A stretch of 64,000 bases of DNA from Thermotoga sp. Ku-13t (GTDB lineage Bacteria > Thermotogota > Thermotogae > Thermotogales > DSM-5069): the NCBI RefSeq assembly GCF_011057685.1, contig NZ_LNFY01000011.1:124001-188000 (forward strand), in the 5' to 3' direction. Below the pieces are notes generated by a model. The model had not been told where the DNA came from. It ran no database searches and saw only the letters and a program-made list of their open reading frames with translations. The stretch's first letter is position 1. Each line of letters opens with the position of its first letter. Positions 1 through 64,000 of the stretch are shown here, in pieces. The position numbers and the translations under genes were made by a program.

Positions 1-57
1 AGTCGAGATGTTCGAACAGATCTCGAAAAGGTCCAGTCTACATGGCGAAGGAGATGA
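1..57 (+). other. possible C-terminal end of an upstream gene
   Basis: Frame 1 is open from the window edge and ends in TGA at 55-57, five bases before the start of the hydrolase gene. The residues before the stop (DLEKVQSTWRRR) use codons typical of this genome. The other two forward frames are also open here, so this is only a weak suggestion that an upstream gene ends here and is cotranscribed with the hydrolase. Confidence 0.25.
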
Positions 58-61
58 TCCT

Positions 62-970
62 ATGAAGGTCGGGCTGGTGCTCAGCTTAGTTTTTCTTAGT
101 TCTTTCTTTTTCCTTTCACTCGATCCGGCGAGGACGAACCAGGGTGCAAAGCTTCTGGACCGCTCGCGTTACTTTTTCGAAACGATCGATGGCGTGAAGA
201 TCGCTTATCAAAAGCTTGGCGAAGGTCCAGAAACTTTGATCCTCATCCACGGTTTCATGGGGAATTCGACGAACTTCGAACCCATCTTCGATCTGCTCAA
301 AGACGATTTCACGCTCATCGCGGTCGATCTTCCAGGTTTCGGTCTGAGCGAAAAGAGGATCGAAAAGAAATTGTCGAGAAGGTACATGGCGTGGATCGTC
401 GCGAGACTCGCCGAAAGGCTGGACCTTGAACACTACCACGTGCTGGGACACTCCATGGGAACAGAGGTCGCAACCTGGCTGGCTCTGAACGAACCAGAGA
501 AGGTGAAAAGTTTGATCTTTCTGAACAGTTCGATATGCCTTCCAGAAAGAGACAGCGTACCCAGCAACATCTTCACGAAGATCGGCCTGAGACTCATCTT
601 CATGAACTACGATTTTCAAAAAAGAACTTTCAAAGACATGCTGGTCAACAAGGAAAGTTTCAGCGAGGAGTACTTCTTGAAGAATTACTATCTGGTCTAC
701 CAGACTCCCTTAGACATCGTCTTCAATCTGGCTGAAAACCAAGACACCGCACAGCTCAGAGAAGATTTGAAAAACCTCTCTGTTCCAACGCTCATCGTCT
801 GGGGTGAGCAGGACAACGTCACACCGCTCGAAGGGGCGAAGTGTCTGTCCGCAATTAACGCCAAACTCGTGGTGGTACCGAACGCAGGACACCTGATCAT
901 GTTCGATCAACCACAACTTTTGAGTGAAACCATCAAAGGATTCGTTTTCTCATCGATTTCTAATCGGTGA
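62..970 (+). CDS. membrane-anchored alpha/beta hydrolase
   Basis: This is an alpha/beta-hydrolase fold protein of 302 residues. I chose the ATG at 62 because AAGGAG sits 7 bases upstream; an in-frame ATG at 8 lacks such a site. Residues 1-18 form a hydrophobic signal or anchor segment (VGLVLSLVFLSSFFFLSL), so the enzyme probably faces the periplasm. The HGF oxyanion motif, the nucleophile elbow GHSMG, the acidic WGEQD turn and the late AGH motif give a complete Ser-Asp-His triad. An insertion between the elbow and the Asp is consistent with a cap domain. Substrate cannot be told from sequence: esterases, lipases and peptidases of this fold look alike. The serpin follows 32 bases downstream on the same strand. 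Confidence 0.85.
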   Translation: MKVGLVLSLVFLSSFFFLSLDPARTNQGAKLLDRSRYFFETIDGVKIAYQKLGEGPETLILIHGFMGNSTNFEPIFDLLKDDFTLIAVDLPGFGLSEKRIEKKLSRRYMAWIVARLAERLDLEHYHVLGHSMGTEVATWLALNEPEKVKSLIFLNSSICLPERDSVPSNIFTKIGLRLIFMNYDFQKRTFKDMLVNKESFSEEYFLKNYYLVYQTPLDIVFNLAENQDTAQLREDLKNLSVPTLIVWGEQDNVTPLEGAKCLSAINAKLVVVPNAGHLIMFDQPQLLSETIKGFVFSSISNR

Positions 971-1002
971 GTTTTAAAATGCGACCGAAGGGAGGGATCA
1001 TC

Positions 1003-2160
1003 ATGAAAAAATTGTACCTGATGGTGTTCTTTCTGATCTTCAGTCTGTGCCTCGCTCAAAGCGCACCAAAGTCCATCAACGCCTTCGGAATAGACCTTTA
1101 CAGATTCCTCGCAGACAGTTCTGAAAACATCTTCTTTTCCCCGTTCAGTTTGAGCACGGCGCTCGCGATGACTTACCTCGGAGCGGACGGCAACACGGCC
1201 CTGCAGATGAGAAAGGTGCTGCACTTTGAAAACGAAGGTCTGCACGAGTCTTTCTCGAACCTGATCGATTCACTCAACAAGCCCGCAGAAGATTACAAGC
1301 TGGCCATTGCCAACGTGCTGTGGCTGCAGGAAGGTTATTCTCTGCTCGAATCTTTTCTTACGGCCATCGAAAAGTACTACAGAGCATTTGTGAACATTGT
1401 CGATTTTGTGAACGATCCGAAGAACTCGGTTCGAAGGATCAACGACTGGATCGAAAAGAAGACCGAAGGAAAGATCAAAGACATGATTAACGAAAACGAT
1501 GTGGACAGTCTCACCAGGCTCATCATAACGAACGCGATCTATTTCAAAGGCAACTGGGTGGTTCCGTTCGACCCTCAAGCCACGAAGAAAGATGTCTTCT
1601 ACGTGAGCGAAGACAGAACCGTCGAAGTGGACATGATGAAACTGGCTGCGAATTTCAACTACTTCGAAGATGAAAAGGTTCAGATCCTCGAACTTCCCTA
1701 CGCAGGTGGCAATCTTTCCATGATCGTGGTGTTACCGAAAAAGGGCGTGTGTCTGAGCGAAGTTGAAAAAGATCTGAGCCTGGAAAAGTTTCAAGGATGG
1801 CTTGGAAACCTTCGAAACACGCGCGTCGAAGTCATGCTGCCGAGGTTCAAACTCATGCAAAGGTTCCCCTTGAAGAAGACCTTATCTGAGATGGGCATGG
1901 TCGATGCGTTCACGAACGCGGCCGATTTTTCCAAGATGGACGGCACCAAGATGTTGAAGATTCAGAACGTGATCCACCAGGCGTTCGTGGAAGTGAACGA
2001 GGAGGGTACCGAAGCGGCAGCAGCGACCGCGGTGATCATCGGAATCAAGATGGGACCGAACATTCCTGTGATATTCAGGGCTGACAGACCCTTCCTGTTC
2101 TTCATCTACGAAAAAAGCAACGGCGTGATCCTGTTCATGGGCCGACTGCAAAAGCCATGA
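1003..2160 (+). CDS. secreted serpin (serine/cysteine protease inhibitor)
   Basis: This is a complete serpin of 385 residues. The ATG at 1003 is preceded by GGGAGGG and begins a clear signal peptide (KKLYLMVFFLIFSLCLAQS), so the inhibitor is exported. Visible family marks are SPFSLSTALAM near the N terminus, TNAIYFKGNW, the breach and hinge segment EVNEEGTEAAAATAV, and the C-terminal signature FRADRPFLFFI. The Gly-Thr-Glu-Ala-rich hinge with small residues is the pattern of an inhibitory serpin. Counting from the hinge places P1-P1' near Lys349-Met350, which would suggest a trypsin-like target; this is inference. Serpins occur only sporadically in bacteria and have been noted in several thermophiles. 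The gene converges with the peptide-transport operon and leaves 1 base between stop codons. Confidence 0.93.
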   Translation: MKKLYLMVFFLIFSLCLAQSAPKSINAFGIDLYRFLADSSENIFFSPFSLSTALAMTYLGADGNTALQMRKVLHFENEGLHESFSNLIDSLNKPAEDYKLAIANVLWLQEGYSLLESFLTAIEKYYRAFVNIVDFVNDPKNSVRRINDWIEKKTEGKIKDMINENDVDSLTRLIITNAIYFKGNWVVPFDPQATKKDVFYVSEDRTVEVDMMKLAANFNYFEDEKVQILELPYAGGNLSMIVVLPKKGVCLSEVEKDLSLEKFQGWLGNLRNTRVEVMLPRFKLMQRFPLKKTLSEMGMVDAFTNAADFSKMDGTKMLKIQNVIHQAFVEVNEEGTEAAAATAVIIGIKMGPNIPVIFRADRPFLFFIYEKSNGVILFMGRLQKP

Positions 2161-2161
2161 T

Positions 2162-3133
2162 TCAGTAGAGAAAGCACGCAACCTGGTGCGATCCGTTCAC
2201 GGTTTTGAGCTGTGGCGTTTGTTCCGTACAGATTTTCATAGCGTAGGGACATCTTGGAGCGAAGAGGCATGCCTGGGGTGGGTCTATGGGTGAGGAGATC
2301 TCACCCTGGATGGAGTGAATTTGTCTGAGTTTTCTCAGCTTCGGGTTCGGGATGGGGACAGAAGCGATCAGCGCTTTGGTGTAAGGATGCAGCGGGCTCG
2401 AAAACAACTCTTCTGACCTCGCCAGCTCGACGATCCTCCCAAGGTACATCACCGCGATACGGTCTGAAATGTATTTCACGACCGCCAGATCGTGCGCGAT
2501 GAAGATGTAGGTCAATCCGTACTGCTCTTTCAAAGACACGAGCAGGTTCATCACCTGCGCCTGCACGGACACATCGAGCGCAGATACGGGTTCGTCGCAT
2601 ATCAAGAGCTCGGGTCTGAGAATGAGCGCCCTCGCGATGCCTATGCGCTGTCTCTGACCACCGGAAAATTCGTGCGGGTATCTGGACAGATATTCCGGTC
2701 TCAGACCCACGCTCTTCATCATTTCGATCGCCATATCCCTCTTTTCCGCCTGGCTCAGTTTTGGATCGTTCAGGCCTTCGGTGACTATCTGCAGCACCGT
2801 CATTCTGGGATTCAGGGAGCTGTAAGGATCTTGAAAGATCATCTGGATCTTCTTTCTGAAAGGTTGAAACTCTGCAGGTTTCAGGGCGAACAGATCTACC
2901 CATTTTCCCGAATCGTTGTAGAAGAACTTTCCGCTGGTGGGTTCGTAAACTTTGACCATCAACCTTCCAAGCGTGGTCTTTCCACAGCCGGACTCACCCA
3001 CGAGGCCGAAAGTTTCCCCTTTGAATACCTCGAAAGAAACGTCATCAACTGCTTTCAAGTAGGATTTCTTTCTGAAACCTTTCTTGATCTTGAACCACTT
3101 GCTCACGCTTGCGAGTTTCACGAGCTTTTCCAC
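2162..3133 (-). CDS. peptide ABC transporter ATP-binding protein, OppF/DppF type
   Basis: This is one of two nucleotide-binding subunits of the peptide importer encoded on the minus strand. It shows Walker A GESGCGKT (46-53), Q-loop in [14 protein letters not shown], signature SGGQRQR, Walker B LLICDEP followed by SALD, and switch His in FIAHDL. The C-terminal OPP domain has the Cys motif [14 protein letters not shown], which in this subfamily often carries an iron-sulfur cluster (family knowledge, not tested here). It is the last gene of the operon, and its start overlaps the end of the OppD-type gene by 16 bases. The protein is cytoplasmic and should pair with that subunit. The presence of both ATPases makes this transporter self-sufficient, unlike the two sugar importers in the window. 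Confidence 0.95.
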
Positions 3134-4107
3134 TCTCGATCACCGTCCACGTACAACCAGCATTTCACCAGATGGTTCGTTTTCACTTCCACTCGATCTG
3201 GTTCTTTTTCACCGCAGATATCCATTCTGAAGCTACATCTTGGATGGAACCTGCAACCTTTTGGATACCTTGCCGGGTGCGGCACGGTACCTTCTATGGA
3301 AGCGAGCTTTCGTCTCTCTTGCCAGTCGATCCTGGGCACCGAGTTCAGTAAAGCCTTCGTGTACGGATGCAGAGGATTTTCGAACAGTTCGAACACGTCC
3401 GCAGTTTCTATCACCTGGCCAGCGTACATAACGATCACTCTGTCGCACACCTCTGCGACGACCGCCAGATTGTGCGTTATGAGCATGACGGCCGTTCCAT
3501 ATTTCTCCTTCAGCTCGAGCATGAGTTTCAGTATCTGTGCCTGTATGGTCACGTCCAGCGCCGTGGTCGGTTCGTCTGCGATCAACAGCTTCGGGTTGCA
3601 CGCTAATGCCATGGCGATCATCACGCGCTGCCGCATGCCTCCTGAAAGCTGGTAAGGATAATGTTTTATCCTGCTCTCAGGTTCTGGAATCTTCACATCT
3701 TTCAGCATCTTGATGACCTTGTCAGTTATTTCTTCCTTCTGGAGCCTCTCGTGGAGCTCGTAAACTTCTGAAAGCTGCCAGCCGATCGTGTACACAGGAT
3801 TGAGCGAAGTCATGGGTTCTTGAAAGATCATAGAAATTTCTTTTCCTCTGATCCTGTACAGTTCCTGCTTTGGAAGCTTCAAAAGGTCCACACCGTTGAA
3901 CCAGATGCAGGATTCTTCCCCAACGAAAGCGTTCCTCGGGAGAAGCCTCGTTATCGCGTACGCCGTGACCGTTTTACCACAACCAGATTCTCCGACGATG
4001 CCGAGCGTTTCTCTTTCCGAAAGTTCGAACGAGACATCGTCGACCGGAACGATCTTTCCCATGTTCGTTTTGAAACCGATCTTGAGATTCTCGACCTTCA
4101 GCAGCAT
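3118..4107 (-). CDS. peptide ABC transporter ATP-binding protein, OppD/DppD type
   Basis: This is the second nucleotide-binding subunit of the peptide importer, 329 residues. Walker A GESGCGKT lies at 39-46, followed by the Q-loop [12 protein letters not shown], signature SGGMRQR, Walker B LLIADEP and TALD, and switch His in ITHNL. The MTSLNP and SGGMRQR variants are characteristic of the D-type subunit, whereas the neighbouring gene has SSLNP and SGGQRQR. The C terminus carries the OPP domain with [14 protein letters not shown]. The gene lies 9 bases after the permease gene at 4117-5049 in transcription order and overlaps the next ATPase gene, so it is clearly cotranscribed. Confidence 0.95.
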
Positions 4108-4116
4108 TCGATCACC

Positions 4117-5049
4117 TCATGATTCACTCACGAACCTCGGATCCAGAGCGTCTCTGAGCCCATCGCCCAGAAAGTTCACGCTCAGCACGGTTATGAAGAT
4201 CATGAAACCAGGAAAGAACACGAGCCACCAGGGGACAACCTTTTCAAGGCCAGTCGCCAAAATGTAGTTCATGGCACGCTGCAACATGTTGCCCCAGGAT
4301 GGCGTCGGTGGCTGTATGCCTAGACCGAGGTAGCTGAGGGAAGATTCTGCAAGGATCGCGTAAGAAAGGTTCAGCGTCAGCGATACGATGGTGATGGGCA
4401 TCACGTTGGGCAGAATGTGCCTGAAGAGTATTTTCAGCCTGCCTGTTCCAAGCACTCTGGCTGCGGTTATGTACTCGTTCTCTCTGAGAGACAGAACCAC
4501 ACCCCTGACGAGCCGTGAAACTCCCATCCAGCCGAACACGGTCAGGACCAGGATGGTGTTCTTCATGCCGGAACCGAAAACCATCGTCAGGATCAAAAGT
4601 ACCGGGAACATCGGTATTGAAAGCATCACGTCCACAAACCTCATCAAGAGTCTGTCCACGATGCCACCGAGATAGCCTGAAAGTAGACCAACGATGAGTC
4701 CTATGGCTGTAGAAAGCAAAGATGAAGTGAAACCTACCAGCAACGAGATCCTTCCACCGTACATGATGCGCACGAAAACATCCCTACCGAGTTCGTCCGT
4801 GCCGAACAGATAACCTGCTGTCAGAGGCGGTTTGAACCTGTTCAAAAGGTCCATCTCGTCATACGTCTTAGAGGTGAAGAAAGGGCCGAACACGCTCAGG
4901 AAGATCACACAGCTGAGCGAGATGAGACCGAAGAGTGCCAGCTTGTGCTGCAGGAATTTTCTTCTCACCAGTTGCCAGTAGGTACCTATGGGAAACGGGA
5001 GGCTTTCTTCTTCGAGTCGTTCGACAGCTTTTTTCATGGGCAGGACCAT
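4117..5049 (-). CDS. peptide ABC transporter permease, DppC/OppC type
   Basis: This is an inner-membrane permease subunit of about 310 residues. A cytoplasmic N-terminal tail is followed by one membrane span (LALFGLISLSCVIFLSVF), a periplasmic loop with the LFGTDELGRDVFVRIMYGG motif, and a five-helix core. The EAA motif that docks the ATPases reads YITAARVLGTGRLKILFRHILPN. LGLGIQPPTPSWGNML near the C terminus is the usual C-type permease signature. It pairs with the B-type permease encoded 3 bases upstream. A downstream ATG at 5037 is an alternative start; the GGTG upstream of 5049 is only a modest ribosome binding site. Confidence 0.93.
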   Translation of the reverse strand: MVLPMKKAVERLEEESLPFPIGTYWQLVRRKFLQHKLALFGLISLSCVIFLSVFGPFFTSKTYDEMDLLNRFKPPLTAGYLFGTDELGRDVFVRIMYGGRISLLVGFTSSLLSTAIGLIVGLLSGYLGGIVDRLLMRFVDVMLSIPMFPVLLILTMVFGSGMKNTILVLTVFGWMGVSRLVRGVVLSLRENEYITAARVLGTGRLKILFRHILPNVMPITIVSLTLNLSYAILAESSLSYLGLGIQPPTPSWGNMLQRAMNYILATGLEKVVPWWLVFFPGFMIFITVLSVNFLGDGLRDALDPRFVSES

Positions 5050-5052
5050 GTC

Positions 5053-6039
5053 TCACACCGCCTTTTCGCCCAGTCTTATCCTCGGATCCACGATCACGTA
5101 GAGTATGTCCGCGAGAAGGTTCGAGAGTAATGTGATCACAGCAAGAAACATCAGACAGTTTATCGCCAGGTTGTAATCGCTCGCAAGCACGGCTTCATAG
5201 ATGAGCCTGCCCATTCCGGGCCAGGAGAAGATCGTTTCAATGATCAGCGCACCTCCGAAGAAATAGGGTATGTCCAGCGCAATGATGGTTATTATCGGTA
5301 TGAGCATGTTCCTCAGGGCGTGTTTCAGTATCACCCTTCTCTCGTCCGCACCTTTCGAATAAGCGGTCCTTATGTAGTCCTGATCCAGAACTTCCAGCAG
5401 GGCGGTTCTGATGTATCGGACCCAGTAAGCCACCTGCACCAGTCCGAGCACGAGCGCGGGTAGGGCCAGATGTTTAAGCCTGTCGAAGAATATGTTCCAG
5501 AAGCCACTCACACCGTACGTCTGAACGCCCGTCACGGGGAACCATCCCAACCACACCGAGAAAACGATTATGGCCATCAGCGCGAACCAGAAGGTCGGCA
5601 TGGATATGCCGATGAACGCCAGAACGGTGAAGAAGTAGTCGAAGAAGGAATATTTCCTCACCGCCGAGTAGATTCCTATGGGAAAAGCGACGAACAGGCC
5701 TATCAACCAGGCCGTTATCGTCAAAAGCAGCGTGTTCGGAAGACGTTTCAGTATTATCCCGAGCACGGGTTGTTTGTACATCGAAGAGTAACCCAGATCG
5801 GCCTTGAGAAAGCTCCAGAGCCACACCGCGTAGCGAACTATGAGAGGATCGTCCAGATGATAGTATTTTCTCAACTCGGCGATCCTGGCGGGATCCCGCG
5901 TCATGGCCCTCGGGTTTTCCATCCTCATGGTCAGCAACGGATCACCGGGCATAGCGTTCAGGATGAAGAAGATGATCAGAGAGATCAGAAAGAAGATGGG
6001 TATCAACTCGAGGAATCTTATCAGAAGATACCTCTTCAA
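5053..6039 (-). CDS. peptide ABC transporter permease, DppB/OppB type
   Basis: This is the B-type inner-membrane permease of 328 residues. It begins with the typical first helix (LIRFLELIPIFFLISLIIFFI) and the NAMPGDPLL motif. Further spans follow, and the EAA loop reads QDYIRTAYSKGADERRVILK. FSWPGMGRL near the end is the family signature. The start overlaps the stop of the M14 peptidase gene by 4 bases (ATGA), which indicates translational coupling. With the C-type permease, two ATPases and the large binding protein it forms a complete type I importer for oligopeptides or related oligomers. Confidence 0.94.
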   Translation of the reverse strand: MKRYLLIRFLELIPIFFLISLIIFFILNAMPGDPLLTMRMENPRAMTRDPARIAELRKYYHLDDPLIVRYAVWLWSFLKADLGYSSMYKQPVLGIILKRLPNTLLLTITAWLIGLFVAFPIGIYSAVRKYSFFDYFFTVLAFIGISMPTFWFALMAIIVFSVWLGWFPVTGVQTYGVSGFWNIFFDRLKHLALPALVLGLVQVAYWVRYIRTALLEVLDQDYIRTAYSKGADERRVILKHALRNMLIPIITIIALDIPYFFGGALIIETIFSWPGMGRLIYEAVLASDYNLAINCLMFLAVITLLSNLLADILYVIVDPRIRLGEKAV

Positions 6040-7406
6040 GCTTCAGAACCTCCCTGAAGGTACCACGCCGTGCGCAGGCCCGCAAGCAACTGGATGGCGA
6101 CCAGATTCTTTATTGGAATTGCTTTGTAATTCAAATTCTTGTACAGATAATCCATCTTCTCCTCGAAAGCTTCCTCCACTTTCTGCCTCAATTCCTTCAG
6201 CTTTTCATCCTTTCTCAGACTAAGAACACCGTCTATCAACCTTTTGAGCATGCCCAGGCTCAGACTCTGGTAGAACTCAGTCACGTACAGATTGTCAAAC
6301 ACCTCTGCGACCGTGGCCTTTCTCTCGAGTTCTGGATCCGTCTCTATCCAGTGCCTTTCCGCTTCCAAATGCGCGGGCATGGTTTCCACATAATTCTTAA
6401 GCGTCTCGTAGAACGCGAAATTTTTGGCCTCCTCAAAGCTCGCACAGCATTCGAACGGTTCTTTGATTTTTTCATAATGCTCTTTGGACTTCTCCCACGC
6501 GATCAATCTGGCTTGTCTCCTGCTCATGTCTGCTTCCGATGTGTCCTCGATCCTGGGATCGTAATAATAGGGTACCTCGCACACCAGTGAGAAAGTGTTT
6601 GCGACCCTGCTCGCGTATTCGTCCGAACTGGCACCGGCTCTGATGATCTGTGCAGGATCCACCCCTGCATGTTTTTCGAGATAGTCGTACTCCTCACTGA
6701 TGGGAAACAGCTTGTAAACAGCTTTTGAAAGAGTCTTCGCGTATGGAACTTCCGGTTCGCCGAGCGAGAGTGGCACGCTGAACATGGCCGGTATTTTTTG
6801 ATAGATCTCGTACAGTGGGTCTGCTTCCTTACTTATGTAATAGTAAACGCCTCCAAAACCTGCGTTGTGCAGAGAGTACATGAAGGAAGGTTTGGTTTCG
6901 TCGATGATCTTCATCAACACCTGCGTCTCTGGAAGCGGGTTGTGGAAGTGCAACGTTTTGTAATCCACCGGGAAGGTCCATTCGACCTGCAGATATCCAG
7001 GGGGTCTGTAGAAATGCTGTGCGTAACTCCTTATGGATTCTGGATTTGAAAACCAACCTTCGTTCAGCTTCGTCCCGTCTGGATCGATCACCTTTACGAT
7101 GTACCAGGTGTAGTCAAACTGGGATCTGAACTTTTCATCGCTCGCGAGCTTTTCAGCGAGAAAGTCCAGCATCATCGCACCTATGGGTTCGTTGGGATGC
7201 GGACAACCAAAGAGCAACGCGTTCTTCGTTCCGCCCTTGATCCTTATCAACCTTATGGGATGATTCTTCCGTGAGTATCCGGCCACCGTAACTTCCACGA
7301 TGTCTGGATACTTCTTTGCAAGTTCGTCCGTCCTCTGATCGAATTCGTCCACGTAGAAGAATCTTTTGTAGTCAGGAATTTCTTTAACCACGCTCTGAAA
7401 GTCCAT
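6036..7406 (-). CDS. M14-family zinc carboxypeptidase, cytoplasmic, within a peptide-import operon
   Basis: This is a metallocarboxypeptidase of 456 residues counted from the ATG at 7406. That start lies just beyond the hairpin after the binding-protein gene and has GGGGGAT upstream; an in-frame ATG at 7454 would put the hairpin inside the coding region. Zinc ligands are visible as His70 and Glu73 in GCPHPNEP and His180 in YSLHNAG, with the expected spacing for M14. No signal peptide is present, so it acts in the cytoplasm. It sits between the binding protein and the permeases and overlaps the DppB-type gene by 4 bases, so it probably trims imported peptides from the C terminus. The C-terminal 150 residues are helical and of unknown role. 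Specificity (ordinary peptides or cell-wall peptides) cannot be decided. Confidence 0.87.
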   Translation of the reverse strand: MDFQSVVKEIPDYKRFFYVDEFDQRTDELAKKYPDIVEVTVAGYSRKNHPIRLIRIKGGTKNALLFGCPHPNEPIGAMMLDFLAEKLASDEKFRSQFDYTWYIVKVIDPDGTKLNEGWFSNPESIRSYAQHFYRPPGYLQVEWTFPVDYKTLHFHNPLPETQVLMKIIDETKPSFMYSLHNAGFGGVYYYISKEADPLYEIYQKIPAMFSVPLSLGEPEVPYAKTLSKAVYKLFPISEEYDYLEKHAGVDPAQIIRAGASSDEYASRVANTFSLVCEVPYYYDPRIEDTSEADMSRRQARLIAWEKSKEHYEKIKEPFECCASFEEAKNFAFYETLKNYVETMPAHLEAERHWIETDPELERKATVAEVFDNLYVTEFYQSLSLGMLKRLIDGVLSLRKDEKLKELRQKVEEAFEEKMDYLYKNLNYKAIPIKNLVAIQLLAGLRTAWYLQGGSEA

Positions 7407-7421
7407 CCTCGATCCCCCTCT

Positions 7422-7451
7422 AAAAAGGCGGGGGAAAGACCCCCCGCCTTT
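7422..7451 (-). terminator. intra-operon hairpin after the binding-protein gene
   Basis: On the minus strand AGGCGGGGG pairs with CCCCCGCCT across a 5-6 base loop and is followed by a T run (TTTTT). It begins at the stop codon of the binding-protein gene and ends before the peptidase ribosome binding site. It has the form of a rho-independent terminator and probably reduces transcription into the downstream genes or protects the upstream mRNA. Confidence 0.85.
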
Positions 7452-9544
7452 CATCTAACTTCGGTGTCTATGTACCAGTTGTAGATGATCCAGCCGAGTC
7501 CGCTGTCGTATGTGGAGTTGAAGCTCTTTATATACTTCTTTGCGAAGTGCGGTGTTGGATCGGAGATGAGTGGCAGAACTGGCAGATCGTTCGTCCACAG
7601 CGCGAAGTGTTTCTTGTAAAGCTCCACTCTCTTTTCGTAAGACACTTCCTTCGCCATCTGCGCGAGTATCTCGTCGTTCTCAGGATTCGACCAACCCGTG
7701 TAGTTGGTACCGCCCCAGTTGTTTTCCTCGGACGGTATCATGTCCGAACCCCAGTAGTTCAGCGCCTCGTCGCTCACACCGTAGCCCCAGCCTGTCAACC
7801 AGGCGTCGAACTTACCCATGGGTGCCTCTTCCCAGATCACCAGTGCCGGTTTGGCCTCCAGCTTCACGTTGATACCCACCTTCTTGAGCATGCCCTGAAT
7901 GAGCTGCGCCATGAGTTCAGCCTGGCTGCTTCCTGCACCGTATATGAGGGTGAACTCGAAGATCTTGCCGTCCTTTTCGAGCCAACCCTGTTTGTTCTTC
8001 TTCCAGCCGGCTTCGGCCAGCAACTGTTCTGCCTTCTTCGGATCGTAAGGATATTTCTTTATGTGATCTCCCTTCAGAGCGTCCCTCATGATGTGGATCT
8101 CCGTGATCCAGGTGTCCATGATCTGGCCGAGACCGAAGAAGACCACCTGATTCAGCTGCTGGCGATCTATCGCGTATAGAATCGCTTGTCTGACTCTGAT
8201 ATCGGAAAAGAGCTGGTGCGGTTTGCTGAGATCGTTCGGATCTCTGAAGTTCAGATCCAGAGTCCACAGCGCGACGTTTGGAGTGAAGTAAACGTTGAAG
8301 ATGTCGCCTCTCTCTTTCTGTAACTGTAAGCTCTGCTTCAGATCCAGTGTGTACCTTCCAAAGTCTATCTCACCCTTGAGAGTGGAAGCGAATATGACGT
8401 CGCTGTCCGGGATGATCTTGAAGATGATCTGGTCGATGTTTGGTCTGCCCATGTAGTAATCATCGAACGCTTCGAGTGCTATGTACTGACCTTCGACGTA
8501 TTCTTTGAACTTGTACGGACCTGTCATGATCGGGTTGAACATGACCTTCTGCACGAACGCGTCCCAGTTCCCGGTCGCCTTGGCCTTTTCGAAATCTTCC
8601 CTGAACAGATGTTCCGGCAGCTGGAACCATCCGTAGTAGTAAGCGTAGACCGAAGAACCAAGTTCCATACCGGGCACCGGATGGGGCAGATAGATGGTGA
8701 AGGTGTAGTCGTCTATGATTTCCACCTTCTGAACCATCTTCTCGAAATAGTTCGTCGTGACGGGTGCGTCGGAGGTCATCACTTCCCACTGGAACTTCGC
8801 ATCCCTCGCCGTCACAGGATGACCATCGTGCCACTTCATGCCCTTCCTCAACTCGAAGGTGATCGCCACCGAGCCGTCTGGCAGGATCTTGATCAAACCG
8901 TTTTCCAGGCTGGGCAATCTCTTTATCATCCTCGGATGGTAGAAGCCGTTGTCGTCCGTTCCCGTGTATCCATCTCCTATGATGTTGCAGAGCGTCCAAG
9001 TCAATCCGGAGGAAGTGAATAGAGTGTTGAATCCTTTCGGATTCGCAACCGTTGCCGTCACGATCGTACCACCACGTTTTGGAGGATAGAGCGCCTGATA
9101 GAACGATCTTGCTGCCTCAGCCCTGGTGATGGGGGAGAAAGGTTCAAGAAGATGCCCGTAACGATAGTCTAAAAGCTGTCTATCGCTCCTGAAGGCAAGC
9201 GTGAACGCACCGATGGCTTCGGGTGGAACTTTGTCCTCATCGTTAGCGAGTGTACAGATTTCTTTGAACTTCGCTGCTTCTCCTTCGAGCCCCAGTACCT
9301 TGACCAGCGTCACGATGAAGTCTTTTCTGAGCACAGGCTCAGATCCTGTTTTGACCAAGTTTTCCTTACCCGGGAAAGCCTTCGCCACCGCGGCGTGGAA
9401 CTCGTCCCACGTAAGCGGGGCATCGTCGACAACTTTGAGAATGCCAAGCTTCTGAATCACGGGTGCCGCTTCCTGAAGACTGATCTGAGCGAGGAACAGC
9501 GTTGCGAGGGCCAGGATCAGGACGGTGATCAGGAACTTCCGCAT
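7451..9544 (-). CDS. SLH-domain peptide-binding protein (family 5 extracellular solute-binding protein)
   Basis: This is the substrate-binding component of the peptide importer, about 697 residues and some 150 longer than usual. A signal peptide (RKFLITVLILALATLFLA) is followed by a region at roughly 24-155 built from S-layer-homology-like repeats, ending in LEPFSPITRAEAARSFYQAL, the classic ITRAEAA motif. The binding domain starts at KRGGTIVTATV (about 158) and contains the family 5 block VAITFELRKGMKWHDGHPVTARD. SLH domains bind cell-wall polymers, so the protein is probably tethered to peptidoglycan rather than held by a lipid; no lipobox cysteine is seen. The ATG at 9544 follows GGGGGTGAT; an adjacent GTG at 9547 is the alternative. 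It is the first gene of a six-gene operon under the promoter at 9565-9616. Confidence 0.92.
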   Translation of the reverse strand: MRKFLITVLILALATLFLAQISLQEAAPVIQKLGILKVVDDAPLTWDEFHAAVAKAFPGKENLVKTGSEPVLRKDFIVTLVKVLGLEGEAAKFKEICTLANDEDKVPPEAIGAFTLAFRSDRQLLDYRYGHLLEPFSPITRAEAARSFYQALYPPKRGGTIVTATVANPKGFNTLFTSSGLTWTLCNIIGDGYTGTDDNGFYHPRMIKRLPSLENGLIKILPDGSVAITFELRKGMKWHDGHPVTARDAKFQWEVMTSDAPVTTNYFEKMVQKVEIIDDYTFTIYLPHPVPGMELGSSVYAYYYGWFQLPEHLFREDFEKAKATGNWDAFVQKVMFNPIMTGPYKFKEYVEGQYIALEAFDDYYMGRPNIDQIIFKIIPDSDVIFASTLKGEIDFGRYTLDLKQSLQLQKERGDIFNVYFTPNVALWTLDLNFRDPNDLSKPHQLFSDIRVRQAILYAIDRQQLNQVVFFGLGQIMDTWITEIHIMRDALKGDHIKKYPYDPKKAEQLLAEAGWKKNKQGWLEKDGKIFEFTLIYGAGSSQAELMAQLIQGMLKKVGINVKLEAKPALVIWEEAPMGKFDAWLTGWGYGVSDEALNYWGSDMIPSEENNWGGTNYTGWSNPENDEILAQMAKEVSYEKRVELYKKHFALWTNDLPVLPLISDPTPHFAKKYIKSFNSTYDSGLGWIIYNWYIDTEVR

Positions 9545-9555
9545 CACATCACCCC

Positions 9556-9599
9556 CATGGCTCTATTATAGATGAACCATGGCTCTATTATAGATGAAC
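9556..9599 (-). repeat. perfect 22-bp tandem duplication carrying a -10 box
   Basis: The 22 bases at 9556-9577 are repeated exactly at 9578-9599. Each copy contains the -10 hexamer TATAAT on the minus strand (9565-9570 and 9587-9592). The duplication lies between the -35 box and the start codon of the peptide-binding protein gene, so it lengthens the 5' leader by one repeat unit. Confidence 0.97.
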
Positions 9600-9616
9600 A
9601 GACTCGAAAGTGTCAA
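9587..9616 (-). promoter_or_regulatory. promoter of the peptide-import operon
   Basis: On the minus strand TTGACA (9611-9616) and TATAAT (9587-9592) both match the sigma-A consensus exactly and are 18 bases apart. The second TATAAT copy at 9565-9570 is 40 bases from the -35 box and is unlikely to work with it. Transcription would start near 9580, about 36 bases before the ATG. Confidence 0.88.
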
Positions 9617-10109
9617 CAAGTCAAATCTTTCGCTGACCCTGCGCTTTCACTGACTAAAGAATATTTACAGTTCAAGCACATTCTGTTTCCTGTCAGGAGA
9701 GTCCCACAGATCTCGTTTATAAAAATGGCGATCGGAGATGAATGCACGTACGGTTGTTGTAACTTGTTAAACTCATTGATTTCGTCGTGAACCACACAGA
9801 AAGCTTTTTTCCACTGCGCCAGAAGGTATCAGACACACGAAAAAAGAGTCTGAAGACAGTCACAGAAAGATACAGGTGGAAAAAGCTGAGCGTGGCTGTC
9901 AGCGAGAGAAATCATTCATCAGTCATCTTTGTACTGTATCTTTGCCAGGTTCACCATTCAGTGAATTTTGAATGTGCAAACACTCTTCACAGGCGCTCCC
10001 CGCTCGGTGAAACGAGTACGAATCGATCTGACATTGTCCAGGAAATCGGCACCACGTCGACTATGAGTAAAAAACATGGAGCGTGGCTCACTACATAGTT
10101 CGAACTTTT
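9617..10109. other. intergenic stretch without a recognisable gene
   Basis: About 490 bases separate the upstream end of the peptide operon from the 3' end of the lyase gene. The longest open frame (9787-10098, plus strand) starts without a ribosome binding site and its translation has no recognisable features. I saw no strong terminator hairpin, tRNA or known RNA motif. It may be decayed sequence. Confidence 0.5.
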
Positions 10110-10997
10110 TCAATGTGAATACTTAGATTCCAGCTTTCTCCATTCACTGTATCCAACGATCTCGTTGAATTCCGACCAGCTGACACCGAGATCAACAACT
10201 TTTTGAAAGTTTCCCTCTTTCAAAGCCCTCAGAGCTTCCATCATGGCCTTGGTGGCTGGATACAGACACACCATCGGTATGGACAGATATCTCACACCGA
10301 CCTTGACGAGTTCGTTGAAGTCGAACAAGGGGGTCTTACCACCAGGTATGATGTTGAAAGATATGGGTTTAGGAACTTCGCGAACCAGTGTCCTGACCTC
10401 TTCGATGGACTGGGGTGCTTCCACGTAGATGTAATCCGCACCAGCTTCTGCGTACGCTTTCGCACGGCGCAGCACTTCTTCAAAACCTGCGACAGACCTT
10501 GCGTCCGTCCTTGCTCCTATGACGAGGTCTGGATTTTCTTCGTTCCTTGCATCCACAGCCGCTTTTATTTTGCTGACCATTTCCTCCAGAGATACTATGC
10601 TTTTACCTTCCATATGTCCACATCTTTTCGGCCAGACCTGATCCTCAAGCCTCACGCCCGCAACACCTATCCTGGCAAAATTTTTCACGGCCCAGTAAAC
10701 GTTGAGCGCGTTACCATAGCCAGTGTCTATGTCAGCATCGACTGGTAGATCCGTCGCGTTGGCAATCGTTCTGACCCTTTCAAGCATTTCAGCGTATCCT
10801 ACCAGTCCTATGTCCGGCTGACCAATCAGCGAAGCGGATATACCATAGCCTGTCGTTCCAACCACCTCGAAACCTGAAAGTTCTATCAACCGCGCTGAGA
10901 GTGCGTCGTAAGCACAGACCCTCAAAGTCAGCTTTCCTTCCCGGTTGAGGTATTCTCGCAATTTACGTGCCCTTTCCCGTGCTCTCCACTCGGCCAT
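10110..10997 (-). CDS. isocitrate lyase/PEP mutase superfamily lyase (2-methylisocitrate lyase-like)
   Basis: This is a TIM-barrel lyase of 295 residues. The ATG at 10997 is preceded by AAGGAGGGG; the longer frame to 11102 would run through the operators and is rejected. Family motifs are DADIDTGYGNALNVYWAV (Mg-binding region), VRLEDQVWPKRCGHMEGK with the catalytic Cys of the carbon-carbon lyases, and IGARTDAR. The KRCGH loop argues for a lyase (2-methylisocitrate, 2,3-dimethylmalate or a related acid) rather than PEP mutase. It is divergent from a tricarboxylate transporter, and the shared control region suggests that the transporter brings in its substrate. The true substrate is not determinable; oxaloacetate decarboxylase-like activity is another option in this family. 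Confidence 0.85.
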   Translation of the reverse strand: MAEWRARERARKLREYLNREGKLTLRVCAYDALSARLIELSGFEVVGTTGYGISASLIGQPDIGLVGYAEMLERVRTIANATDLPVDADIDTGYGNALNVYWAVKNFARIGVAGVRLEDQVWPKRCGHMEGKSIVSLEEMVSKIKAAVDARNEENPDLVIGARTDARSVAGFEEVLRRAKAYAEAGADYIYVEAPQSIEEVRTLVREVPKPISFNIIPGGKTPLFDFNELVKVGVRYLSIPMVCLYPATKAMMEALRALKEGNFQKVVDLGVSWSEFNEIVGYSEWRKLESKYSH

Positions 10998-11036
10998 TTG
11001 ATTTCCCCTCCTTAAAATCGAGATGAATTTTGTAAC

Positions 11037-11066
11037 TTGACCTCTGCGATCCTTCATCTGTATAAT
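11037..11066 (+). promoter_or_regulatory. promoter of the tctCBA-gntR operon
   Basis: TTGACC (11037-11042) and TATAAT (11061-11066) are separated by 18 bases. Transcription would start near 11073, inside the operator array. On the opposite strand a TATTAT at 11062-11067 could serve the lyase gene, so the two divergent promoters may overlap, but no good minus-strand -35 box is visible. Confidence 0.82.
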
Positions 11067-11067
11067 A

Positions 11068-11103
11068 CATGATGTAACATATGACATCATATATGATATC
11101 ATA
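11068..11103. promoter_or_regulatory. three contiguous 12-bp operators, consensus TATGANNTCATA
   Basis: TATGACATCATA (11080-11091) and TATGATATCATA (11092-11103) are perfect inverted repeats that abut with no gap. A degenerate third copy, CATGATGTAACA (11068-11079), abuts upstream in the same 12-base phase. The array covers the probable start site of the tct promoter. The likely binder is the GntR/FCD regulator encoded at the end of the operon; this is inference from position and symmetry. Confidence 0.75.
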
Positions 11104-11133
11104 CCTGATAGAAACCATCAAGGAGGTGAGCAC

Positions 11134-12105
11134 ATGAAGGTGAAACTTCTCACAGTGATCGTCCTATCTGCCCTGGCCGTGTCACTCTTCGCAACTTATC
11201 CGGACAAACCTCTCAACTTCATCGCGCCCGGTGGACCTGGAGGCGGATGGGACACGACAATAAGGGTTGTAGCACAGGTTCTGAAGGAAACGGGTCTTGT
11301 CACCCAACCGATCGTCGTTACAAACATGCCTGGTGGTGGCGGCGGAGTGGGCCTAGCGCACATGCAGACCAAGAAAGGTGATCCCTACACAATTATTGTC
11401 TTCTCGCCACCGTTGTTGCTGATCAACCTGACCGGCCAGACGCAGTATTCTTTCAAAGATCTAACTCCACTGGCGATGCTCATACACGACTACGGCGCCT
11501 TCGCAATCTCGAAGAAGTCCAAGTTCAACAGCATCAGCGAAGTCATGGAAGCTTTGAAGAAGGATCCAAAGAGTGTCAAAGTGGGTGGCATATCGGCCTT
11601 CGGCTCGATGGACCATATCCAGTTCCTGATCGCCGCAAAGGCTGCCGGGGTTCAGAACCTCAAGGACATAACTTACGTGTCGTTCCAGGAGGGTGAACAC
11701 CTTGCCGCCCTGCTCGGAGGACACATCGACGTGCTCTCAACAGGCCTTGCTGAGGTCACAACGGCACTCCAGACAGGTACCATAAAAGTTCTCGCCATCA
11801 CGGCTCCTCAGAGAGTTTCTGGAATCCTCGCGAACGTGCCGACTTTGAAGGAAGAAGGCATCGACGCTGAATTTGTGAACTGGCGTGGCTTGTTTGGACC
11901 ACCGGAAATGCCAGACTACGCAGTGGATTACTGGATAAACACCCTCTCGAAGATGGTACAAACGATGGAATGGGAAAGGTTCGTGGCAAAGTACAACTGG
12001 ACCAAAGCGTTCATGCCTGGCAAAGAGTTCCTGAACTATCTGGAGAAGGTCAACGAAGAATACAAAGTAATACTGAAAGAACTCGGTCTGTACAGAGGTG
12101 AATGA
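11134..12105 (+). CDS. tctC: tripartite tricarboxylate transporter, periplasmic binding protein (TctC)
   Basis: This is the extracytoplasmic binding protein of a TTT-family secondary transporter, 323 residues. A signal peptide (VKLLTVIVLSALAVSLFA) is followed by YPDKPLNFIAPGGPGGGWDTTIR, the conserved N terminus of the family, and later by a ligand-binding domain with NMPGGGGGVGLAHM. AAGGAGGTGAG precedes the ATG. It is the first gene of tctC-tctB-tctA-gntR and is separated from the small membrane subunit by a GC-rich hairpin. TctC homologues bind citrate or other carboxylates; the divergent lyase suggests a methylated C5-C7 acid, but this is speculative. Confidence 0.93.
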   Translation: MKVKLLTVIVLSALAVSLFATYPDKPLNFIAPGGPGGGWDTTIRVVAQVLKETGLVTQPIVVTNMPGGGGGVGLAHMQTKKGDPYTIIVFSPPLLLINLTGQTQYSFKDLTPLAMLIHDYGAFAISKKSKFNSISEVMEALKKDPKSVKVGGISAFGSMDHIQFLIAAKAAGVQNLKDITYVSFQEGEHLAALLGGHIDVLSTGLAEVTTALQTGTIKVLAITAPQRVSGILANVPTLKEEGIDAEFVNWRGLFGPPEMPDYAVDYWINTLSKMVQTMEWERFVAKYNWTKAFMPGKEFLNYLEKVNEEYKVILKELGLYRGE

Positions 12106-12110
12106 GTACT

Positions 12111-12138
12111 CCCGCGGGGTAACTGCCCCGCGGGTTTT
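12111..12138 (+). terminator. intra-operon hairpin between tctC and tctB
   Basis: CCCGCGGGG (12111-12119) pairs perfectly with CCCCGCGGG (12126-12134) across a 6-base loop and is followed by TTTT. It lies 6 bases after the tctC stop and ends just before the tctB ribosome binding site. It is probably a partial terminator or 3' stabiliser that raises TctC over the membrane subunits. Confidence 0.85.
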
Positions 12139-12151
12139 GGAGGGATTTTCC

Positions 12152-12586
12152 GTGAAGGATAGATACTTGTCTGTCGCGGTGCTTGCTTTCGGAGTTATTT
12201 ACACGATCGCTGCCTGGAATTTGCCAAGGGCTCCCGTTGGAAATCCTCTTGGACCTGTTTATTTTCCGCTCGGATTAGGATTACTCGTGACGATAATAGG
12301 CTTTTTGATGCTGTTACAGAGCCTGAAATCACATCATGAAGAACGTGCACATGCAAAATCTGGAAAAAGCGCATTCCAGATTTTAGCAACGCTCGTGCTT
12401 TGTGTGGCCTACGCGCTGATGTTCAACAAACTTGGGTTTCTGTTCTCCTCTTTTGTTTTTTTGAGCGCCCTCTTGATTCTTCTAAACGGACTTAGAAAAT
12501 GGTTGATGAGCCTCAGCATTTCTATACTCTACACCGCTGGAGTTTGGTATCTCTTCGAGAAAGTCTTTTTGATAAACCTCCCGTAG
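12152..12586 (+). CDS. tctB: tripartite tricarboxylate transporter, small membrane subunit (TctB)
   Basis: This is a 144-residue protein with four predicted membrane helices (for example LSVAVLAFGVIYTIAAW and GLGLLVTIIGFLMLL) separated by a charged cytoplasmic loop, the usual form of TctB. I chose the GTG at 12152, preceded by GGAGGG. The in-frame ATG at 12098 would overlap the end of tctC and run through the hairpin. TctB forms the membrane complex with TctA encoded 12 bases downstream; its exact role is not well defined in the family. Confidence 0.85.
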   Translation: MKDRYLSVAVLAFGVIYTIAAWNLPRAPVGNPLGPVYFPLGLGLLVTIIGFLMLLQSLKSHHEERAHAKSGKSAFQILATLVLCVAYALMFNKLGFLFSSFVFLSALLILLNGLRKWLMSLSISILYTAGVWYLFEKVFLINLP

Positions 12587-12598
12587 GGGTGATTGCAC

Positions 12599-14101
12599 AT
12601 GGCCATGCTGGAGTATTTGATGTACGGGTTCAAAGTTGTTTTCATACCATCCAATTTCCTCTGGCTGACACTTGGATGCTTCTTAGGCACAGTCATTGGG
12701 ATGCTGCCGGGCCTTGGGCCAGCCACGGGCATAGCTTTGCTCTTACCTTTGACGTTCGTAATGAAACCGGAGACTGCTTTGATAACGATGTGCGCGATCT
12801 TCTACGGGGCGATGTTCGGAGGTTCAAGAAGTTCGATCTTGCTGAACATTCCGGGCGACGGATCGGCTGTGGCGTCGTGCTTTGACGGTTATCCGATGAC
12901 TTTGAAGGGAGAGGCAGAAGCCGCCCTGGCAATCTCAGCGATAGCCTCTTTCATAGGCGGTTTGATATCTTCAATCGCTTTTGTCTTACTGGCTCTGCCA
13001 CTTGCAAAGATCGCGCTCATGTTCGGGCCACCGGAATACTTCGCCTTGATGGTCCTCGCTCTCACGGCAACAGCTTCCATGTCTGAAGGAAAAGTTTTAA
13101 AAGGCCTTCTTTCCATGGCACTCGGTTTGATGGTCTCGATGGTCGGGCTCGATCCCCAGTCTGGTGTTTCCAGGTTCACCTTTGGTAATCTCGAACTGCA
13201 TGGTGGGATAGATTTCGTCGTGGTGATCATAGGCATCTACGGTCTGGGTGAAGTTTTCAAAAATCTGGAAAAAATTGGTCGCGGAGAAATGTTGCAGCCA
13301 ATAAAGAAAAAATTCGGCAAAATCTGGATCACCAAAGAGCAGTGGAAACGCAGCTTTATACCGATACTCAGGGCAACTCCCATAGGCTTTTTGATAGGTA
13401 TCTTACCCGGGGCCGGTGGTACAATAGCTGCTCTCATGTCTTACAACGTTGAAAAGAAGCTTTCGAAGGAACCTGAAAGGTTCGGTAAAGGAGCAATAGA
13501 AGGTCTGGCTGCACCGGAAGCAGCGAACAACGCCTGTTCCATCGGTGCAATACTTCCCACGTTCACGCTTGGTATTCCTGGGTCCGGAACCGCCGCGATC
13601 ATGCTTGGCGCTTTGATGATCTACGGTCTTCAACCTGGTCCACTCTTGTTCGAGTTCTACCCGGAGATCGGCTGGGGTGTGGTCGCAAGTTTGTTCGTTG
13701 GTAACTTTGTGGCAGCCATCATGAACCTTCCACTTGCAGGTTTGATCGTGAGAATACTGGCGATTCCACCCAAGATACTGTATCCTTTAGTAACGGCTCT
13801 GTGTTTCATAGGAGTTTACGCCATCAACCTGAGCGTTGTGGATTTCTATCTGCTGATTCTGTTCGGCATCCTTGGTTATGCGATGAGAAAGCTTGAAATT
13901 CCAACCGCTCCCATGATACTCGCCAGTGTCGTGGGTAGAAAATTTGAGCAATCCTTCAGACAATCTTTGATGATCTCTGGAGGAGATTTTTCCATCTTCT
14001 TCAAGTCCGGCATATCGGTGACTCTGCTGATTCTGGCAGTTCTGTCGCTCGTTTATCCTGTCATCTCGGCAGCAGTGAAGAGGAAACGTCACGCGATATA
14101 A
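12599..14101 (+). CDS. tctA: tripartite tricarboxylate transporter, large membrane subunit (TctA)
   Basis: This is the transport channel of the TTT system, about 500 residues with some 12 membrane helices. Diagnostic stretches are [20 protein letters not shown] near the N terminus and the repeated-half motif [19 protein letters not shown] followed by [21 protein letters not shown] and [18 protein letters not shown]. The ATG at 12599 follows GGGGTGAT; an in-frame TTG at 12593 lies inside that site. TctA uses the ion gradient to move a carboxylate delivered by TctC. Confidence 0.94.
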
Positions 14102-14127
14102 TCGAAGGACGGAGCGAGGGATTTTTG

Positions 14128-14787
14128 GTGGAAGCAATAAAGCGCGCTTCTTTGAAGGAAGAGGTTCTTAATAAAATCAAGGAGTTCATAATGAAAGGAC
14201 GCTTCGCACCCGGTCAGAGGATCGTGATCGATGCACTGGCTAAAGAACTGGGTGTCAGTGTCACGCCAGTCAGGGAAGCGTTGCACCATCTTGCAGCCGA
14301 AGGGCTGGTTTCAATCGAGCCGAGGAAAGGGTTCACCGTAAGGAAGTGGGAAATCAAAGAAATAGAGGACCTACTTTATCTGAGGATGTACCTTGAAAAA
14401 CTGGCTGTGAGACTATTCATCGAAAAAGCTTCAGAACAGGATATAAACGATCTTGCCGCGATCATAGAGCGGATGAACAGAGCTGTTGAAGCTTCCGATC
14501 TGGAAGGCTTGACGATGCTCAATTCGCAGTTTCACAGAAAAATTCTGCAGTGTTCAGGAAATCAGGAACTTCTCAAAATCATGGAATCTTTGAGTGCAAA
14601 GCTTCATAGAGTGAGAATTCTTTCGCTTTCATACCCAGGCAGGATGGAACAGTCACGTATAGAGCACAGAATCATTTTTGAAGCCATAAAGGCAAGAGAC
14701 ATCCCCATGGCGGAGAAAGCCATGGAAGAACACATCAAGAGCGTCATGGCTGTGCTTTTAAAGAGAGCGCAGGAAGGCTTGATCTGA
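14128..14787 (+). CDS. GntR-family transcriptional regulator, FCD subfamily
   Basis: This is a 219-residue regulator. The N-terminal winged helix-turn-helix (KGRFAPGQRIVIDALAKELG, then VTPVREALHHLAAEGLV) is typical of GntR, and residues about 80-210 form an all-helical FCD ligand domain with the expected metal-site residues (QFHRKI and IEHRIIFEAI, then EEHI). FCD regulators usually bind carboxylic acids, sometimes through a metal. The gene is the last of the tct operon, 24 bases after tctA, and probably controls the divergent control region through the TATGANNTCATA array. GTG at 14128 has GAGCGAGGG upstream; a TTG at 14125 is an alternative. Confidence 0.9.
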   Translation: MEAIKRASLKEEVLNKIKEFIMKGRFAPGQRIVIDALAKELGVSVTPVREALHHLAAEGLVSIEPRKGFTVRKWEIKEIEDLLYLRMYLEKLAVRLFIEKASEQDINDLAAIIERMNRAVEASDLEGLTMLNSQFHRKILQCSGNQELLKIMESLSAKLHRVRILSLSYPGRMEQSRIEHRIIFEAIKARDIPMAEKAMEEHIKSVMAVLLKRAQEGLI

Positions 14788-14838
14788 ACGAATTCAGTAT
14801 TTTTAGTTCCCACGTTCCAATTTGTTGATGAATGAGGA

Positions 14839-15669
14839 TCAATATATCCACTTTTCCACCGCGCTCGCGGTTTTCTTTGTTACCTCATCTGCCTTTAAAC
14901 CAAGCATTGATTTCGTGTATTCAAAGAGTACCTCGAGCACGTGTAGCTGAGCTATTTTGGACCGTATCGCTCCACTCTGGAAGGGACTTTCTCTTATGGA
15001 GGTCAATAAAACGAAATCTGAAAACTTCGTCAAGGGTGATTTACTGTAACCTGTCACTGCTATGACACAGGCTCTGTTTTTCTTCGCCAGAGTCGCCAGG
15101 TCCACAACTAGAGCAGTTGAACCGCTTTGAGAGAAAGCGAGTACACAGTCTTTCTCGTTGCAATCTGCCAGAAGCATTGCCAGCATGTGAGGATCGTTTG
15201 TGTATCTTACATCAACACCGATTCGCATAAACTTGTAGAATGCATCCAGAGCCGTCACACCTGATGCACCAACACCGAGCAGATACAATCTCCTGCAGGT
15301 GGCTATTTTTTCTGCACAGGAACGGACCACGTCTTCATTCTCAGACAAAAGTTTCGAGGTTTCCTCGATCGCTTGAATGTGACTCTGTTTTACCTCGAGA
15401 ATCAGGCTTTCCATTTTCACTTCTTCGTGGGACTGCTGGCCCAAGGTCTTGGCTAAAGCAATCTTGAAAGCATGAAAACCGGGAAAACCTATCTTCTGGC
15501 AGAATCTGATGACTGTACCCTGACCCAATTTCAACTCATCTGTCAGCTCGGTGATCGTCATGTAGACAACCTTTTCGGGATTCTCCAAAATGTACCTGGC
15601 AAGTGTTGTCTCTTTCTTGGTGAAGCGGTGATGATTGGCCCTTATGAGCGCTTCAACATTTTCAATCAC
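14839..15669 (-). CDS. RpiR-family transcriptional regulator (HTH plus SIS domain)
   Basis: This is a 276-residue regulator. The N-terminal helix-turn-helix is recognised from LARYILENPEKVVYMTITEL and LGQGTVIRFCQKIGFPGFHAFK. The C-terminal SIS domain (GVGASGVTALDAFYKFMRIG and LAFSQSGSTALVVD) binds phosphosugars. It is the last gene of the nan-like operon and overlaps the ROK kinase gene by 8 bases. In this setting the effector is probably ManNAc-6-phosphate or GlcNAc-6-phosphate, and the palindromes around the operon promoter are its likely targets. The gene lies tail to tail with the GntR regulator; no obvious terminator lies between them. Confidence 0.9.
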   Translation of the reverse strand: MIENVEALIRANHHRFTKKETTLARYILENPEKVVYMTITELTDELKLGQGTVIRFCQKIGFPGFHAFKIALAKTLGQQSHEEVKMESLILEVKQSHIQAIEETSKLLSENEDVVRSCAEKIATCRRLYLLGVGASGVTALDAFYKFMRIGVDVRYTNDPHMLAMLLADCNEKDCVLAFSQSGSTALVVDLATLAKKNRACVIAVTGYSKSPLTKFSDFVLLTSIRESPFQSGAIRSKIAQLHVLEVLFEYTKSMLGLKADEVTKKTASAVEKWIY

Positions 15670-16558
15670 AACTTCTCACCCCAGAGAGTTTCTCCTGAGC
15701 ATAAATTGCCGCACCGACCATACCTGCTTCGTTCTTGAGCATCGAAAGTTCTATTTGTGATGTGTTGTACAGGGATCTACTCGCGTACGGTTCCACCTTT
15801 TTTCTGAGTATCTCAAGTGCGTACGGCCCAAGTTCAGAGAATCCTCCTCCAATAACTATAAGATTTGGATCAAACATCAAGAAGAGCTTATCAACCAGCA
15901 CTGCCAGATCTTCACACATACGTTCGACGGCCCCGATGACTCTCTCTTCCTGTTTCTGGAACATTTCCAACAGCTGCTTTCTATCCTTTATACCACTGTA
16001 TCTGTGCAGTACTTTCATGGATATATATTGTTCCGCACAACCTCTCTTGCCGCAGTTACAGCTCCTGCCATTCGGTTTAAGAATTGTGTGCCCTATTTCT
16101 CCAGCTTCGTAGTGGACACCTTGAATCAATTTTCCGTCTATTATAATCCCTCCGCCCAGCCCCGTACCAATGGTCAGCATCACTAAGCTGTCAACGTTCC
16201 GAATCCTAGCCTCACCGAGCGCGGCTGCTCTTGCGTCGTTGAGCACAAAACATGGCGTTTTGTAGCGCTCCGATAACATCCTGGCTAAGGGAGTGCCTGT
16301 CCAGTTTGGAATGTTTGGCGAAGCGTACAGCACAACTCCACGTTCTGAATCTATCCTTCCCGCGCTGGCTATAGCTATAGCGTCAATAATACCACTATTA
16401 TCATGGACCTGAAAAACTAACTCGTCGATGAATTCGATCAGGGACTTTAAAGGATTTTTTCTACAGACTAGTTTAACGATCATTTCGCCCATTCCACCAT
16501 CCTGAATCAAAGCACCCTTGATTGATGTCCCGCCCATATCCACAGCCGCAATGATCAT
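15662..16558 (-). CDS. nanK: ROK-family sugar kinase, probable N-acetylmannosamine kinase
   Basis: This is a ROK kinase of 298 residues from the ATG at 16558 (GGAGG 9 bases upstream). Longer in-frame starts fall inside the permease gene and are rejected. Motifs are the phosphate loop VDMGGTSIKGALI, LTIGTGLGGGIIIDGK, and the zinc-binding CNCGKRGCAEQ with the preceding HTIL histidine region. No DNA-binding domain is attached, so it is an enzyme rather than a NagC-type repressor. Presence of NanE in the same operon makes ManNAc the best guess for substrate; glucokinase or GlcNAc kinase activity cannot be excluded. It overlaps its neighbours on both sides by a few bases. Confidence 0.85.
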   Translation of the reverse strand: MIIAAVDMGGTSIKGALIQDGGMGEMIVKLVCRKNPLKSLIEFIDELVFQVHDNSGIIDAIAIASAGRIDSERGVVLYASPNIPNWTGTPLARMLSERYKTPCFVLNDARAAALGEARIRNVDSLVMLTIGTGLGGGIIIDGKLIQGVHYEAGEIGHTILKPNGRSCNCGKRGCAEQYISMKVLHRYSGIKDRKQLLEMFQKQEERVIGAVERMCEDLAVLVDKLFLMFDPNLIVIGGGFSELGPYALEILRKKVEPYASRSLYNTSQIELSMLKNEAGMVGAAIYAQEKLSGVRSCD

Positions 16559-17370
16559 TCTTTCAGACCTCCACTGAACGCTTCTACCAAGTATTTTTGG
16601 ACATAAAAAGCAAAAACGAAGGGTGGTATTACTGCCAATGTTGTTGCTGCAGCTATCCTTCCCCACTGCACACCCCAGGCAGTTACGAACAAACTCGCTC
16701 CCGCGGTCAGGGTAGTGGCCTTCTTTATACTCAGGATCAATGCGAAGAGAAATTCATTCCAAGAATATATGAAGCTCAGTATAAAAACGGCCGCAACAGA
16801 TGAAGATATCATAGGCGTGACTATTCTGAACAGTACCTGTAGTTCACTCGCCCCATCCAAGCGTGCTGATTCCTCTATTTCTTTTGGTACATCCTGCATG
16901 AAACTGCTGAGAAGACTTAGAGCTATTGGAACATTAACCAGTATGTGGATTACAATGATCCCGGTTCTTGTGTCTACAAGGTTCAACTGCTTAAAAAGGA
17001 TATAGACAGAGGACGCGAATACTATCAAAGGGATGGCTCGAAGATTAGTCACGAATGAAAACAGAATCCTCGAACCTACGCCGATTTTTACGATCGAGTA
17101 CGCTGCAGGCAAGCATATAAGGATCGTTAATGCTGCGGAAACTAAAGCGATGATCAAACTGTTCAGTAAAAACTTTGAGAACAAGAACGTCGGACTTGTG
17201 AATATGTCTCGGTAATGAATGATAGTGGGCTTAAAAAGGATAGGAGGTGGCGATTTAGAAATCACCGCATTGGGTTTGAGAGATGTCATAACGACATTTA
17301 TGAAAGGAAGATTGAAGATTAGCAAAATGATAATCAGAATCACCCAATCGATGGCTCTTCTACGTGTCAT
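16555..17370 (-). CDS. sugar ABC transporter permease, MalG type
   Basis: This is a six-helix permease of 271 residues. It shows the N-terminal helix VILIIILLIFNLPFINVVMTSLK and the EAA motif EIEESARLDGASELQVLFRIVTP, typical of the carbohydrate uptake (CUT1) family. The ATG at 17370 lies 2 bases after the preceding permease stop, with GAAGGTGG upstream; a GTG at 17379 is in frame but overlaps that site. It pairs with the MalF-type gene. The operon encodes no ATPase, so a shared MsmX/UgpC-type ATPase from elsewhere is expected. Confidence 0.92.
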   Translation of the reverse strand: MTRRRAIDWVILIIILLIFNLPFINVVMTSLKPNAVISKSPPPILFKPTIIHYRDIFTSPTFLFSKFLLNSLIIALVSAALTILICLPAAYSIVKIGVGSRILFSFVTNLRAIPLIVFASSVYILFKQLNLVDTRTGIIVIHILVNVPIALSLLSSFMQDVPKEIEESARLDGASELQVLFRIVTPMISSSVAAVFILSFIYSWNEFLFALILSIKKATTLTAGASLFVTAWGVQWGRIAAATTLAVIPPFVFAFYVQKYLVEAFSGGLKE

Positions 17371-17372
17371 CT

Positions 17373-18230
17373 TTACCACCTTCTTTTCATTAGCTTACTG
17401 AAAATGAAAGCCGGTATCATCATGAATGCGAACAAAGTCATTCCAACGGCGCTAGCAAGACCCTGATTCCCCATCGTGAAACCAATTCTGTAGATGTAAA
17501 TACTTATGCTGGTGGTCAAGGAACCTGGTCCACCACCGGTTAGAACATAAACCGTGTCGAACACTCTGAAAGATTCAAGGAACCTCAGAAACCCACTGAC
17601 AACGAGTGCGGGAGTTACGTATGGAATAACAATGTAGTTGACTATGTGTAAACGTTTCGCACCATCTATATTAGCTGCTTCGATTAGTTGAGGTGGTATT
17701 GATATCAGGGCTGCGTATATGACGAGAAAGGTGAAAGGAGTCCACTGAAGGGCATCAATGAATACCAGAGTCCAGAACACATTCTTGGGAGCGAATAAGT
17801 CCAGATCTAAACCGAAGAAAAACTTTATATAGCCAGGAATAAGTCCTATGAAATTGTTGAGCAGTATCCTGTTCATCAAGCCAAACAGTGAAGGAGCCAT
17901 AAGAATCGGTGTTATTAAGAGAGTGAATGGCAATCTTAGTCCGCGAAATTTACTGTAATAGAAATAGGCTAGCAAAAAGCCTAAGAACAACTCAAGAACA
18001 GTTGTGATCGAACCAAAAAATAAACTGAATCGCATCGCATTCCAGAAAGCTGGAGATCGAAGCACTTCAACATAGTTTTTGAATCCCACGAAGGGTGAGT
18101 TCTCTAAAAAGCCGAAGTACACTTCTTTCAAACTTATGTTTATCGTGGAGACAATCAAATAAACTGTCAAGCCAACAACGCTTACTAGGAGAGGAATCAA
18201 GAAGAAATAGCCCGCTAACCTTCGAGTCAT
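17373..18230 (-). CDS. sugar ABC transporter permease, MalF type
   Basis: This is a 285-residue membrane protein of the CUT1 type. It begins with RRLAGYFFLIPLLVSVVGL, and the EAA loop is QLIEAANIDGAKRLHIVNYI, followed by VLTGGGPGSLTTSISIYIYR, a hallmark of MalF-type permeases. The start is slightly uncertain: GAGGTGAT lies 14 bases before the ATG at 18230, further than usual, and no better in-frame start exists. It forms the heteromeric channel with the MalG-type protein. Confidence 0.91.
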   Translation of the reverse strand: MTRRLAGYFFLIPLLVSVVGLTVYLIVSTINISLKEVYFGFLENSPFVGFKNYVEVLRSPAFWNAMRFSLFFGSITTVLELFLGFLLAYFYYSKFRGLRLPFTLLITPILMAPSLFGLMNRILLNNFIGLIPGYIKFFFGLDLDLFAPKNVFWTLVFIDALQWTPFTFLVIYAALISIPPQLIEAANIDGAKRLHIVNYIVIPYVTPALVVSGFLRFLESFRVFDTVYVLTGGGPGSLTTSISIYIYRIGFTMGNQGLASAVGMTLFAFMMIPAFIFSKLMKRRW

Positions 18231-18270
18231 CGTGACTATATGGCATCACCTCACTCGATTCTATACAAAG

Positions 18271-18296
18271 AAACCCCGCGTGCGCCGCGGGGTTTT
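18271..18296 (-). terminator. intra-operon hairpin after the sugar-binding protein gene
   Basis: On the minus strand AAACCCCGCG pairs with CGCGGGGTTT across a 5-base loop (10-bp stem, arms at 18271-18280 and 18286-18295). It lies between the binding-protein stop (18313) and the first permease gene. The T run after the stem is short (TTTC), so it may act more as an mRNA stabiliser than as a full terminator. Confidence 0.8.
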
Positions 18297-18312
18297 ACCT
18301 AAAAAGCTGGTG

Positions 18313-19608
18313 TTACTTTTTCAAAAGAGCTTCACACTCACGCTGTGCCTCCTCGAGAGCCCTTTCAAGCTCAAGTTGCCCGGCCCAATAAGCAGTTAAT
18401 TTGTTGGACAAGACTTCGAGAATCGCCATGGTTTCAGCAGAAGTGCTCTCCACATACCCGTATTTTTTCACCTGCTCAGCAATTGCTGGGAATTCAGGTC
18501 TCTTGTCACCGAGGGACTTTAGCACAGGCTCAACAGGAGGTATTCCACCATTCTCAGCGTACATCTTCATTGCTTCCTCACTTGCCAAGAACGATAAGAA
18601 TTTTAAGGCTGCATCCTTTTTCTTACTGTACTTGCTGAGTGCGACGCCGAGACAATGCACATGTGTTGAAGGCTTTGGGCCCGGTATAGGTCCAATCGCA
18701 ACTTTGTCGAACACCAGAGGTGATTCGTTCTTATCTGTGAGGATATGGTATGCCGCGGACCATTGGATCATCATGAAAGCCTTACCCGTTTTGAAAGCTT
18801 CGTTGGCTTCTCCAAATTCATATGTCATGACGCCCGGGGGAACTGTACCGAGATCTAACAATTCCTTGTAAAGTGCCGCAGCCTTCTTAGCCGGCTCAGT
18901 GTTAATTTTGAAGTTTCCATTTTCGTCGAACCATGTTCCACCCATAGACCAAAGCGTATCGTTCCAGATCATTATGTTGTAGACGAGATTCTTCATCTGC
19001 AATACATTCCCGTACTCTGTAGGTGACTCTGGATTGTATTTCTTTGTGAAGAATATAGCCATTGCTTTGTAATCATCCCAATTCCACTCTTCCGGTTTCC
19101 TGGGTGACATTCTTACACCGAGGTATTTTTCACTCAGTTCTTCATACTTCGTTTTCCAGGAGGGATCCGTTAAGAGTTTGTCGAGAAGGTCTTTTCGATA
19201 GTACAGGAAATGATTACTGACATCCAAAGGTAGACCGTACAGAAATCCCTCGAAAGACATACTTTCAAGGGCTGAAGCTATGAAAACTTGCGGGTCCAAG
19301 CTAAATCCTTCCAGTGGGACCAGATGAGGTGCAAGTCTTCCAATTATGTAGGTCGCCACGAAAACGATATCTACGGCAGGTGATCGAGCGTTCAGAAGGG
19401 TTTCCTGTTTCTCCCAGAAGCCCTCCCTACTGAAATTGATAATCTCAACCTCGATCCCTAGTTCTTTCCCAGTAGTCGAGTTCCAGTAATCTACAACCTT
19501 CTGCATCGCTTCGCTTTCAGGACCAGGCCAGTAAACCATGGAAACTTTCGTAGTTGCGAAAACTAACAGTGCTGAAAACAATACCAGTGCCACCAGAAAC
19601 CTCTTCAT
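18313..19608 (-). CDS. sugar-binding protein of an ABC importer (family 1)
   Basis: This is a periplasmic binding protein of 431 residues. The signal peptide is KRFLVALVLFSALLVFA, followed by the mature domain VSMVYWPGPESEAMQKVVDYWN and the domain 2 motif GFLYGLPLDVSNHFLYYRKDLLD. It belongs to the large family 1 group for mono- and oligosaccharides. Between NanE (4-base overlap, ATGA) and two permeases, it most plausibly binds N-acetylmannosamine, sialic acid or another amino sugar. No lipobox cysteine is visible, so it should be free or loosely held in the periplasm. It is translationally coupled to nanE. Confidence 0.92.
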   Translation of the reverse strand: MKRFLVALVLFSALLVFATTKVSMVYWPGPESEAMQKVVDYWNSTTGKELGIEVEIINFSREGFWEKQETLLNARSPAVDIVFVATYIIGRLAPHLVPLEGFSLDPQVFIASALESMSFEGFLYGLPLDVSNHFLYYRKDLLDKLLTDPSWKTKYEELSEKYLGVRMSPRKPEEWNWDDYKAMAIFFTKKYNPESPTEYGNVLQMKNLVYNIMIWNDTLWSMGGTWFDENGNFKINTEPAKKAAALYKELLDLGTVPPGVMTYEFGEANEAFKTGKAFMMIQWSAAYHILTDKNESPLVFDKVAIGPIPGPKPSTHVHCLGVALSKYSKKKDAALKFLSFLASEEAMKMYAENGGIPPVEPVLKSLGDKRPEFPAIAEQVKKYGYVESTSAETMAILEVLSNKLTAYWAGQLELERALEEAQRECEALLKK

Positions 19609-20288
19609 TCCTCATCCCTCCCCTTTATGATGGTTTTCGCCTTATCCACAAACATCTTGATTACAAGCCAAGGCCTGGTGATAGCTGTTCCTATGACCAC
19701 GGCGTGTGCACCAAGCTGAAACGCCAGATCTACATGCTCGAGTGTGGAATAACCCCCCTCAGCTATCACGGGAATATCGAACTTTGCCGCTAACCTTCCA
19801 ACCAGTGCGATGTTCGGTAGAAGTACATCGGACGTGTAGTCTGTGTAGCCACAGAGTGTCGTAGCGAAATAATCTGGTTTGAGTGGAAACACTTGCTCCG
19901 CATCTTTTTCGTCAGCTATATCTGCAATGATGGCGACATCTGGGAATTCATTTCTCATGAGTTCGAAAAATTTTGCCAAGCTCATGGGTCTTTCTCTTCT
20001 TGTGCAATCTATGGCTACAAGATCGGCACCCGCATCAATCACACTTTTTGCATGTTCAAAAGTCGGAGTAATAAAGGTTAGATAGTCTCTATCCTTGACA
20101 AGACCTATAACTGGAAGCGAAACGGAATCCTTCACAGCTTTAACATGCTTCGGCCCATTGGTACGTATGGCAACGGCCCCAGCCCATTCTGCTGCTTTGG
20201 CCATGTTCACAATGAATAAGACATCTTCTATGGGATCGCCTGGTTCCAGTTGACAGCTTATAATTATTCCTCTCTTTAGCTGTCTCAA
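19605..20288 (-). CDS. nanE: N-acetylmannosamine-6-phosphate 2-epimerase (NanE)
   Basis: This TIM-barrel epimerase of 227 residues converts ManNAc-6-P to GlcNAc-6-P. Conserved segments are GIIISCQLEPGDPI at the N terminus, AVAIRTNGPKHVKAVK, PVIGLVKDRDY, DLVAIDCTRRERP, and the C-terminal phosphate-binding VIAEGGYSTLEHV and GAHAVVIGTAITRP. The start is a TTG at 20288 preceded by GGGAGG; no ATG or GTG is suitably placed. It is the first gene of the nan-like operon. No nanA (sialate lyase), nagA or nagB is in the window, so downstream steps must be encoded elsewhere. Confidence 0.95.
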   Translation of the reverse strand: MRQLKRGIIISCQLEPGDPIEDVLFIVNMAKAAEWAGAVAIRTNGPKHVKAVKDSVSLPVIGLVKDRDYLTFITPTFEHAKSVIDAGADLVAIDCTRRERPMSLAKFFELMRNEFPDVAIIADIADEKDAEQVFPLKPDYFATTLCGYTDYTSDVLLPNIALVGRLAAKFDIPVIAEGGYSTLEHVDLAFQLGAHAVVIGTAITRPWLVIKMFVDKAKTIIKGRDEE

Positions 20289-20301
20289 GATGATGCCTCC
20301 C

Positions 20302-20350
20302 GGAGATATTCTCCATTTTGATTATATAACTTGGAGAATATCTCAGTCAA
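20302..20350 (-). promoter_or_regulatory. nan-like operon promoter with two palindromic operators
   Basis: On the minus strand TTGACT (20345-20350) and TATAAT (20321-20326) are separated by 18 bases. Two near-identical palindromes of the form GGAGANNNTCTCC flank the -10 box. One is at 20302-20314, just downstream of it and overlapping the probable start site. The other is at 20333-20345 in the spacer (one mismatch at its end). A repressor bound to both would cover the whole promoter. The RpiR-type protein encoded in the same operon is the natural candidate. Confidence 0.82.
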
Positions 20351-20397
20351 GTGCCAATAGCCAACCTGTAAGCGGTTACTGTGCCGCGTGAAGCTCA

Positions 20398-20424
20398 AAA
20401 ACAAAAAAGCCCGCGTGTGCGGGC
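20398..20424 (-). terminator. rho-independent terminator reading the minus strand
   Basis: GCCCGC (20409-20414) and GCGGGC (20419-20424) form a 6-bp GC stem with a 4-base loop. On the minus strand it is followed by TTTTTTGTTTTT, a strong termination tail. It sits upstream of the nan-like promoter, so it would end a leftward transcript from the unassigned stretch to its right, or insulate the operon. Confidence 0.7.
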
Positions 20425-20984
20425 AAACTTTTTCTTTTTCCAACCTCGATCTTTTTGCGTTCACCTCGTTCGAACTGTTCTACGGCTCGTCGTTCTACCA
20501 TGTTCATTTTATTCAGTTCACAGATTCGATTTTCACCGTTCGCTCGTACCGTCTCATTGATTTTGTGGATGTTGAAACGTTGCACGAACCAACTAAAATT
20601 CTCCGTTTAAGGATCTTTGCGTGGATCAGGTTCGGGCGGGCAACAGATTATTTTTCAGCAGAGCTTCTCAATCGCTCAGAGGTTCGAACTGAACCATTCT
20701 TCCTTAATAGATGAACCTGTGAATCACAGAAGCGCTGAAAGTGAACCAGAAGAGCGTGGCAGGATCCTGAAGGATTAGACCTATCCCACGTACGACGGAC
20801 CTTTCTCTGTGAAACCTTCGGAAGACGTCTCCCATAAGTAAGATACGGACCGTGGGGAGGAGAAAAATTTCGAAAAGTGAGATCAAGAGGGACTTTCTGA
20901 TTTTAGTGTGAAATTTTTCAGTTTCGGAGCAGGTTTCAGAACTTAGTTTCATTTAAGAGCTGGTCACTTCATTTTAGAATATCC
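20425..20984. other. unassigned 560-bp stretch
   Basis: No convincing gene was found. Short frames exist (minus 20704-20952, 82 codons; plus 20388-20714, 108 codons), but they lack ribosome binding sites and recognisable sequence. The leftward terminator at 20398-20424 suggests a small minus-strand transcript here, possibly a non-coding RNA. I looked for tmRNA, RNase P, SRP RNA and tRNA signatures and saw none. Confidence 0.4.
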
Positions 20985-20996
20985 ATGGTGGTTTCC

Positions 20997-21434
20997 GTGA
21001 GGCTGTGGTCGATATCACCTGAATATCTGGATGTGAAAGGTTTGCTCGCAGTGTGGCGAGAAGGATTGCTCGCGAAAAAGGTGCTTGAGGGAAAAACAAA
21101 GGGCTACAGGAACCATCCACAGCTGGCGAGGTTCAAAAGCTGCGGCGAACCGCTGGTAGCGATAAATTCTTTTCTCTACTTCGTGGCCGAAGAGGCTAAA
21201 AAGAGAGGCTACAGCTTCAATGTTTCCAAGATCGATGCGAGCACCATCTTGACGAGGATGATTCCTGTCACCACAGGGCAGGTCGAATACGAATTTCATC
21301 ATCTGTGCAGGAAATTGAGGGTCAGAGATCCTGAGCGATACAAGAACATGTGTACAACCGTTCTGAGCGAGATACGCGTCAATCCCGTTTTCTACATCGT
21401 TGAAGGTCCTGTGGAGTCGTGGGAAAAGGTTTAA
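20997..21434 (+). CDS. pyrimidine dimer DNA glycosylase/endonuclease V-like protein
   Basis: This is a small protein of 145 residues resembling the pyrimidine dimer DNA glycosylase family (T4 endonuclease V-like). The N terminus RLWSISPEYLDVKGLLAVWREGLLAKKVL and the following GKTKGYRNHPQLARF are the conserved stretches of the bacterial members. I prefer the GTG at 20997 because it starts at the conserved MRLWS position and GGTGG lies 5 bases upstream; an ATG at 20985 adds four residues. If correct, it removes UV-type or other damaged bases. The gene stands alone, with no obvious operon partner. Assignment is by motif recall only. Confidence 0.7.
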   Translation: MRLWSISPEYLDVKGLLAVWREGLLAKKVLEGKTKGYRNHPQLARFKSCGEPLVAINSFLYFVAEEAKKRGYSFNVSKIDASTILTRMIPVTTGQVEYEFHHLCRKLRVRDPERYKNMCTTVLSEIRVNPVFYIVEGPVESWEKV

Positions 21435-21631
21435 ACATCACTGATTCGTTGATATGAAGGCATCGAAATATACTCCCATTTCACGCGTTGAAAAACCACT
21501 CGGATTTTTCAGCTGAACGTGCCAGACATGTTCATTTTGCACGGTAAGAAAGGATGGTGTGTCGGGATCGTTTTACGTGAAACTCCACAGATCACAGCTT
21601 TCCAAGTTAACGATACAGAACATCCACCTTT

Positions 21632-22213
21632 TCAAATCGTTCTACACATCCTGAGAAATTCGAACGTTCGATTCGCCAGCTTGATCGTCGACTCTCTTTC
21701 GACTTCGAAACCCATCTTCGAGTACAGTCTCATCGCGATCTCGTTGTCCTTTTCAACGTCAAGACGCATGGTTGAACAACCCAATTTTTTGGCCCAGTCA
21801 AGGCAATACTCGAGCATCTCTTTCCCGAAACCTTTGCCTCTGTATTGTGGGTAGATTGCGAAGTTGCTGAGGTAGAATTCTCCTTTTTCGTGTTTTCCAA
21901 GCGCCCTGTCCAGTTTGATGAGGCGAAACAACTTCAACAATCCGAGCTGCTCAATGAGCAATTTGCCAGTTCTCAATCTGTTTTTCTTCGCGTACGAATG
22001 ATCGTAGCCAAGCATCATTCCGACGATCTTTTGCTCCGATCTGGCAAAAACACAGCACTCATGTCTGAACAGATTCGAAGCTTCCACGTACAACCTTCTG
22101 AGGATGTCTTCCACATTCAGGCCGAACAGTGTTTCGAGGAATTTCTCCCCGCTCATGAGTGTCAATTCGACGAATTCCTGTGCTTCGCGAGGTTCAGCTC
22201 GCGAAAACTGCAA
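21632..22213 (-). CDS. GNAT-family N-acetyltransferase
   Basis: This is an acetyltransferase of the GNAT superfamily, 193 residues from the TTG at 22213. The acetyl-CoA binding motif A reads LSNFAIYPQYRGKGFGKEMLEYCLDWA and motif B LYSKMGFEVE. The start is unusual: no ribosome binding site precedes the TTG, but GGAGG at 22236-22240 is 7 bases upstream of an in-frame ATT at 22228 and 4 bases upstream of an in-frame CTG at 22231. Translation may therefore begin at a non-standard codon and add five or six residues (IREYR). The gene is coupled to the diguanylate cyclase, whose stop codon overlaps this position. Substrate is unknown. Confidence 0.83.
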   Translation of the reverse strand: MQFSRAEPREAQEFVELTLMSGEKFLETLFGLNVEDILRRLYVEASNLFRHECCVFARSEQKIVGMMLGYDHSYAKKNRLRTGKLLIEQLGLLKLFRLIKLDRALGKHEKGEFYLSNFAIYPQYRGKGFGKEMLEYCLDWAKKLGCSTMRLDVEKDNEIAMRLYSKMGFEVERESTIKLANRTFEFLRMCRTI

Positions 22214-22227
22214 TCTGTACTCTCGAA

Positions 22228-23916
22228 TCAGTGAACCTCCTTTTTCAGTTCCCTGTAGAACATGACCTTGACGCCTCTTCTTTTCGCTTCATACATGGAA
22301 ACGTCGGCGAGGCGGACCAGTTCGTCCAGACTCTCACCATCGGTGGGATAAACGGACACGCCGATCTCCGCTGATATCTTGAAGGTTTTTCCATCGATTT
22401 CGATCGGTTCCTCGATGTCTTTGATGATCCGTTCTGTCAGTTTGTTCAGGTTGGACAGGGTACAATCGTACACGAGGGCGACGAATTCGTCTCCTCCAAA
22501 TCTTGCCACAACATCGCTTTCACGGACGATTCTTTCGAGCCTTGAACCTACGATTTTCAAAACCTCATCACCAACGGTGTGACCGTACGAATCGTTCACA
22601 ATCTTGAACTTGCTGAGGTCAATGAAGAGCACCGCGGTCGATTTTTGTTCTCTTCGAGCGAGAGATATCATCTTTTCACCGTAATCCTGGAACAGTCTTC
22701 TGTTGGCGAGCCCGGTCAAAGCGTCGTGGTTCGAAAGATACTCCATCATTCGCTCCTGCTGCAGTATCTTTTCCTGGGATCTGAGCCTCGAAATCAGCAG
22801 TCCAAGATGGTTGGCAAAAAGGTTGGCTAACTCTATCGTTTCTTCGTTGAAGGCATCTTCCCTTTCGAAGTTTTCCAAGTTCAACTGCACCAGTATTTCA
22901 CCTTCCACTTCTATGGCGAAGTTCAAGCTGCACATGATCTCATCCAGCCTGCCTGTTTTCTGAAGGATTTTGAACATTTCATCATCAATGTGCCTTTCAT
23001 AGGAAACCACATCGCTCTTTCTTTTTATCGAAGAAGTGCCCTTCACCCAGCGAAAAATGTCTTCGACAGGAAAAACAACTCTGGAAAGCTCTTTCAGATC
23101 GTAGCCAACCGCCGCAACGTACACGTAGCTGTTGCTGTTCTGTTTTTTCACCAGGATACTGCCTGCCTGTGCGTTGGGTATGACTTCGATCGCCTTCTCT
23201 AGTATGGTCTGATACATACCTTCGAGATTCCCTTCACTCAATATCATCCTACTCAATTCGATGATCGCGCTCAGAACATTTCTGTAATTCCTCTCTCTTT
23301 CCATAAAACGCTTTTGCAGATCAAGTTGTTTCTCCGTGAACGCGAATAGTACTACAAAGGTTCCCGCAGCAGCTAATACGAAGGCGATATGGAGCGATTC
23401 AAAAAACAGCACAGATCTGCTGAATCTGTACTTCAATCCGTACACGAAATCCTTACCAGAGGTGGCTATCTCGACGCATTCGATGGTCAAGAATTCGGCA
23501 AGCTCTGAACCATCGACAGCTGCGAGAGCAATCTTGCCCGGAACATGGTCTGTGACTTCATCGTTGTAGATTTTGAAGCGAAACAACAACTTCGTACCAG
23601 AGGCGGACACATCGAAGAATTCGAAATCTACTCGCTCTGAATTCACGATTTTCACATCTTCGACGATTGGATAATTTCTTTTCAGACTTTCAAGTTCAGC
23701 CTGTACAGCTTCAAAATCTTCCTCAAGCACTGCACGAAACAACCTGTTACGCTGAAAGTGTGACAGACTGATGCTCCTAGCAAGATTTTCCACTGCCTGC
23801 GTGTACAACTGCTTTGCGAGCTTGACTCTGCGCGCTGCTTCAAGGTGTCTGAAGCCAAGCAGAGTGACGAGGGCAAACAAAAAGATCAAAATTGCGAGCA
23901 GATACGCTCTTTTCAT
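22228..23916 (-). CDS. membrane diguanylate cyclase with periplasmic sensor and GAF-like domain
   Basis: This is a 562-residue signalling protein. One N-terminal span (about 4-21) is followed by a periplasmic region (about 22-175), a second span (about 176-195), a GAF-like domain (about 213-378) and a GGDEF domain (about 393-558). The active-site motif FGGDEF is intact (474-478), and an inhibitory I-site RESD lies five residues before it, so it should make c-di-GMP and be product-inhibited. The ATG at 23916 starts the first membrane helix; longer in-frame starts have no support. It is divergent from the glycosyltransferase gene, which could be related to cell-surface control, but there is no direct evidence. 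Its stop overlaps the start region of the acetyltransferase gene. Confidence 0.92.
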   Translation of the reverse strand: MKRAYLLAILIFLFALVTLLGFRHLEAARRVKLAKQLYTQAVENLARSISLSHFQRNRLFRAVLEEDFEAVQAELESLKRNYPIVEDVKIVNSERVDFEFFDVSASGTKLLFRFKIYNDEVTDHVPGKIALAAVDGSELAEFLTIECVEIATSGKDFVYGLKYRFSRSVLFFESLHIAFVLAAAGTFVVLFAFTEKQLDLQKRFMERERNYRNVLSAIIELSRMILSEGNLEGMYQTILEKAIEVIPNAQAGSILVKKQNSNSYVYVAAVGYDLKELSRVVFPVEDIFRWVKGTSSIKRKSDVVSYERHIDDEMFKILQKTGRLDEIMCSLNFAIEVEGEILVQLNLENFEREDAFNEETIELANLFANHLGLLISRLRSQEKILQQERMMEYLSNHDALTGLANRRLFQDYGEKMISLARREQKSTAVLFIDLSKFKIVNDSYGHTVGDEVLKIVGSRLERIVRESDVVARFGGDEFVALVYDCTLSNLNKLTERIIKDIEEPIEIDGKTFKISAEIGVSVYPTDGESLDELVRLADVSMYEAKRRGVKVMFYRELKKEVH

Positions 23917-24069
23917 AGAACACGCGCTCTGGTTTTTTATTTTAAATCCCAATTTAACAAATGTCAACCTCAGCCAGTTTTCAGTAACGTGACCGAAGAA
24001 AGTTTATACCTCCATCGATATGGTAAAATCCGTTTGACTATCATTTCACTTTGGGAGGGTTTCAAAATC

Positions 24070-25140
24070 TTGCTCGCGAATTTTTTGAGGCATGCATTTT
24101 TGATTCTGTCCTGGTTCGTTGGGTGGTTGCTGTTTTCAAAGATGAGGTTTCTGCAAAGAAAGATTCTCACAAGAAACCTCCTCGTTTCACTGATCGTTCC
24201 TGCCAGAAACGAAGAAGAGAACATAGGAAAGATCCCGAAGGCTCTGAAAAGACAAAATTACGAAAATCTCGAGATCATCATCGTGAACGACAATTCGACG
24301 GACAACACCAGAGAGATCGTTCAGAAGTTTGAGAAAGTCAAACTCGTCGATCTTTCGAGTGAGCCACCGGAAGGCTGGGTGGGCAAAAGCTGGGCGTGCT
24401 GGAACGGTTATCTGAACAGTTCTGGATAGATTTTGATCTTCATGGACACCGACGTGGAACCGGCCCCGGAAACTGTCGAGAGCCTGGTGGCTCTGGTGCT
24501 CGAACACGGTGCATTGGTTTCCGTCTGGCCCTATCAGAGGTTTGAAAGGTTCTACGAACACCTCGCGCTGGCTTTCAACATGATCGTGATAGGCTCTCTG
24601 GGTAGCTTCTCCATCTTCAAGATCAAACCCATGGGTGCGTATGGACCTGTCATCGCGGTTGAGAGAGAAAAGTACGAATCGGTCAACGGGTACGCCGCCT
24701 TCAACGACGGTATGCTGGAAGACATAAAGCTTGGAAAACTGTTCCTGCAAAAGGGTTACTCTGTGGAAAACTATCTCGGCGGAAATTTGATAAAGTTTCG
24801 CATGTACCCTCAAGGTCTGAAACAGCTCTTCGAAGGTTTCACCAAGAACATGGCGCTCGGTGCTGGTTCGCTTGGACCTATGTTTTTACTAGTCTTTCTC
24901 TGGATGGTGGGACTCTATTCGGCGATGGGCAACGCTTTCCCGTTGAATTACATCTTTTATTATCCTCTGTTCGTGGTGCAGATCTACCTTGTATCCCGAA
25001 AAACAGGCGATTACACCTTCTGGGACGCGCTCTTCTATCCTGTACATTTTCTGCTCTTCCTGATCGTCTTTTTTGTGTCGCTGTACAAGGTGATTTTCGT
25101 GAAAAAAGTGGAGTGGAAGGGAAGAAAGATCCGTGTTTGA
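24070..25140 (+). pseudogene. family 2 glycosyltransferase interrupted by an in-frame TAG
   Basis: The frame from TTG 24070 (GGGAGGG upstream) encodes a membrane-anchored GT2 enzyme of about 356 residues but is split by a TAG at 24427-24429 (codon 120). The part before the stop has an N-terminal span and the motifs SLIVPARNEEENIGKIPKAL and VNDNSTDNT. The part after, in the same frame, opens with the catalytic ILIFMDTDVEP (DxD) and ends with hydrophobic helices. Homologues commonly have an acidic residue at the stop position (SGEILIF), so a single GAG to TAG change explains it. Options are a nonsense mutation, a sequencing error, or readthrough. Neither fragment alone has the complete catalytic site. 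It overlaps the PlsY-like gene by 8 bases. Similar enzymes glycosylate lipids or carotenoids. Confidence 0.85.
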
Positions 25141-25735
25141 AGCGCTCGCCATACTGCTTCAGTTTCTCTCTGGTTCTGTCATGTACTCTCACATCCTTGC
25201 GAAGATGAACAACGTGGATCTGAGAAAGGTTAGAGGTGGAAATCCAGGTTCTTCAAACCTCTGGCGCGCCAGGGGCTGGAAATGGGGAGCCATCGCGCTC
25301 GGACTGGATTACTTCAAAGGCACTTTTCCGCTCTTTCTGTTCATCGCCACCGGCTTGTTGAGCAACAAGTACGCGATCTCGCTGGCAGCCTTAGCGGGTG
25401 TGATGGGGTACGCGTTCTCACCCATGCTCAGATTCAGAGGCGGTAAGGCTGTGGCAACAACGTTCGGCGCTTGGTCTGTGCTGACCAAGTGGGAAGCACC
25501 GAGTATTCTGGGTGGCGTGTTCGCTTTTTTCAGCCTTCTGAAGAGAAGAACCATGGCTGAAGAGGATGCCTTTAGAGTTTTTCTCGGGCTCGTTGTTCTA
25601 TCGATTTACGTGGCGTACAGGACCTTTCAAGGACAGCTGTATATTCTTTTGTTTTACCTTGGCAACTTTTTCGTGCTGTCGATCAAGCACTGGAAAGATT
25701 GGAGAAAATTTTTCTCAAGGTCACGAAGATTCTGA
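25133..25735 (+). CDS. PlsY-like membrane acyltransferase homologue with altered motifs
   Basis: This is a 200-residue protein with about five membrane helices, related to glycerol-3-phosphate acyltransferase PlsY. The first two family motifs are recognisable: SGSVMYSHILAK and GGNPGSSNLWRARGWKWG. The third is changed, reading GYAFSPMLRFRGGKAVATTFG, where PlsY normally has GHxF and GGKG; the conserved His is Ala here. It starts with GTG at 25133, overlapping the glycosyltransferase stop by 8 bases, and is followed by the convergent VWA gene. I infer a specialised acyltransferase acting on the product of the neighbouring glycosyltransferase, or a homologue with reduced activity. The housekeeping plsY should be elsewhere. 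Confidence 0.78.
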   Translation: MFEALAILLQFLSGSVMYSHILAKMNNVDLRKVRGGNPGSSNLWRARGWKWGAIALGLDYFKGTFPLFLFIATGLLSNKYAISLAALAGVMGYAFSPMLRFRGGKAVATTFGAWSVLTKWEAPSILGGVFAFFSLLKRRTMAEEDAFRVFLGLVVLSIYVAYRTFQGQLYILLFYLGNFFVLSIKHWKDWRKFFSRSRRF

Positions 25736-25747
25736 TCGGCGAGTGGT

Positions 25748-28213
25748 TCAAAACGTGTAATCCATAACCCTCTCGAGTCGGACCCTGAGTGTGTCTAGGT
25801 GGTTCACCTTCAGGGCCATCTCGTATGTCTTGGTGAGCGTTCCAATCGTGTCCAGAACCTTGTAGAGCGACTCGAGCGCTCTTCGAACCTCCGATAGTTC
25901 CGGATAACGCGCTTCGACAAGTCGTATGAACTCAACGATGAGTGGAATCGTTTCACGGAAAACTGTCAGAGCACCTTCCCAATCATCGATGTTCGGTTTG
26001 TCAGTCAACGCCGTGCGCGACACGTCGAAGAGATCGTCCATCAGATCTTTCCTCATCCGTTCGAAATCTTCTTTCATCTTCATCGACTTTTCATAATAGT
26101 TCCAGTATTTCCCGGCCCACTCATCGGCCTTGTTCGACGATTTGGCGAGGAGACTTTTCAGTTGAGACTCGAGGATCGATGTGAACCTCGGACTAACGAG
26201 TGAGTCACCGACGAATTCCATCGCGAGGTTCATCACCTGAGCTGGTTCGAGCTGCTCTCTAACCCACTCTCGAACGAAGTTGCTGAAGTAATCCACGATC
26301 CCTTCCGGGTTGTTCAGCACTTCGAGTAGTTTGCTCTCTACGGTTTTCATGATATCGTCGATGAGCTCGTCCTTCACGTAGTTCACAAGTCGATCGATCA
26401 ACTGTTCGATCGAAGCGCGCGCCGCGATACCGCTCCAGTTGACAGATATGATGTCTATGAGCGTGTTCATCACCGTCATGAATATGTGTTTTGCAGAATG
26501 CAGTGCTCCGACCACTTCTCGAGCTTTTCTCACCATACTTGTGGCTTTCTGCAGGATGAAGACCATGTCCTGAGTAGCACTTCGCTGAACGACGTCGGCG
26601 TAAGCCGCGCAGTTGATGAACGTTCCGAGTGTGACGTTGAACCTCTTCAAGGCCTCCATTTCTCCGAGCGTGATACCATCTCTTTGGATCTGCCCGAGCC
26701 AGTTTTGTGCGAGCAAACAGGTGCGCAAGATCTCTGAGTTGCTAATTTCAAGTTTTTTCATCTCCTCGAGCAAGCCCCGCGCCCTGTAGAGCTCTGTATC
26801 TTTTGCGTACGTCTCGACGATCAATTGCGTCGGGCTCGCACCTTGCGCGGTCACGTCAACAAATCCGGAGCTTCGTTGGGCCAGTTGGTAGTAGCTGTAG
26901 CGAGACATGCCGGCCGACTTTATGACGTAGTAGTATCTTCCAGCTCTTTTGGTCCCAAAATCGATCACGCCGTTTTCATCACTCGCGTCAGCCATCCTCA
27001 CACTCACCCGGTCGAGCTGACCCATCGTCCTGTAGAGTTGCATCGTCACGTTTCCTCTTCCCTCGAAAGCTCTCCTTGATTCGTCGAAAATGAAAAACTT
27101 AATGTTCCTCACCCACGTCTGTACACTTTGACCCTGTGGGTCGGAAAAAGGATAGAACACGAAACTCGTTGAAGCTGAAGCGTTCTTCAAGCGTATCTGT
27201 ACCTCTATTCTGTCGGTGGAGCTATGGTCTCTCCAATCGCTCACCCAGGACAGATAGTACTTCGAATCAACCAGCGGGACACGTTCAAGCTCTATCTGGC
27301 TCTGATCAAAAGGCCAGTCCAGTCTTTTGACTTTTGGGTTGATCTTCTCCAGTGCGTCAAAGTTGTTCTCCCTCACCTTGATATTCACCTTCGGTGAATA
27401 ACATTCGCCGAGTTCTATCTTTGACATCTGGTCCTCAGGTGGTTGACAGTAATACAGATAGATGTTTTTTTCTCTGAGCATCATGTCCGCAGCGCTCATC
27501 GAACTGACGCAACCTGAGCTGAAGTACCAGTTGGGCCCATAGACGGAATCGGTGTAGACGTCTGTGACGATCACTACTATCTTGCGAGCATCTTCTCTCC
27601 AATCCAAATTCAACGACCAGAGCAGCACGTCATAACCCCATGTGAGGTTCCACCATTCACCCCAGGTGTCGATCTCGTCTATGGCTGCTGCTATCTCTTG
27701 AGCCATCATCGGGCCAAAGAAGCGTTCAGGATAGGTTGGTATTGGCCATTCTGGTTGATCTTCGGTTTCGTACAAACCGATGAACATTCGAAAGTCCGTA
27801 GCTGTTTCGATGAGTCTGTCGAGGAAGAGGTGGAGCTGGCGCTTGATGTTCTCAATGTGAGGTTCCATCGAGCCTGTGCCATCGATGAAGAATGCGATGT
27901 CGAGTTTGTCTGAATTGACCGATTTTTCCCAGAAACCGGGCCCGTTGAATGTGTAGGAACTGCTCTCGAAAGGCGGTGAGATGACCTTCTGGGCAAGGAG
28001 ATTGTCGTTTCTGTCGTAAGCCCTCTCGACGATCTGGAAATCTTCTGCCTTCAATCCTCTGATGAAGTTCCCGGCCTCGTCCCTCACCGTCACTGAACAC
28101 CACAACGCGTTCCACAGGTTGTCTGGCCACCAAACTTGATGCTCTTGCAGAGAGATCTGTGTGGCGAGTGTGATAGCGCTGAAGAACAAAAGGCAGATGA
28201 CCATCGCTTTCAT
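25748..28213 (-). CDS. secreted von Willebrand factor A domain protein
   Basis: This is a large exported protein of 821 residues. The signal peptide is KAMVICLLFFSAITLA. A beta-rich region (about 38-100) precedes a VWA domain starting at DIAFFIDGTGSMEPHI, where D111 and the GTGSM sequence form a MIDAS-type metal site with Thr replacing the first Ser; VVIVTDVYTDS supplies a later metal residue. The C-terminal 350 residues are predicted helical and charged, possibly coiled coil, and I do not recognise them. The ATG at 28213 has GGGGGGG 7 bases upstream; longer in-frame starts are rejected. VWA domains usually mediate protein contact. No partner is evident, since neighbours on both sides are unrelated. 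Confidence 0.85.
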   Translation of the reverse strand: MKAMVICLLFFSAITLATQISLQEHQVWWPDNLWNALWCSVTVRDEAGNFIRGLKAEDFQIVERAYDRNDNLLAQKVISPPFESSSYTFNGPGFWEKSVNSDKLDIAFFIDGTGSMEPHIENIKRQLHLFLDRLIETATDFRMFIGLYETEDQPEWPIPTYPERFFGPMMAQEIAAAIDEIDTWGEWWNLTWGYDVLLWSLNLDWREDARKIVVIVTDVYTDSVYGPNWYFSSGCVSSMSAADMMLREKNIYLYYCQPPEDQMSKIELGECYSPKVNIKVRENNFDALEKINPKVKRLDWPFDQSQIELERVPLVDSKYYLSWVSDWRDHSSTDRIEVQIRLKNASASTSFVFYPFSDPQGQSVQTWVRNIKFFIFDESRRAFEGRGNVTMQLYRTMGQLDRVSVRMADASDENGVIDFGTKRAGRYYYVIKSAGMSRYSYYQLAQRSSGFVDVTAQGASPTQLIVETYAKDTELYRARGLLEEMKKLEISNSEILRTCLLAQNWLGQIQRDGITLGEMEALKRFNVTLGTFINCAAYADVVQRSATQDMVFILQKATSMVRKAREVVGALHSAKHIFMTVMNTLIDIISVNWSGIAARASIEQLIDRLVNYVKDELIDDIMKTVESKLLEVLNNPEGIVDYFSNFVREWVREQLEPAQVMNLAMEFVGDSLVSPRFTSILESQLKSLLAKSSNKADEWAGKYWNYYEKSMKMKEDFERMRKDLMDDLFDVSRTALTDKPNIDDWEGALTVFRETIPLIVEFIRLVEARYPELSEVRRALESLYKVLDTIGTLTKTYEMALKVNHLDTLRVRLERVMDYTF

Positions 28214-28372
28214 ACCCATTCCCCCCCTGGCCTGACTTGATAAGATTTTATACCCTGATACTCCTGGCACACACATCAAAATTCGATGTGGAGAACTTCA
28301 GATCATTCTGTTTGCACACAGTTACGGCTTCGGATCATTTCATACTTTTTACAGTTTCGTCATCTAAATTTA

Positions 28373-28402
28373 TTGACAGATCCTGAGCATTCAAGATACA
28401 AT
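28373..28402 (+). promoter_or_regulatory. promoter of the arginine operon
   Basis: TTGACA (28373-28378) and TACAAT (28397-28402) are 18 bases apart. Transcription would start near 28409 and give a leader of about 220 bases before argG. An isolated ATTCA (28389-28393) resembles one ArgR half-site, but no full ARG box of two spaced half-sites is evident. Confidence 0.88.
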
Positions 28403-28436
28403 CGTGCCAAATCCGAATTTTGCAGGTGAGCCGATC

Positions 28437-28538
28437 GTGAGGATTTTCTTAGAAGTTTTCCTGGTGAAAATGAACAATGCGACGTTTAGCATTCGTAGAC
28501 GTGCTGGGTGCCGCCGGGTGCAGGTGGTGGGCACTTAG
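28437..28538 (+). CDS. arginine leader peptide of the attenuator
   Basis: This is a 33-codon reading frame too short for normal gene finding. It starts with GTG at 28437, 6 bases after AGGTGAG, and ends with TAG at 28536-28538. Its second half (from the internal ATG at 28470) contains three tandem Arg codons CGT-AGA-CGT (28494-28502) and two more, CGC-CGG (28512-28517), giving SIRRRAGCRRVQVVGT at the C terminus. Including AGG as codon 2, Arg makes up six of 33 residues. The peptide ends inside a set of alternative RNA helices directly before the arg structural genes, the arrangement of a classical leader-peptide attenuator. The Arg codons include CGT, CGC and CGG, which are less common in the neighbouring genes than AGA and AGG. 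Confidence 0.8.
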   Translation: MRIFLEVFLVKMNNATFSIRRRAGCRRVQVVGT

Positions 28539-28600
28539 CACGCCATTGTTCTTCCATCATCCCGGCGGCCATATCCAGAAGGATATGGCCGCTTTTTTTT
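28500..28600 (+). promoter_or_regulatory. arginine attenuator: alternative pause, antiterminator and terminator helices
   Basis: Three overlapping structures can be drawn. Helix 1:2 pairs 28500-28512 with 28530-28542 (13 continuous pairs, two G-U). Helix 2:3 pairs 28510-28518 with 28561-28569 (9 perfect pairs) and continues after a bulge with 28524-28531 and 28553-28560 (8 pairs, three G-U). Helix 3:4 is the terminator, 28565-28576 with 28581-28592 (12 perfect pairs, AGAA loop), followed by eight T. Helix 2:3 shares strands with both others, so it excludes them. A ribosome stalled at the tandem Arg codons would mask strand 1 and favour 2:3. One finishing at the TAG would cover strand 2 and allow the terminator. 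Confidence 0.82.
28565..28600 (+). terminator. rho-independent terminator of the arginine leader
   Basis: This is a perfect 12-bp stem, GCGGCCATATCC with its complement, an AGAA loop and a run of eight T. It ends 28 bases before the argG start codon and is the strongest terminator in the window. Its position upstream of, not after, an operon implies conditional termination. Confidence 0.95.
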
Positions 28601-28628
28601 ACAAATTCAAAACCAGGAGGTGTGAAAG

Positions 28629-29891
28629 GTGCACAGCAAGAAGGTGGTGCTCGCCTACAGCGGAGGTCTGGACACATCGGTAATACTCAAATGGCTCTGT
28701 GAGAAAGGGTTCGAAGTGATCGCCTTCGTGGCGAACGTGGGCCAAAAGGACAATTTCGAGTTCATCAGGAACAAGGCGTTGAAAACCGGCGCCTCTAAGG
28801 TGCACATCGAAGACTTGCGAAGAGAATTCGTGACAGACTTCATCTTCGTCGCGCTCATGGGCAACGCGGTCTACGAGGGTAGATATCTTCTTGGAACATC
28901 CTTGGCCAGGCCACTCATAGCCAAGAAGCAAGTGGAGATCGCAGAAAAAGAGAACGCAGAGTACGTGGCACACGGAGCAACGGGAAAGGGAAACGACCAG
29001 GTCAGGTTCGAACTGACTTACGCTGCTCTCAACCCACACCTGAAGGTGATATCGCCCTGGAAGGATCCTGAGTTTCTGGAGATGTTCAAAGGCAGAACAG
29101 ATCTGATCAACTACGCCAAGCAAAAGGAAATCCCCATCAGAGCCAGCGTAGAAAAACCCTACAGTGAAGACGAAAATCTCATGCACATCTCCCACGAAGC
29201 TGGCAAACTTGAAGATCCGCTGTACGTGGCTGACGAATCCGTCTTCAACAGGACCGTTTCTCCGAAGCAAGCGCCAGACGAAGAGACCCTCATTCAGATC
29301 CACTTTAAAGATGGCATACCCATCAAAGTGGTGAATTTGAACGATGGAACTGTCAAAGAAGATCCACTGGGGCTGTTCGAGTATCTCAACGAGATAGGTT
29401 CCAAAAACGGTGTTGGCCGAGTCGACATGGTGGAGAACAGGTTCATTGGCATAAAGTCCAGAGGAGTTTACGAAACCCCAGGTGCCACGATCCTGTGGAC
29501 CGCACACAGAGACCTTGAAGGAATCGCAATGGATAAAGAAGTCATGCACCTAAGAGACATGCTTTCCGTGAAGTTTTCAGAACTGATCTACAACGGTTTC
29601 TGGTACTCACCAGAGATGGACTTTCTCCTGGCGGCGTTCAAGAAATCTCAAGAAAGAATCGATGGCTATGTGACCGTCTCCATTTACAAAGGGAACGTGA
29701 TGCCTGTGGCACGGTTCTCACCGACCTCCTTATATGACCAAGCGCTCTCCAGCATGGATGTCGAAGGTGGATTCAACGCGCTCGATTCCAGGGGGTTCAT
29801 AAACATTCATTCCATAAGGTTAAAGGCGCACCACATCGTGCTGAAAGAAAAGGATCCGTTTGCATGGAGGAAGGGACTGACACATGCCTAA
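28629..29891 (+). CDS. argG: argininosuccinate synthase
   Basis: ArgG joins citrulline and aspartate with ATP to give argininosuccinate, the penultimate step of arginine synthesis. The 420-residue product has the N-type ATP pyrophosphatase loop AYSGGLDTS, the substrate segment [20 protein letters not shown], and [13 protein letters not shown]. The start is GTG at 28629 with AGGAGGTG 6 bases upstream. It is the first structural gene after the attenuator and overlaps argH by 8 bases. Length is close to family norm. Confidence 0.97.
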
Positions 29892-31086
29892 GTTGTGGGA
29901 AAAAGGTTACAGCCTCGATTCTCTGGTCGAACTGTTCACCGTGGGTAAAGACTTTCTCACCGATATGAGACTGATCAAGTACGACGTGGTCGCTTCGATG
30001 GCACACGCAGAGATGCTCACAAGGGTTGGTTATTTATCCAGAGAAGAATTCGAAGAATTGAAGGTTGCACTCGAAAAGCTTCTGAAGTTGATCGAAACAA
30101 GCCAGTTTTCTATCTCCCCATCGGAAGAAGATTGTCACACCGCGATAGAGAACTTCTTGGTCCGGGAGGTTGGTGACACTGCCAAGAAGATCCACACAGC
30201 TCGCTCGAGGAACGATCAGGTCCTAACGGCACTTCGCCTTCTCTACAAAGACCAGCTAAGAGAGGTCGAACAGTTGATCCAGCAACTGCAAAAGCAACTG
30301 AAACTCTTTTCGTCAAAATTTGGGAAGATAAAGTTCGCAGGTTTCACACACACGAGAAAAGCGATGCCGACGGATTTCAAAACCTGGTCTATGGCCTTCT
30401 ACGATGCTCTGAGCGATGATATCAAGCTGTTGAAGGTCACTTTCGAATTGATCGATCAATGTCCTCTTGGTACAGGTGCTGGTTATGGCATACCGGCGAA
30501 AATAGATAGACGTTTCACGGCGACAAGACTTGGTTTCAGGAAAGTCCAGAAGAATCCCATACACGCACAGTTGAGCAGGGGCAAGTACGAGTTCCTCCTG
30601 TTGCACGTTCTCAGTCAGATCAGTTTCGATCTGAACAGGTTCGCGAGCGACATAATTTTCTTCTCGCTGCCAGAGATCGGTTATTTGGTTTTACCTAAGG
30701 AGTTGTGTACCGGCAGCTCACTCATGCCTCACAAACTCAACCCTGATCCGTTGGAGCTGGTGAGGGCTTACCATAACAGGATCGTGGCGAGGCAAATGGA
30801 GTGCGTCATGATCGTTGACAACCTGATCACAGGTTACCACAGGGACATGCAACTACTGAAAGAGATCGTTCTTGAATCCTTCGACATCGTGCGACAGTTG
30901 TTGCTCGTGATGGGGTTGGTGTTTGGAAAGCTGAAGGTGAACAGGAAGAAGTGCGAAGAAAGCCTGACAGAGGAAGTCCTGTCGACCGAAAGGGTTTACA
31001 GGCTCGTAGGGAAAGGAATTCCATTCAGGGATGCTTACAAGATCGTCGCACAGGAGTTAGGGGTGAGAGAAGATGAAAAAACTTAG
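29884..31086 (+). CDS. argH: argininosuccinate lyase
   Basis: ArgH splits argininosuccinate to arginine and fumarate. The product has 400 residues, shorter than the roughly 460 of many homologues, with the shortening towards the C terminus. Family marks are [23 protein letters not shown] and the mobile loop signature [19 protein letters not shown], where the usual PQKKNP is PHKLNP. The catalytic Ser of the GSS loop is present. It overlaps argG by 8 bases and argC by 14 bases, so translation is coupled. Confidence 0.95.
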
Positions 31087-32101
31087 GGTAGCCATTGTAG
31101 GAGCCACCGGTTACACGGGGTTGGAGCTGTTGAGAATACTGAACAACCATCCCCAAGTAGAGATAGCCCTTCTTTCATCGAAAAGCTTTGCAGGCAAAAG
31201 CCTGAGTGAAGTCTATCCTTTCGAACTCGATCAGACCATCCTGGAAGGCATCGACAGACAAAAGCTGATAGAAAAAAACTGTGATGTTCTGTTCGCAGCC
31301 TTGCCGGCGGGCGCCAGCTACGAACTGGTGAAAAGCTTGGGTAACATGAGAGTCATCGATCTGGGAGCCGATTTCAGATTCGACGATCCCCACCTCTACG
31401 AAAAACACTACGGCAACAGTCTTCCAGACTATGACTCAAGCGAAAGAGTTTACGGGCTCACCGAATTGTACAGGGAACAGATCAGAAAAGCAAGCATCGT
31501 TGCAAATCCTGGCTGTTACCCAACGGCGGTCTTGCTGGGCCTAGCGCCACTAGCAAAAAACGGTCTGTTGCATGCCAACACAGTCTTCGTCGATGCTAAA
31601 TCCGGTGTTTCGGGCGCGGGTAGAAAGCAGGATGAACAGTATTCGTTCTGCGAGCTGAACGAAAATCTCAGACCGTACAACCTCGTGAACCACAGGCACG
31701 TACCGGAGATAGAAGAAAAACTTGAAAAGATGGTTGGAAGAAGGATCAACGTCGTGTTCGTACCACACCTCGTGCCAATGAACAGGGGCATCCTGTGCAC
31801 GATCTACCTTGAGACACATTTGAAGGTTCAAGAAGCGCATGAACTCTACAATGAATTCTACAAAGACGAGCCCTTCGTGCATGTACTTCCCCTAGGTACC
31901 CATCCGGCCACAAGATGGTGCCTGGGCAGTAACCATGTGTTTCTTTCCCTGGCGAAAGATGAGAGAACGAGCACACTGATCGTTGTGTCCACCCTCGACA
32001 ACCTGATGAAGGGTGCTTCCGGTCAAGCCGTTCAGAACATGAACGTGATGTTTTCAATCGAAGAAGAAACCGCCTTGTACTTGAAACCAATCTATCCGTG
32101 A
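31073..32101 (+). CDS. argC: N-acetyl-gamma-glutamyl-phosphate reductase
   Basis: ArgC reduces N-acetylglutamyl phosphate to the semialdehyde with NADPH. The 342-residue product begins with the Rossmann motif AIVGATGYTGLELLRIL and contains the active-site Cys in VANPGCYPTAVLLGL, plus HRHVPEI and the later PHLVPMNRGIL. The ATG at 31073 lies inside the end of argH and is followed by a clear Rossmann start. No anomalies were seen. Confidence 0.97.
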   Translation: MKKLRVAIVGATGYTGLELLRILNNHPQVEIALLSSKSFAGKSLSEVYPFELDQTILEGIDRQKLIEKNCDVLFAALPAGASYELVKSLGNMRVIDLGADFRFDDPHLYEKHYGNSLPDYDSSERVYGLTELYREQIRKASIVANPGCYPTAVLLGLAPLAKNGLLHANTVFVDAKSGVSGAGRKQDEQYSFCELNENLRPYNLVNHRHVPEIEEKLEKMVGRRINVVFVPHLVPMNRGILCTIYLETHLKVQEAHELYNEFYKDEPFVHVLPLGTHPATRWCLGSNHVFLSLAKDERTSTLIVVSTLDNLMKGASGQAVQNMNVMFSIEEETALYLKPIYP

Positions 32102-32113
32102 GAAGGTGATGGC

Positions 32114-33323
32114 ATGGACGTGCCCAAAGGTTTTTTGTTCTCCGGCATTCACTCCGGTGTGAAGAGATACAGAAAGGATCTTGGAATCACTTATTCGATC
32201 TCCAATTGTGTTGCAGCTGGTCTTTTCACGACGAACATGGTCAGAGCCGCTCCAATCCTCTACAACATGAGACTGCTTGAAGAGAACTGTACAGCGATCA
32301 GGGCAATCGTGGCAAACAGCAAGATCGCTAACAGTTGCACAGGTCAGCAAGGTTTGGAGAACGCTTATCGTACCGCACAAAAGGCCGCCGAAGTCTTGCA
32401 GATAGATCCAAAATCCATCTTGCTTGCCTCCACAGGCATCATAGGCGTTCAGTTACCGATGGACAAGATCGAGGCTGGCCTGGAAGTCGCCTCAAGATTC
32501 TTAGGTGAAGATCCTTTACCCTTCGCGGAAGCGATCATGACGACCGACACGTACGTCAAACTGGCCTCAACGACTGCGCAGATCGGGGGAAAAAAAGTGA
32601 ACATCCTTGGGATCGCCAAAGGCTCAGGCATGGTGCACCCAAACATGGCCACAATACTGGTATTTATCTTAACCGACGCACGCATCACGCCAAAAGCACT
32701 GAGGAAGGCACTCAAAGATTCTGTTGATAGAACTTACAACATGATCGACGTGGATGGTGATACGAGCACCAACGACATAGTCCTCGCGCTGGCCAACGGT
32801 GAAGCTGAGAACGACACGATCACGGAAGAAGGTCCAGACTTTTTCAATTTCTCCAAAAGTTTGCATCTCATCAACGTGGAACTCGCAAAAATGATCGTCA
32901 AGGACGGAGAAGGAGCGACAAAGCTCTTGGAAGTAAGGGTGATCAACGCATCGGACGAGATGTCAGCAAGGAGGATCGCAAGATCCATCGTCTCATCAAA
33001 CCTGGTCAAGACGGCAATCCATGCAGGTGATCCGAACTGGGGAAGGATTGTGGCAGCCGCAGGTTATTCGGGAGCAAGCTTTGATCCAAACAGGATGAAT
33101 CTGTACATCGGTGACGGAAAGAACACGATTTTGGTTCTGGAGCATGGGAACCCATGCGATTTCGACGAAGAAGCTGTCTGCAAAGGTTCTTTCTGCGAAC
33201 GAGATTGTCGCGACCATCGACCTGAACGAAGGTGTTCACAGCGCAACGGCCTGGGGGTGCGATCTGAGCGAAGAATACATCAGGAAGAACGGGAGGTACA
33301 GGGTATGGACGAAAAAATTTTGA
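32114..33323 (+). pseudogene. argJ: glutamate N-acetyltransferase ArgJ with a frameshift near its 3' end
   Basis: ArgJ transfers the acetyl group from N-acetylornithine to glutamate and cleaves itself. The self-cleavage motif KGSGMVHPNMAT is intact, with Thr180 as nucleophile. At about 33161-33175 the frame breaks. The N-terminal frame runs to CDFDE, but the conserved end (LSAKVLSANEIVATIDLNEG, then SATAWGCDLSEEYIRKNGRYR) is in the +1 frame and stops at 33321-33323. One extra base in GACGAAGAAGCTG explains it. Because the original frame stays open and argB is in the same frame, an uncorrected read gives a 676-residue ArgJ-ArgB fusion with a scrambled junction of about 45 residues. Real mutation, programmed shift and sequencing error are all possible. 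Confidence 0.88.
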
Positions 33324-34144
33324 ACATGTTGATGAAGACGATCGATGTCTCAGCTCGTCTCTCCGGCAAGGTACTGGTTGTCAAGGTCGGGGGAAACGTC
33401 CTCAGCAACGATGTCTCAAAAAGCGCTTTCGTAAAAGACATCGCTTTTCTCACCCAGCTGGGGATTAGACCACTGATCGTGCACGGCGGAGGACCCGAGA
33501 TCACTGCGATGATGGAAAAACTCGGTATGAAACCGATCTTCAAACAAGGCTACAGGGTAACGGACGAAGAGACGTTGAAGATCGTCGAGATGGTGCTCAA
33601 CAAAACGAACAAAGACCTCGTCTCTGCTCTGAACATCGCCGGGGTCATGGCAGTGGGCCTCTGCGGCAAAGATGCCAATTTCATGATCGCCGAAAAGGAT
33701 ACCACGTACGGGGACATAGGTTACGTGGGAAAAGTGAAAAGAGTGAACGATAAGATAATCCAGCTGCTTTTCGAATCAGATTACGTTCCTGTAATCGCAC
33801 CGATCGGCGTCGGAGAGGACGGAACAGCTTACAACTTGAACGCCGATGTGGCAGCAGCACAGGTGGCCATCGCTCTGAGCGCAGAGATGGTCATTTTCAT
33901 GACTGACATCGAAGGAGTGGTGAAAGACGGACATGTGATTCCTCAACTCAACGTTGATGAAGCCTTGAAGTTGATTAAAGATGGGACCGTCAAATCTGGC
34001 ATGGTACCAAAACTTCAATACGCGATAGAAGCAGTGAAAGGATGCGTCAAGAGTGCCCACATAATAAACGGTAAAGATCCGCACTCTTTGCTGATCAAGC
34101 TGTTCGTTTCCGAAAGAATCGGTACGACCATAACAAGAGATTGA
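33305..34144 (+). CDS. argB: acetylglutamate kinase
   Basis: ArgB phosphorylates N-acetylglutamate. The 279-residue amino acid kinase fold shows KVLVVKVGGNVL near the N terminus, IVHGGGPEITAMMEKLG, FKQGYRVTDEETLKIVEMVL and the C-terminal MVPKLQYAIEAVKGCVKSAHII. The extra N-terminal helix before the kinase core is typical of arginine-inhibited hexameric ArgB, which would add feedback at this step. ATG 33305 has GGGAGGTACAGG upstream and lies 19 bases before the end of the corrected argJ frame. Confidence 0.97.
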   Translation: MDEKILNMLMKTIDVSARLSGKVLVVKVGGNVLSNDVSKSAFVKDIAFLTQLGIRPLIVHGGGPEITAMMEKLGMKPIFKQGYRVTDEETLKIVEMVLNKTNKDLVSALNIAGVMAVGLCGKDANFMIAEKDTTYGDIGYVGKVKRVNDKIIQLLFESDYVPVIAPIGVGEDGTAYNLNADVAAAQVAIALSAEMVIFMTDIEGVVKDGHVIPQLNVDEALKLIKDGTVKSGMVPKLQYAIEAVKGCVKSAHIINGKDPHSLLIKLFVSERIGTTITRD

Positions 34145-36513
<2,369 letters not shown>

Positions 36514-36517
36514 GAAA

Positions 36518-39500
36518 ATGCCGAAGAGGCAGGACATAAAAAAGATTCTCCTCATCGGTTCAGGCCCGATAACGATCGGTCAAGCGGCGGAGTTCGATTA
36601 CTCTGGCACACAAGCTCTGAAAGCTCTCAAATCACTTGGTTACCACGTGATCGTTGTCAATTCGAACTCAGCAACGATAATGACTGATCCAGAGTTCTCA
36701 GACGCTGTGTACATAGAACCGCTCGAGCCTGACTACTTAGAAAAGATAATCGAGCGTGAAAGACCCGATGCCATCCTGTGCACGATGGGGGGCCAAACGG
36801 CTCTAAACCTAGCGGTTGAACTGCACAACAGAGGAATACTCGAAAAGTACAACGTTCAACTCATTGGAGCGAAGCTGGATACCATAAAAAAGGCTGAAGA
36901 CCGAGAGCTGTTCAAAAAAGCCATGAAGGAAGCAGGTTTGGAGGTCTTGAGGAGTGAGACAGTTTCGAGTCCGATCGACGCCCTGAGGGTCGCGCACGAG
37001 ATCGGCTATCCTGTAGTCGTAAGACCCAGTTTCACGCTCGGCGGCAGTGGAGGAGGCATCGCTTACAACGACGAAGAACTCGTTTCAATTGTGTCGAGAG
37101 GATTGATCGAAAGCCCAGAAAGGTCCGTACTCATCGAAGAATCCGTTGTGGGATGGAAAGAGTATGAACTCGAAGTGATGAGAGACTGCGCCAAGAATTT
37201 CGTGGTCGTATGTTCGATTGAAAACTTCGATCCGATGGGTGTGCACACAGGGGATTCCATCACTGTGGCACCCGCGCAAACTCTGACAGACAGAGAGTAC
37301 CAAGCGATGAGAAACGCGGCGATGAAAGCTATGGATGCCATCGGAATGGAAACCGGAGGATGCAACATACAGTTCGCCGTCAATCCACAAGACGGTCGAA
37401 TGGTCGTCATCGAGATAAATCCTCGGGTTTCCAGATCATCCGCACTCGCATCGAAAGCGACAGGTTATCCCATAGCCAAGGTTGCGGCGATGCTGGCGGT
37501 TGGTCTCAGACTGGATGAAATAGCGAATTTCATCACCCAAAAAACTTCCGCCGCCTTCGAACCGTCGATCGACTACGTTGTGGTGAAGATACCGAGGTTC
37601 CAGATGGAGAAATTTCCCGGTTCTGATCCGAGATTGGGGGCGCAGATGAAGTCCGTCGGGGAGATAATGGCGATTGGTCGAACCTTCAAAGAAGCTTTGG
37701 GAAAAGCCCTTAGGTCACTTGAGCTGGACAAAACTCCCAAGCTCGATTTAAACCACATCAAAGAATACCTCGCCAACCCAACACCGGAAAGAATTTCCTA
37801 CATAAACGCCGCCTTCAGGCAAGATTTTTCCGTTGAAGAAGTTCACAGATTGACCAAGATAGACACATGGTTTCTCCAAGAGATCAAGGAGATCATGGAC
37901 TTAGAGAAGCAGCTCAAACAGATCGGCCCGAACGATCCGAATATCTTGAGGAAGGCAAAGGAATGGGGTTTTTCAGACAGGGAACTTGCTGAGATATTTG
38001 AGATTCCAGAAAAGGAGGTCCGAAGTATCAGAAAATCTTATGGAATAAGACCTGTCTTCAAAATGGTGGACACGTGCGCCGCAGAATTCGAAGCTGCCAC
38101 ACCGTACTTCTATTCGACCTACAACGGTATCGAGAACGAAGCGCTTCCATCCGAGAGAAGAAAGATCGCGGTGCTTGGCTCTGGGCCAAACAGGATTGGT
38201 CAAGGCATAGAATTCGACTATGCGAACGTTCACGCCGTCTGGGCATTTCAAGAGGAAGGCTATGAAGCCATCATGATCAACTCCAACCCCGAAACTGTTT
38301 CTACGGACTACGACACTTCGGACAGGCTGTACTTTGAGCCTCTCACTGTTGAGGACGTAGTGGAGGTGGCTCAGAACGAGAAAGCAGAAACTGTGGTGGT
38401 CTCTTTTGGAGGTCAAACACCTCTGAAACTCGCAAAAGAATTGGCAGACGAGGGTTTGAGAATACTCGGCACAGATTTCCAGCAAATCGATCTTGCAGAA
38501 GACAGGGCAAGGTTCGCAATGTTCTTGAAAGATCTCGGCCTGAAGATGCCAGATTTCAGGATCGTGACGAGCATCGAAGATGCCCTGAAGGCGGTCGATG
38601 AACTGGGATTTCCCGTGCTCGTCCGGCCCAGTTACGTGCTGGGTGGTAGGGCGATGACGATCGTGGATTCGAAGAAGGAGTTGATCGAGTATGTTTCGCA
38701 AGCGGCTCTAATTTCACAGGGTCATCCACTCGTCCTCGATAAATTCCTGGAGGACGCCATTGAAATGGACGTCGACGTCGTGAGCGACGGTGAAACTGTG
38801 TGGATTGCAGGGTTGATGGAGCAAATCGAAGAGGCTGGCATACATTCAGGTGACTCTGCGTGTGTTTTGCCTCCCACGAGTCTTTCCGACGAACTGATAG
38901 ACCGTATCGAGAGTCTCGTTTTTGAGCTGGTCAGTGGCATGAAGATCGTCGGGCCAGCCAACGTCCAGCTCGCCATCAAAAACGAAGAGATCTACGTGAT
39001 CGAACTGAATCCCAGAGTTTCGAGAACGTTTCCATTCGTGAGCAAGGCGATCGGAATACCGGTGGCCAAGATCGCCGCGAAGGTGCTCGTGGGAAAGAAA
39101 CTCGTCGAGCTTCTAAAACCTTACTTTCCATACAAAACGAGGAAGAAAGTTTCGGAGAACCTGGAAGATTTCCGTGGAAAACTGCTGCCAACACCGTGGC
39201 CTGCGTACCATTCCGTGAAAGAGGTTGTCATACCGTTCCACAAGTTTTCAAACGTGGACGCTCTGCTCGGACCGGAGATGAAATCCACTGGCGAAGTGAT
39301 GGGGATCGGTCGGACTTTCGCCGAGGCGTTTGCTAAGGCTCAAATAGCTGCCAATGGCTCGTTTCCAAAAAAAGCAATCCTCGTAACTGTCAGGGACCAG
39401 GACAAACGAGAGATCGTTCCACTCGTATCCTACCTCTACGATTTGGGATTCGAAATCTACGCCACCAACGGTACGGCAAGAATCCTGAACGCTGTGGGCG

Positions 39501-39895
39501 TTCCCGCCACGGCTGTGCCAAAGTTTGGTGAGACCAGACCGGACGTCGTGGATTTGATAGAACAACATAAAGTTGATCTGGTGATCATCACTCAATCGCC
39601 TGAACACAGGGAAGATACCCAGCTCGATCCAGAAGCCAAAGCGCCGTTGAGGTTCGAGAGTCGAAGAAGCGTTGGATACAAAATCAGAAACGCCGCAATC
39701 AAGAATAGAATACCCTACATAACGACAGTTGAAGCTTTCAGAGCTATGGTGTCCGCTATCAGAGAATCGAGGTTGAAAGATTTCTCAGTCCGAAGCCTTA
39801 AAGAGTGGCACAGATCGAATTTTCCCACAATGAGTTCTTCGTCACACGCTGATCGGGCGCCTATTGAAAGTGTGGCTGGAGGGCTTCACGGTTGA
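36518..39895 (+). CDS. carB: carbamoyl-phosphate synthase large subunit
   Basis: CarB makes carbamoyl phosphate from bicarbonate, ammonia and two ATP. The 1125-residue product shows the two homologous ATP-grasp halves: [20 protein letters not shown] opens the first, and [19 protein letters not shown] opens the second at about 548. Each half has an EINPR or ELNPR motif. The C-terminal MGS-like allosteric domain ([20 protein letters not shown]) is present. The last 30 or so residues (after SLKEWHRSN) are a hydrophilic tail of no recognised function. It is the last gene of argGHCJBD-carAB; no strong terminator follows. Confidence 0.97.
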
Positions 39896-40031
39896 ATGAT
39901 CAAAAAATCTAAGGAACGGGCCCTGCTGGAGAAAATTCAGTACCGTGACACATTAGCGTTACTTTTTTACTTGAATCTTCGGTGCGCTTGTTATAGGCAC
40001 TTTTTCCATTGATTTTTGCCTTTTGACTTAT

Positions 40032-40057
40032 GTGAACGTTCACGGTATCGTTATAAT
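40032..40057 (+). promoter_or_regulatory. LacI-type operator and -10 box of the glycosidase operon
   Basis: GTGAACGTTCAC (40032-40043) is a perfect 12-bp palindrome with the central CG typical of LacI-family operators. A TATAAT lies 8 bases downstream (40052-40057). TTGACT at 40023-40028 is 23 bases from the -10 box, too far for a standard promoter, so the real -35 box is unclear and overlaps the operator. The LacI regulator is encoded two genes later in the same operon. The rest of 39896-40140 holds nothing else recognisable. Confidence 0.82.
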
Positions 40058-40140
40058 GAAGCTCTACAACAATTTGCAGGAACGACAAGGTTCTCCGACG
40101 TGTGCAGAGTATCTGTACCGTGCTGAGTCTCAGGTGAGGG

Positions 40141-42384
40141 GTGGTGAAGTTGAGGTTGAGCTTGAACGAGGGCTGGAGCTTCTCTCTGGATGGGATCCAC
40201 TACAGCGAAGTGAACTTGCCACACGAGGTGCTCTGGGAGAAGGTGAAAGATCGATGCAATCATGTCATCTACAAAAAAATGCTCGATCTGAGAGGATTCG
40301 AAAAGAAGAGAATACTCCTCTATTTCCATGGGATCGACTACGATTCTGTGATCTTCGTGAACGATTCTGAACTGTTACACCACGTGGGCGACTACGATGC
40401 GTTCAAGGTGGACATCACCGACCAATTGAGGTTCGACGGGAAAGACAGTCTGAAGATATTCGTTTCGGACGTTGATCTTTCAGAGAAATCCAACATCGTT
40501 GCGGGCAAGCAGGACTGGTACGGTAACACGTGTGGAATGATCCAGAAAGTTGAGCTCTGGATCGTTGAAGAAACGTATGTAGATTCGATCAGGGTGCTTC
40601 CGAGAAAAGATCTGAGGACCGTCGACTGCGAAGTTTATTTTTCAGACGGAAAGCCACACGAATTCAAAGCTGTTCTCATAGATCCTCTGGGGCGCGAAGT
40701 CTGGCAAAGAAAATACAACCACGACAGATTCACGTTCGAAGTCGAAAATCCCATGCTCTGGGATCTATCCAACCCGAGACTCTACAGGCTGATCGTGGAA
40801 TTTGCAAATGAAAAGCTGGAGGTGAGGTTTGGCCTCAGATACGTCGAAGCAGAAGATGGGAAAATACTGCTCAACGGGGAACCTGTCTACATCTTCGGAG
40901 CGCTCGATCAAAACTTCTACCCCGACACGCACTACACCCTTCCAGAGCGGGAAAAGCTCCTCCACGAGATGCTTAAAGCTAAAGAGATGGGTCTCAACCT
41001 GCTCAGATATCACGTAAAGGTGCCCGACCAGGATTACCTTGAAGTCGCGGATGAGCTTGGGATCTTAGTATGGATCGATCTTCCATACGCAATAGAACTG
41101 GATAAAGATGGCAGAAGGTATCTGGAGAACCTTCTGGAAAACGTGTTGAAACGCCACGTGAACCATCCATCTTTCGTGATGCTGAGCCTGATTAACGAAA
41201 GCTGGGGGATAGACCTTTCGAAGAACGCCTCCGAAGAAACGAAGAACTGGATAAGGAGTCTCTACGAAAGAGCGAAATCCATAGACCCAACGCGTCTCTA
41301 CGTGGACAACTCCGCCTGTCCATGGAACTATCATGTTGTGTCCGACATCGATGACTATCACTTCTACAACGCTTTTCCGTACCACAACGAGCAGTGGAAA
41401 AAGAGAATCGAAGATTTCGCCACCAATAGCTACGAAACTTTCCTTGAAAGTCCAACCCGCAAGCTTCCAAAGCTCGTTTCGGAATTCGGTGTCTGGGGAC
41501 TTTCGGATCCGAAGGGCTGGACAAAAGATTGGTCGAAGTTTCCCATCACCGTGATGGGTAAAAGCTTTGAAGGTTCTGAACCTGCCAGGGCGATAGAGAA
41601 GATGGCACAGTTTCACAACCTGGACGATCTGATCTATCAAGCACAGCCTCATCAGTTCCTCGGATTGAAATACCAGGCCGAAGTGATACGCTTGCAATCC
41701 ACGATAAGTGGCTACGTGATAACCGAACTCTCCGACATCGCCTGGGAAGCGAACGGCCTGCTGGATTACAACAGATCACCCAAGTTCTTCCACCATCTGA
41801 TGAAAACGATCAATCAACCCGTGGTGTGCATCGTGCCAGATCACAAATCGATACTGCTCGAAAGTGAGGAGTACCAGGCTCACGTCTACGCTGTGAACAG
41901 CACACAGAAACGCCTGGAGGCTGAACTTTTGGTTCGAACAGAGAGGAACATTCTGAAGAAGGTTTGTGTGAAACTGGAACCTTGGTCGGCACAGAAAGTT
42001 GCAAACGTACAGGCTCAGATCGAGCCTAATGCGCAGTACGTTTTTCTGGAGCTCTTCGAAGGTGAAGAACTTCTAAGTCGAAACTTCTATCCGGTGATGG
42101 TGCTTGGAAAAAAGAAGGGAGACGACATAGACATAGTCTGGGTGGATGCAGAAAACTTCAACGATGATGAACTTTTCTGCATCAACGAAAACGATAAGAT
42201 CTACGGGGTGCTCGACTTTTCTGGAGACTGGCTGAGCGCGATAACGGTATTCAACACAAAAAGACACATCAACCTCGCTGCGTTGCTCTGGGGACTTGGA
42301 GAGCTGGCGACAGACAAATTGCTGTTTTCGAAGGATCCATCCACCATGAATACGGAAAACTCTCTGATCAGCAAGATGATCTGA
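40141..42384 (+). CDS. glycoside hydrolase family 2 enzyme (beta-galactosidase/beta-glucuronidase/beta-mannosidase type)
   Basis: This is a retaining beta-glycosidase of 747 residues. A sugar-binding jelly-roll domain (about 1-170) is followed by an immunoglobulin-like domain and a TIM barrel. The catalytic acid/base is Glu353 in SLINESWG, and the probable nucleophile is Glu448 in LVSEFGVWG. The remaining C-terminal third includes further beta domains. No signal peptide is present, so it acts on imported oligosaccharides. Starts are tandem GTG codons at 40141 and 40144 after AGGTGAGG. Exact substrate among GH2 activities is undetermined. The LacI gene follows by 30 bases or less and probably responds to the same sugar. 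Confidence 0.9.
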   Translation: MVKLRLSLNEGWSFSLDGIHYSEVNLPHEVLWEKVKDRCNHVIYKKMLDLRGFEKKRILLYFHGIDYDSVIFVNDSELLHHVGDYDAFKVDITDQLRFDGKDSLKIFVSDVDLSEKSNIVAGKQDWYGNTCGMIQKVELWIVEETYVDSIRVLPRKDLRTVDCEVYFSDGKPHEFKAVLIDPLGREVWQRKYNHDRFTFEVENPMLWDLSNPRLYRLIVEFANEKLEVRFGLRYVEAEDGKILLNGEPVYIFGALDQNFYPDTHYTLPEREKLLHEMLKAKEMGLNLLRYHVKVPDQDYLEVADELGILVWIDLPYAIELDKDGRRYLENLLENVLKRHVNHPSFVMLSLINESWGIDLSKNASEETKNWIRSLYERAKSIDPTRLYVDNSACPWNYHVVSDIDDYHFYNAFPYHNEQWKKRIEDFATNSYETFLESPTRKLPKLVSEFGVWGLSDPKGWTKDWSKFPITVMGKSFEGSEPARAIEKMAQFHNLDDLIYQAQPHQFLGLKYQAEVIRLQSTISGYVITELSDIAWEANGLLDYNRSPKFFHHLMKTINQPVVCIVPDHKSILLESEEYQAHVYAVNSTQKRLEAELLVRTERNILKKVCVKLEPWSAQKVANVQAQIEPNAQYVFLELFEGEELLSRNFYPVMVLGKKKGDDIDIVWVDAENFNDDELFCINENDKIYGVLDFSGDWLSAITVFNTKRHINLAALLWGLGELATDKLLFSKDPSTMNTENSLISKMI

Positions 42385-42414
42385 TTTTGCTATATTATTG
42401 TTCAGGTGATGCCC

Positions 42415-43416
42415 GTGAGAAAATATGTCACCATGAGAGATATCGCCGAGCGAGCCGGCGTCTCTGTGAACACGGTCTCGAGGGTGCTGAACAACAAACC
42501 AGACATCAGCAAGGAGACACGCGAAAAGATATTGAAGATCGCAAAGGAACTGGGTTACATAAAGAACGTGACCGCCTCGGCATTGCGCAGCCGCCAGACC
42601 AGGATCGTCGGAGTCATACTCGAAGACATCACGAACCTGTTCTTCGCCGAAGTGATGAAAGGTATCGAAGCAGCGGCGAGGAAGCAAAATTACCAGTTGC
42701 TGCTCATGAACACTGGGACCGACCCGAAAAAGCAGAGAGAAGCTATACAAACGCTTCTCGAGAGAAGAGTGGAAGGCATTCTGATAACACCCACAGAGGA
42801 CGGTTTCAGCGATCTGGAAAAGCTGGCGTCGATCAACGTGCCTGTTGTCATCGTTGGAAGACATTTTAAAGGCTTGCAGCTCGATGAGATACACAGCGAT
42901 GAGGTGAAGGGAGGATACTTGGCGACGAAACATCTGCTTTCAAAGGGCAGAAAGAACATCTTGCTCATAAACTCCATACCCGAAAATTCCGCCGCGAGGA
43001 TGCGAGAGGAAGGTTACCGGAAAGCACTGCGTGAAGCCAAGGTTTTCCTTCCCGAAGATTACATCATCGTGACTGCCGATCCCAACATGGAAGCTGGTTA
43101 TCGTGCCGTTTTCAAAGCTGTGGAAAAGAAACTTCCTTTCGATGGCATCTTCTGCTACAACGACATGTTCGCGTTCGGAGCCATCAGGGCGCTCGAAGAA
43201 CTCGGCAAAAGAGTGCCACAGGATGTTGCCGTGGTGGGTTACGACGATGTGGCCCTCTCTTCGTACTACAGACCTTCCCTCACAACGATCAGGATAAACA
43301 AGTTCGGCCTGGGCTTCGAAGCGTTCAAAATGCTTTTTCAGAGAATAACCGGAAGGCGAAAAAAGCCGAAGCGTATGGTCATGGACATCGAACTGGTCGT
43401 GAGAGAATCTGCGTAA
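42415..43416 (+). CDS. LacI-family transcriptional regulator
   Basis: This is a 333-residue repressor. The N-terminal helix-turn-helix reads VTMRDIAERAGVSVNTVSRVLNNKPDIS, with the hinge helix region ALRSRQTRIVG, and the ligand domain resembles periplasmic binding proteins (IEGILITPTEDGF and VVGYDDVALSSYYRPSLTTI). The GTG at 42415 is preferred because AGGTGAT lies 4-5 bases upstream; GTG and ATG codons at 42406 and 42409 are in frame but fall inside that site. It probably binds GTGAACGTTCAC upstream of the glycosidase gene and thus controls its own operon. The effector is probably the sugar released by the GH2 enzyme. Confidence 0.93.
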   Translation: MRKYVTMRDIAERAGVSVNTVSRVLNNKPDISKETREKILKIAKELGYIKNVTASALRSRQTRIVGVILEDITNLFFAEVMKGIEAAARKQNYQLLLMNTGTDPKKQREAIQTLLERRVEGILITPTEDGFSDLEKLASINVPVVIVGRHFKGLQLDEIHSDEVKGGYLATKHLLSKGRKNILLINSIPENSAARMREEGYRKALREAKVFLPEDYIIVTADPNMEAGYRAVFKAVEKKLPFDGIFCYNDMFAFGAIRALEELGKRVPQDVAVVGYDDVALSSYYRPSLTTIRINKFGLGFEAFKMLFQRITGRRKKPKRMVMDIELVVRESA

Positions 43417-43417
43417 A

Positions 43418-44716
43418 TCAAAGTTTCTGCATCAGATTCGTGTAGAAATCGCACATGCGTTCATAAGCCTGAGTGGATATCCTCTCGTTCCTTCCGTGTA
43501 CGGTCTCGAGGTCATTTTTCGTCATCTTTATTGGAGAAAATCTGTATATGTCTCTGCACAGACGTTTGTAATGCCTCGAATCGGTCCCACCTATGGTAAG
43601 AAAAGTCGAGACAGCAGCATTTGGAAAGACTTCCTCGATCGTTTCGACGAGTTTCTGGTAAAAGTCCGTCTTGGTGTTTGATTCTTCCACAGGATCTGAA
43701 ACTTCCCACTTTTCACTTCTCACAACCTCTACATCTAGATCCTCAACGATCTTCCTTATTCTTTCGAAAACTTCTTTCGCAGTTTCACCTGGTATGATCC
43801 TGCAGTTCACCGTTGCCGTGACCTGTTCGGGTATGACGTTGTCAGCGACACCAGCGTTCAGCATCGTCACGCACATGGTCGTTCTGAGCATCGCGCTGGC
43901 CGTTGGCAACTTTGAGAAGAAAAGGTCGATCAGAGGCAGGAAAAATCTTGGATGTTTCAGAACAACGTTCAACGGGAAGGCAGTGAAGTGGCCCAGCGTT
44001 TTCAGAAAATCCTCCACGGCACCGATCAGGGTAGGCTTTGATCTGTATTTCGAGATGCACGTTATTGATTTGGCCATCCGTTCAATGGGAGCGTTTCTGT
44101 AGGGAGTGGAAGAATGACCGCCAGGGCCTTTCGCCACCAGATCGAAACTCGCAAACCCTTTCTCCGCTATGCCAATCAGCGCCAGGGGTTTGTCCACGCC
44201 GGGAAAAACGCTCTCAACGATGGCGGAACCTTCGTCGAGAATGGCCTTGATTCTGATCCTTCTGTTTTCAAGGTGTTCCGCCAGTTTCTTCGCGCCCATG
44301 TAACCCTTCGTTTCTTCGTCGAAGCCGAACGCAAGCAGAAGATTGTGCTTCGGCGTGAAATTCCTTTCCAGCAAGCCCTCCACGGCTTCCATGAGTGCCA
44401 TCAAACTGGACTTGTCGTCCAGAGCGCCGCGACCCCACACATAACCGTCTGAAATTTCCCCGGAAAAAGGAGGATGGATCCAGCCTTCTTCCTCCGCAGG
44501 TACCACATCCATATGCGCCAGAAACAGCAGTGACTCCTCGGCACCCACGTTCCACTCGTAGAGCAACGCGTACTGGTTGATTCTGTGAACCTTCAGTTTC
44601 GAATGGATCAGCGGGAACGATCTTTCAAGAAATTCGTGGAACTTCAGAAATTCCTCCCATTTCCTTACAACGGTTCGAAAACGTATCGATTCCGAGAGTC
44701 TTTCGATCCTGTCCAT
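43418..44716 (-). CDS. M20-family metallopeptidase (carboxypeptidase/deacylase type)
   Basis: This is a di-zinc peptidase of 432 residues. The metal and catalytic motifs are complete: LAHMDVVPAE (first His and catalytic Asp), WGRGALDDKSS (bridging Asp), FGFDEETKG (catalytic Glu pair), ILDEGS, and a late SRHY histidine. GGHSSTPYRNAPIERM marks the lid domain. It resembles the group that includes carboxypeptidase S and N-acyl amino acid hydrolases. No signal peptide is seen. It lies directly downstream of a YfcC-type carrier, so it may hydrolyse a peptide or acyl amino acid brought in by that carrier. ATG 44716 follows GGTGGTGGGT. Confidence 0.9.
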   Translation of the reverse strand: MDRIERLSESIRFRTVVRKWEEFLKFHEFLERSFPLIHSKLKVHRINQYALLYEWNVGAEESLLFLAHMDVVPAEEEGWIHPPFSGEISDGYVWGRGALDDKSSLMALMEAVEGLLERNFTPKHNLLLAFGFDEETKGYMGAKKLAEHLENRRIRIKAILDEGSAIVESVFPGVDKPLALIGIAEKGFASFDLVAKGPGGHSSTPYRNAPIERMAKSITCISKYRSKPTLIGAVEDFLKTLGHFTAFPLNVVLKHPRFFLPLIDLFFSKLPTASAMLRTTMCVTMLNAGVADNVIPEQVTATVNCRIIPGETAKEVFERIRKIVEDLDVEVVRSEKWEVSDPVEESNTKTDFYQKLVETIEEVFPNAAVSTFLTIGGTDSRHYKRLCRDIYRFSPIKMTKNDLETVHGRNERISTQAYERMCDFYTNLMQKL

Positions 44717-44726
44717 ACCCACCACC

Positions 44727-46121
44727 TCAGAAAGGCCCGTACTCGATCAGGACCGCCACGATGAGAAAGATGACAGTCACAAGAAAAACGAAAATCTGCA
44801 GCAACACCGTCTTTTTGAACCATCTGAAGTAACTGAAGTTCGCCAGCGATAGAGATATCAAAAGCACGGGATTCGTTGGAAAGATCATGTTAGAAAAACC
44901 ATCCCCGAAGGTGAAGGACAGCACCAGAGTTTGTCTGGACAACTTGGTGAGCTGGGCGATTGGAACGAGCAGGGGCATCAACAAAAATGCTTTCGCCGAA
45001 GCGGAAGGGATGAAGAAATTCAGAGCCAGTACGATGAGGTACACCATCAAAGCGACTCTGAGCTGTCCACTTCCAAGCAGGCTGACAGCCCGATAGAGGA
45101 TCGTGTCCATAACCATGCCCTGTTCAACGACGTGCTTGATGCTCGCCGCGAGCATTATCAACAGCGTCGATGGCAAGATGGTCAGAAGGCCTCTGGAGAA
45201 AATTTTGAGAACGTTCAAAAAACCAACATTCGCAGACAGTCCACAGAAGAAACCCATCAAGAGATAGATCAGGGTGATCACAGGGACCAGATAAGTCTGC
45301 AACGCTCTGAAGAAGAACGATATGAGGATGACCGTGATCATCAAAATCACGAAAAACACGAAACTCCTGAAAGCCATTCTGGTAGCACTGTCGACAGCCT
45401 CGATGTTCTCTTCGTTCATACTCGCGTTTCTGTCGAACCTCTTCGAATATCTCAGAAGGAAGCAAATCAAAAGCAAATAGATCGCTACGAAAATCAAGAT
45501 TCTGAACAGCAAACCCGAAAATGCGGGAAGTCCTGCGAGGCTCTGCGCCAGCAGTACCGTGAAAGGATTGAACGTGGCAGCAGAAAATCCAAAGCCTGCC
45601 GCCAGAATGCTCATTCCAAGGCCCAGAAATTCGTCCCAGCCCATCTGCAAAGAAAGCTGAACCACGATGGGTACGAATGGAACAACTTCCTCGAATAGAC
45701 CCAGCATGGAACCGAACAACATGAAAACCAAGGTGACCATCGCGATGAGAAGATTCTTCCTGTTTTTGAAGCGAACGATCAGAGAGAAAACGGCGTAGTT
45801 CAGAACGGACGTTTCGTGGAGGATGGAGAAAGAACCGCCGACCACGAGTAAGAACAACAGGAGGGCCACGATCCTCGGTCCATCCGGGCTCAGCAGGACC
45901 TCGATCGGTGCCGTGAACCACCTGTAGATGGGCAACCTCTTTGTCTCAAGAGGTCTATAGGAATTGAAGTCGACAAATGTTTTCCCATCTATGGTATGCC
46001 TCTCGAAGATTCCTGTCGGAAGCACGCGTGTCAGAAAACCAGCAACGATGAGCAGAACGAACAGTATCAGGAAAGAAGAAATGAAAACATTTCTATTGAT
46101 TGAGAAGGCAGACTTTTGCAA
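44727..46121 (-). CDS. YfcC/DcuC-type membrane carrier
   Basis: This is a polytopic protein of 464 residues with about 12 membrane helices, resembling the YfcC group of the DcuC/AbgT-like carriers. The opening is a cytoplasmic tail, a helix and a short loop with TRVLPTGIFERHTIDGKTFVDFNSYRPLE, a stretch typical of YfcC proteins. GFGFSAATFNPFTVLLAQ and a C-terminal FGDGFSNMIFPTNPVLL resemble conserved substrate motifs. The family moves dicarboxylates, amino acids or short peptides; the adjacent M20 gene (1-2 bases apart) favours a peptide-like substrate. It starts with TTG at 46121 after GGGGG. Confidence 0.83.
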   Translation of the reverse strand: MQKSAFSINRNVFISSFLILFVLLIVAGFLTRVLPTGIFERHTIDGKTFVDFNSYRPLETKRLPIYRWFTAPIEVLLSPDGPRIVALLLFLLVVGGSFSILHETSVLNYAVFSLIVRFKNRKNLLIAMVTLVFMLFGSMLGLFEEVVPFVPIVVQLSLQMGWDEFLGLGMSILAAGFGFSAATFNPFTVLLAQSLAGLPAFSGLLFRILIFVAIYLLLICFLLRYSKRFDRNASMNEENIEAVDSATRMAFRSFVFFVILMITVILISFFFRALQTYLVPVITLIYLLMGFFCGLSANVGFLNVLKIFSRGLLTILPSTLLIMLAASIKHVVEQGMVMDTILYRAVSLLGSGQLRVALMVYLIVLALNFFIPSASAKAFLLMPLLVPIAQLTKLSRQTLVLSFTFGDGFSNMIFPTNPVLLISLSLANFSYFRWFKKTVLLQIFVFLVTVIFLIVAVLIEYGPF

Positions 46122-46277
46122 AGAATCGCCCCCTGACTCATCTTTTCTTTTTGGTTATTCTATCATTTGCCCTTTTGTCCAAATTAGAAAGAATAAAGAC
46201 GATCGAAAGGCGGAATCGTTCGTTCCAAGAATCGATCGGTCAGGATATTACCAGCCGGGTGAGAAGCTTCGAAAGGT

Positions 46278-47117
46278 TCAACCTTTTATTCCACTGCTCG
46301 TGAGCGATTTAACGAAGAGATCTTGCAGGAAGAAGAACAGGAGCAGCGTCGGGGCGAGCGCGATCATTGTTCCTGCCATTATGATACCCCAGTTGTTCGA
46401 GGATTCCGCGTTTATGATCATGTTGATGGCCACCTGCACGGTCTTCATCCTATCATCCATGGCCACGATCATGGGCCAGAGGTACATGTTCCACGCGTAG
46501 GTGAAGTTTATGATCGCAGCGCCGGCGATTATAGGCCTTGAAAGTGGAAGTATGATCTTCAAAAAGTACTGCATGGCAGTCGCACCGTCTATGCGAGCCG
46601 CATCTTCGAATTCTTTGGGAATAGTTTTGAAATGCTGTTGCATCAGAAATGTGTTCGTGGCACTCGCCAGGAAAGGGACAGTCATCGCCCAGTAAGTGTT
46701 CACCCAGCCAAACCGGCCCACGATCCTGAAAAGGGGAACTATCAGCACGATCTCGGCGGGGATGAACAGTGTGGCAAAGAGGATATAGAAGCTCAGGTCG
46801 GAACCTTTGAATTTGAAGTTCGAATACGCATAACCTGCGAGCGATCCGGTCACCAGCTTTCCGAGCGTTATGATCACAGCTATGATCGCACTGTTCAGCA
46901 TCATCCTCGCGAACGGAACGATCTTGAACACGTCCGCGTAGTTTTTCACATAGAAACCCCTGGGCAAGAACTTCGGCGGATAGGAAAACACGAACTCCGA
47001 AGGTTGAATGCTCATAACGAGCGCCAGAAATACAGGAGCGAACATGAAGATACTCGCTCCGATCAAGAGAATTTCAACGATGAGTGTTCTGACGATTCTC
47101 CTGGTTCTCTTCTTCAT
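46278..47117 (-). CDS. ugpE: sugar ABC transporter permease, UgpE/MalG type
   Basis: This is a CUT1-family permease of 279 residues. It starts with the helix RTLIVEILLIGASIFMFAPVFLALVMS and contains the EAA motif EFEDAARIDGATAMQYFLKIILPL and a C-terminal MAGTMIALAPTLLLFFFLQ. The ATG at 47117 has AGGTGG upstream; a longer open frame reaching 47408 lies over the neighbouring permease gene and is not used. It is the last gene of the three-gene operon, and no ATPase gene is present. The assignment to the glycerol-3-phosphate/sugar (Ugp) group comes from the binding protein. Confidence 0.92.
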   Translation of the reverse strand: MKKRTRRIVRTLIVEILLIGASIFMFAPVFLALVMSIQPSEFVFSYPPKFLPRGFYVKNYADVFKIVPFARMMLNSAIIAVIITLGKLVTGSLAGYAYSNFKFKGSDLSFYILFATLFIPAEIVLIVPLFRIVGRFGWVNTYWAMTVPFLASATNTFLMQQHFKTIPKEFEDAARIDGATAMQYFLKIILPLSRPIIAGAAIINFTYAWNMYLWPMIVAMDDRMKTVQVAINMIINAESSNNWGIIMAGTMIALAPTLLLFFFLQDLFVKSLTSSGIKG

Positions 47118-47128
47118 CCCAACCACCT

Positions 47129-47998
47129 CTATTGATAATGCACGCGCCTCTGACCGTAAACGAAGTAAATGATCGTCACGATTAGCATGATCAGGAACAG
47201 TATCACGTTCTCGGCCGCTGCCAAGCCTACCTTTCTGAATCTGAAACCATCCATGAACAGTTTGTAGATCATGTTCGTGGTGTAGCCACCGGGACCACCT
47301 TTCGTCATCACATCGATGATTGCGAAGGATTGGAACATACACGAGATGATGCTCATTATCACAAGGTAGAAAGTTATGGGCGAGACGAGCGGAAAAATGA
47401 TCTTCCATACACGCTTCCAGGCATTCGCACCGTCCACGATGCTGGCTTCTATCAGTTCAGGAGAGATGCTCTGAAGTGCCGCAAGATAGAAGATAACGTT
47501 GAATGGGAGTGTCTTCCATACCGTAGCAAAGATCACCGAATACGCTGCGAAAGGCCTGCTGGTGAGCCACTGCGCCTGGACCCCGAACAGGATCCTCGAA
47601 AGATAGTTCACATGACCAACTACAGGATTGAGCATGAACCCCCAGAGAGCTCCAGCCACCGCATGGGACACGGCATACGGTGCGAATATCAAGGTTCGAT
47701 AGATCCTCGAACCTGGCACTTTCTGATCGAGTAACAGGGCCAGAAAGAAGGATAAAAAGATGGACACAAGCACCGTCACAGCCGTGTAGATGAGTGTGAA
47801 GCGTACAGCGTAAAGATAATCTGAATCTTGGAACAGATTGACGAAATTCTGCCAGCCAACGAAGACTTTTCTGGTTCCGAAGGCCGAAACTTTGAAGAAA
47901 CTCGAATAGAAAGAATCCACCGCGGGGACGTAGATGAAGAGGACTATGATCACGAAGGTTGGAACCAGGAGCAAGTAAGGCAGAAGCTTTCTGCTCAC
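47129..47998 (-). CDS. ugpA: sugar ABC transporter permease, UgpA/MalF type
   Basis: This is a permease of 289 residues with six helices. It starts with RKLLPYLLLVPTFVIIVLFIYVP, and the EAA loop is ELIEASIVDGANAWKRVWKII, with MTKGGPGGYTTNMIYKLF, the usual MalF-type feature. I chose the GTG at 47998 with GGGGGTG upstream; the longer frame to 48118 runs back through the hairpin into the binding-protein gene. It forms the channel with the UgpE-type subunit encoded 11 bases downstream. Confidence 0.91.
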   Translation of the reverse strand: MSRKLLPYLLLVPTFVIIVLFIYVPAVDSFYSSFFKVSAFGTRKVFVGWQNFVNLFQDSDYLYAVRFTLIYTAVTVLVSIFLSFFLALLLDQKVPGSRIYRTLIFAPYAVSHAVAGALWGFMLNPVVGHVNYLSRILFGVQAQWLTSRPFAAYSVIFATVWKTLPFNVIFYLAALQSISPELIEASIVDGANAWKRVWKIIFPLVSPITFYLVIMSIISCMFQSFAIIDVMTKGGPGGYTTNMIYKLFMDGFRFRKVGLAAAENVILFLIMLIVTIIYFVYGQRRVHYQ

Positions 47999-48017
47999 GT
48001 GTACACCCCCAGAAAGA

Positions 48018-48037
48018 GCGGCTGGAAAACCAGCCGC
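48018..48037 (-). terminator. intra-operon hairpin after the ugpB-like gene
   Basis: On the minus strand GCGGCTGG pairs perfectly with CCAGCCGC across a TTTT loop and is followed by TCTTTCT. It lies 8 bases after the binding-protein stop and 20 bases before the permease start. The weak T tail suggests partial termination or protection of the upstream mRNA end. Confidence 0.82.
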
Positions 48038-48044
48038 CCACTCA

Positions 48045-49343
48045 TCATAGATATTCCTTGATGGCTTTGTTCGCGTTCTTTTCCGCCTCGTCGAGCGCCT
48101 GCTTCGGTGTGAGGGCACCAGAGATCATCTTCTCGATCGCCGTCTCTATGGCGTCCCTGACTTCCGGGAACGCACCGATGATCGCACCGTTAGTGTTGTA
48201 GTTCTGAACGCTCGTGAGCAACTGCAGGATCGCGGTCAAATGGTGCGGGTTCTTCGCATAATAACCTTGCACGAGCAGCTGCTGGATCGCATCGACTCGA
48301 ATTGGAAAGTAACCGGTGGCCTGGTGCCACACGATCTGTGGGCCAGGTTCTGCAAGGTACTTGACCAGTTTCCAGGCTGCGTCGACCTCTGCCTGGTTCT
48401 TCTGCTTGATTATCCACAGACTTCCACCGCCTATGATCACACCGCCCCTCGGTGCGCCGTCCGGCAGCGGGAGGAACGCGGTACCAAGTTCAAAGCCCTG
48501 CTTGGCCGACTCATTCATCAATAGCGCAACGTCAGACGTTGAAGAGATCAGCATGCCAACCGTCTGAGATATGAACAGTTGTCTTGCCGCCGTCCAGTCT
48601 GCACGCTTGGTGTTGATCATCAAACCCTCTTTCGTGAGCGTGTTCCAGAGCTCAAGGAAATTGAGCGCCGCTTTGTTGTTGAAGACAACCTTTGTAGCTT
48701 TTCCTGTTCGACCGTTGTTGTTGTCCACCAGCGGTTGATTCTGCAAGGCCATGTACTCTTCGAAGAACCACGAATATAGAGGCCACGTGATGCCGGTTCT
48801 GATTATGTTGCCTTTCTCGTCCTTCTTGACCAGCTTCCGGCAGGCTTCGATCAACTCACTGAACGTTCTGGGTGGATTGTCTGGATCGAGTCCCACTTCC
48901 CTGAAAAGCGTTTTGTTGTAGTAGAGCAGAGGAGCTGAACTGTTCCAGGGCATCGAATAGAGCTTTCCACCCACACGGTAGTAGTTGAGTACCTGTGGCA
49001 GGAAGAGGCCCACGTCAAAAGTCGGATCTTTGTCGATCAGATCCTGAACAGGTACGATGACACCGCTGTCGATCATCTTCTGAGTGCTGATCTCATTCAG
49101 TTGAACCACATGTGGTGGTGTACCGGCTTGGATCGCAGCGACAGTCTTGGCCAGGATCTCTTCGTAACTGCCAACGTACTGTACCTCAACTTCGATGTCC
49201 GGATTCAATTTCATGAACTCGTTGACCATGTTCTGGATGACCTCGATACGCCAGCCACCCATCGCGTGCCAGAACTGAATCTTGATCTTTGCGAGCGACA
49301 GAACTGTGGCGAGCACCAGAACGATCACGAAAAACTTCTTCAT
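48045..49343 (-). CDS. ugpB: UgpB-like sugar or glycerophosphate-binding protein
   Basis: This is a periplasmic binding protein of 432 residues. The signal peptide (KKFFVIVLVLATVLSLA) leads into KIQFWHAMGGWRIEVIQNMV, where FWHAMGG is typical of UgpB-type proteins for glycerol-3-phosphate and related compounds. The middle shows PWNSSAPLLYYNKTLFREVGLDPDNPP, the usual family 1 block. Members of this group in thermophiles often bind sugars or polyols instead, so the ligand remains open. No lipobox Cys is present. GGGGAGGTG precedes the ATG. Transcription passes an attenuator-like leader at 49402-49475. Confidence 0.88.
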   Translation of the reverse strand: MKKFFVIVLVLATVLSLAKIKIQFWHAMGGWRIEVIQNMVNEFMKLNPDIEVEVQYVGSYEEILAKTVAAIQAGTPPHVVQLNEISTQKMIDSGVIVPVQDLIDKDPTFDVGLFLPQVLNYYRVGGKLYSMPWNSSAPLLYYNKTLFREVGLDPDNPPRTFSELIEACRKLVKKDEKGNIIRTGITWPLYSWFFEEYMALQNQPLVDNNNGRTGKATKVVFNNKAALNFLELWNTLTKEGLMINTKRADWTAARQLFISQTVGMLISSTSDVALLMNESAKQGFELGTAFLPLPDGAPRGGVIIGGGSLWIIKQKNQAEVDAAWKLVKYLAEPGPQIVWHQATGYFPIRVDAIQQLLVQGYYAKNPHHLTAILQLLTSVQNYNTNGAIIGAFPEVRDAIETAIEKMISGALTPKQALDEAEKNANKAIKEYL

Positions 49344-49401
49344 ACCTACACCTCCCCGGATGGAATTTTCAAAGAAATGTGTAAAGCGAGTATAAAAGAC
49401 T

Positions 49402-49468
49402 TTGAAGAATCAAAAACACCAACCCATAACAGGTTGGTGCTCTCCAGCTCTCCTGCACCCGCTCCGAC
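49402..49468 (-). promoter_or_regulatory. attenuator-like leader RNA with terminator upstream of ugpB
   Basis: On the minus strand CACCAACC pairs with GGTTGGTG across a 7-base loop and is followed by TTTTTG, a rho-independent terminator located after the promoter but before ugpB. Just upstream GGTGC can pair with GCACC; the latter overlaps the 5' arm of the terminator, so this helix would block termination. The intervening loop has a direct repeat of GGAGAGC. No leader peptide is visible. A ligand-binding RNA or an RNA-binding protein could choose between the two folds. Confidence 0.62.
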
Positions 49469-49474
49469 ACTTTT

Positions 49475-49503
49475 AGTTTACCATGAAGCAACGATAAGGT
49501 CAA
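49475..49503 (-). promoter_or_regulatory. promoter of the ugp-like operon
   Basis: On the minus strand TTGACC (49498-49503) and TAAACT (49475-49480) are 17 bases apart. The start site would be near 49468, giving a leader of about 125 bases before ugpB. The -10 box matches four of six consensus positions. Confidence 0.65.
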
Positions 49504-49728
49504 CGAGTGCCATGCAACGTTAATTTCTCTTCCTCGATGGTCGTGTTGCCATCGCTTGTGAACGCAGTTCAACATACAACGTTCAGCCAGACCACCATGG
49601 ATCCTGCTTCCCTGTTTGCCCACAGATGGTATGGTACCAAGGTTATTCGCCCATAGCTTCTTTCCTTGCCAGTCGAATACACTCTGTAGAGTTGCTCTTG
49701 CGCTGGAAAACAATATCCTTAAATTTTG
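49504..49728. other. intergenic stretch without a recognisable gene
   Basis: This lies between the ugp-like promoter and the gntP terminator. A minus-strand frame covering 49369-49731 has no ribosome binding site, runs through the promoter and terminator, and has no family resemblance that I can see. I found no tRNA or known RNA here. Confidence 0.45.
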
Positions 49729-49757
49729 CAAAAACCTCGAGGCCAGTGCCTCGAGGT
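49729..49757 (-). terminator. rho-independent terminator after gntP
   Basis: On the minus strand ACCTCGAGGC pairs perfectly with GCCTCGAGGT (10 bp, 4-base loop), followed by TTTTGC. It lies 20 bases after the gntP stop codon and separates this gene from the ugp-like operon. Confidence 0.92.
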
Positions 49758-49776
49758 CTGTTTGCCAAACGATTGA

Positions 49777-51120
49777 TCATATCAAGAAAAGACTCAAACC
49801 CCATACTACAACCGCAGCTGTAATACCTTCGATTAGTGTGCCGAGAGTTTGGAGTCTGTAACCTGTTTTAACATCCATCTTTGAAAGCTGTGAGACTACC
49901 CAAAAATAGCTATCGTTAGCGTGTGATATGACCATAGAGCCTGCTCCTATCGCTACGACGACGAGAGCTTTTGCCATTGCTGAGGTGAACCCTAAAGAAT
50001 CCATGAGAGGAGCCAACAGGGATGAAGTAGTTATTATAGCCACTGTGGATGAACCCTGAGCTGTTTTGATTGCTGCAGCTATTATGAACGGTAGCCACAT
50101 TCCAAGGTTCGCAGTCGAAAGATACTGACCTAGGACATTTGCTATACCAGAATTCTGTAGAACTCTACCAAATGAGCCACCAGCTGCAGTAATAAGAATT
50201 ATAAATCCAGCCTGTTGTACAGCTTGACCAACCCAGCCAGTCATTGAGAATATTTCACTGTCGATCTTTTTCGGCAACAAAAACGCAACGAGTACCCCTA
50301 TCATAAGTGCTGTTACTGGATGACCAACGAAGCCAACAAAATCGCGGAACAGGCCCTGACCAAACGGTTTCGTCGGAAAGTCAGAAATCGATTTTAAGAC
50401 AATCAGAATTATTGGAAGAACTATTGGGAGAAACGCACTTGCTGCCGACGGTGCTTCCTTCATTTTCTTATGGATCTCTTCCTCCGTCAATTCTGGCTCG
50501 GGGTCTATATATACCTTTGAAGCGAGTTTTATTGAGAACAACCACCCTACGATTATCGCTGGAACAGATACTATCAAACCCATCAATATTGTGAGACCCA
50601 AATCCGCACCTAAGGCACCTGCAGCGGCAACTGGGCCTGGGGTCGGTGGAACCATAGTGTGCGTTGCGTAAAGTCCCAGACTCAGAGCTATTCCGGTTGT
50701 TGCAAGTGAAAGGTTTGCACGTTTTGTCAAAGCTTTGTTGAGGGGAGTTAGAATAACGAAACCAGAATCGCAGAAGACAGGAATAGAAACTATGTATCCT
50801 ATAATACTCATAGCTAATGGTACATTTTTCTTACCTGTCAGTTTTAATACAGACTCTGCCATTGTAAATGCTCCACCGGATCTTTCAAGAAAAATACCAA
50901 TGATCGTTCCTGCAGTAATCACTATACCTATGGAACTTACAGTTGCACCAAAACCATCAGTGATGGATTTTACTATGTCGCCCAACTTCATCCCAGACAG
51001 CAACCCATATAAAAATGCGGCAAAAATCAGCGCGAGAAATGGATGTAGCCTCCAGCGAACGGTGGAATAAATGATAAAAACAATCGCCAGGAACAACAGA
51101 ACAACCATCCAAACTGCCAT
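49777..51120 (-). CDS. gntP: GntP-family sugar-acid/H+ symporter
   Basis: This is an inner-membrane permease of 447 residues with about 12-14 helices. Family motifs are TDGFGATVSSIGIVITAGTIIGIFLERSGGA, PVFCDSGFVILTPLNKAL, TGIALSLGLYATHTMVPPTPGP, and the late AIKTAQGSSTVAIITTSSL with SHANDSYFW. GntP proteins import gluconate and related sugar acids such as glycerate and ketogluconates. The gene is single, with its own terminator. It is visibly more AT-rich than its neighbours, which could point to recent acquisition. The aldolase/dehydrogenase cluster at 60.7-64 kb could use such a substrate, but the link is only by distance. Confidence 0.93.
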   Translation of the reverse strand: MAVWMVVLLFLAIVFIIYSTVRWRLHPFLALIFAAFLYGLLSGMKLGDIVKSITDGFGATVSSIGIVITAGTIIGIFLERSGGAFTMAESVLKLTGKKNVPLAMSIIGYIVSIPVFCDSGFVILTPLNKALTKRANLSLATTGIALSLGLYATHTMVPPTPGPVAAAGALGADLGLTILMGLIVSVPAIIVGWLFSIKLASKVYIDPEPELTEEEIHKKMKEAPSAASAFLPIVLPIILIVLKSISDFPTKPFGQGLFRDFVGFVGHPVTALMIGVLVAFLLPKKIDSEIFSMTGWVGQAVQQAGFIILITAAGGSFGRVLQNSGIANVLGQYLSTANLGMWLPFIIAAAIKTAQGSSTVAIITTSSLLAPLMDSLGFTSAMAKALVVVAIGAGSMVISHANDSYFWVVSQLSKMDVKTGYRLQTLGTLIEGITAAVVVWGLSLFLI

Positions 51121-51362
51121 GTTTCTACCTCCCCTTTAAAAGAATTATTCAGATTTTCGGCTCTACATTTCATCCTTTACGACTTCGCCAAGAGTTCAAA
51201 CACGTTTCTATTTTTCATTTTTCCTTATTTTTTATTTTACCACCATTCAAAGTTGTCCTTTGCTTTCACAGGTAACGATCGCATTAAGGATTCTCACCAT
51301 CTGGAAAAGAAACACAAAGGGTTCCCCAAAACTTATAAAAGTTGGTGATCCGTATCCGAGAA

Positions 51363-51390
51363 TTGCCGATCTGTGAGAGTCATACATAAT
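51363..51390 (+). promoter_or_regulatory. candidate promoter of the ddh-dpp-ykfC operon
   Basis: TTGCCG (51363-51368) and CATAAT (51385-51390) are separated by 16 bases. Each differs from consensus by one or two bases. A start near 51397 would leave a short leader. The intergenic stretch 51121-51362 also holds a T-rich tract at about 51208-51242 that could act as an AT-rich upstream element for gntP on the other strand. Confidence 0.5.
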
Positions 51391-51439
51391 AAGACAATTG
51401 TGGTAACCTATGAAGGCTCATCGCTGTGTTTTGCAGAAA

Positions 51440-52349
51440 ATGCAAAAGATCAAGGTGGTCATCGTTGGTATGGGGAACGTCGGAAGGTATGTTCTTCAAG
51501 CGGTGAGAGAATCAGAAGATGTGCAAGTCGTGGGGATCGTCGAGTTGCCAGAACGAGTGACTCAGATCGCGAGTCAGTTCAACGATCTGCCAGTGACCAG
51601 CGACATCGACCAGCTTGAAAAACCAGACGTCGCGATCCTGGCGATCGACAAACCGAGCGGTGCCGAACGTTGCGTCGAAATTCCTTTTTAAAGGCATCAA
51701 CACGGTGGATGCGTACGACATACACGGTTCAGAAGGTGCTCTGAGGTTGAAGAAGCAATTAAATGAGATAGCCAAAGAAAACAACTGCGTGGCGATCGTT
51801 TCTGCGGGATGGGCCCCCGGGACCGATTCGCTTGTGAGGGCGATCATGCAGATCATCGCACCAAGGGGTATCACCTGGACGAACTTTGGGCCTGGCATGA
51901 GCTTGGGTCACACGATGGCTGTGAAGAGGATCGAAAAGATGAGGGACGCCGTTTCCATCACCTGCCCGAAGGGTATGGGTATGCACGTGAGGCTCGTTTA
52001 CGTCGAGCTAGAAGAAGGCTGCGATTTCACAGACGTGGCGAAGAAAATCACCGAAGATCCCTACTTCTGTCACGATGAGGTCTACATTAACCAGGTGAAC
52101 AGCGTGAAGGACTTGATCGACATGGGCCACTGTGTGAAAATTGAAAAGAAGGGGACATCCGCAGGTGCCTATAACCAGAGAATGGGGTACCACATGTCTG
52201 TGAACAACCCCGCCGCAACGGCACAGGTCATGGTGGCCGCAGCCAGGGCGAGTATCAAACAAAAACCCGGTTGTTACACGTTGCTCGAGATACCCTTGAT
52301 CGATCTTCTGTTCGGAGAGAAAGAGGATTTGATTTGCAAACTGCTGTGA
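51440..52349 (+). pseudogene. ddh: meso-diaminopimelate D-dehydrogenase with a frameshift
   Basis: Ddh interconverts meso-diaminopimelate and tetrahydrodipicolinate with NADP(H). The N-terminal part (KIKVVIVGMGNVGRYVLQ, Rossmann fold) runs to VEIPF and TAA at 51688-51690. The rest, in the next frame, continues as KGINTVDAYDIHGSEGALRL and includes SAGWAPGTDSLVRAIM and GPGMSLGHTMAVKRI, all strongly conserved in Ddh. The break falls on a run of five T (51685-51689) followed by AAA. With four T the frame is continuous and reads VEIPFKGINTVD. A homopolymer sequencing error, slippage during transcription, or a real mutation would all fit. ATG 51410 is an alternative start; neither has a strong ribosome binding site. 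The gene heads the peptide-transport operon. Confidence 0.87.
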
Positions 52350-52383
52350 GTTTTTTCCACAACTCAGTTTAGAGGGTGTTCGT

Positions 52384-53937
52384 ATGAGAAAGGTCCTTCT
52401 GGTAGCGGTGCTGATCTTCGCAGTGGCAACGTTCTTCGCACAGACTCCGAAGAGAGGTGGCGTGCTGCACGACTACTTCACGACCGACAGAATGACATTC
52501 GACCCGCAGGAAGATACCACGCTGCAGACCTACGCGATGGCAAGGCTTTTGTTCAGCACCCTGGTGAGGTACAAGGGTGAGACGCTCGAACTCGAACCAG
52601 AGTTGCTCGCGAAAATGCCGGAAATATCCGAAGACGGCAAAGTGTACACGTTCGAGCTGAAGAAGGGTATCAAGTTCCACGATGGGAAGACGGAACTCAC
52701 CAGCGACGATGTGAAATTCACGATTGAGAGGATGCTCAGCCCCAAGGGTCGCGGGGCGAGCAAGTGGCTGTTCGAGCCGATACTCGGCGCGGAAGAATTC
52801 ATGAAAGGTCAATCGACGAGCCTGGAAGGCTTCAAGAAGATCGATGACTACAGATTCCAGATCATCCTGAAAGAACCCTACGCGCCGTTTTTATACCACC
52901 TGGCGGTGCCCGGTGCGTCCATCTATTCGGAAAAACTCGTCAAGGCTGCGGGTGACAACTGGAGGCTCAACCCGGTTGGTACTGGTCCGTTCAGGCTGAA
53001 GAGACACGTTCCCAACACCGAGATCGTTTTCGAAAGAAACCCCTACTATTTCGAGCAGGGCCTTCCGTACCTAGACGGGATAGTTTTCAGAATAGTCCCA
53101 GACTCCACCACGGCGTTGATGGAGTTCGAAGCGGGAACGCTCGATGTGGTGACGATACCCGTGCTCGAGTACGAGAGGTTGAAGGCCTCCGGCAAGTATA
53201 ACATCATCGAAAAAGAAGCGCTGAATACTTACTACTTCCTCATGAACATGAGCGATCCAAAATGGTCCAACCCAATTTTGAGGAAAACCATGGCGATGGC
53301 GATCAACAAGAAGGAACTCGCGGAGGCCGTCTTTGGTCCCAGGGCGACGGTCGCCACCAGTTTCGTCACACCCGGTATTCCAGGTTCCTACCCGCTCGGT
53401 CAAGGACCCGCGTACGATTACAACCCTGAGGAAGCGAAAAAGCTGGTCGCACAGCTTGGAAACATTGGAAAGGTCACGGCCTGGCAATGGGGTGGAGATA
53501 CACTCTCACAACCCAACATTATAATCCAGGCGATGGCGAAGGAAGTCGGTATAGATCTGGAAATCATACCTGTTGAAAGTGCGGCGTTCCGGCAGGCGAG
53601 ACGCGAAGGTAAAATACCGGCGAATTACGGCAACTGGTGGGCGGATATCCCAGATCCAGACAACTACATCGGTGTGTTCTTTGGTGAGAACAATCAGATG
53701 TCCTCAGGCTACAACAACAAAGAGGTCCAGGAAATGATCAAAAAAGCGCGCGTTGAAGTCGATCCTGAGAAGAGAGCGCAGATGTACAGAGAGATAGAAT
53801 ACAAACTCATCAGAGAAGACGTGGCGGTCATACCGCTGTTCCACCTGAAGTACCTGCTCGCAACTCAGAAGAACGTGCACGGCATAATCGCGCACCCAAC
53901 AGGAATAACGGTATACCTGTACGCTTACAAAGAATGA
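52384..53937 (+). CDS. peptide-binding protein of a second ABC importer (family 5)
   Basis: This is a periplasmic binding protein of 517 residues, the ordinary length. The signal peptide is RKVLLVAVLIFAVATFFA, followed by PKRGGVLHDYFTTDRMTFDPQEDTT and the family 5 block VYTFELKKGIKFHDGKTELTSDDVKF. In contrast to the binding protein of the first peptide importer, it has no SLH region. It lies 34 bases after ddh and before the DppB-type permease. Its partners (YkfC-like endopeptidase, Ddh) suggest cell-wall peptides as ligands; this is inference. Confidence 0.93.
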   Translation: MRKVLLVAVLIFAVATFFAQTPKRGGVLHDYFTTDRMTFDPQEDTTLQTYAMARLLFSTLVRYKGETLELEPELLAKMPEISEDGKVYTFELKKGIKFHDGKTELTSDDVKFTIERMLSPKGRGASKWLFEPILGAEEFMKGQSTSLEGFKKIDDYRFQIILKEPYAPFLYHLAVPGASIYSEKLVKAAGDNWRLNPVGTGPFRLKRHVPNTEIVFERNPYYFEQGLPYLDGIVFRIVPDSTTALMEFEAGTLDVVTIPVLEYERLKASGKYNIIEKEALNTYYFLMNMSDPKWSNPILRKTMAMAINKKELAEAVFGPRATVATSFVTPGIPGSYPLGQGPAYDYNPEEAKKLVAQLGNIGKVTAWQWGGDTLSQPNIIIQAMAKEVGIDLEIIPVESAAFRQARREGKIPANYGNWWADIPDPDNYIGVFFGENNQMSSGYNNKEVQEMIKKARVEVDPEKRAQMYREIEYKLIREDVAVIPLFHLKYLLATQKNVHGIIAHPTGITVYLYAYKE

Positions 53938-53943
53938 ACCTTC

Positions 53944-53963
53944 GGGCGGGCCCTCGCCCGCCC
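53944..53963 (+). terminator. intra-operon hairpin after the second peptide-binding protein gene
   Basis: GGGCGGGC (53944-53951) pairs perfectly with GCCCGCCC (53956-53963) across a 4-base loop and is followed by TTTC. It starts 6 bases after the stop codon and ends before the permease ribosome binding site (AGGGGG). Confidence 0.85.
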
Positions 53964-53982
53964 TTTCAGGGGGAAAACGATA

Positions 53983-54903
53983 GTGGTTCAATACATCGTC
54001 CGTCGATTGCTCTTTTCCATACCAGTAGTCCTGGGTGTAACGCTGATAACCTTCATCTTGCTCAACGTCGTGCCTGGAGATCCGGTTCTGGAAATGGTTG
54101 GAAAGTATGCGGATCCAGAAACGATCCAGCAGATCAGAGAACAGCTTGGGTTGAACGATCCGCTCGTGGTACAGTATCTCAGATTCCTGTTCAACCTCCT
54201 GAGGGGAGATCTTGGCAGATCGTTCAAAACTAATCTGCCCGTTTCGAAGATGATCGCCGACACGTTCCCGACCACGCTCAAGCTGGCCCTCAGTTCGTAT
54301 CTGGTGGCGATAGCGCTCGGAGTAACTACCGGCATCATCTCCGCCGTGAAACAGTACTCTTTCCTGGATCGGTTCATGATGATCCTGGCGCTCGCCGGAA
54401 TAAGCGCGCCGGTGTTCTGGGTGGCCGTCGTGGCCCAACTGATCTTCGGTTTGAAGCTCGGCTGGTTCCCGATATCTGGTTATTACAGTCTCAAACACAT
54501 GATCTTGCCGGCGATCGTTCTGGGCACGAGGTTTGCCGCTTTGATCGCGCGTTACACGAGAAGCGCCCTGCTGGATGTGATAAGACAGGATTACATAAGA
54601 ACCGCCCGGGCCAAGGGTCTGACGGAGAGGAGGGTGATTTTCGTACATGCACTCAAGAACGCGATGATACCAGTCGTCACGATCCTCGGAATGCAGCTGA
54701 GCGGGCTCCTGACAGGTTCGATCCTGACCGAAACCGTTTTCGCAATACCGGGACTCGGAAGGTTGTCCGTCTGGGCACTGTCTCAACGGGATTTCCCACT
54801 CGTGCAGGGAACGGTGGTTTTCACAGCGATCGTTTACATCCTGGGCAACCTGATCGTGGACATATCCTACGCCTTTTTGAACCCGAGGGTCAGGTTGAAG
54901 TAG
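53983..54903 (+). CDS. dppB: peptide ABC transporter permease, DppB type
   Basis: This is a B-type permease of 306 residues. The opening is YIVRRLLFSIPVVLGVTLITFILLNVVPGDPVL, the EAA loop QDYIRTARAKGLTERRVIFVHALKN, and the end FAIPGLGRL. All are standard for the dipeptide/oligopeptide/nickel importer family. The start is GTG at 53983 after CAGGGGG. It pairs with the DppC-type gene 13 bases downstream. Confidence 0.94.
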   Translation: MVQYIVRRLLFSIPVVLGVTLITFILLNVVPGDPVLEMVGKYADPETIQQIREQLGLNDPLVVQYLRFLFNLLRGDLGRSFKTNLPVSKMIADTFPTTLKLALSSYLVAIALGVTTGIISAVKQYSFLDRFMMILALAGISAPVFWVAVVAQLIFGLKLGWFPISGYYSLKHMILPAIVLGTRFAALIARYTRSALLDVIRQDYIRTARAKGLTERRVIFVHALKNAMIPVVTILGMQLSGLLTGSILTETVFAIPGLGRLSVWALSQRDFPLVQGTVVFTAIVYILGNLIVDISYAFLNPRVRLK

Positions 54904-54916
54904 GAGGTAATCTTTC

Positions 54917-55798
54917 GTGGCTGAGAGAAAGTCCGCTTCATTGTATGCAGACGCCTTCAGAAGGTTGAGAAAGAACAAGGCTGCAATGTTCGGACTGATC
55001 TTCGTCATCTTAGTCACGTTCGTCGCCATATTCGCCCCCTTACTCGCACCCGCAGATCCGAACAAAATCGATCTTCAAAACCGTTTGAAACCCATGGGTT
55101 CACCTTCGCGGATCTGCAAGAACGGTGTGTACCTGCTCGGTTCTGACGAGTACGGCAGGGACATCCTGTCAAGGCTGATCTACAGTGCGAGGATTTCACT
55201 GACCGTTGGTGTCATGACCCAGCTCATCACCACGGCCATAGGGATCATCGTCGGATCTCTGGCAGGATACTACGGCGGGATCATCGACATGGTGATGATG
55301 AGAGTTGCGGACATGCTCTTCGCGTTTCCGGAGCTTCTCTTTTACATAGGCATGATGTTCGCACTCGGTCCGGGTTTGACGAACATGTTCATAGCGCTCT
55401 CGGTGATCGGCTGGGCGGGCAAGGCACGGCTGGTCAGGAGCCAGGTCATATACCTGAAGGAAACTGAATTCGTCGAAGCCGCAAGGGCTCAGGGACTTTC
55501 GGACTTTCGTATCATCGTCAAGCACATACTTCCGAACTGCATGGGTCCGATCATTGTCTCGGTGTCGCTCGGCATACCTGGAGCGATTCTTGCAGAGGCC
55601 GGTCTTTCGTTCCTCGGACTGGGTATCCTCCCACCAACACCGAGCTGGGGCAACATGATAAGGTCCGCGAGCGCGTATTTGCGAATCCAACCCTGGTACG
55701 CGGTCTGGCCCGGTCTGGTGCTCATGATGGCCACTTTCGCCTTCAACCTTCTCGGAGATGGGCTCAGGGATGCCTTTGATCCGAGACTGAAACAATGA
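54917..55798 (+). CDS. dppC: peptide ABC transporter permease, DppC type
   Basis: This is a C-type permease of 293 residues. The first span is AAMFGLIFVILVTFVAIFAPLL, then LLGSDEYGRDILSRLIYSARISL, an EAA loop FVEAARAQGLSDFRIIVKHILPN and GLGILPPTPSWGNMI. The start is GTG at 54917 after AGGAGGTAATC. It is followed after 9 bases by the endopeptidase gene, so a hydrolase is inserted between the permeases and the ATPases, as a hydrolase also is in the first peptide operon (there between binding protein and permeases). Confidence 0.94.
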   Translation: MAERKSASLYADAFRRLRKNKAAMFGLIFVILVTFVAIFAPLLAPADPNKIDLQNRLKPMGSPSRICKNGVYLLGSDEYGRDILSRLIYSARISLTVGVMTQLITTAIGIIVGSLAGYYGGIIDMVMMRVADMLFAFPELLFYIGMMFALGPGLTNMFIALSVIGWAGKARLVRSQVIYLKETEFVEAARAQGLSDFRIIVKHILPNCMGPIIVSVSLGIPGAILAEAGLSFLGLGILPPTPSWGNMIRSASAYLRIQPWYAVWPGLVLMMATFAFNLLGDGLRDAFDPRLKQ

Positions 55799-55807
55799 AG
55801 GGATGAG

Positions 55808-56950
55808 ATGAAGATGAGAAGATTGATTTTGATCTGCTCTATCCTGATCGTCATATCGCTCTTTGGGAGTGGTGTTGGCGTGGAAGGGCTGGAGATGGTG
55901 AAGCAACGGATCGAATTGTTTAAAAGAGAACTCAGCATCGAACCGAGGGAGACGATGTTCGATGTCAAAGTTGCAGCAGAAGATGGAAAACTGAGCCTGT
56001 TCGGAGAAGTTTCGAACGCAGAGTTGAAAACCCTCCTGGTTGAAAGATTGAAGGAGCTCAACGTCACGTTCGAAGACAGAATAAAACTCCTTCCGGACGA
56101 ATCTGTCGGTGAAAAGAAACTCGCGGTGGTGAACGTGGTTGTTGCGAACCTGATGGACGCACCAGGAAGAACCCTTCAGAAGAACGCCGTGACGCAGGCT
56201 CGAATGGGAGAGATACTGAAGCTTTTGAAGAAAGATGGAGACTGGTACCTTGTGCAGATGGAAGATTCGTACTTGGGATGGATCGATGGATCGAAGATCG
56301 TGACGATGAACGATGAGGAACTCAAAAATTACCTTTCGGGTCCCTTCGCACTGATCGTTGCCAGGTTCGCGCAGCTTTACACGGCGCCGGAACCACAGGC
56401 CAGAACGCAGGAAAACCTCGTGCAGGGAACGACTCTGCCATGCGTCAAAGCCGAGGATGACTGGTTGATCCTGAGGTTGCCCGACGGGAGAGAATTCTTC
56501 GTGCCTTCGAAGGATGCGGAACTGTTCGGAAGCCGAGACCGAGTGTTCGCCACGAAGAAAGATGCCCAATACATCATCGAGCTGGCGAAACAACATTTGG
56601 GCTTACCCTATCTCTGGGCGGGCACCACGTCTTACGGGTTCGATTGCTCTGGCTTCACACAGTTTTGCTTCAAAATGGCAGGTTATTTTCTGAGACGCGA
56701 CGCGGACATGCAGTTCCAGCAGGGCGAACCCGTACTGGATAGGAAGAAACTGAGACCAGGTGATCTCGTGTTCTTCCAGACCTACAAGGCTGGACCGTCG
56801 CACGTCGGTATCTACATGGGAAACATGAAGTACATACACTCGGGTAGCAGGGGTGTTGCTATAAACAGCTTCGATCCTAACGATCCAGACTATTCGGCGG
56901 ATCTGGATAGAAAGTACATAGGCGCGAGAAGGATAATACCTCAAAGGTGA
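55808..56950 (+). CDS. ykfC: NlpC/P60 cell-wall peptidase, YkfC-like, with a BON-like N terminus
   Basis: This is a 380-residue protein with a signal peptide ([22 protein letters not shown]). Residues about 25-95 look like a BON domain ([17 protein letters not shown]). Two SH3-like segments follow (about 105-165 and 175-240). The C terminus is an NlpC/P60 domain with catalytic Cys in [10 protein letters not shown], His in PSHVGIYMG and a third polar site at YIHSGS. Two SH3 domains before NlpC/P60 is the YkfC plan; these enzymes cut gamma-D-Glu to diamino acid bonds in murein peptides. Its place inside a peptide importer operon that begins with ddh supports cell-wall peptide recycling. The N-terminal domain is an addition I do not know from YkfC. 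Confidence 0.88.
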
Positions 56951-56955
56951 TGCCT

Positions 56956-57945
56956 ATGGCAGAACTGCTCCGCGTGGAAGATCTCACCGTAAAGTTCTTC
57001 ACCAGCGACGGGATCGTCCATGCCGTGGACGGGGTGAGTTTTTCCGTCGGAACGGAAGAAGTGCTGGGAATGGTCGGTGAATCGGGCTGTGGGAAGTCTG
57101 TGACTTCCTTGGCGATAATGAGGCTCCTGCCAGTTCCTCCTGCCAGAATCGTTTCTGGAAAGGTGTTCTTCGACGGGAAAAACCTGCGCGAGCTTTCCGA
57201 GACTGAGATGAGAAAGATCAGGGGGAACGCGATCTCGATGATCTTTCAAGAACCCATGACGTCGCTTAATCCTGTCATCACCGTGGGAAAGCAGATCGCG
57301 GAAGCCATCACGGCACACCAGAACGTGAGCTTAGAAGAGGCTAAAAAGAAAGCGATCCAGCTGCTCAGGCTCGTGGGCATTCCAAATCCCGAGAAACGCT
57401 ACAACGATTATCCACACCAGATGTCCGGTGGCATGAGACAGCGCGCCATGATAGCCATGGCGCTGGCGTGCAATCCAAGACTTTTGATCGCGGATGAACC
57501 GACCACGGCGCTGGATGTGACGGTTCAGGCTCAGATACTCGACCTCATCGCTCAGCTGAAGAAAACTTTCGGCATGAGCGTGCTGTTGATAACGCACGAT
57601 CTTGGTGTCATCGCCGAGATGTGCGACAGAGTCATCGTCATGTACGCGGGCCAGATAGTAGAAGAAGCTCCCTGCGTCGATCTGTTCGAATCGCCGCTCC
57701 ATCCGTACACCGAGGGACTTTTGAGGTCGATACCCAAACTCGAACCCGGTAAGAAGCCGCTGTACACCATAGAGGGGAACGTTCCCAACGCCATGGACCT
57801 ACCAGCCGGTTGCAGGTTCCATCCACGCTGCGTTTACGCGTTCAATCTGTGCAGAGAGAAGGTTCCAGCATTGATAAATGTGAACGAACACAGGAGAGTC
57901 AGATGCTTTCTGAGGGGATCCGTACCGGAGGAAGTGAAAGCATGA
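56956..57945 (+). CDS. dppD: peptide ABC transporter ATP-binding protein, DppD type
   Basis: This is a D-type ATPase of about 329 residues: Walker A GESGCGKS (41-48), Q-loop [12 protein letters not shown], signature SGGMRQR, Walker B LLIADEP with TALD, switch His ITHDL, and the C-terminal OPP Cys motif [14 protein letters not shown]. The ATG at 56956 is preferred because AAGGTGAT lies 7 bases upstream; earlier in-frame GTG and ATG codons at 56947 and 56950 overlap that site. It overlaps dppF by 4 bases. Confidence 0.95.
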
Positions 57946-58916
57946 ACGAAGTATTGCTGGAAGTGAGAAACTTGGTGAAGCACTTTCCAGTCAAGGCAGG
58001 CATACTTCAAAGAACGGTTGCCGTGGTGAAGGCGGTCGACGGGGTGAGCTTTCACATAAAGCGCGGGGAAACCTTCGGTCTGGTCGGTGAGAGCGGTTGT
58101 GGAAAAACAACCACCGGAAGATGCGTCCTCATGCTCGAAACACCGACGAGCGGTGAGATCCTGTTCAATGGTGTCGACATAACGAAACTAACTCAGAAAC
58201 AGCTCAGATCTCTCCGACCGAAGATGCAGATAGTCTTTCAAGACCCGTTCAGTTCTCTAAATCCCAGACTTCCTGTGAAAGAGATCGTGGGTGAAGCCAT
58301 CGCTTACCACAAACTCGCGAAGGGAAAAGAAGTGGAACTGAGAGTGAAAGAACTCCTCGAGATGGTGGGACTTTCCGCGGAACACATGAGCAGATATCCA
58401 CACGAGTTTTCCGGCGGCCAGAGGCAGAGGATCTGCATCGCCCGGGCGCTCGCGACGCAGCCCGATTTGATCGTTTGTGATGAAGCTGTTTCTGCGCTGG
58501 ATGTTTCCATACAGAGTCAGATACTCAAACTTCTGGAAAACCTGCAGGTCAAACTCGGCGTGGCTTACCTCTTCATCTCGCATGCTTTGAACGTGGTCAA
58601 ATACATCTCGCACAGGATCGGCGTGATGTACCTTGGAAAGCTCGTGGAAGTTGCCGACAGTGAAGAACTCTATCTGAACCCGCTCCATCCTTACACGAAA
58701 GCCCTCATCTCTGCTGTTCCCGTCCCTGATCCGAAGCTCAAACGCAAGAAGATAATCCTCAAGGGAGACGTGCCGAGCCCGCTGAATCCCCCACAGGGAT
58801 GCAGGTTCGTCACCAGATGTCCTTACGCGACGTCTGTCTGCAGCGAAGTGGAACCGATCTTAATGGAAGTGGCGCCCGGCCACACCGTGGCGTGCCATCT
58901 GTACGAAAAGAGCTGA
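57942..58916 (+). CDS. dppF: peptide ABC transporter ATP-binding protein, DppF type
   Basis: This is an F-type ATPase of 324 residues: Walker A GESGCGKT (49-56), Q-loop [12 protein letters not shown], signature SGGQRQR, Walker B LIVCDEA (Ala in place of the usual Pro) with SALD, switch His ISHAL, and the OPP motif [14 protein letters not shown]. The ATG at 57942 overlaps the dppD stop by 4 bases with GGAGGAAG upstream; the longer frame back to 57810 is inside dppD and rejected. It completes the second peptide importer. No clear terminator follows. Confidence 0.95.
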
Positions 58917-59179
58917 ACGTTTCACGGATTCTCCTTCAAACTCAACCCACAAATACAGAAAGTCATCATAGTGGTATTTCGCGCAGAAAGTGGGACTATA
59001 GATCAAACACAACGCATTTACTTCTGAAAAAGCTGCGCGCCACGGAAAAAATTTCGCACCCTCTGGAACGGGAGAAGGTCAAAAAATTGTTCTTTTCCCT
59101 TTAGAATACTGCAACCCACGAGCCTGAAAGCACAGCGCTATAATAATAGCAACTACAAACTTTGTTGGGAGGTATGAAC
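58917..59179 (+). promoter_or_regulatory. intergenic region with a candidate -10 box for nhaC
   Basis: TATAAT at 59139-59144 lies 35-40 bases before the nhaC start. No -35 box of good match is 16-18 bases further upstream, so the promoter call rests on the -10 box alone. Nothing else is recognisable in this 260-base gap. Confidence 0.45.
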
Positions 59180-60727
59180 GTGGAAGGTACTGCGTGGTCC
59201 ATCCTTCCTCCGCTTGTGGCCATTGTCCTGTGCTTCATAACAAAGAACGTCGTGCTCTCTCTGTTCCTCGGTATCTTCATTGGTGGATTACTTTTGAACA
59301 ATTTCAACCCCATCGCAGGCGTAGTTTACTCACTCGAGAAGATCATCGGCTCCATGGCGGATGAATGGAACGCGAAGCTCTTATTGTTCAACCTGCTCAT
59401 GGGTTCGGGTATCGCTTTCATCTGGCGACTGGGTGGCAGCAAGGCGCTGGCAGACTGGGCACGCGTCAAGATAAAGTCCAGAAGGTCGGCCAGCGTGTGG
59501 GCGTGGCTTCTGGGCGTGATCGTGTTCTTCAACGACTACATCAACTCGGCGATCGTCGGAAACGTGATGAGGGACATATTTGAACAGCGAAAGATCTCTA
59601 AGGAGAAGCTTTCTTACATCCTCGACTCCACATCTGCGCCGGTGGCCACGTTCTTCATCTCCGACTGGATAGCGTACCAGCTCGCGATGATCCAGAACGG
59701 TTTGACAGTGGCTGGAATAACGACCGTCGCTCCCATGGCCGCTTTCATAGCGAGCATTCCGTTCAACTTCTACTGCTTCTTCACCGTCCTCTTCGTCGGG
59801 ATAATCGCTCTGAGCGGTTGGGACTTCGGTCCCATGCTGAAGGCAGAAATCAGGGCAGAAAGAGAGGGGAAAACTTCCAGAGACGGTGCCGTGCCAATGT
59901 TGAACATAGATTTCGAGCTCGGAAAACCTATCGAGAAGAAACCTATGATAATGACCTTCGTTCTTCCCATAGTGGCGCTCGTGGGGGTTACCATATTTGG
60001 CTTTTACTACACAGGTGCATCGGCGGGTGGTGAAACGCTCATAGAAAAACTTGGGAACGCCGATGCGGCGACTGCGCTGCTCTGGGGCGCTTTCGCGATG
60101 TCCCTGGTCGGAATCGTGATAGCACTCGGATTCAGGTTGATGAACGTTGCTGAAGCGATGAGAACGCTTCTTGAAGGTTTCAAACTCATGCTTCTGGCCT
60201 GCGCGATACTGGTGATGGCGTGGTCGATCGGGACCGTGACGAAGGATATGAAGCTTGCAGACTATGTCGTTTCTCTGGTTGGTGAGAACGTTTCGTTCGC
60301 TCTGGTGCCCGCGATCGTTTTCTTGATAGGCATGTTCATCTCTTTCTCGACGGGAACTTCCTGGGGCACGATGGCCATTCTCACGCCCATCGCAATACCT
60401 GTAGCGTACAACATCACGAAAGATCCCTGGCTTTCGGCGACGGTGATGGCGGGAACAGTGTTCGCAGGTGCCATCTTCGGTGACCACTGCTCTCCGATCT
60501 CCGACACAACTGTTCTGTCTTCGATCTTCGCAGGTTGTGACCATATGGATCATGTGAACACACAGCTTCCGTACGCCGTAACTTGCGCGTTGGTGGCGCT
60601 GGTGATGTATCTGCTGTACGGGATTTTCAAAGTCAGCCCGTTCGTTCTGCTGCCCATCGGAATAGTTGTCCTCATAGCTCTGGCAAGGATGCTTCATGTG
60701 AGTTCCATGAAAAAACTCGCACTGTAA
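59180..60727 (+). CDS. nhaC: NhaC-family Na+/H+ antiporter
   Basis: This is a membrane antiporter of about 515 residues with some 12 helices. It shows ILPPLVAIVLCFITKNVVLSLFLGIFIGG, GVIVFFNDYINSAIVGNVMRDI with charged residues inside the membrane, DSTSAPVATFFISDW, and the late SFSTGTSWGTMAILTPIAIP and GDHCSPISDTTVLSS motif characteristic of NhaC-type carriers. Starts are clustered: GGGAGGT is 6 bases from GTG 59180 but only 1 base from ATG 59174. Family members exchange Na+ for H+, and some carry organic substrates; the convergent catabolic cluster makes a carboxylate carrier a minor alternative. Confidence 0.9.
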   Translation: MEGTAWSILPPLVAIVLCFITKNVVLSLFLGIFIGGLLLNNFNPIAGVVYSLEKIIGSMADEWNAKLLLFNLLMGSGIAFIWRLGGSKALADWARVKIKSRRSASVWAWLLGVIVFFNDYINSAIVGNVMRDIFEQRKISKEKLSYILDSTSAPVATFFISDWIAYQLAMIQNGLTVAGITTVAPMAAFIASIPFNFYCFFTVLFVGIIALSGWDFGPMLKAEIRAEREGKTSRDGAVPMLNIDFELGKPIEKKPMIMTFVLPIVALVGVTIFGFYYTGASAGGETLIEKLGNADAATALLWGAFAMSLVGIVIALGFRLMNVAEAMRTLLEGFKLMLLACAILVMAWSIGTVTKDMKLADYVVSLVGENVSFALVPAIVFLIGMFISFSTGTSWGTMAILTPIAIPVAYNITKDPWLSATVMAGTVFAGAIFGDHCSPISDTTVLSSIFAGCDHMDHVNTQLPYAVTCALVALVMYLLYGIFKVSPFVLLPIGIVVLIALARMLHVSSMKKLAL

Positions 60728-60728
60728 A

Positions 60729-60757
60729 AAAAGTGAGGGCGAAAGCCCTCACTTTCT
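60729..60757. terminator. bidirectional terminator between nhaC and the dehydrogenase gene
   Basis: AAGTGAGGGC (60731-60740) pairs perfectly with GCCCTCACTT (60745-60754) across a GAAA loop. A tract of A precedes it and T-rich sequence follows, so it can end transcripts from both convergent genes. The last codons of the dehydrogenase gene lie inside the stem. Confidence 0.92.
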
Positions 60758-61738
60758 CTTCTGAAGCACTTCTGGATTGACCAAGTTGGGTGGTACTTCT
60801 CCACTTAGAGCTTTGATGATGTTTTCAGCAACCATGATCGACATCTTCGATCTGGTTGCATAAGAACCAGACGCGATGTGCGGTGCGAGCACAACGTTGT
60901 TTAGAGTGAGCAGTTCAGGTTCGATCTCAGGTTCGTTCTCAAACACATCCAGCGCGGCTCCTTTGATCCAGCCTTCTTTCAGAGCCTTCACGAGCGCCTT
61001 TTCGTCCACGACGGGTCCTCTTGCGGTGTTGATGAGATAGGCTTCTTTTTTCATCATCTTGAGCTCTTTTTCGCCTATCAGATAGCGTGTCTCCTTGGTA
61101 AGCGGAACGTGGAGTGTGACGAAATCCGATTCTCTCAGTAGCGTTGGAAGATCGACGAAAGTTGCCTTCAATTCTTTTTCAACCTCTTCTGGTGCCCTCT
61201 TGCTGTCGTAGTAGAGAACTTTCATGTTGAAGCCGAGTGCCCTGCGCGCCACTGCCTGACCTATGCGTCCGAAACCAACGACACCGAGCGTTGCACCATA
61301 GACATCGTTACCGAGAAGGAGCATGGGTTCCCAGCCGCGGAATTTTCCAGCCCTCACGAACCTGTCCGCTTCGACAATCCTGCGCGCTATGGCCATCAAA
61401 AGTGCCCAGGCGAAGTCCGCCGTTGTTTCGGTCAACACTCCAGGTGTGTTCGTCACCATGATGCCTCTCCTGGTAGCCTCTTCGACGTCGATGTTGTTGT
61501 AACCGACGGCGTAATTCGCTATGATCTTCAGATTCGGCCCGGCTGCATCCATAACTTCCGCGTCTATGTTGTCGGTGAGGAGGCAGAGCAACGCATCGAC
61601 GTCTTTAACCTTCTTCAAGAGCACGTCCCTGGGAATGACCCCGTCGTAGTCACTGACTTCGACATCGAACCTTTCTTTGAGCATGTTCAGACCTTCTGGA
61701 AGAATCTGGCGGGTTACAAAGACCTTGAACCTCTTCAT
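60749..61738 (-). CDS. D-isomer 2-hydroxyacid dehydrogenase (glyoxylate/hydroxypyruvate reductase type)
   Basis: This is an NAD(P)-dependent dehydrogenase of 329 residues. The Rossmann motif reads LGVVGFGRIGQAVARRALGF. The catalytic Arg is in NTARGPVVDE, Glu in FENEPEIEPE and His in APHIASGS, so the active site is complete. Overall it resembles GyaR-type glyoxylate reductases and glycerate dehydrogenases. It is the last gene of the minus-strand cluster and lies 3 bases after the isomerase gene. In this setting it may reduce an aldolase product such as glyoxylate, hydroxypyruvate or tartronate semialdehyde-related acids; the reaction is inferred. Confidence 0.92.
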   Translation of the reverse strand: MKRFKVFVTRQILPEGLNMLKERFDVEVSDYDGVIPRDVLLKKVKDVDALLCLLTDNIDAEVMDAAGPNLKIIANYAVGYNNIDVEEATRRGIMVTNTPGVLTETTADFAWALLMAIARRIVEADRFVRAGKFRGWEPMLLLGNDVYGATLGVVGFGRIGQAVARRALGFNMKVLYYDSKRAPEEVEKELKATFVDLPTLLRESDFVTLHVPLTKETRYLIGEKELKMMKKEAYLINTARGPVVDEKALVKALKEGWIKGAALDVFENEPEIEPELLTLNNVVLAPHIASGSYATRSKMSIMVAENIIKALSGEVPPNLVNPEVLQKRK

Positions 61739-61741
61739 TCC

Positions 61742-62683
61742 TCAAACCTCCTTCAGAAATTTCGCATAGGCTGTCAAGAAAGTCCTCTTCGCGTTCGCAA
61801 CCACAAGATCGGAATCTTCATCTGCCAGAGGTTTAACCTCGAAGGATATCACCGGCTTCTCTGTGGCAACCTTTTTATCGAAGTAACCGATTTTGTGCAG
61901 TGCTTTCAAGAAATAGGTAAGTTCATCCACATCGTTCTTTCCACCTTTTATTCCGAATCTTGGATGCTGGTCTCCGTAAGCTGGATGGCCCGGTTCGAGT
62001 ACGGCGTTGCCCACGTGGATGTGCGTCACGAAAGGTGAAAGCAATCCGAGCGTGTAGAACGAATCTTCGAACACGAGTGGCTGGTGCGAAAGATCGATCG
62101 TTAAACCGAAGTTGTCATGGAAAGCTCTGACCTTCGATGCTATCTCGAAGGCGATCGGTGCGGGACCTACGAGTGCGTTCTTCTCGATCGAGTAATCGAA
62201 CACTTCGAGGTTCACAGCCAGCGTGTAGCCGTACTGCGCCGATCTTTCTTTCGCGTAGGTGCATATTTCACACAGAGAATCGATCAACCTTTCTTTGGCC
62301 ATCTCGAGCCTGTCTCTTTCAGGCATCCTGCCACTCAGAAAAGCTATCGCTTTAGCGTTCGCCGTGTAGGCTTTGTCGATCGCCTTTTTGATTTCCTGTA
62401 CGGCGACTTTTCTTTCTTCCTCGTCGAGAGAATTCAAATTCAATTTCTTAGAGAGAACGAGGGGCTGTGCCGCGATGAGCAGTTCTACTCTGGCAACCTC
62501 ACACATCTTTCCGATCTTTTTCAAAGTATCTTCCTCAACGAGAGCACTCACCTCTATAGCCTGGAAAAACTCATCGACGAGCACCATGTTCACCGTTGAA
62601 AGTATCTCTTCCTCGTTCTTCGCGTTAGGATAGGCCATGAAATGTATCAGCCCCATGTGGAACGTGTCGTGCCAGGGATACAT
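61742..62683 (-). CDS. TIM-barrel sugar isomerase/epimerase family protein (AP endonuclease 2-like fold)
   Basis: This is a 313-residue protein of the xylose isomerase-like TIM-barrel superfamily. Candidate metal ligands are Glu in LAVNLEVFDYS, Asp-His in GLTIDLSHQP, His in HIHVGNAV and Glu in VISFEVKPL. The region DQHPRFGIKGGKNDVDEL resembles the substrate loop of related epimerases and isomerases. It is 4 bases from the aldolase gene upstream and 3 bases from the dehydrogenase gene downstream, so it is one step of the same pathway. The reaction (sugar, sugar-acid or keto-acid isomerisation) cannot be told from sequence. Confidence 0.78.
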   Translation of the reverse strand: MYPWHDTFHMGLIHFMAYPNAKNEEEILSTVNMVLVDEFFQAIEVSALVEEDTLKKIGKMCEVARVELLIAAQPLVLSKKLNLNSLDEEERKVAVQEIKKAIDKAYTANAKAIAFLSGRMPERDRLEMAKERLIDSLCEICTYAKERSAQYGYTLAVNLEVFDYSIEKNALVGPAPIAFEIASKVRAFHDNFGLTIDLSHQPLVFEDSFYTLGLLSPFVTHIHVGNAVLEPGHPAYGDQHPRFGIKGGKNDVDELTYFLKALHKIGYFDKKVATEKPVISFEVKPLADEDSDLVVANAKRTFLTAYAKFLKEV

Positions 62684-62687
62684 TCGT

Positions 62688-63482
62688 TCACCTCCTTTGA
62701 ATCATCTGTTTCAGCGCGTCGACGATCCTTTTGCCATTATCGACGATCAGGTTGATATCGCTCGAACACATCAGAAGCTTCATGCCCTTTTCGATCCAGG
62801 GCTGCAGAGCTTCCGGACTAGGAAGATGTATACCACACGGAACGTCCAGTTTCAAGCACTTTTCAACGAACTTTTCTATGTACTCCTGTACGAGTGGATG
62901 TTTCGTATCGCCAGGCACACCAAGACTCTGAGAAAGATCGTTTGGCCCTATGAGGCACGCGTCGACCCCAGGAATGATGAGTTCCTCAAGATGATCTATG
63001 GCTTCCTTGCTTTCTATCTGCAGTATGATCAGCGTGTTCTCGTTCGCCCACCGAGTCACTTCCTCACCCTTGTGGGAAGCGAATCCTGTGGGGGTCCTCC
63101 TGAGCGCCATACCCCTTTCACCAAGAGGATAATACTTGGTCGCCCTGATTATCTGTTCGACTTCTTCGCGCGTTTGAACCTGTGGTATGAGCAAACCCTC
63201 CGCGCCACTGTCAAGAGGCCTTGAGAGGTTGTGATGGCCGTACCTGGTGGGCACCCTCACGATGGGAGTTATGCCCCCGGCCCTCGCGGCCCACACCATG
63301 TCCTGAACGGTTTCGAGACTGAATGGGGAATGTTCCGTGTCGATCACGAAGAAATCGAACCCCGCCGTCGCCAGCATCTGAGCTATTCCGGGAGTCCTTA
63401 TCTCGCTCACCATGATGCCTATCGCGTGTTTTCCTTCTTTCAATAGCTTTTTCGTTCTGTTCTCCCGAAGCATCCTTTTCAC
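62688..63482 (-). CDS. HpcH/HpaI-family class II aldolase
   Basis: This is a 264-residue metal-dependent aldolase. Family motifs are GFDFFVIDTEHSPFSLE (catalytic base region), PIVRVPTRYGHHNLSRPLDSGAEGLLIPQV (Arg and pyruvate-binding region), ILQIESKEAIDHLEELI (metal Glu) and IGPNDLSQSLG (metal Asp). It cleaves 2-keto-4-hydroxy acids to pyruvate and an aldehyde; relatives act on 4-hydroxy-2-oxoheptanedioate, 2-dehydro-3-deoxyglucarate and 2-keto-3-deoxyrhamnonate. It is one base from the DapA-like gene. The glyoxylate reductase-type dehydrogenase downstream would fit an aldehyde-acid product, which is inference. Confidence 0.9.
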   Translation of the reverse strand: MKRMLRENRTKKLLKEGKHAIGIMVSEIRTPGIAQMLATAGFDFFVIDTEHSPFSLETVQDMVWAARAGGITPIVRVPTRYGHHNLSRPLDSGAEGLLIPQVQTREEVEQIIRATKYYPLGERGMALRRTPTGFASHKGEEVTRWANENTLIILQIESKEAIDHLEELIIPGVDACLIGPNDLSQSLGVPGDTKHPLVQEYIEKFVEKCLKLDVPCGIHLPSPEALQPWIEKGMKLLMCSSDINLIVDNGKRIVDALKQMIQRR

Positions 63483-63483
63483 C

Positions 63484-64000
63484 TCACAGGAGTTTCATGT
63501 TCTGAAGAACTTTCCTCAGCTCCGCTTTTTTCTCCTCGCTCAATGCCTTTATCGGTCCACGCGCTGGACCCGCCTCGATACCGATCATGTTCAACGCCTC
63601 CTTGATGACCACGGGGAACGTTCCAAGTTCGAAGGCGAGCCTCAGCGGTGTGAGTTCTTCCTGGGCACGCTTTGCATTCTCGAGATCTCCCTTCACAAAA
63701 TAATCGTATATGCTCGCAACCAGTCTCGGTGCGACGTTCGCTGTGGCCGCGATCGAACCGGTTCCGCCGTACAAAAGGGTTGCAAGTATGAGCGTGTCTC
63801 TGCCTGCGAGCACGTGGAAGTTCTTGCCTCTGGTCCTTCTTATGTAATCGCTGGTGTTGGTCAAATCGCCGCTGCTGTCCTTTATACCGACGATGTTGTC
63901 TATCTCCGCGAGCCTTTCCACCGTCCTTGGTTCAAGCTTCACACCGCCCGTTCTTCCAGGATTGTTGTACAGCAACACAGGAAGCTTCGTGGCCCTGGCG
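63484..64000 (-). CDS. DapA/N-acetylneuraminate lyase-family protein (partial, cut by window end)
   Basis: About 171 C-terminal residues of a DHDPS-family class I aldolase or dehydratase are visible; the frame is open to the window end, so the true start lies beyond 64000. LPVLLYNNPGRTGG and GIKDSSGDLTNTSDYIRR are family motifs. The Lys in GIKDSSG is the Schiff-base residue, and the Tyr of LLYNNP is the usual catalytic one. The family includes dihydrodipicolinate synthase, sialate lyase and 2-keto-3-deoxy sugar-acid aldolases or dehydratases. The gene company (HpcH aldolase, isomerase, hydroxyacid dehydrogenase) favours a sugar-acid enzyme over lysine synthesis. A sialate lyase role serving the nan-like operon is possible but unsupported. 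Confidence 0.85.
   Translation of the reverse strand, partial: ARATKLPVLLYNNPGRTGGVKLEPRTVERLAEIDNIVGIKDSSGDLTNTSDYIRRTRGKNFHVLAGRDTLILATLLYGGTGSIAATANVAPRLVASIYDYFVKGDLENAKRAQEELTPLRLAFELGTFPVVIKEALNMIGIEAGPARGPIKALSEEKKAELRKVLQNMKLL

Follow-up and report, generated by a model that had tools for sequence, protein, structure and literature searches.

A probable arginine-sensing leader attenuator upstream of the arginine biosynthesis genes in Thermotogota

The analysed window, a 64,000-nucleotide stretch of the Thermotoga sp. Ku-13t genome (assembly GCF_011057685.1, contig NZ_LNFY01000011.1, positions 124,001 to 188,000, forward strand), carries an arginine biosynthesis cluster, argGHCJBD-carAB, assigned by NCBIfam profiles and preceded by a leader region with a promoter, a short reading frame rich in Arg codons, and three alternative helices ending in a strong terminator (Table 1). 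In argJ there is an apparent frameshift, where the profile match stops about 45 residues before the end and the remainder lies in another frame, and argJ reads through into argB. Only one full-length carB was found in the genome, and carAB overlaps argD. The two ornithine/aspartate transcarbamoylase-type genes are located on other contigs, and the one read by inspection as argF starts close behind another ORF without such a leader.

Table 1. Coordinates of the leader elements and downstream genes in the window, and of a second leader in the same genome.
Feature	Position	Strand	Details
Sigma-70-type promoter	28373..28402	+	TTGACA (28373-28378), 18 nt, TACAAT (28397-28402); 11 of 12 consensus matches
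Shine-Dalgarno of the leader peptide	28424..28429	+	AGGTGA
Leader peptide	28437..28538	+	33 codons, MRIFLEVFLVKMNNATFSIRRRAGCRRVQVVGT; GTG start at 28437, TAG stop at 28536-28538; AGG as codon 2
Tandem Arg codons, proposed sensor	28494..28502	+	CGT-AGA-CGT
Further Arg codons	28512..28517	+	CGC-CGG, inside the antiterminator 5' strand
Helix 1:2	28500..28542	+	28500-28512 with 28530-28542; 13 pairs, two G-U
Antiterminator 2:3, 5' strand	28510..28518	+	GCCGCCGGG; 9 pairs with 28561-28569
Antiterminator 2:3, 3' strand	28561..28569	+	CCCGGCGGC; overlaps the base of the terminator
Antiterminator 2:3, possible second part	28524-28531 with 28553-28560	+	3 of 8 pairs G-U
Intrinsic terminator 3:4	28565..28600	+	GCGGCCATATCC-AGAA-GGATATGGCCGC plus 8 T; 28565-28576 with 28581-28592, 12 pairs, loop AGAA
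argG, argininosuccinate synthase	28629..29891	+	
argH	29884..31086	+	
argC	31073..32101	+	
argJ and argB, read as one frame	32114..34144	+	apparent frameshift in argJ near 33180 (33165-33200)
argD	34160..35347	+	
carA	35344..36513	+	
carB	36518..39895	+	
Leader before hisZ	546887-546936 of contig C1		leader MHMGLVERFFNSVLNLVHHHVFDPVASPPGVA, sensor region LVHHHVF

All elements named in a preliminary description, which proposed an arginine leader-peptide attenuator at this locus, were confirmed, however, the leader frame contains six Arg codons rather than the five listed there. The second part of the antiterminator that was also proposed can form, but its exact pairing is not conserved, since in the nearest relative a further antiterminator segment forms in another register. 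Scans for promoter-like and terminator-like sequences taken alone gave no more hits than in shuffled sequence, which would be compatible with an ordinary terminator and a chance ORF without any regulation. In contrast, a run of three Arg residues is expected only 0.004 times in a 33-codon ORF at the local Arg frequency, and the comparative data presented below, covering about 50 loci, contradict a chance arrangement, which we consider extremely unlikely.

To examine conservation, the ArgG protein was searched in 61 genomes and the upstream regions were inspected. All seven genomes of the window's family whose argG upstream region is available, plus one genome from another family (G047) and one from family f11 (G069), carry the leader. 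In the latter two, ArgG is 83% identical to that of the window, suggesting horizontal transfer of the operon together with its leader. The nine leaders are 28–34 codons long, each with an SD-like sequence before the start. Their N-terminal parts diverge completely, while an Arg cluster is retained 11–14 codons before the stop with different synonymous codons (CGT-AGA-CGT, CGG-AGA-CGG, AGG-CGG, AGG-CGA, AGA-CGG and CGG-AAG-CGG). The antiterminator is 91.7% paired with six pairs changed on both sides, and none of 500 shuffles reached the observed percentage paired, number of such pairs or covariation score. In each of the nine sequences the 5' strand pairs with the pre-terminator better than shuffled versions (p 0 to 0.038). 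Helix 1:2 receives less support: covariation is moderate, with 10–131 of 500 shuffles reaching the observed values depending on the measure, the mapped pairs fail in several relatives, and the hairpin in G069 is no better than shuffles.

The terminator stem is invariant among the nine argG leaders, and its palindrome, GGCCATATC..GATATGGCC, occurs once per genome, always before argG, in 9 of 103 Thermotogota genomes. A pattern scan of all GTDB genomes for the exact palindrome followed by a T run returned mostly chance terminators in unrelated taxa, with only three loci encoding argG next to it. This invariance, and the control of arginine genes that ArgR is likely to exert in many bacteria, would allow the reading that the palindrome is an operator for ArgR or a replacement transcription factor and that the leader frame is incidental.

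ALTERNATIVES. ArgR domains (PF01316 and PF02863) were not detected in the window genome, whereas the same searches find T. maritima ArgR among the controls. ArgR occurs in 8 of 103 Thermotogota genomes, all in family f2, and none of these carries an Arg attenuator; however, as ArgR is confined to a single clade, this lack of overlap is not independent evidence that the two exclude each other. Furthermore, six genomes have argG but neither ArgR nor this leader directly upstream. Across the wider family of leaders described below, the terminator stem varies with compensatory changes (33 cells with both sides changed, 0/500 shuffles), is followed by a T run, and sits behind leaders of other specificities, whereas a DNA operator would not require codons matching the gene. 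The alignment underlying this result was fitted to the model structure, which favors pairing. The invariance in the argG set reflects its narrower depth or constraint rather than a fixed operator, and a DNA-binding regulator acting at the palindrome appears unlikely. No Rfam family, including T-boxes and described riboswitches, matches the window at gathering threshold, and no credible match was obtained in eleven related loci at E up to 0.1.

A covariance model of the nine leaders was searched in 390 genomes and found additional members in the phylum, and a model of the terminator core extended this over 103 Thermotogota genomes, but gave no match at E up to 0.0005 in about 287 genomes outside the phylum. 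Four model hits, one of them at rpoB, were rejected as chance. In total, about 50 leaders share the scaffold, with a CCGGUGG-type antiterminator strand and a GGCC(A/U)YAUC-type terminator, and similar promoters are seen by inspection upstream of other leaders. The locus in the window, the one case covered by the preliminary description, belongs to a phylum-wide set.

Interestingly, the sensor codons vary with the downstream gene, as identified by NCBIfam and Pfam for representatives. IRRR-type leaders precede argG, and NDRRR or NNRRR precedes argJ in family f9. A second member in the window's own genome precedes hisZ, with LVHHHVF in this genome and its genus and IHHHNRF in G047; two near-complete genomes of the window's genus without an argG match, which are probably unable to make arginine, nevertheless keep the hisZ attenuator. 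In family f5, dapF is preceded by NKKYVK and aspartokinase by NKKQVKY. Leaders before Lys/Arg/Orn-type substrate-binding proteins mix Lys, Arg and His codons (NKKHHVKY, NRKHHVKY or LRHHSR), as if one leader sensed several transported amino acids, and amino-acid permeases are found with NRKHDKY or NRKHIKY and oligopeptide-transport genes with ERRHHR or NRR. The scaffold also occurs before a Xaa-Pro-dipeptidase-like amidohydrolase, with a hydrophobic sensor region (VVLIL), and in similar form before a citrate synthase with NNQPEPK, which may report Gln, Glu or Pro; these last two are suggestive only, the latter weakly so. For the 28 biosynthetic-gene leaders, the eight-codon sensor holds 83 cognate residues against a shuffled mean of 41, with 0 of 100,000 label shuffles reaching 83. 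These sequences are related, and the number therefore overstates independence, but five gene classes agree. The first sensor codon lies 14–25 nt before the antiterminator strand in every class, which is about the reach of a stalled ribosome. Antiterminator duplexes are, however, weak for the argJ class (p 0.02–0.14) and not significant for three loci (L150, L161 and L166).

The swapped specificities also bear on two other readings of the leader. The C-terminal residues of the argG leader peptides (R-W-V-x-x-G-T/A) look conserved, which might indicate that the peptide itself arrests the ribosome in response to free arginine, like TnaC or the fungal arginine attenuator peptide. These residues are, however, encoded by the helix strands and explained by RNA pairing, the N-terminal parts diverge, and the same scaffold carries His, Lys or mixed codons elsewhere, as expected for codon sensing, which makes an arrest peptide improbable. 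Alternatively, the leader could sense general translation speed, since CGT, CGC and CGG are 3–5% each of local Arg codons while AGA and AGG make up 78%; CGT, the rarest at 3%, accounts for two of the three tandem codons. This we also regard as unlikely, because other members use Lys or His codons that agree with the downstream gene and the argJ class uses AGG-AGG-CGC, and rare codons may in any case serve to sharpen an amino-acid sensor.

Taken together, the region is most likely a ribosome-mediated transcription attenuator that senses charged Arg-tRNA and works like the his and trp attenuators, a mechanism that is inferred from anatomy, conservation, covariation, codon-gene agreement and the absence of detectable ArgR rather than from expression, termination or ribosome data. 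In this model, a ribosome supplied with enough arginine runs through the Arg codons to the stop, the antiterminator strand is covered or tied up in helix 1:2, the terminator forms and transcription ends near 28600. When Arg-tRNA is short, the ribosome would stall at CGT-AGA-CGT, about 17 nt before the antiterminator strand, leaving this GCCGG-type strand free to capture the GGC base of the left arm of the terminator, so that only a weak A-T-rich top hairpin is left and RNA polymerase reads on into argGHCJBD-carAB. Equilibrium folding with masked ribosome footprints does not reveal such a switch: the full terminator forms at 0.97 probability or more at 37 °C in every ribosome state for the window leader, because 2:3 overlaps only its base. 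The same calculation on the E. coli trp leader, the sequence of which was confirmed in E. coli genomes, gives 0.96–0.98 in all states, and the test thus does not discriminate. If arm 4 is released only to its sixth base, as while its base is still inside RNA polymerase, capture at 75 °C for the window leader is 0.76 with a ribosome at the first Arg codon and 0.06 with a ribosome at the stop, and every tested leader shows the same direction. The 12-nt ribosome edge and the six-base release are assumptions, and with no ribosome the antiterminator is often captured as well.

The shared scaffold raises the possibility that one ancestral attenuator RNA spread through the Thermotogota by duplication and horizontal transfer and was re-specialized by swapping only the sensor codons, giving homologous arginine, histidine, lysine and multi-amino-acid (Lys/Arg/His) sensors, two of them in the window's genome. 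We consider this only slightly more likely than not. Attenuators are often thought to arise independently, whereas here one scaffold seems to have been re-tuned, which offers a natural codon-swap experiment. The data further suggest that lineages without detectable ArgR control arginine synthesis by reading Arg-tRNA charging, place the only carbamoyl-phosphate synthase found in the genome, needed for pyrimidines too, behind a probable arginine switch, and provide a search model for annotating short leaders.

Ribosome-mediated attenuation as such is classical. The arginine version for a biosynthetic operon, the phylum, which comprises mostly thermophiles, and above all the sharing of one scaffold among several specificities appear to be new; no report for Thermotogota was found in the open-access literature searched, although priority is not certain because subscription literature, including a 2010 comparative survey of attenuation (Lopatovskaya et al. 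2010, cited in PMC4833913), was not covered. The his, trp, leu, thr, phe and ilv attenuators of Proteobacteria have a short translated leader with cognate codons, helices 1:2, 2:3 and 3:4, and an intrinsic terminator before a biosynthetic operon, which is also the layout inferred for the present locus; in the present case the amino acid is arginine, the phylum is Thermotogota, the antiterminator takes only the 4–5 bp base of the terminator, and antiterminator and terminator sequences are shared between attenuators of different amino acids. Naville and Gautheret (PMC2965389) stated in 2010 that no leader-peptide system was known to them outside Proteobacteria and Actinobacteria, and added leader-peptide attenuation with His codons at hisS/hisZ of bacilli, which concerns Firmicutes and histidine only. 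In Salmonella, speF is preceded by orf34 (PMC6386406), a 34-codon leader with tandem Arg codons, where ribosome pausing at low arginine changes downstream RNA structure and an Arg-to-Lys change abolishes the response; however, this gammaproteobacterial system works through Rho, RBS sequestration and RNase G, with no intrinsic terminator found in the leader, and controls ornithine decarboxylase rather than arginine biosynthesis. A leader peptide with possible attenuation has been reported upstream of carAB in Pseudomonas aeruginosa, from an unrelated phylum (carA leader, cited in PMC4997734), but attenuation there is ascribed to pyrimidines, and arginine acts separately at the transcriptional level. 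Finally, the uORFC-8-2 cysS attenuator of Rhodobacterales (PMC8632094) is a ribosome-mediated attenuator with cognate codons that was also found by comparative genomics, but it concerns cysteine, one gene and one order, with no scaffold shared between specificities.
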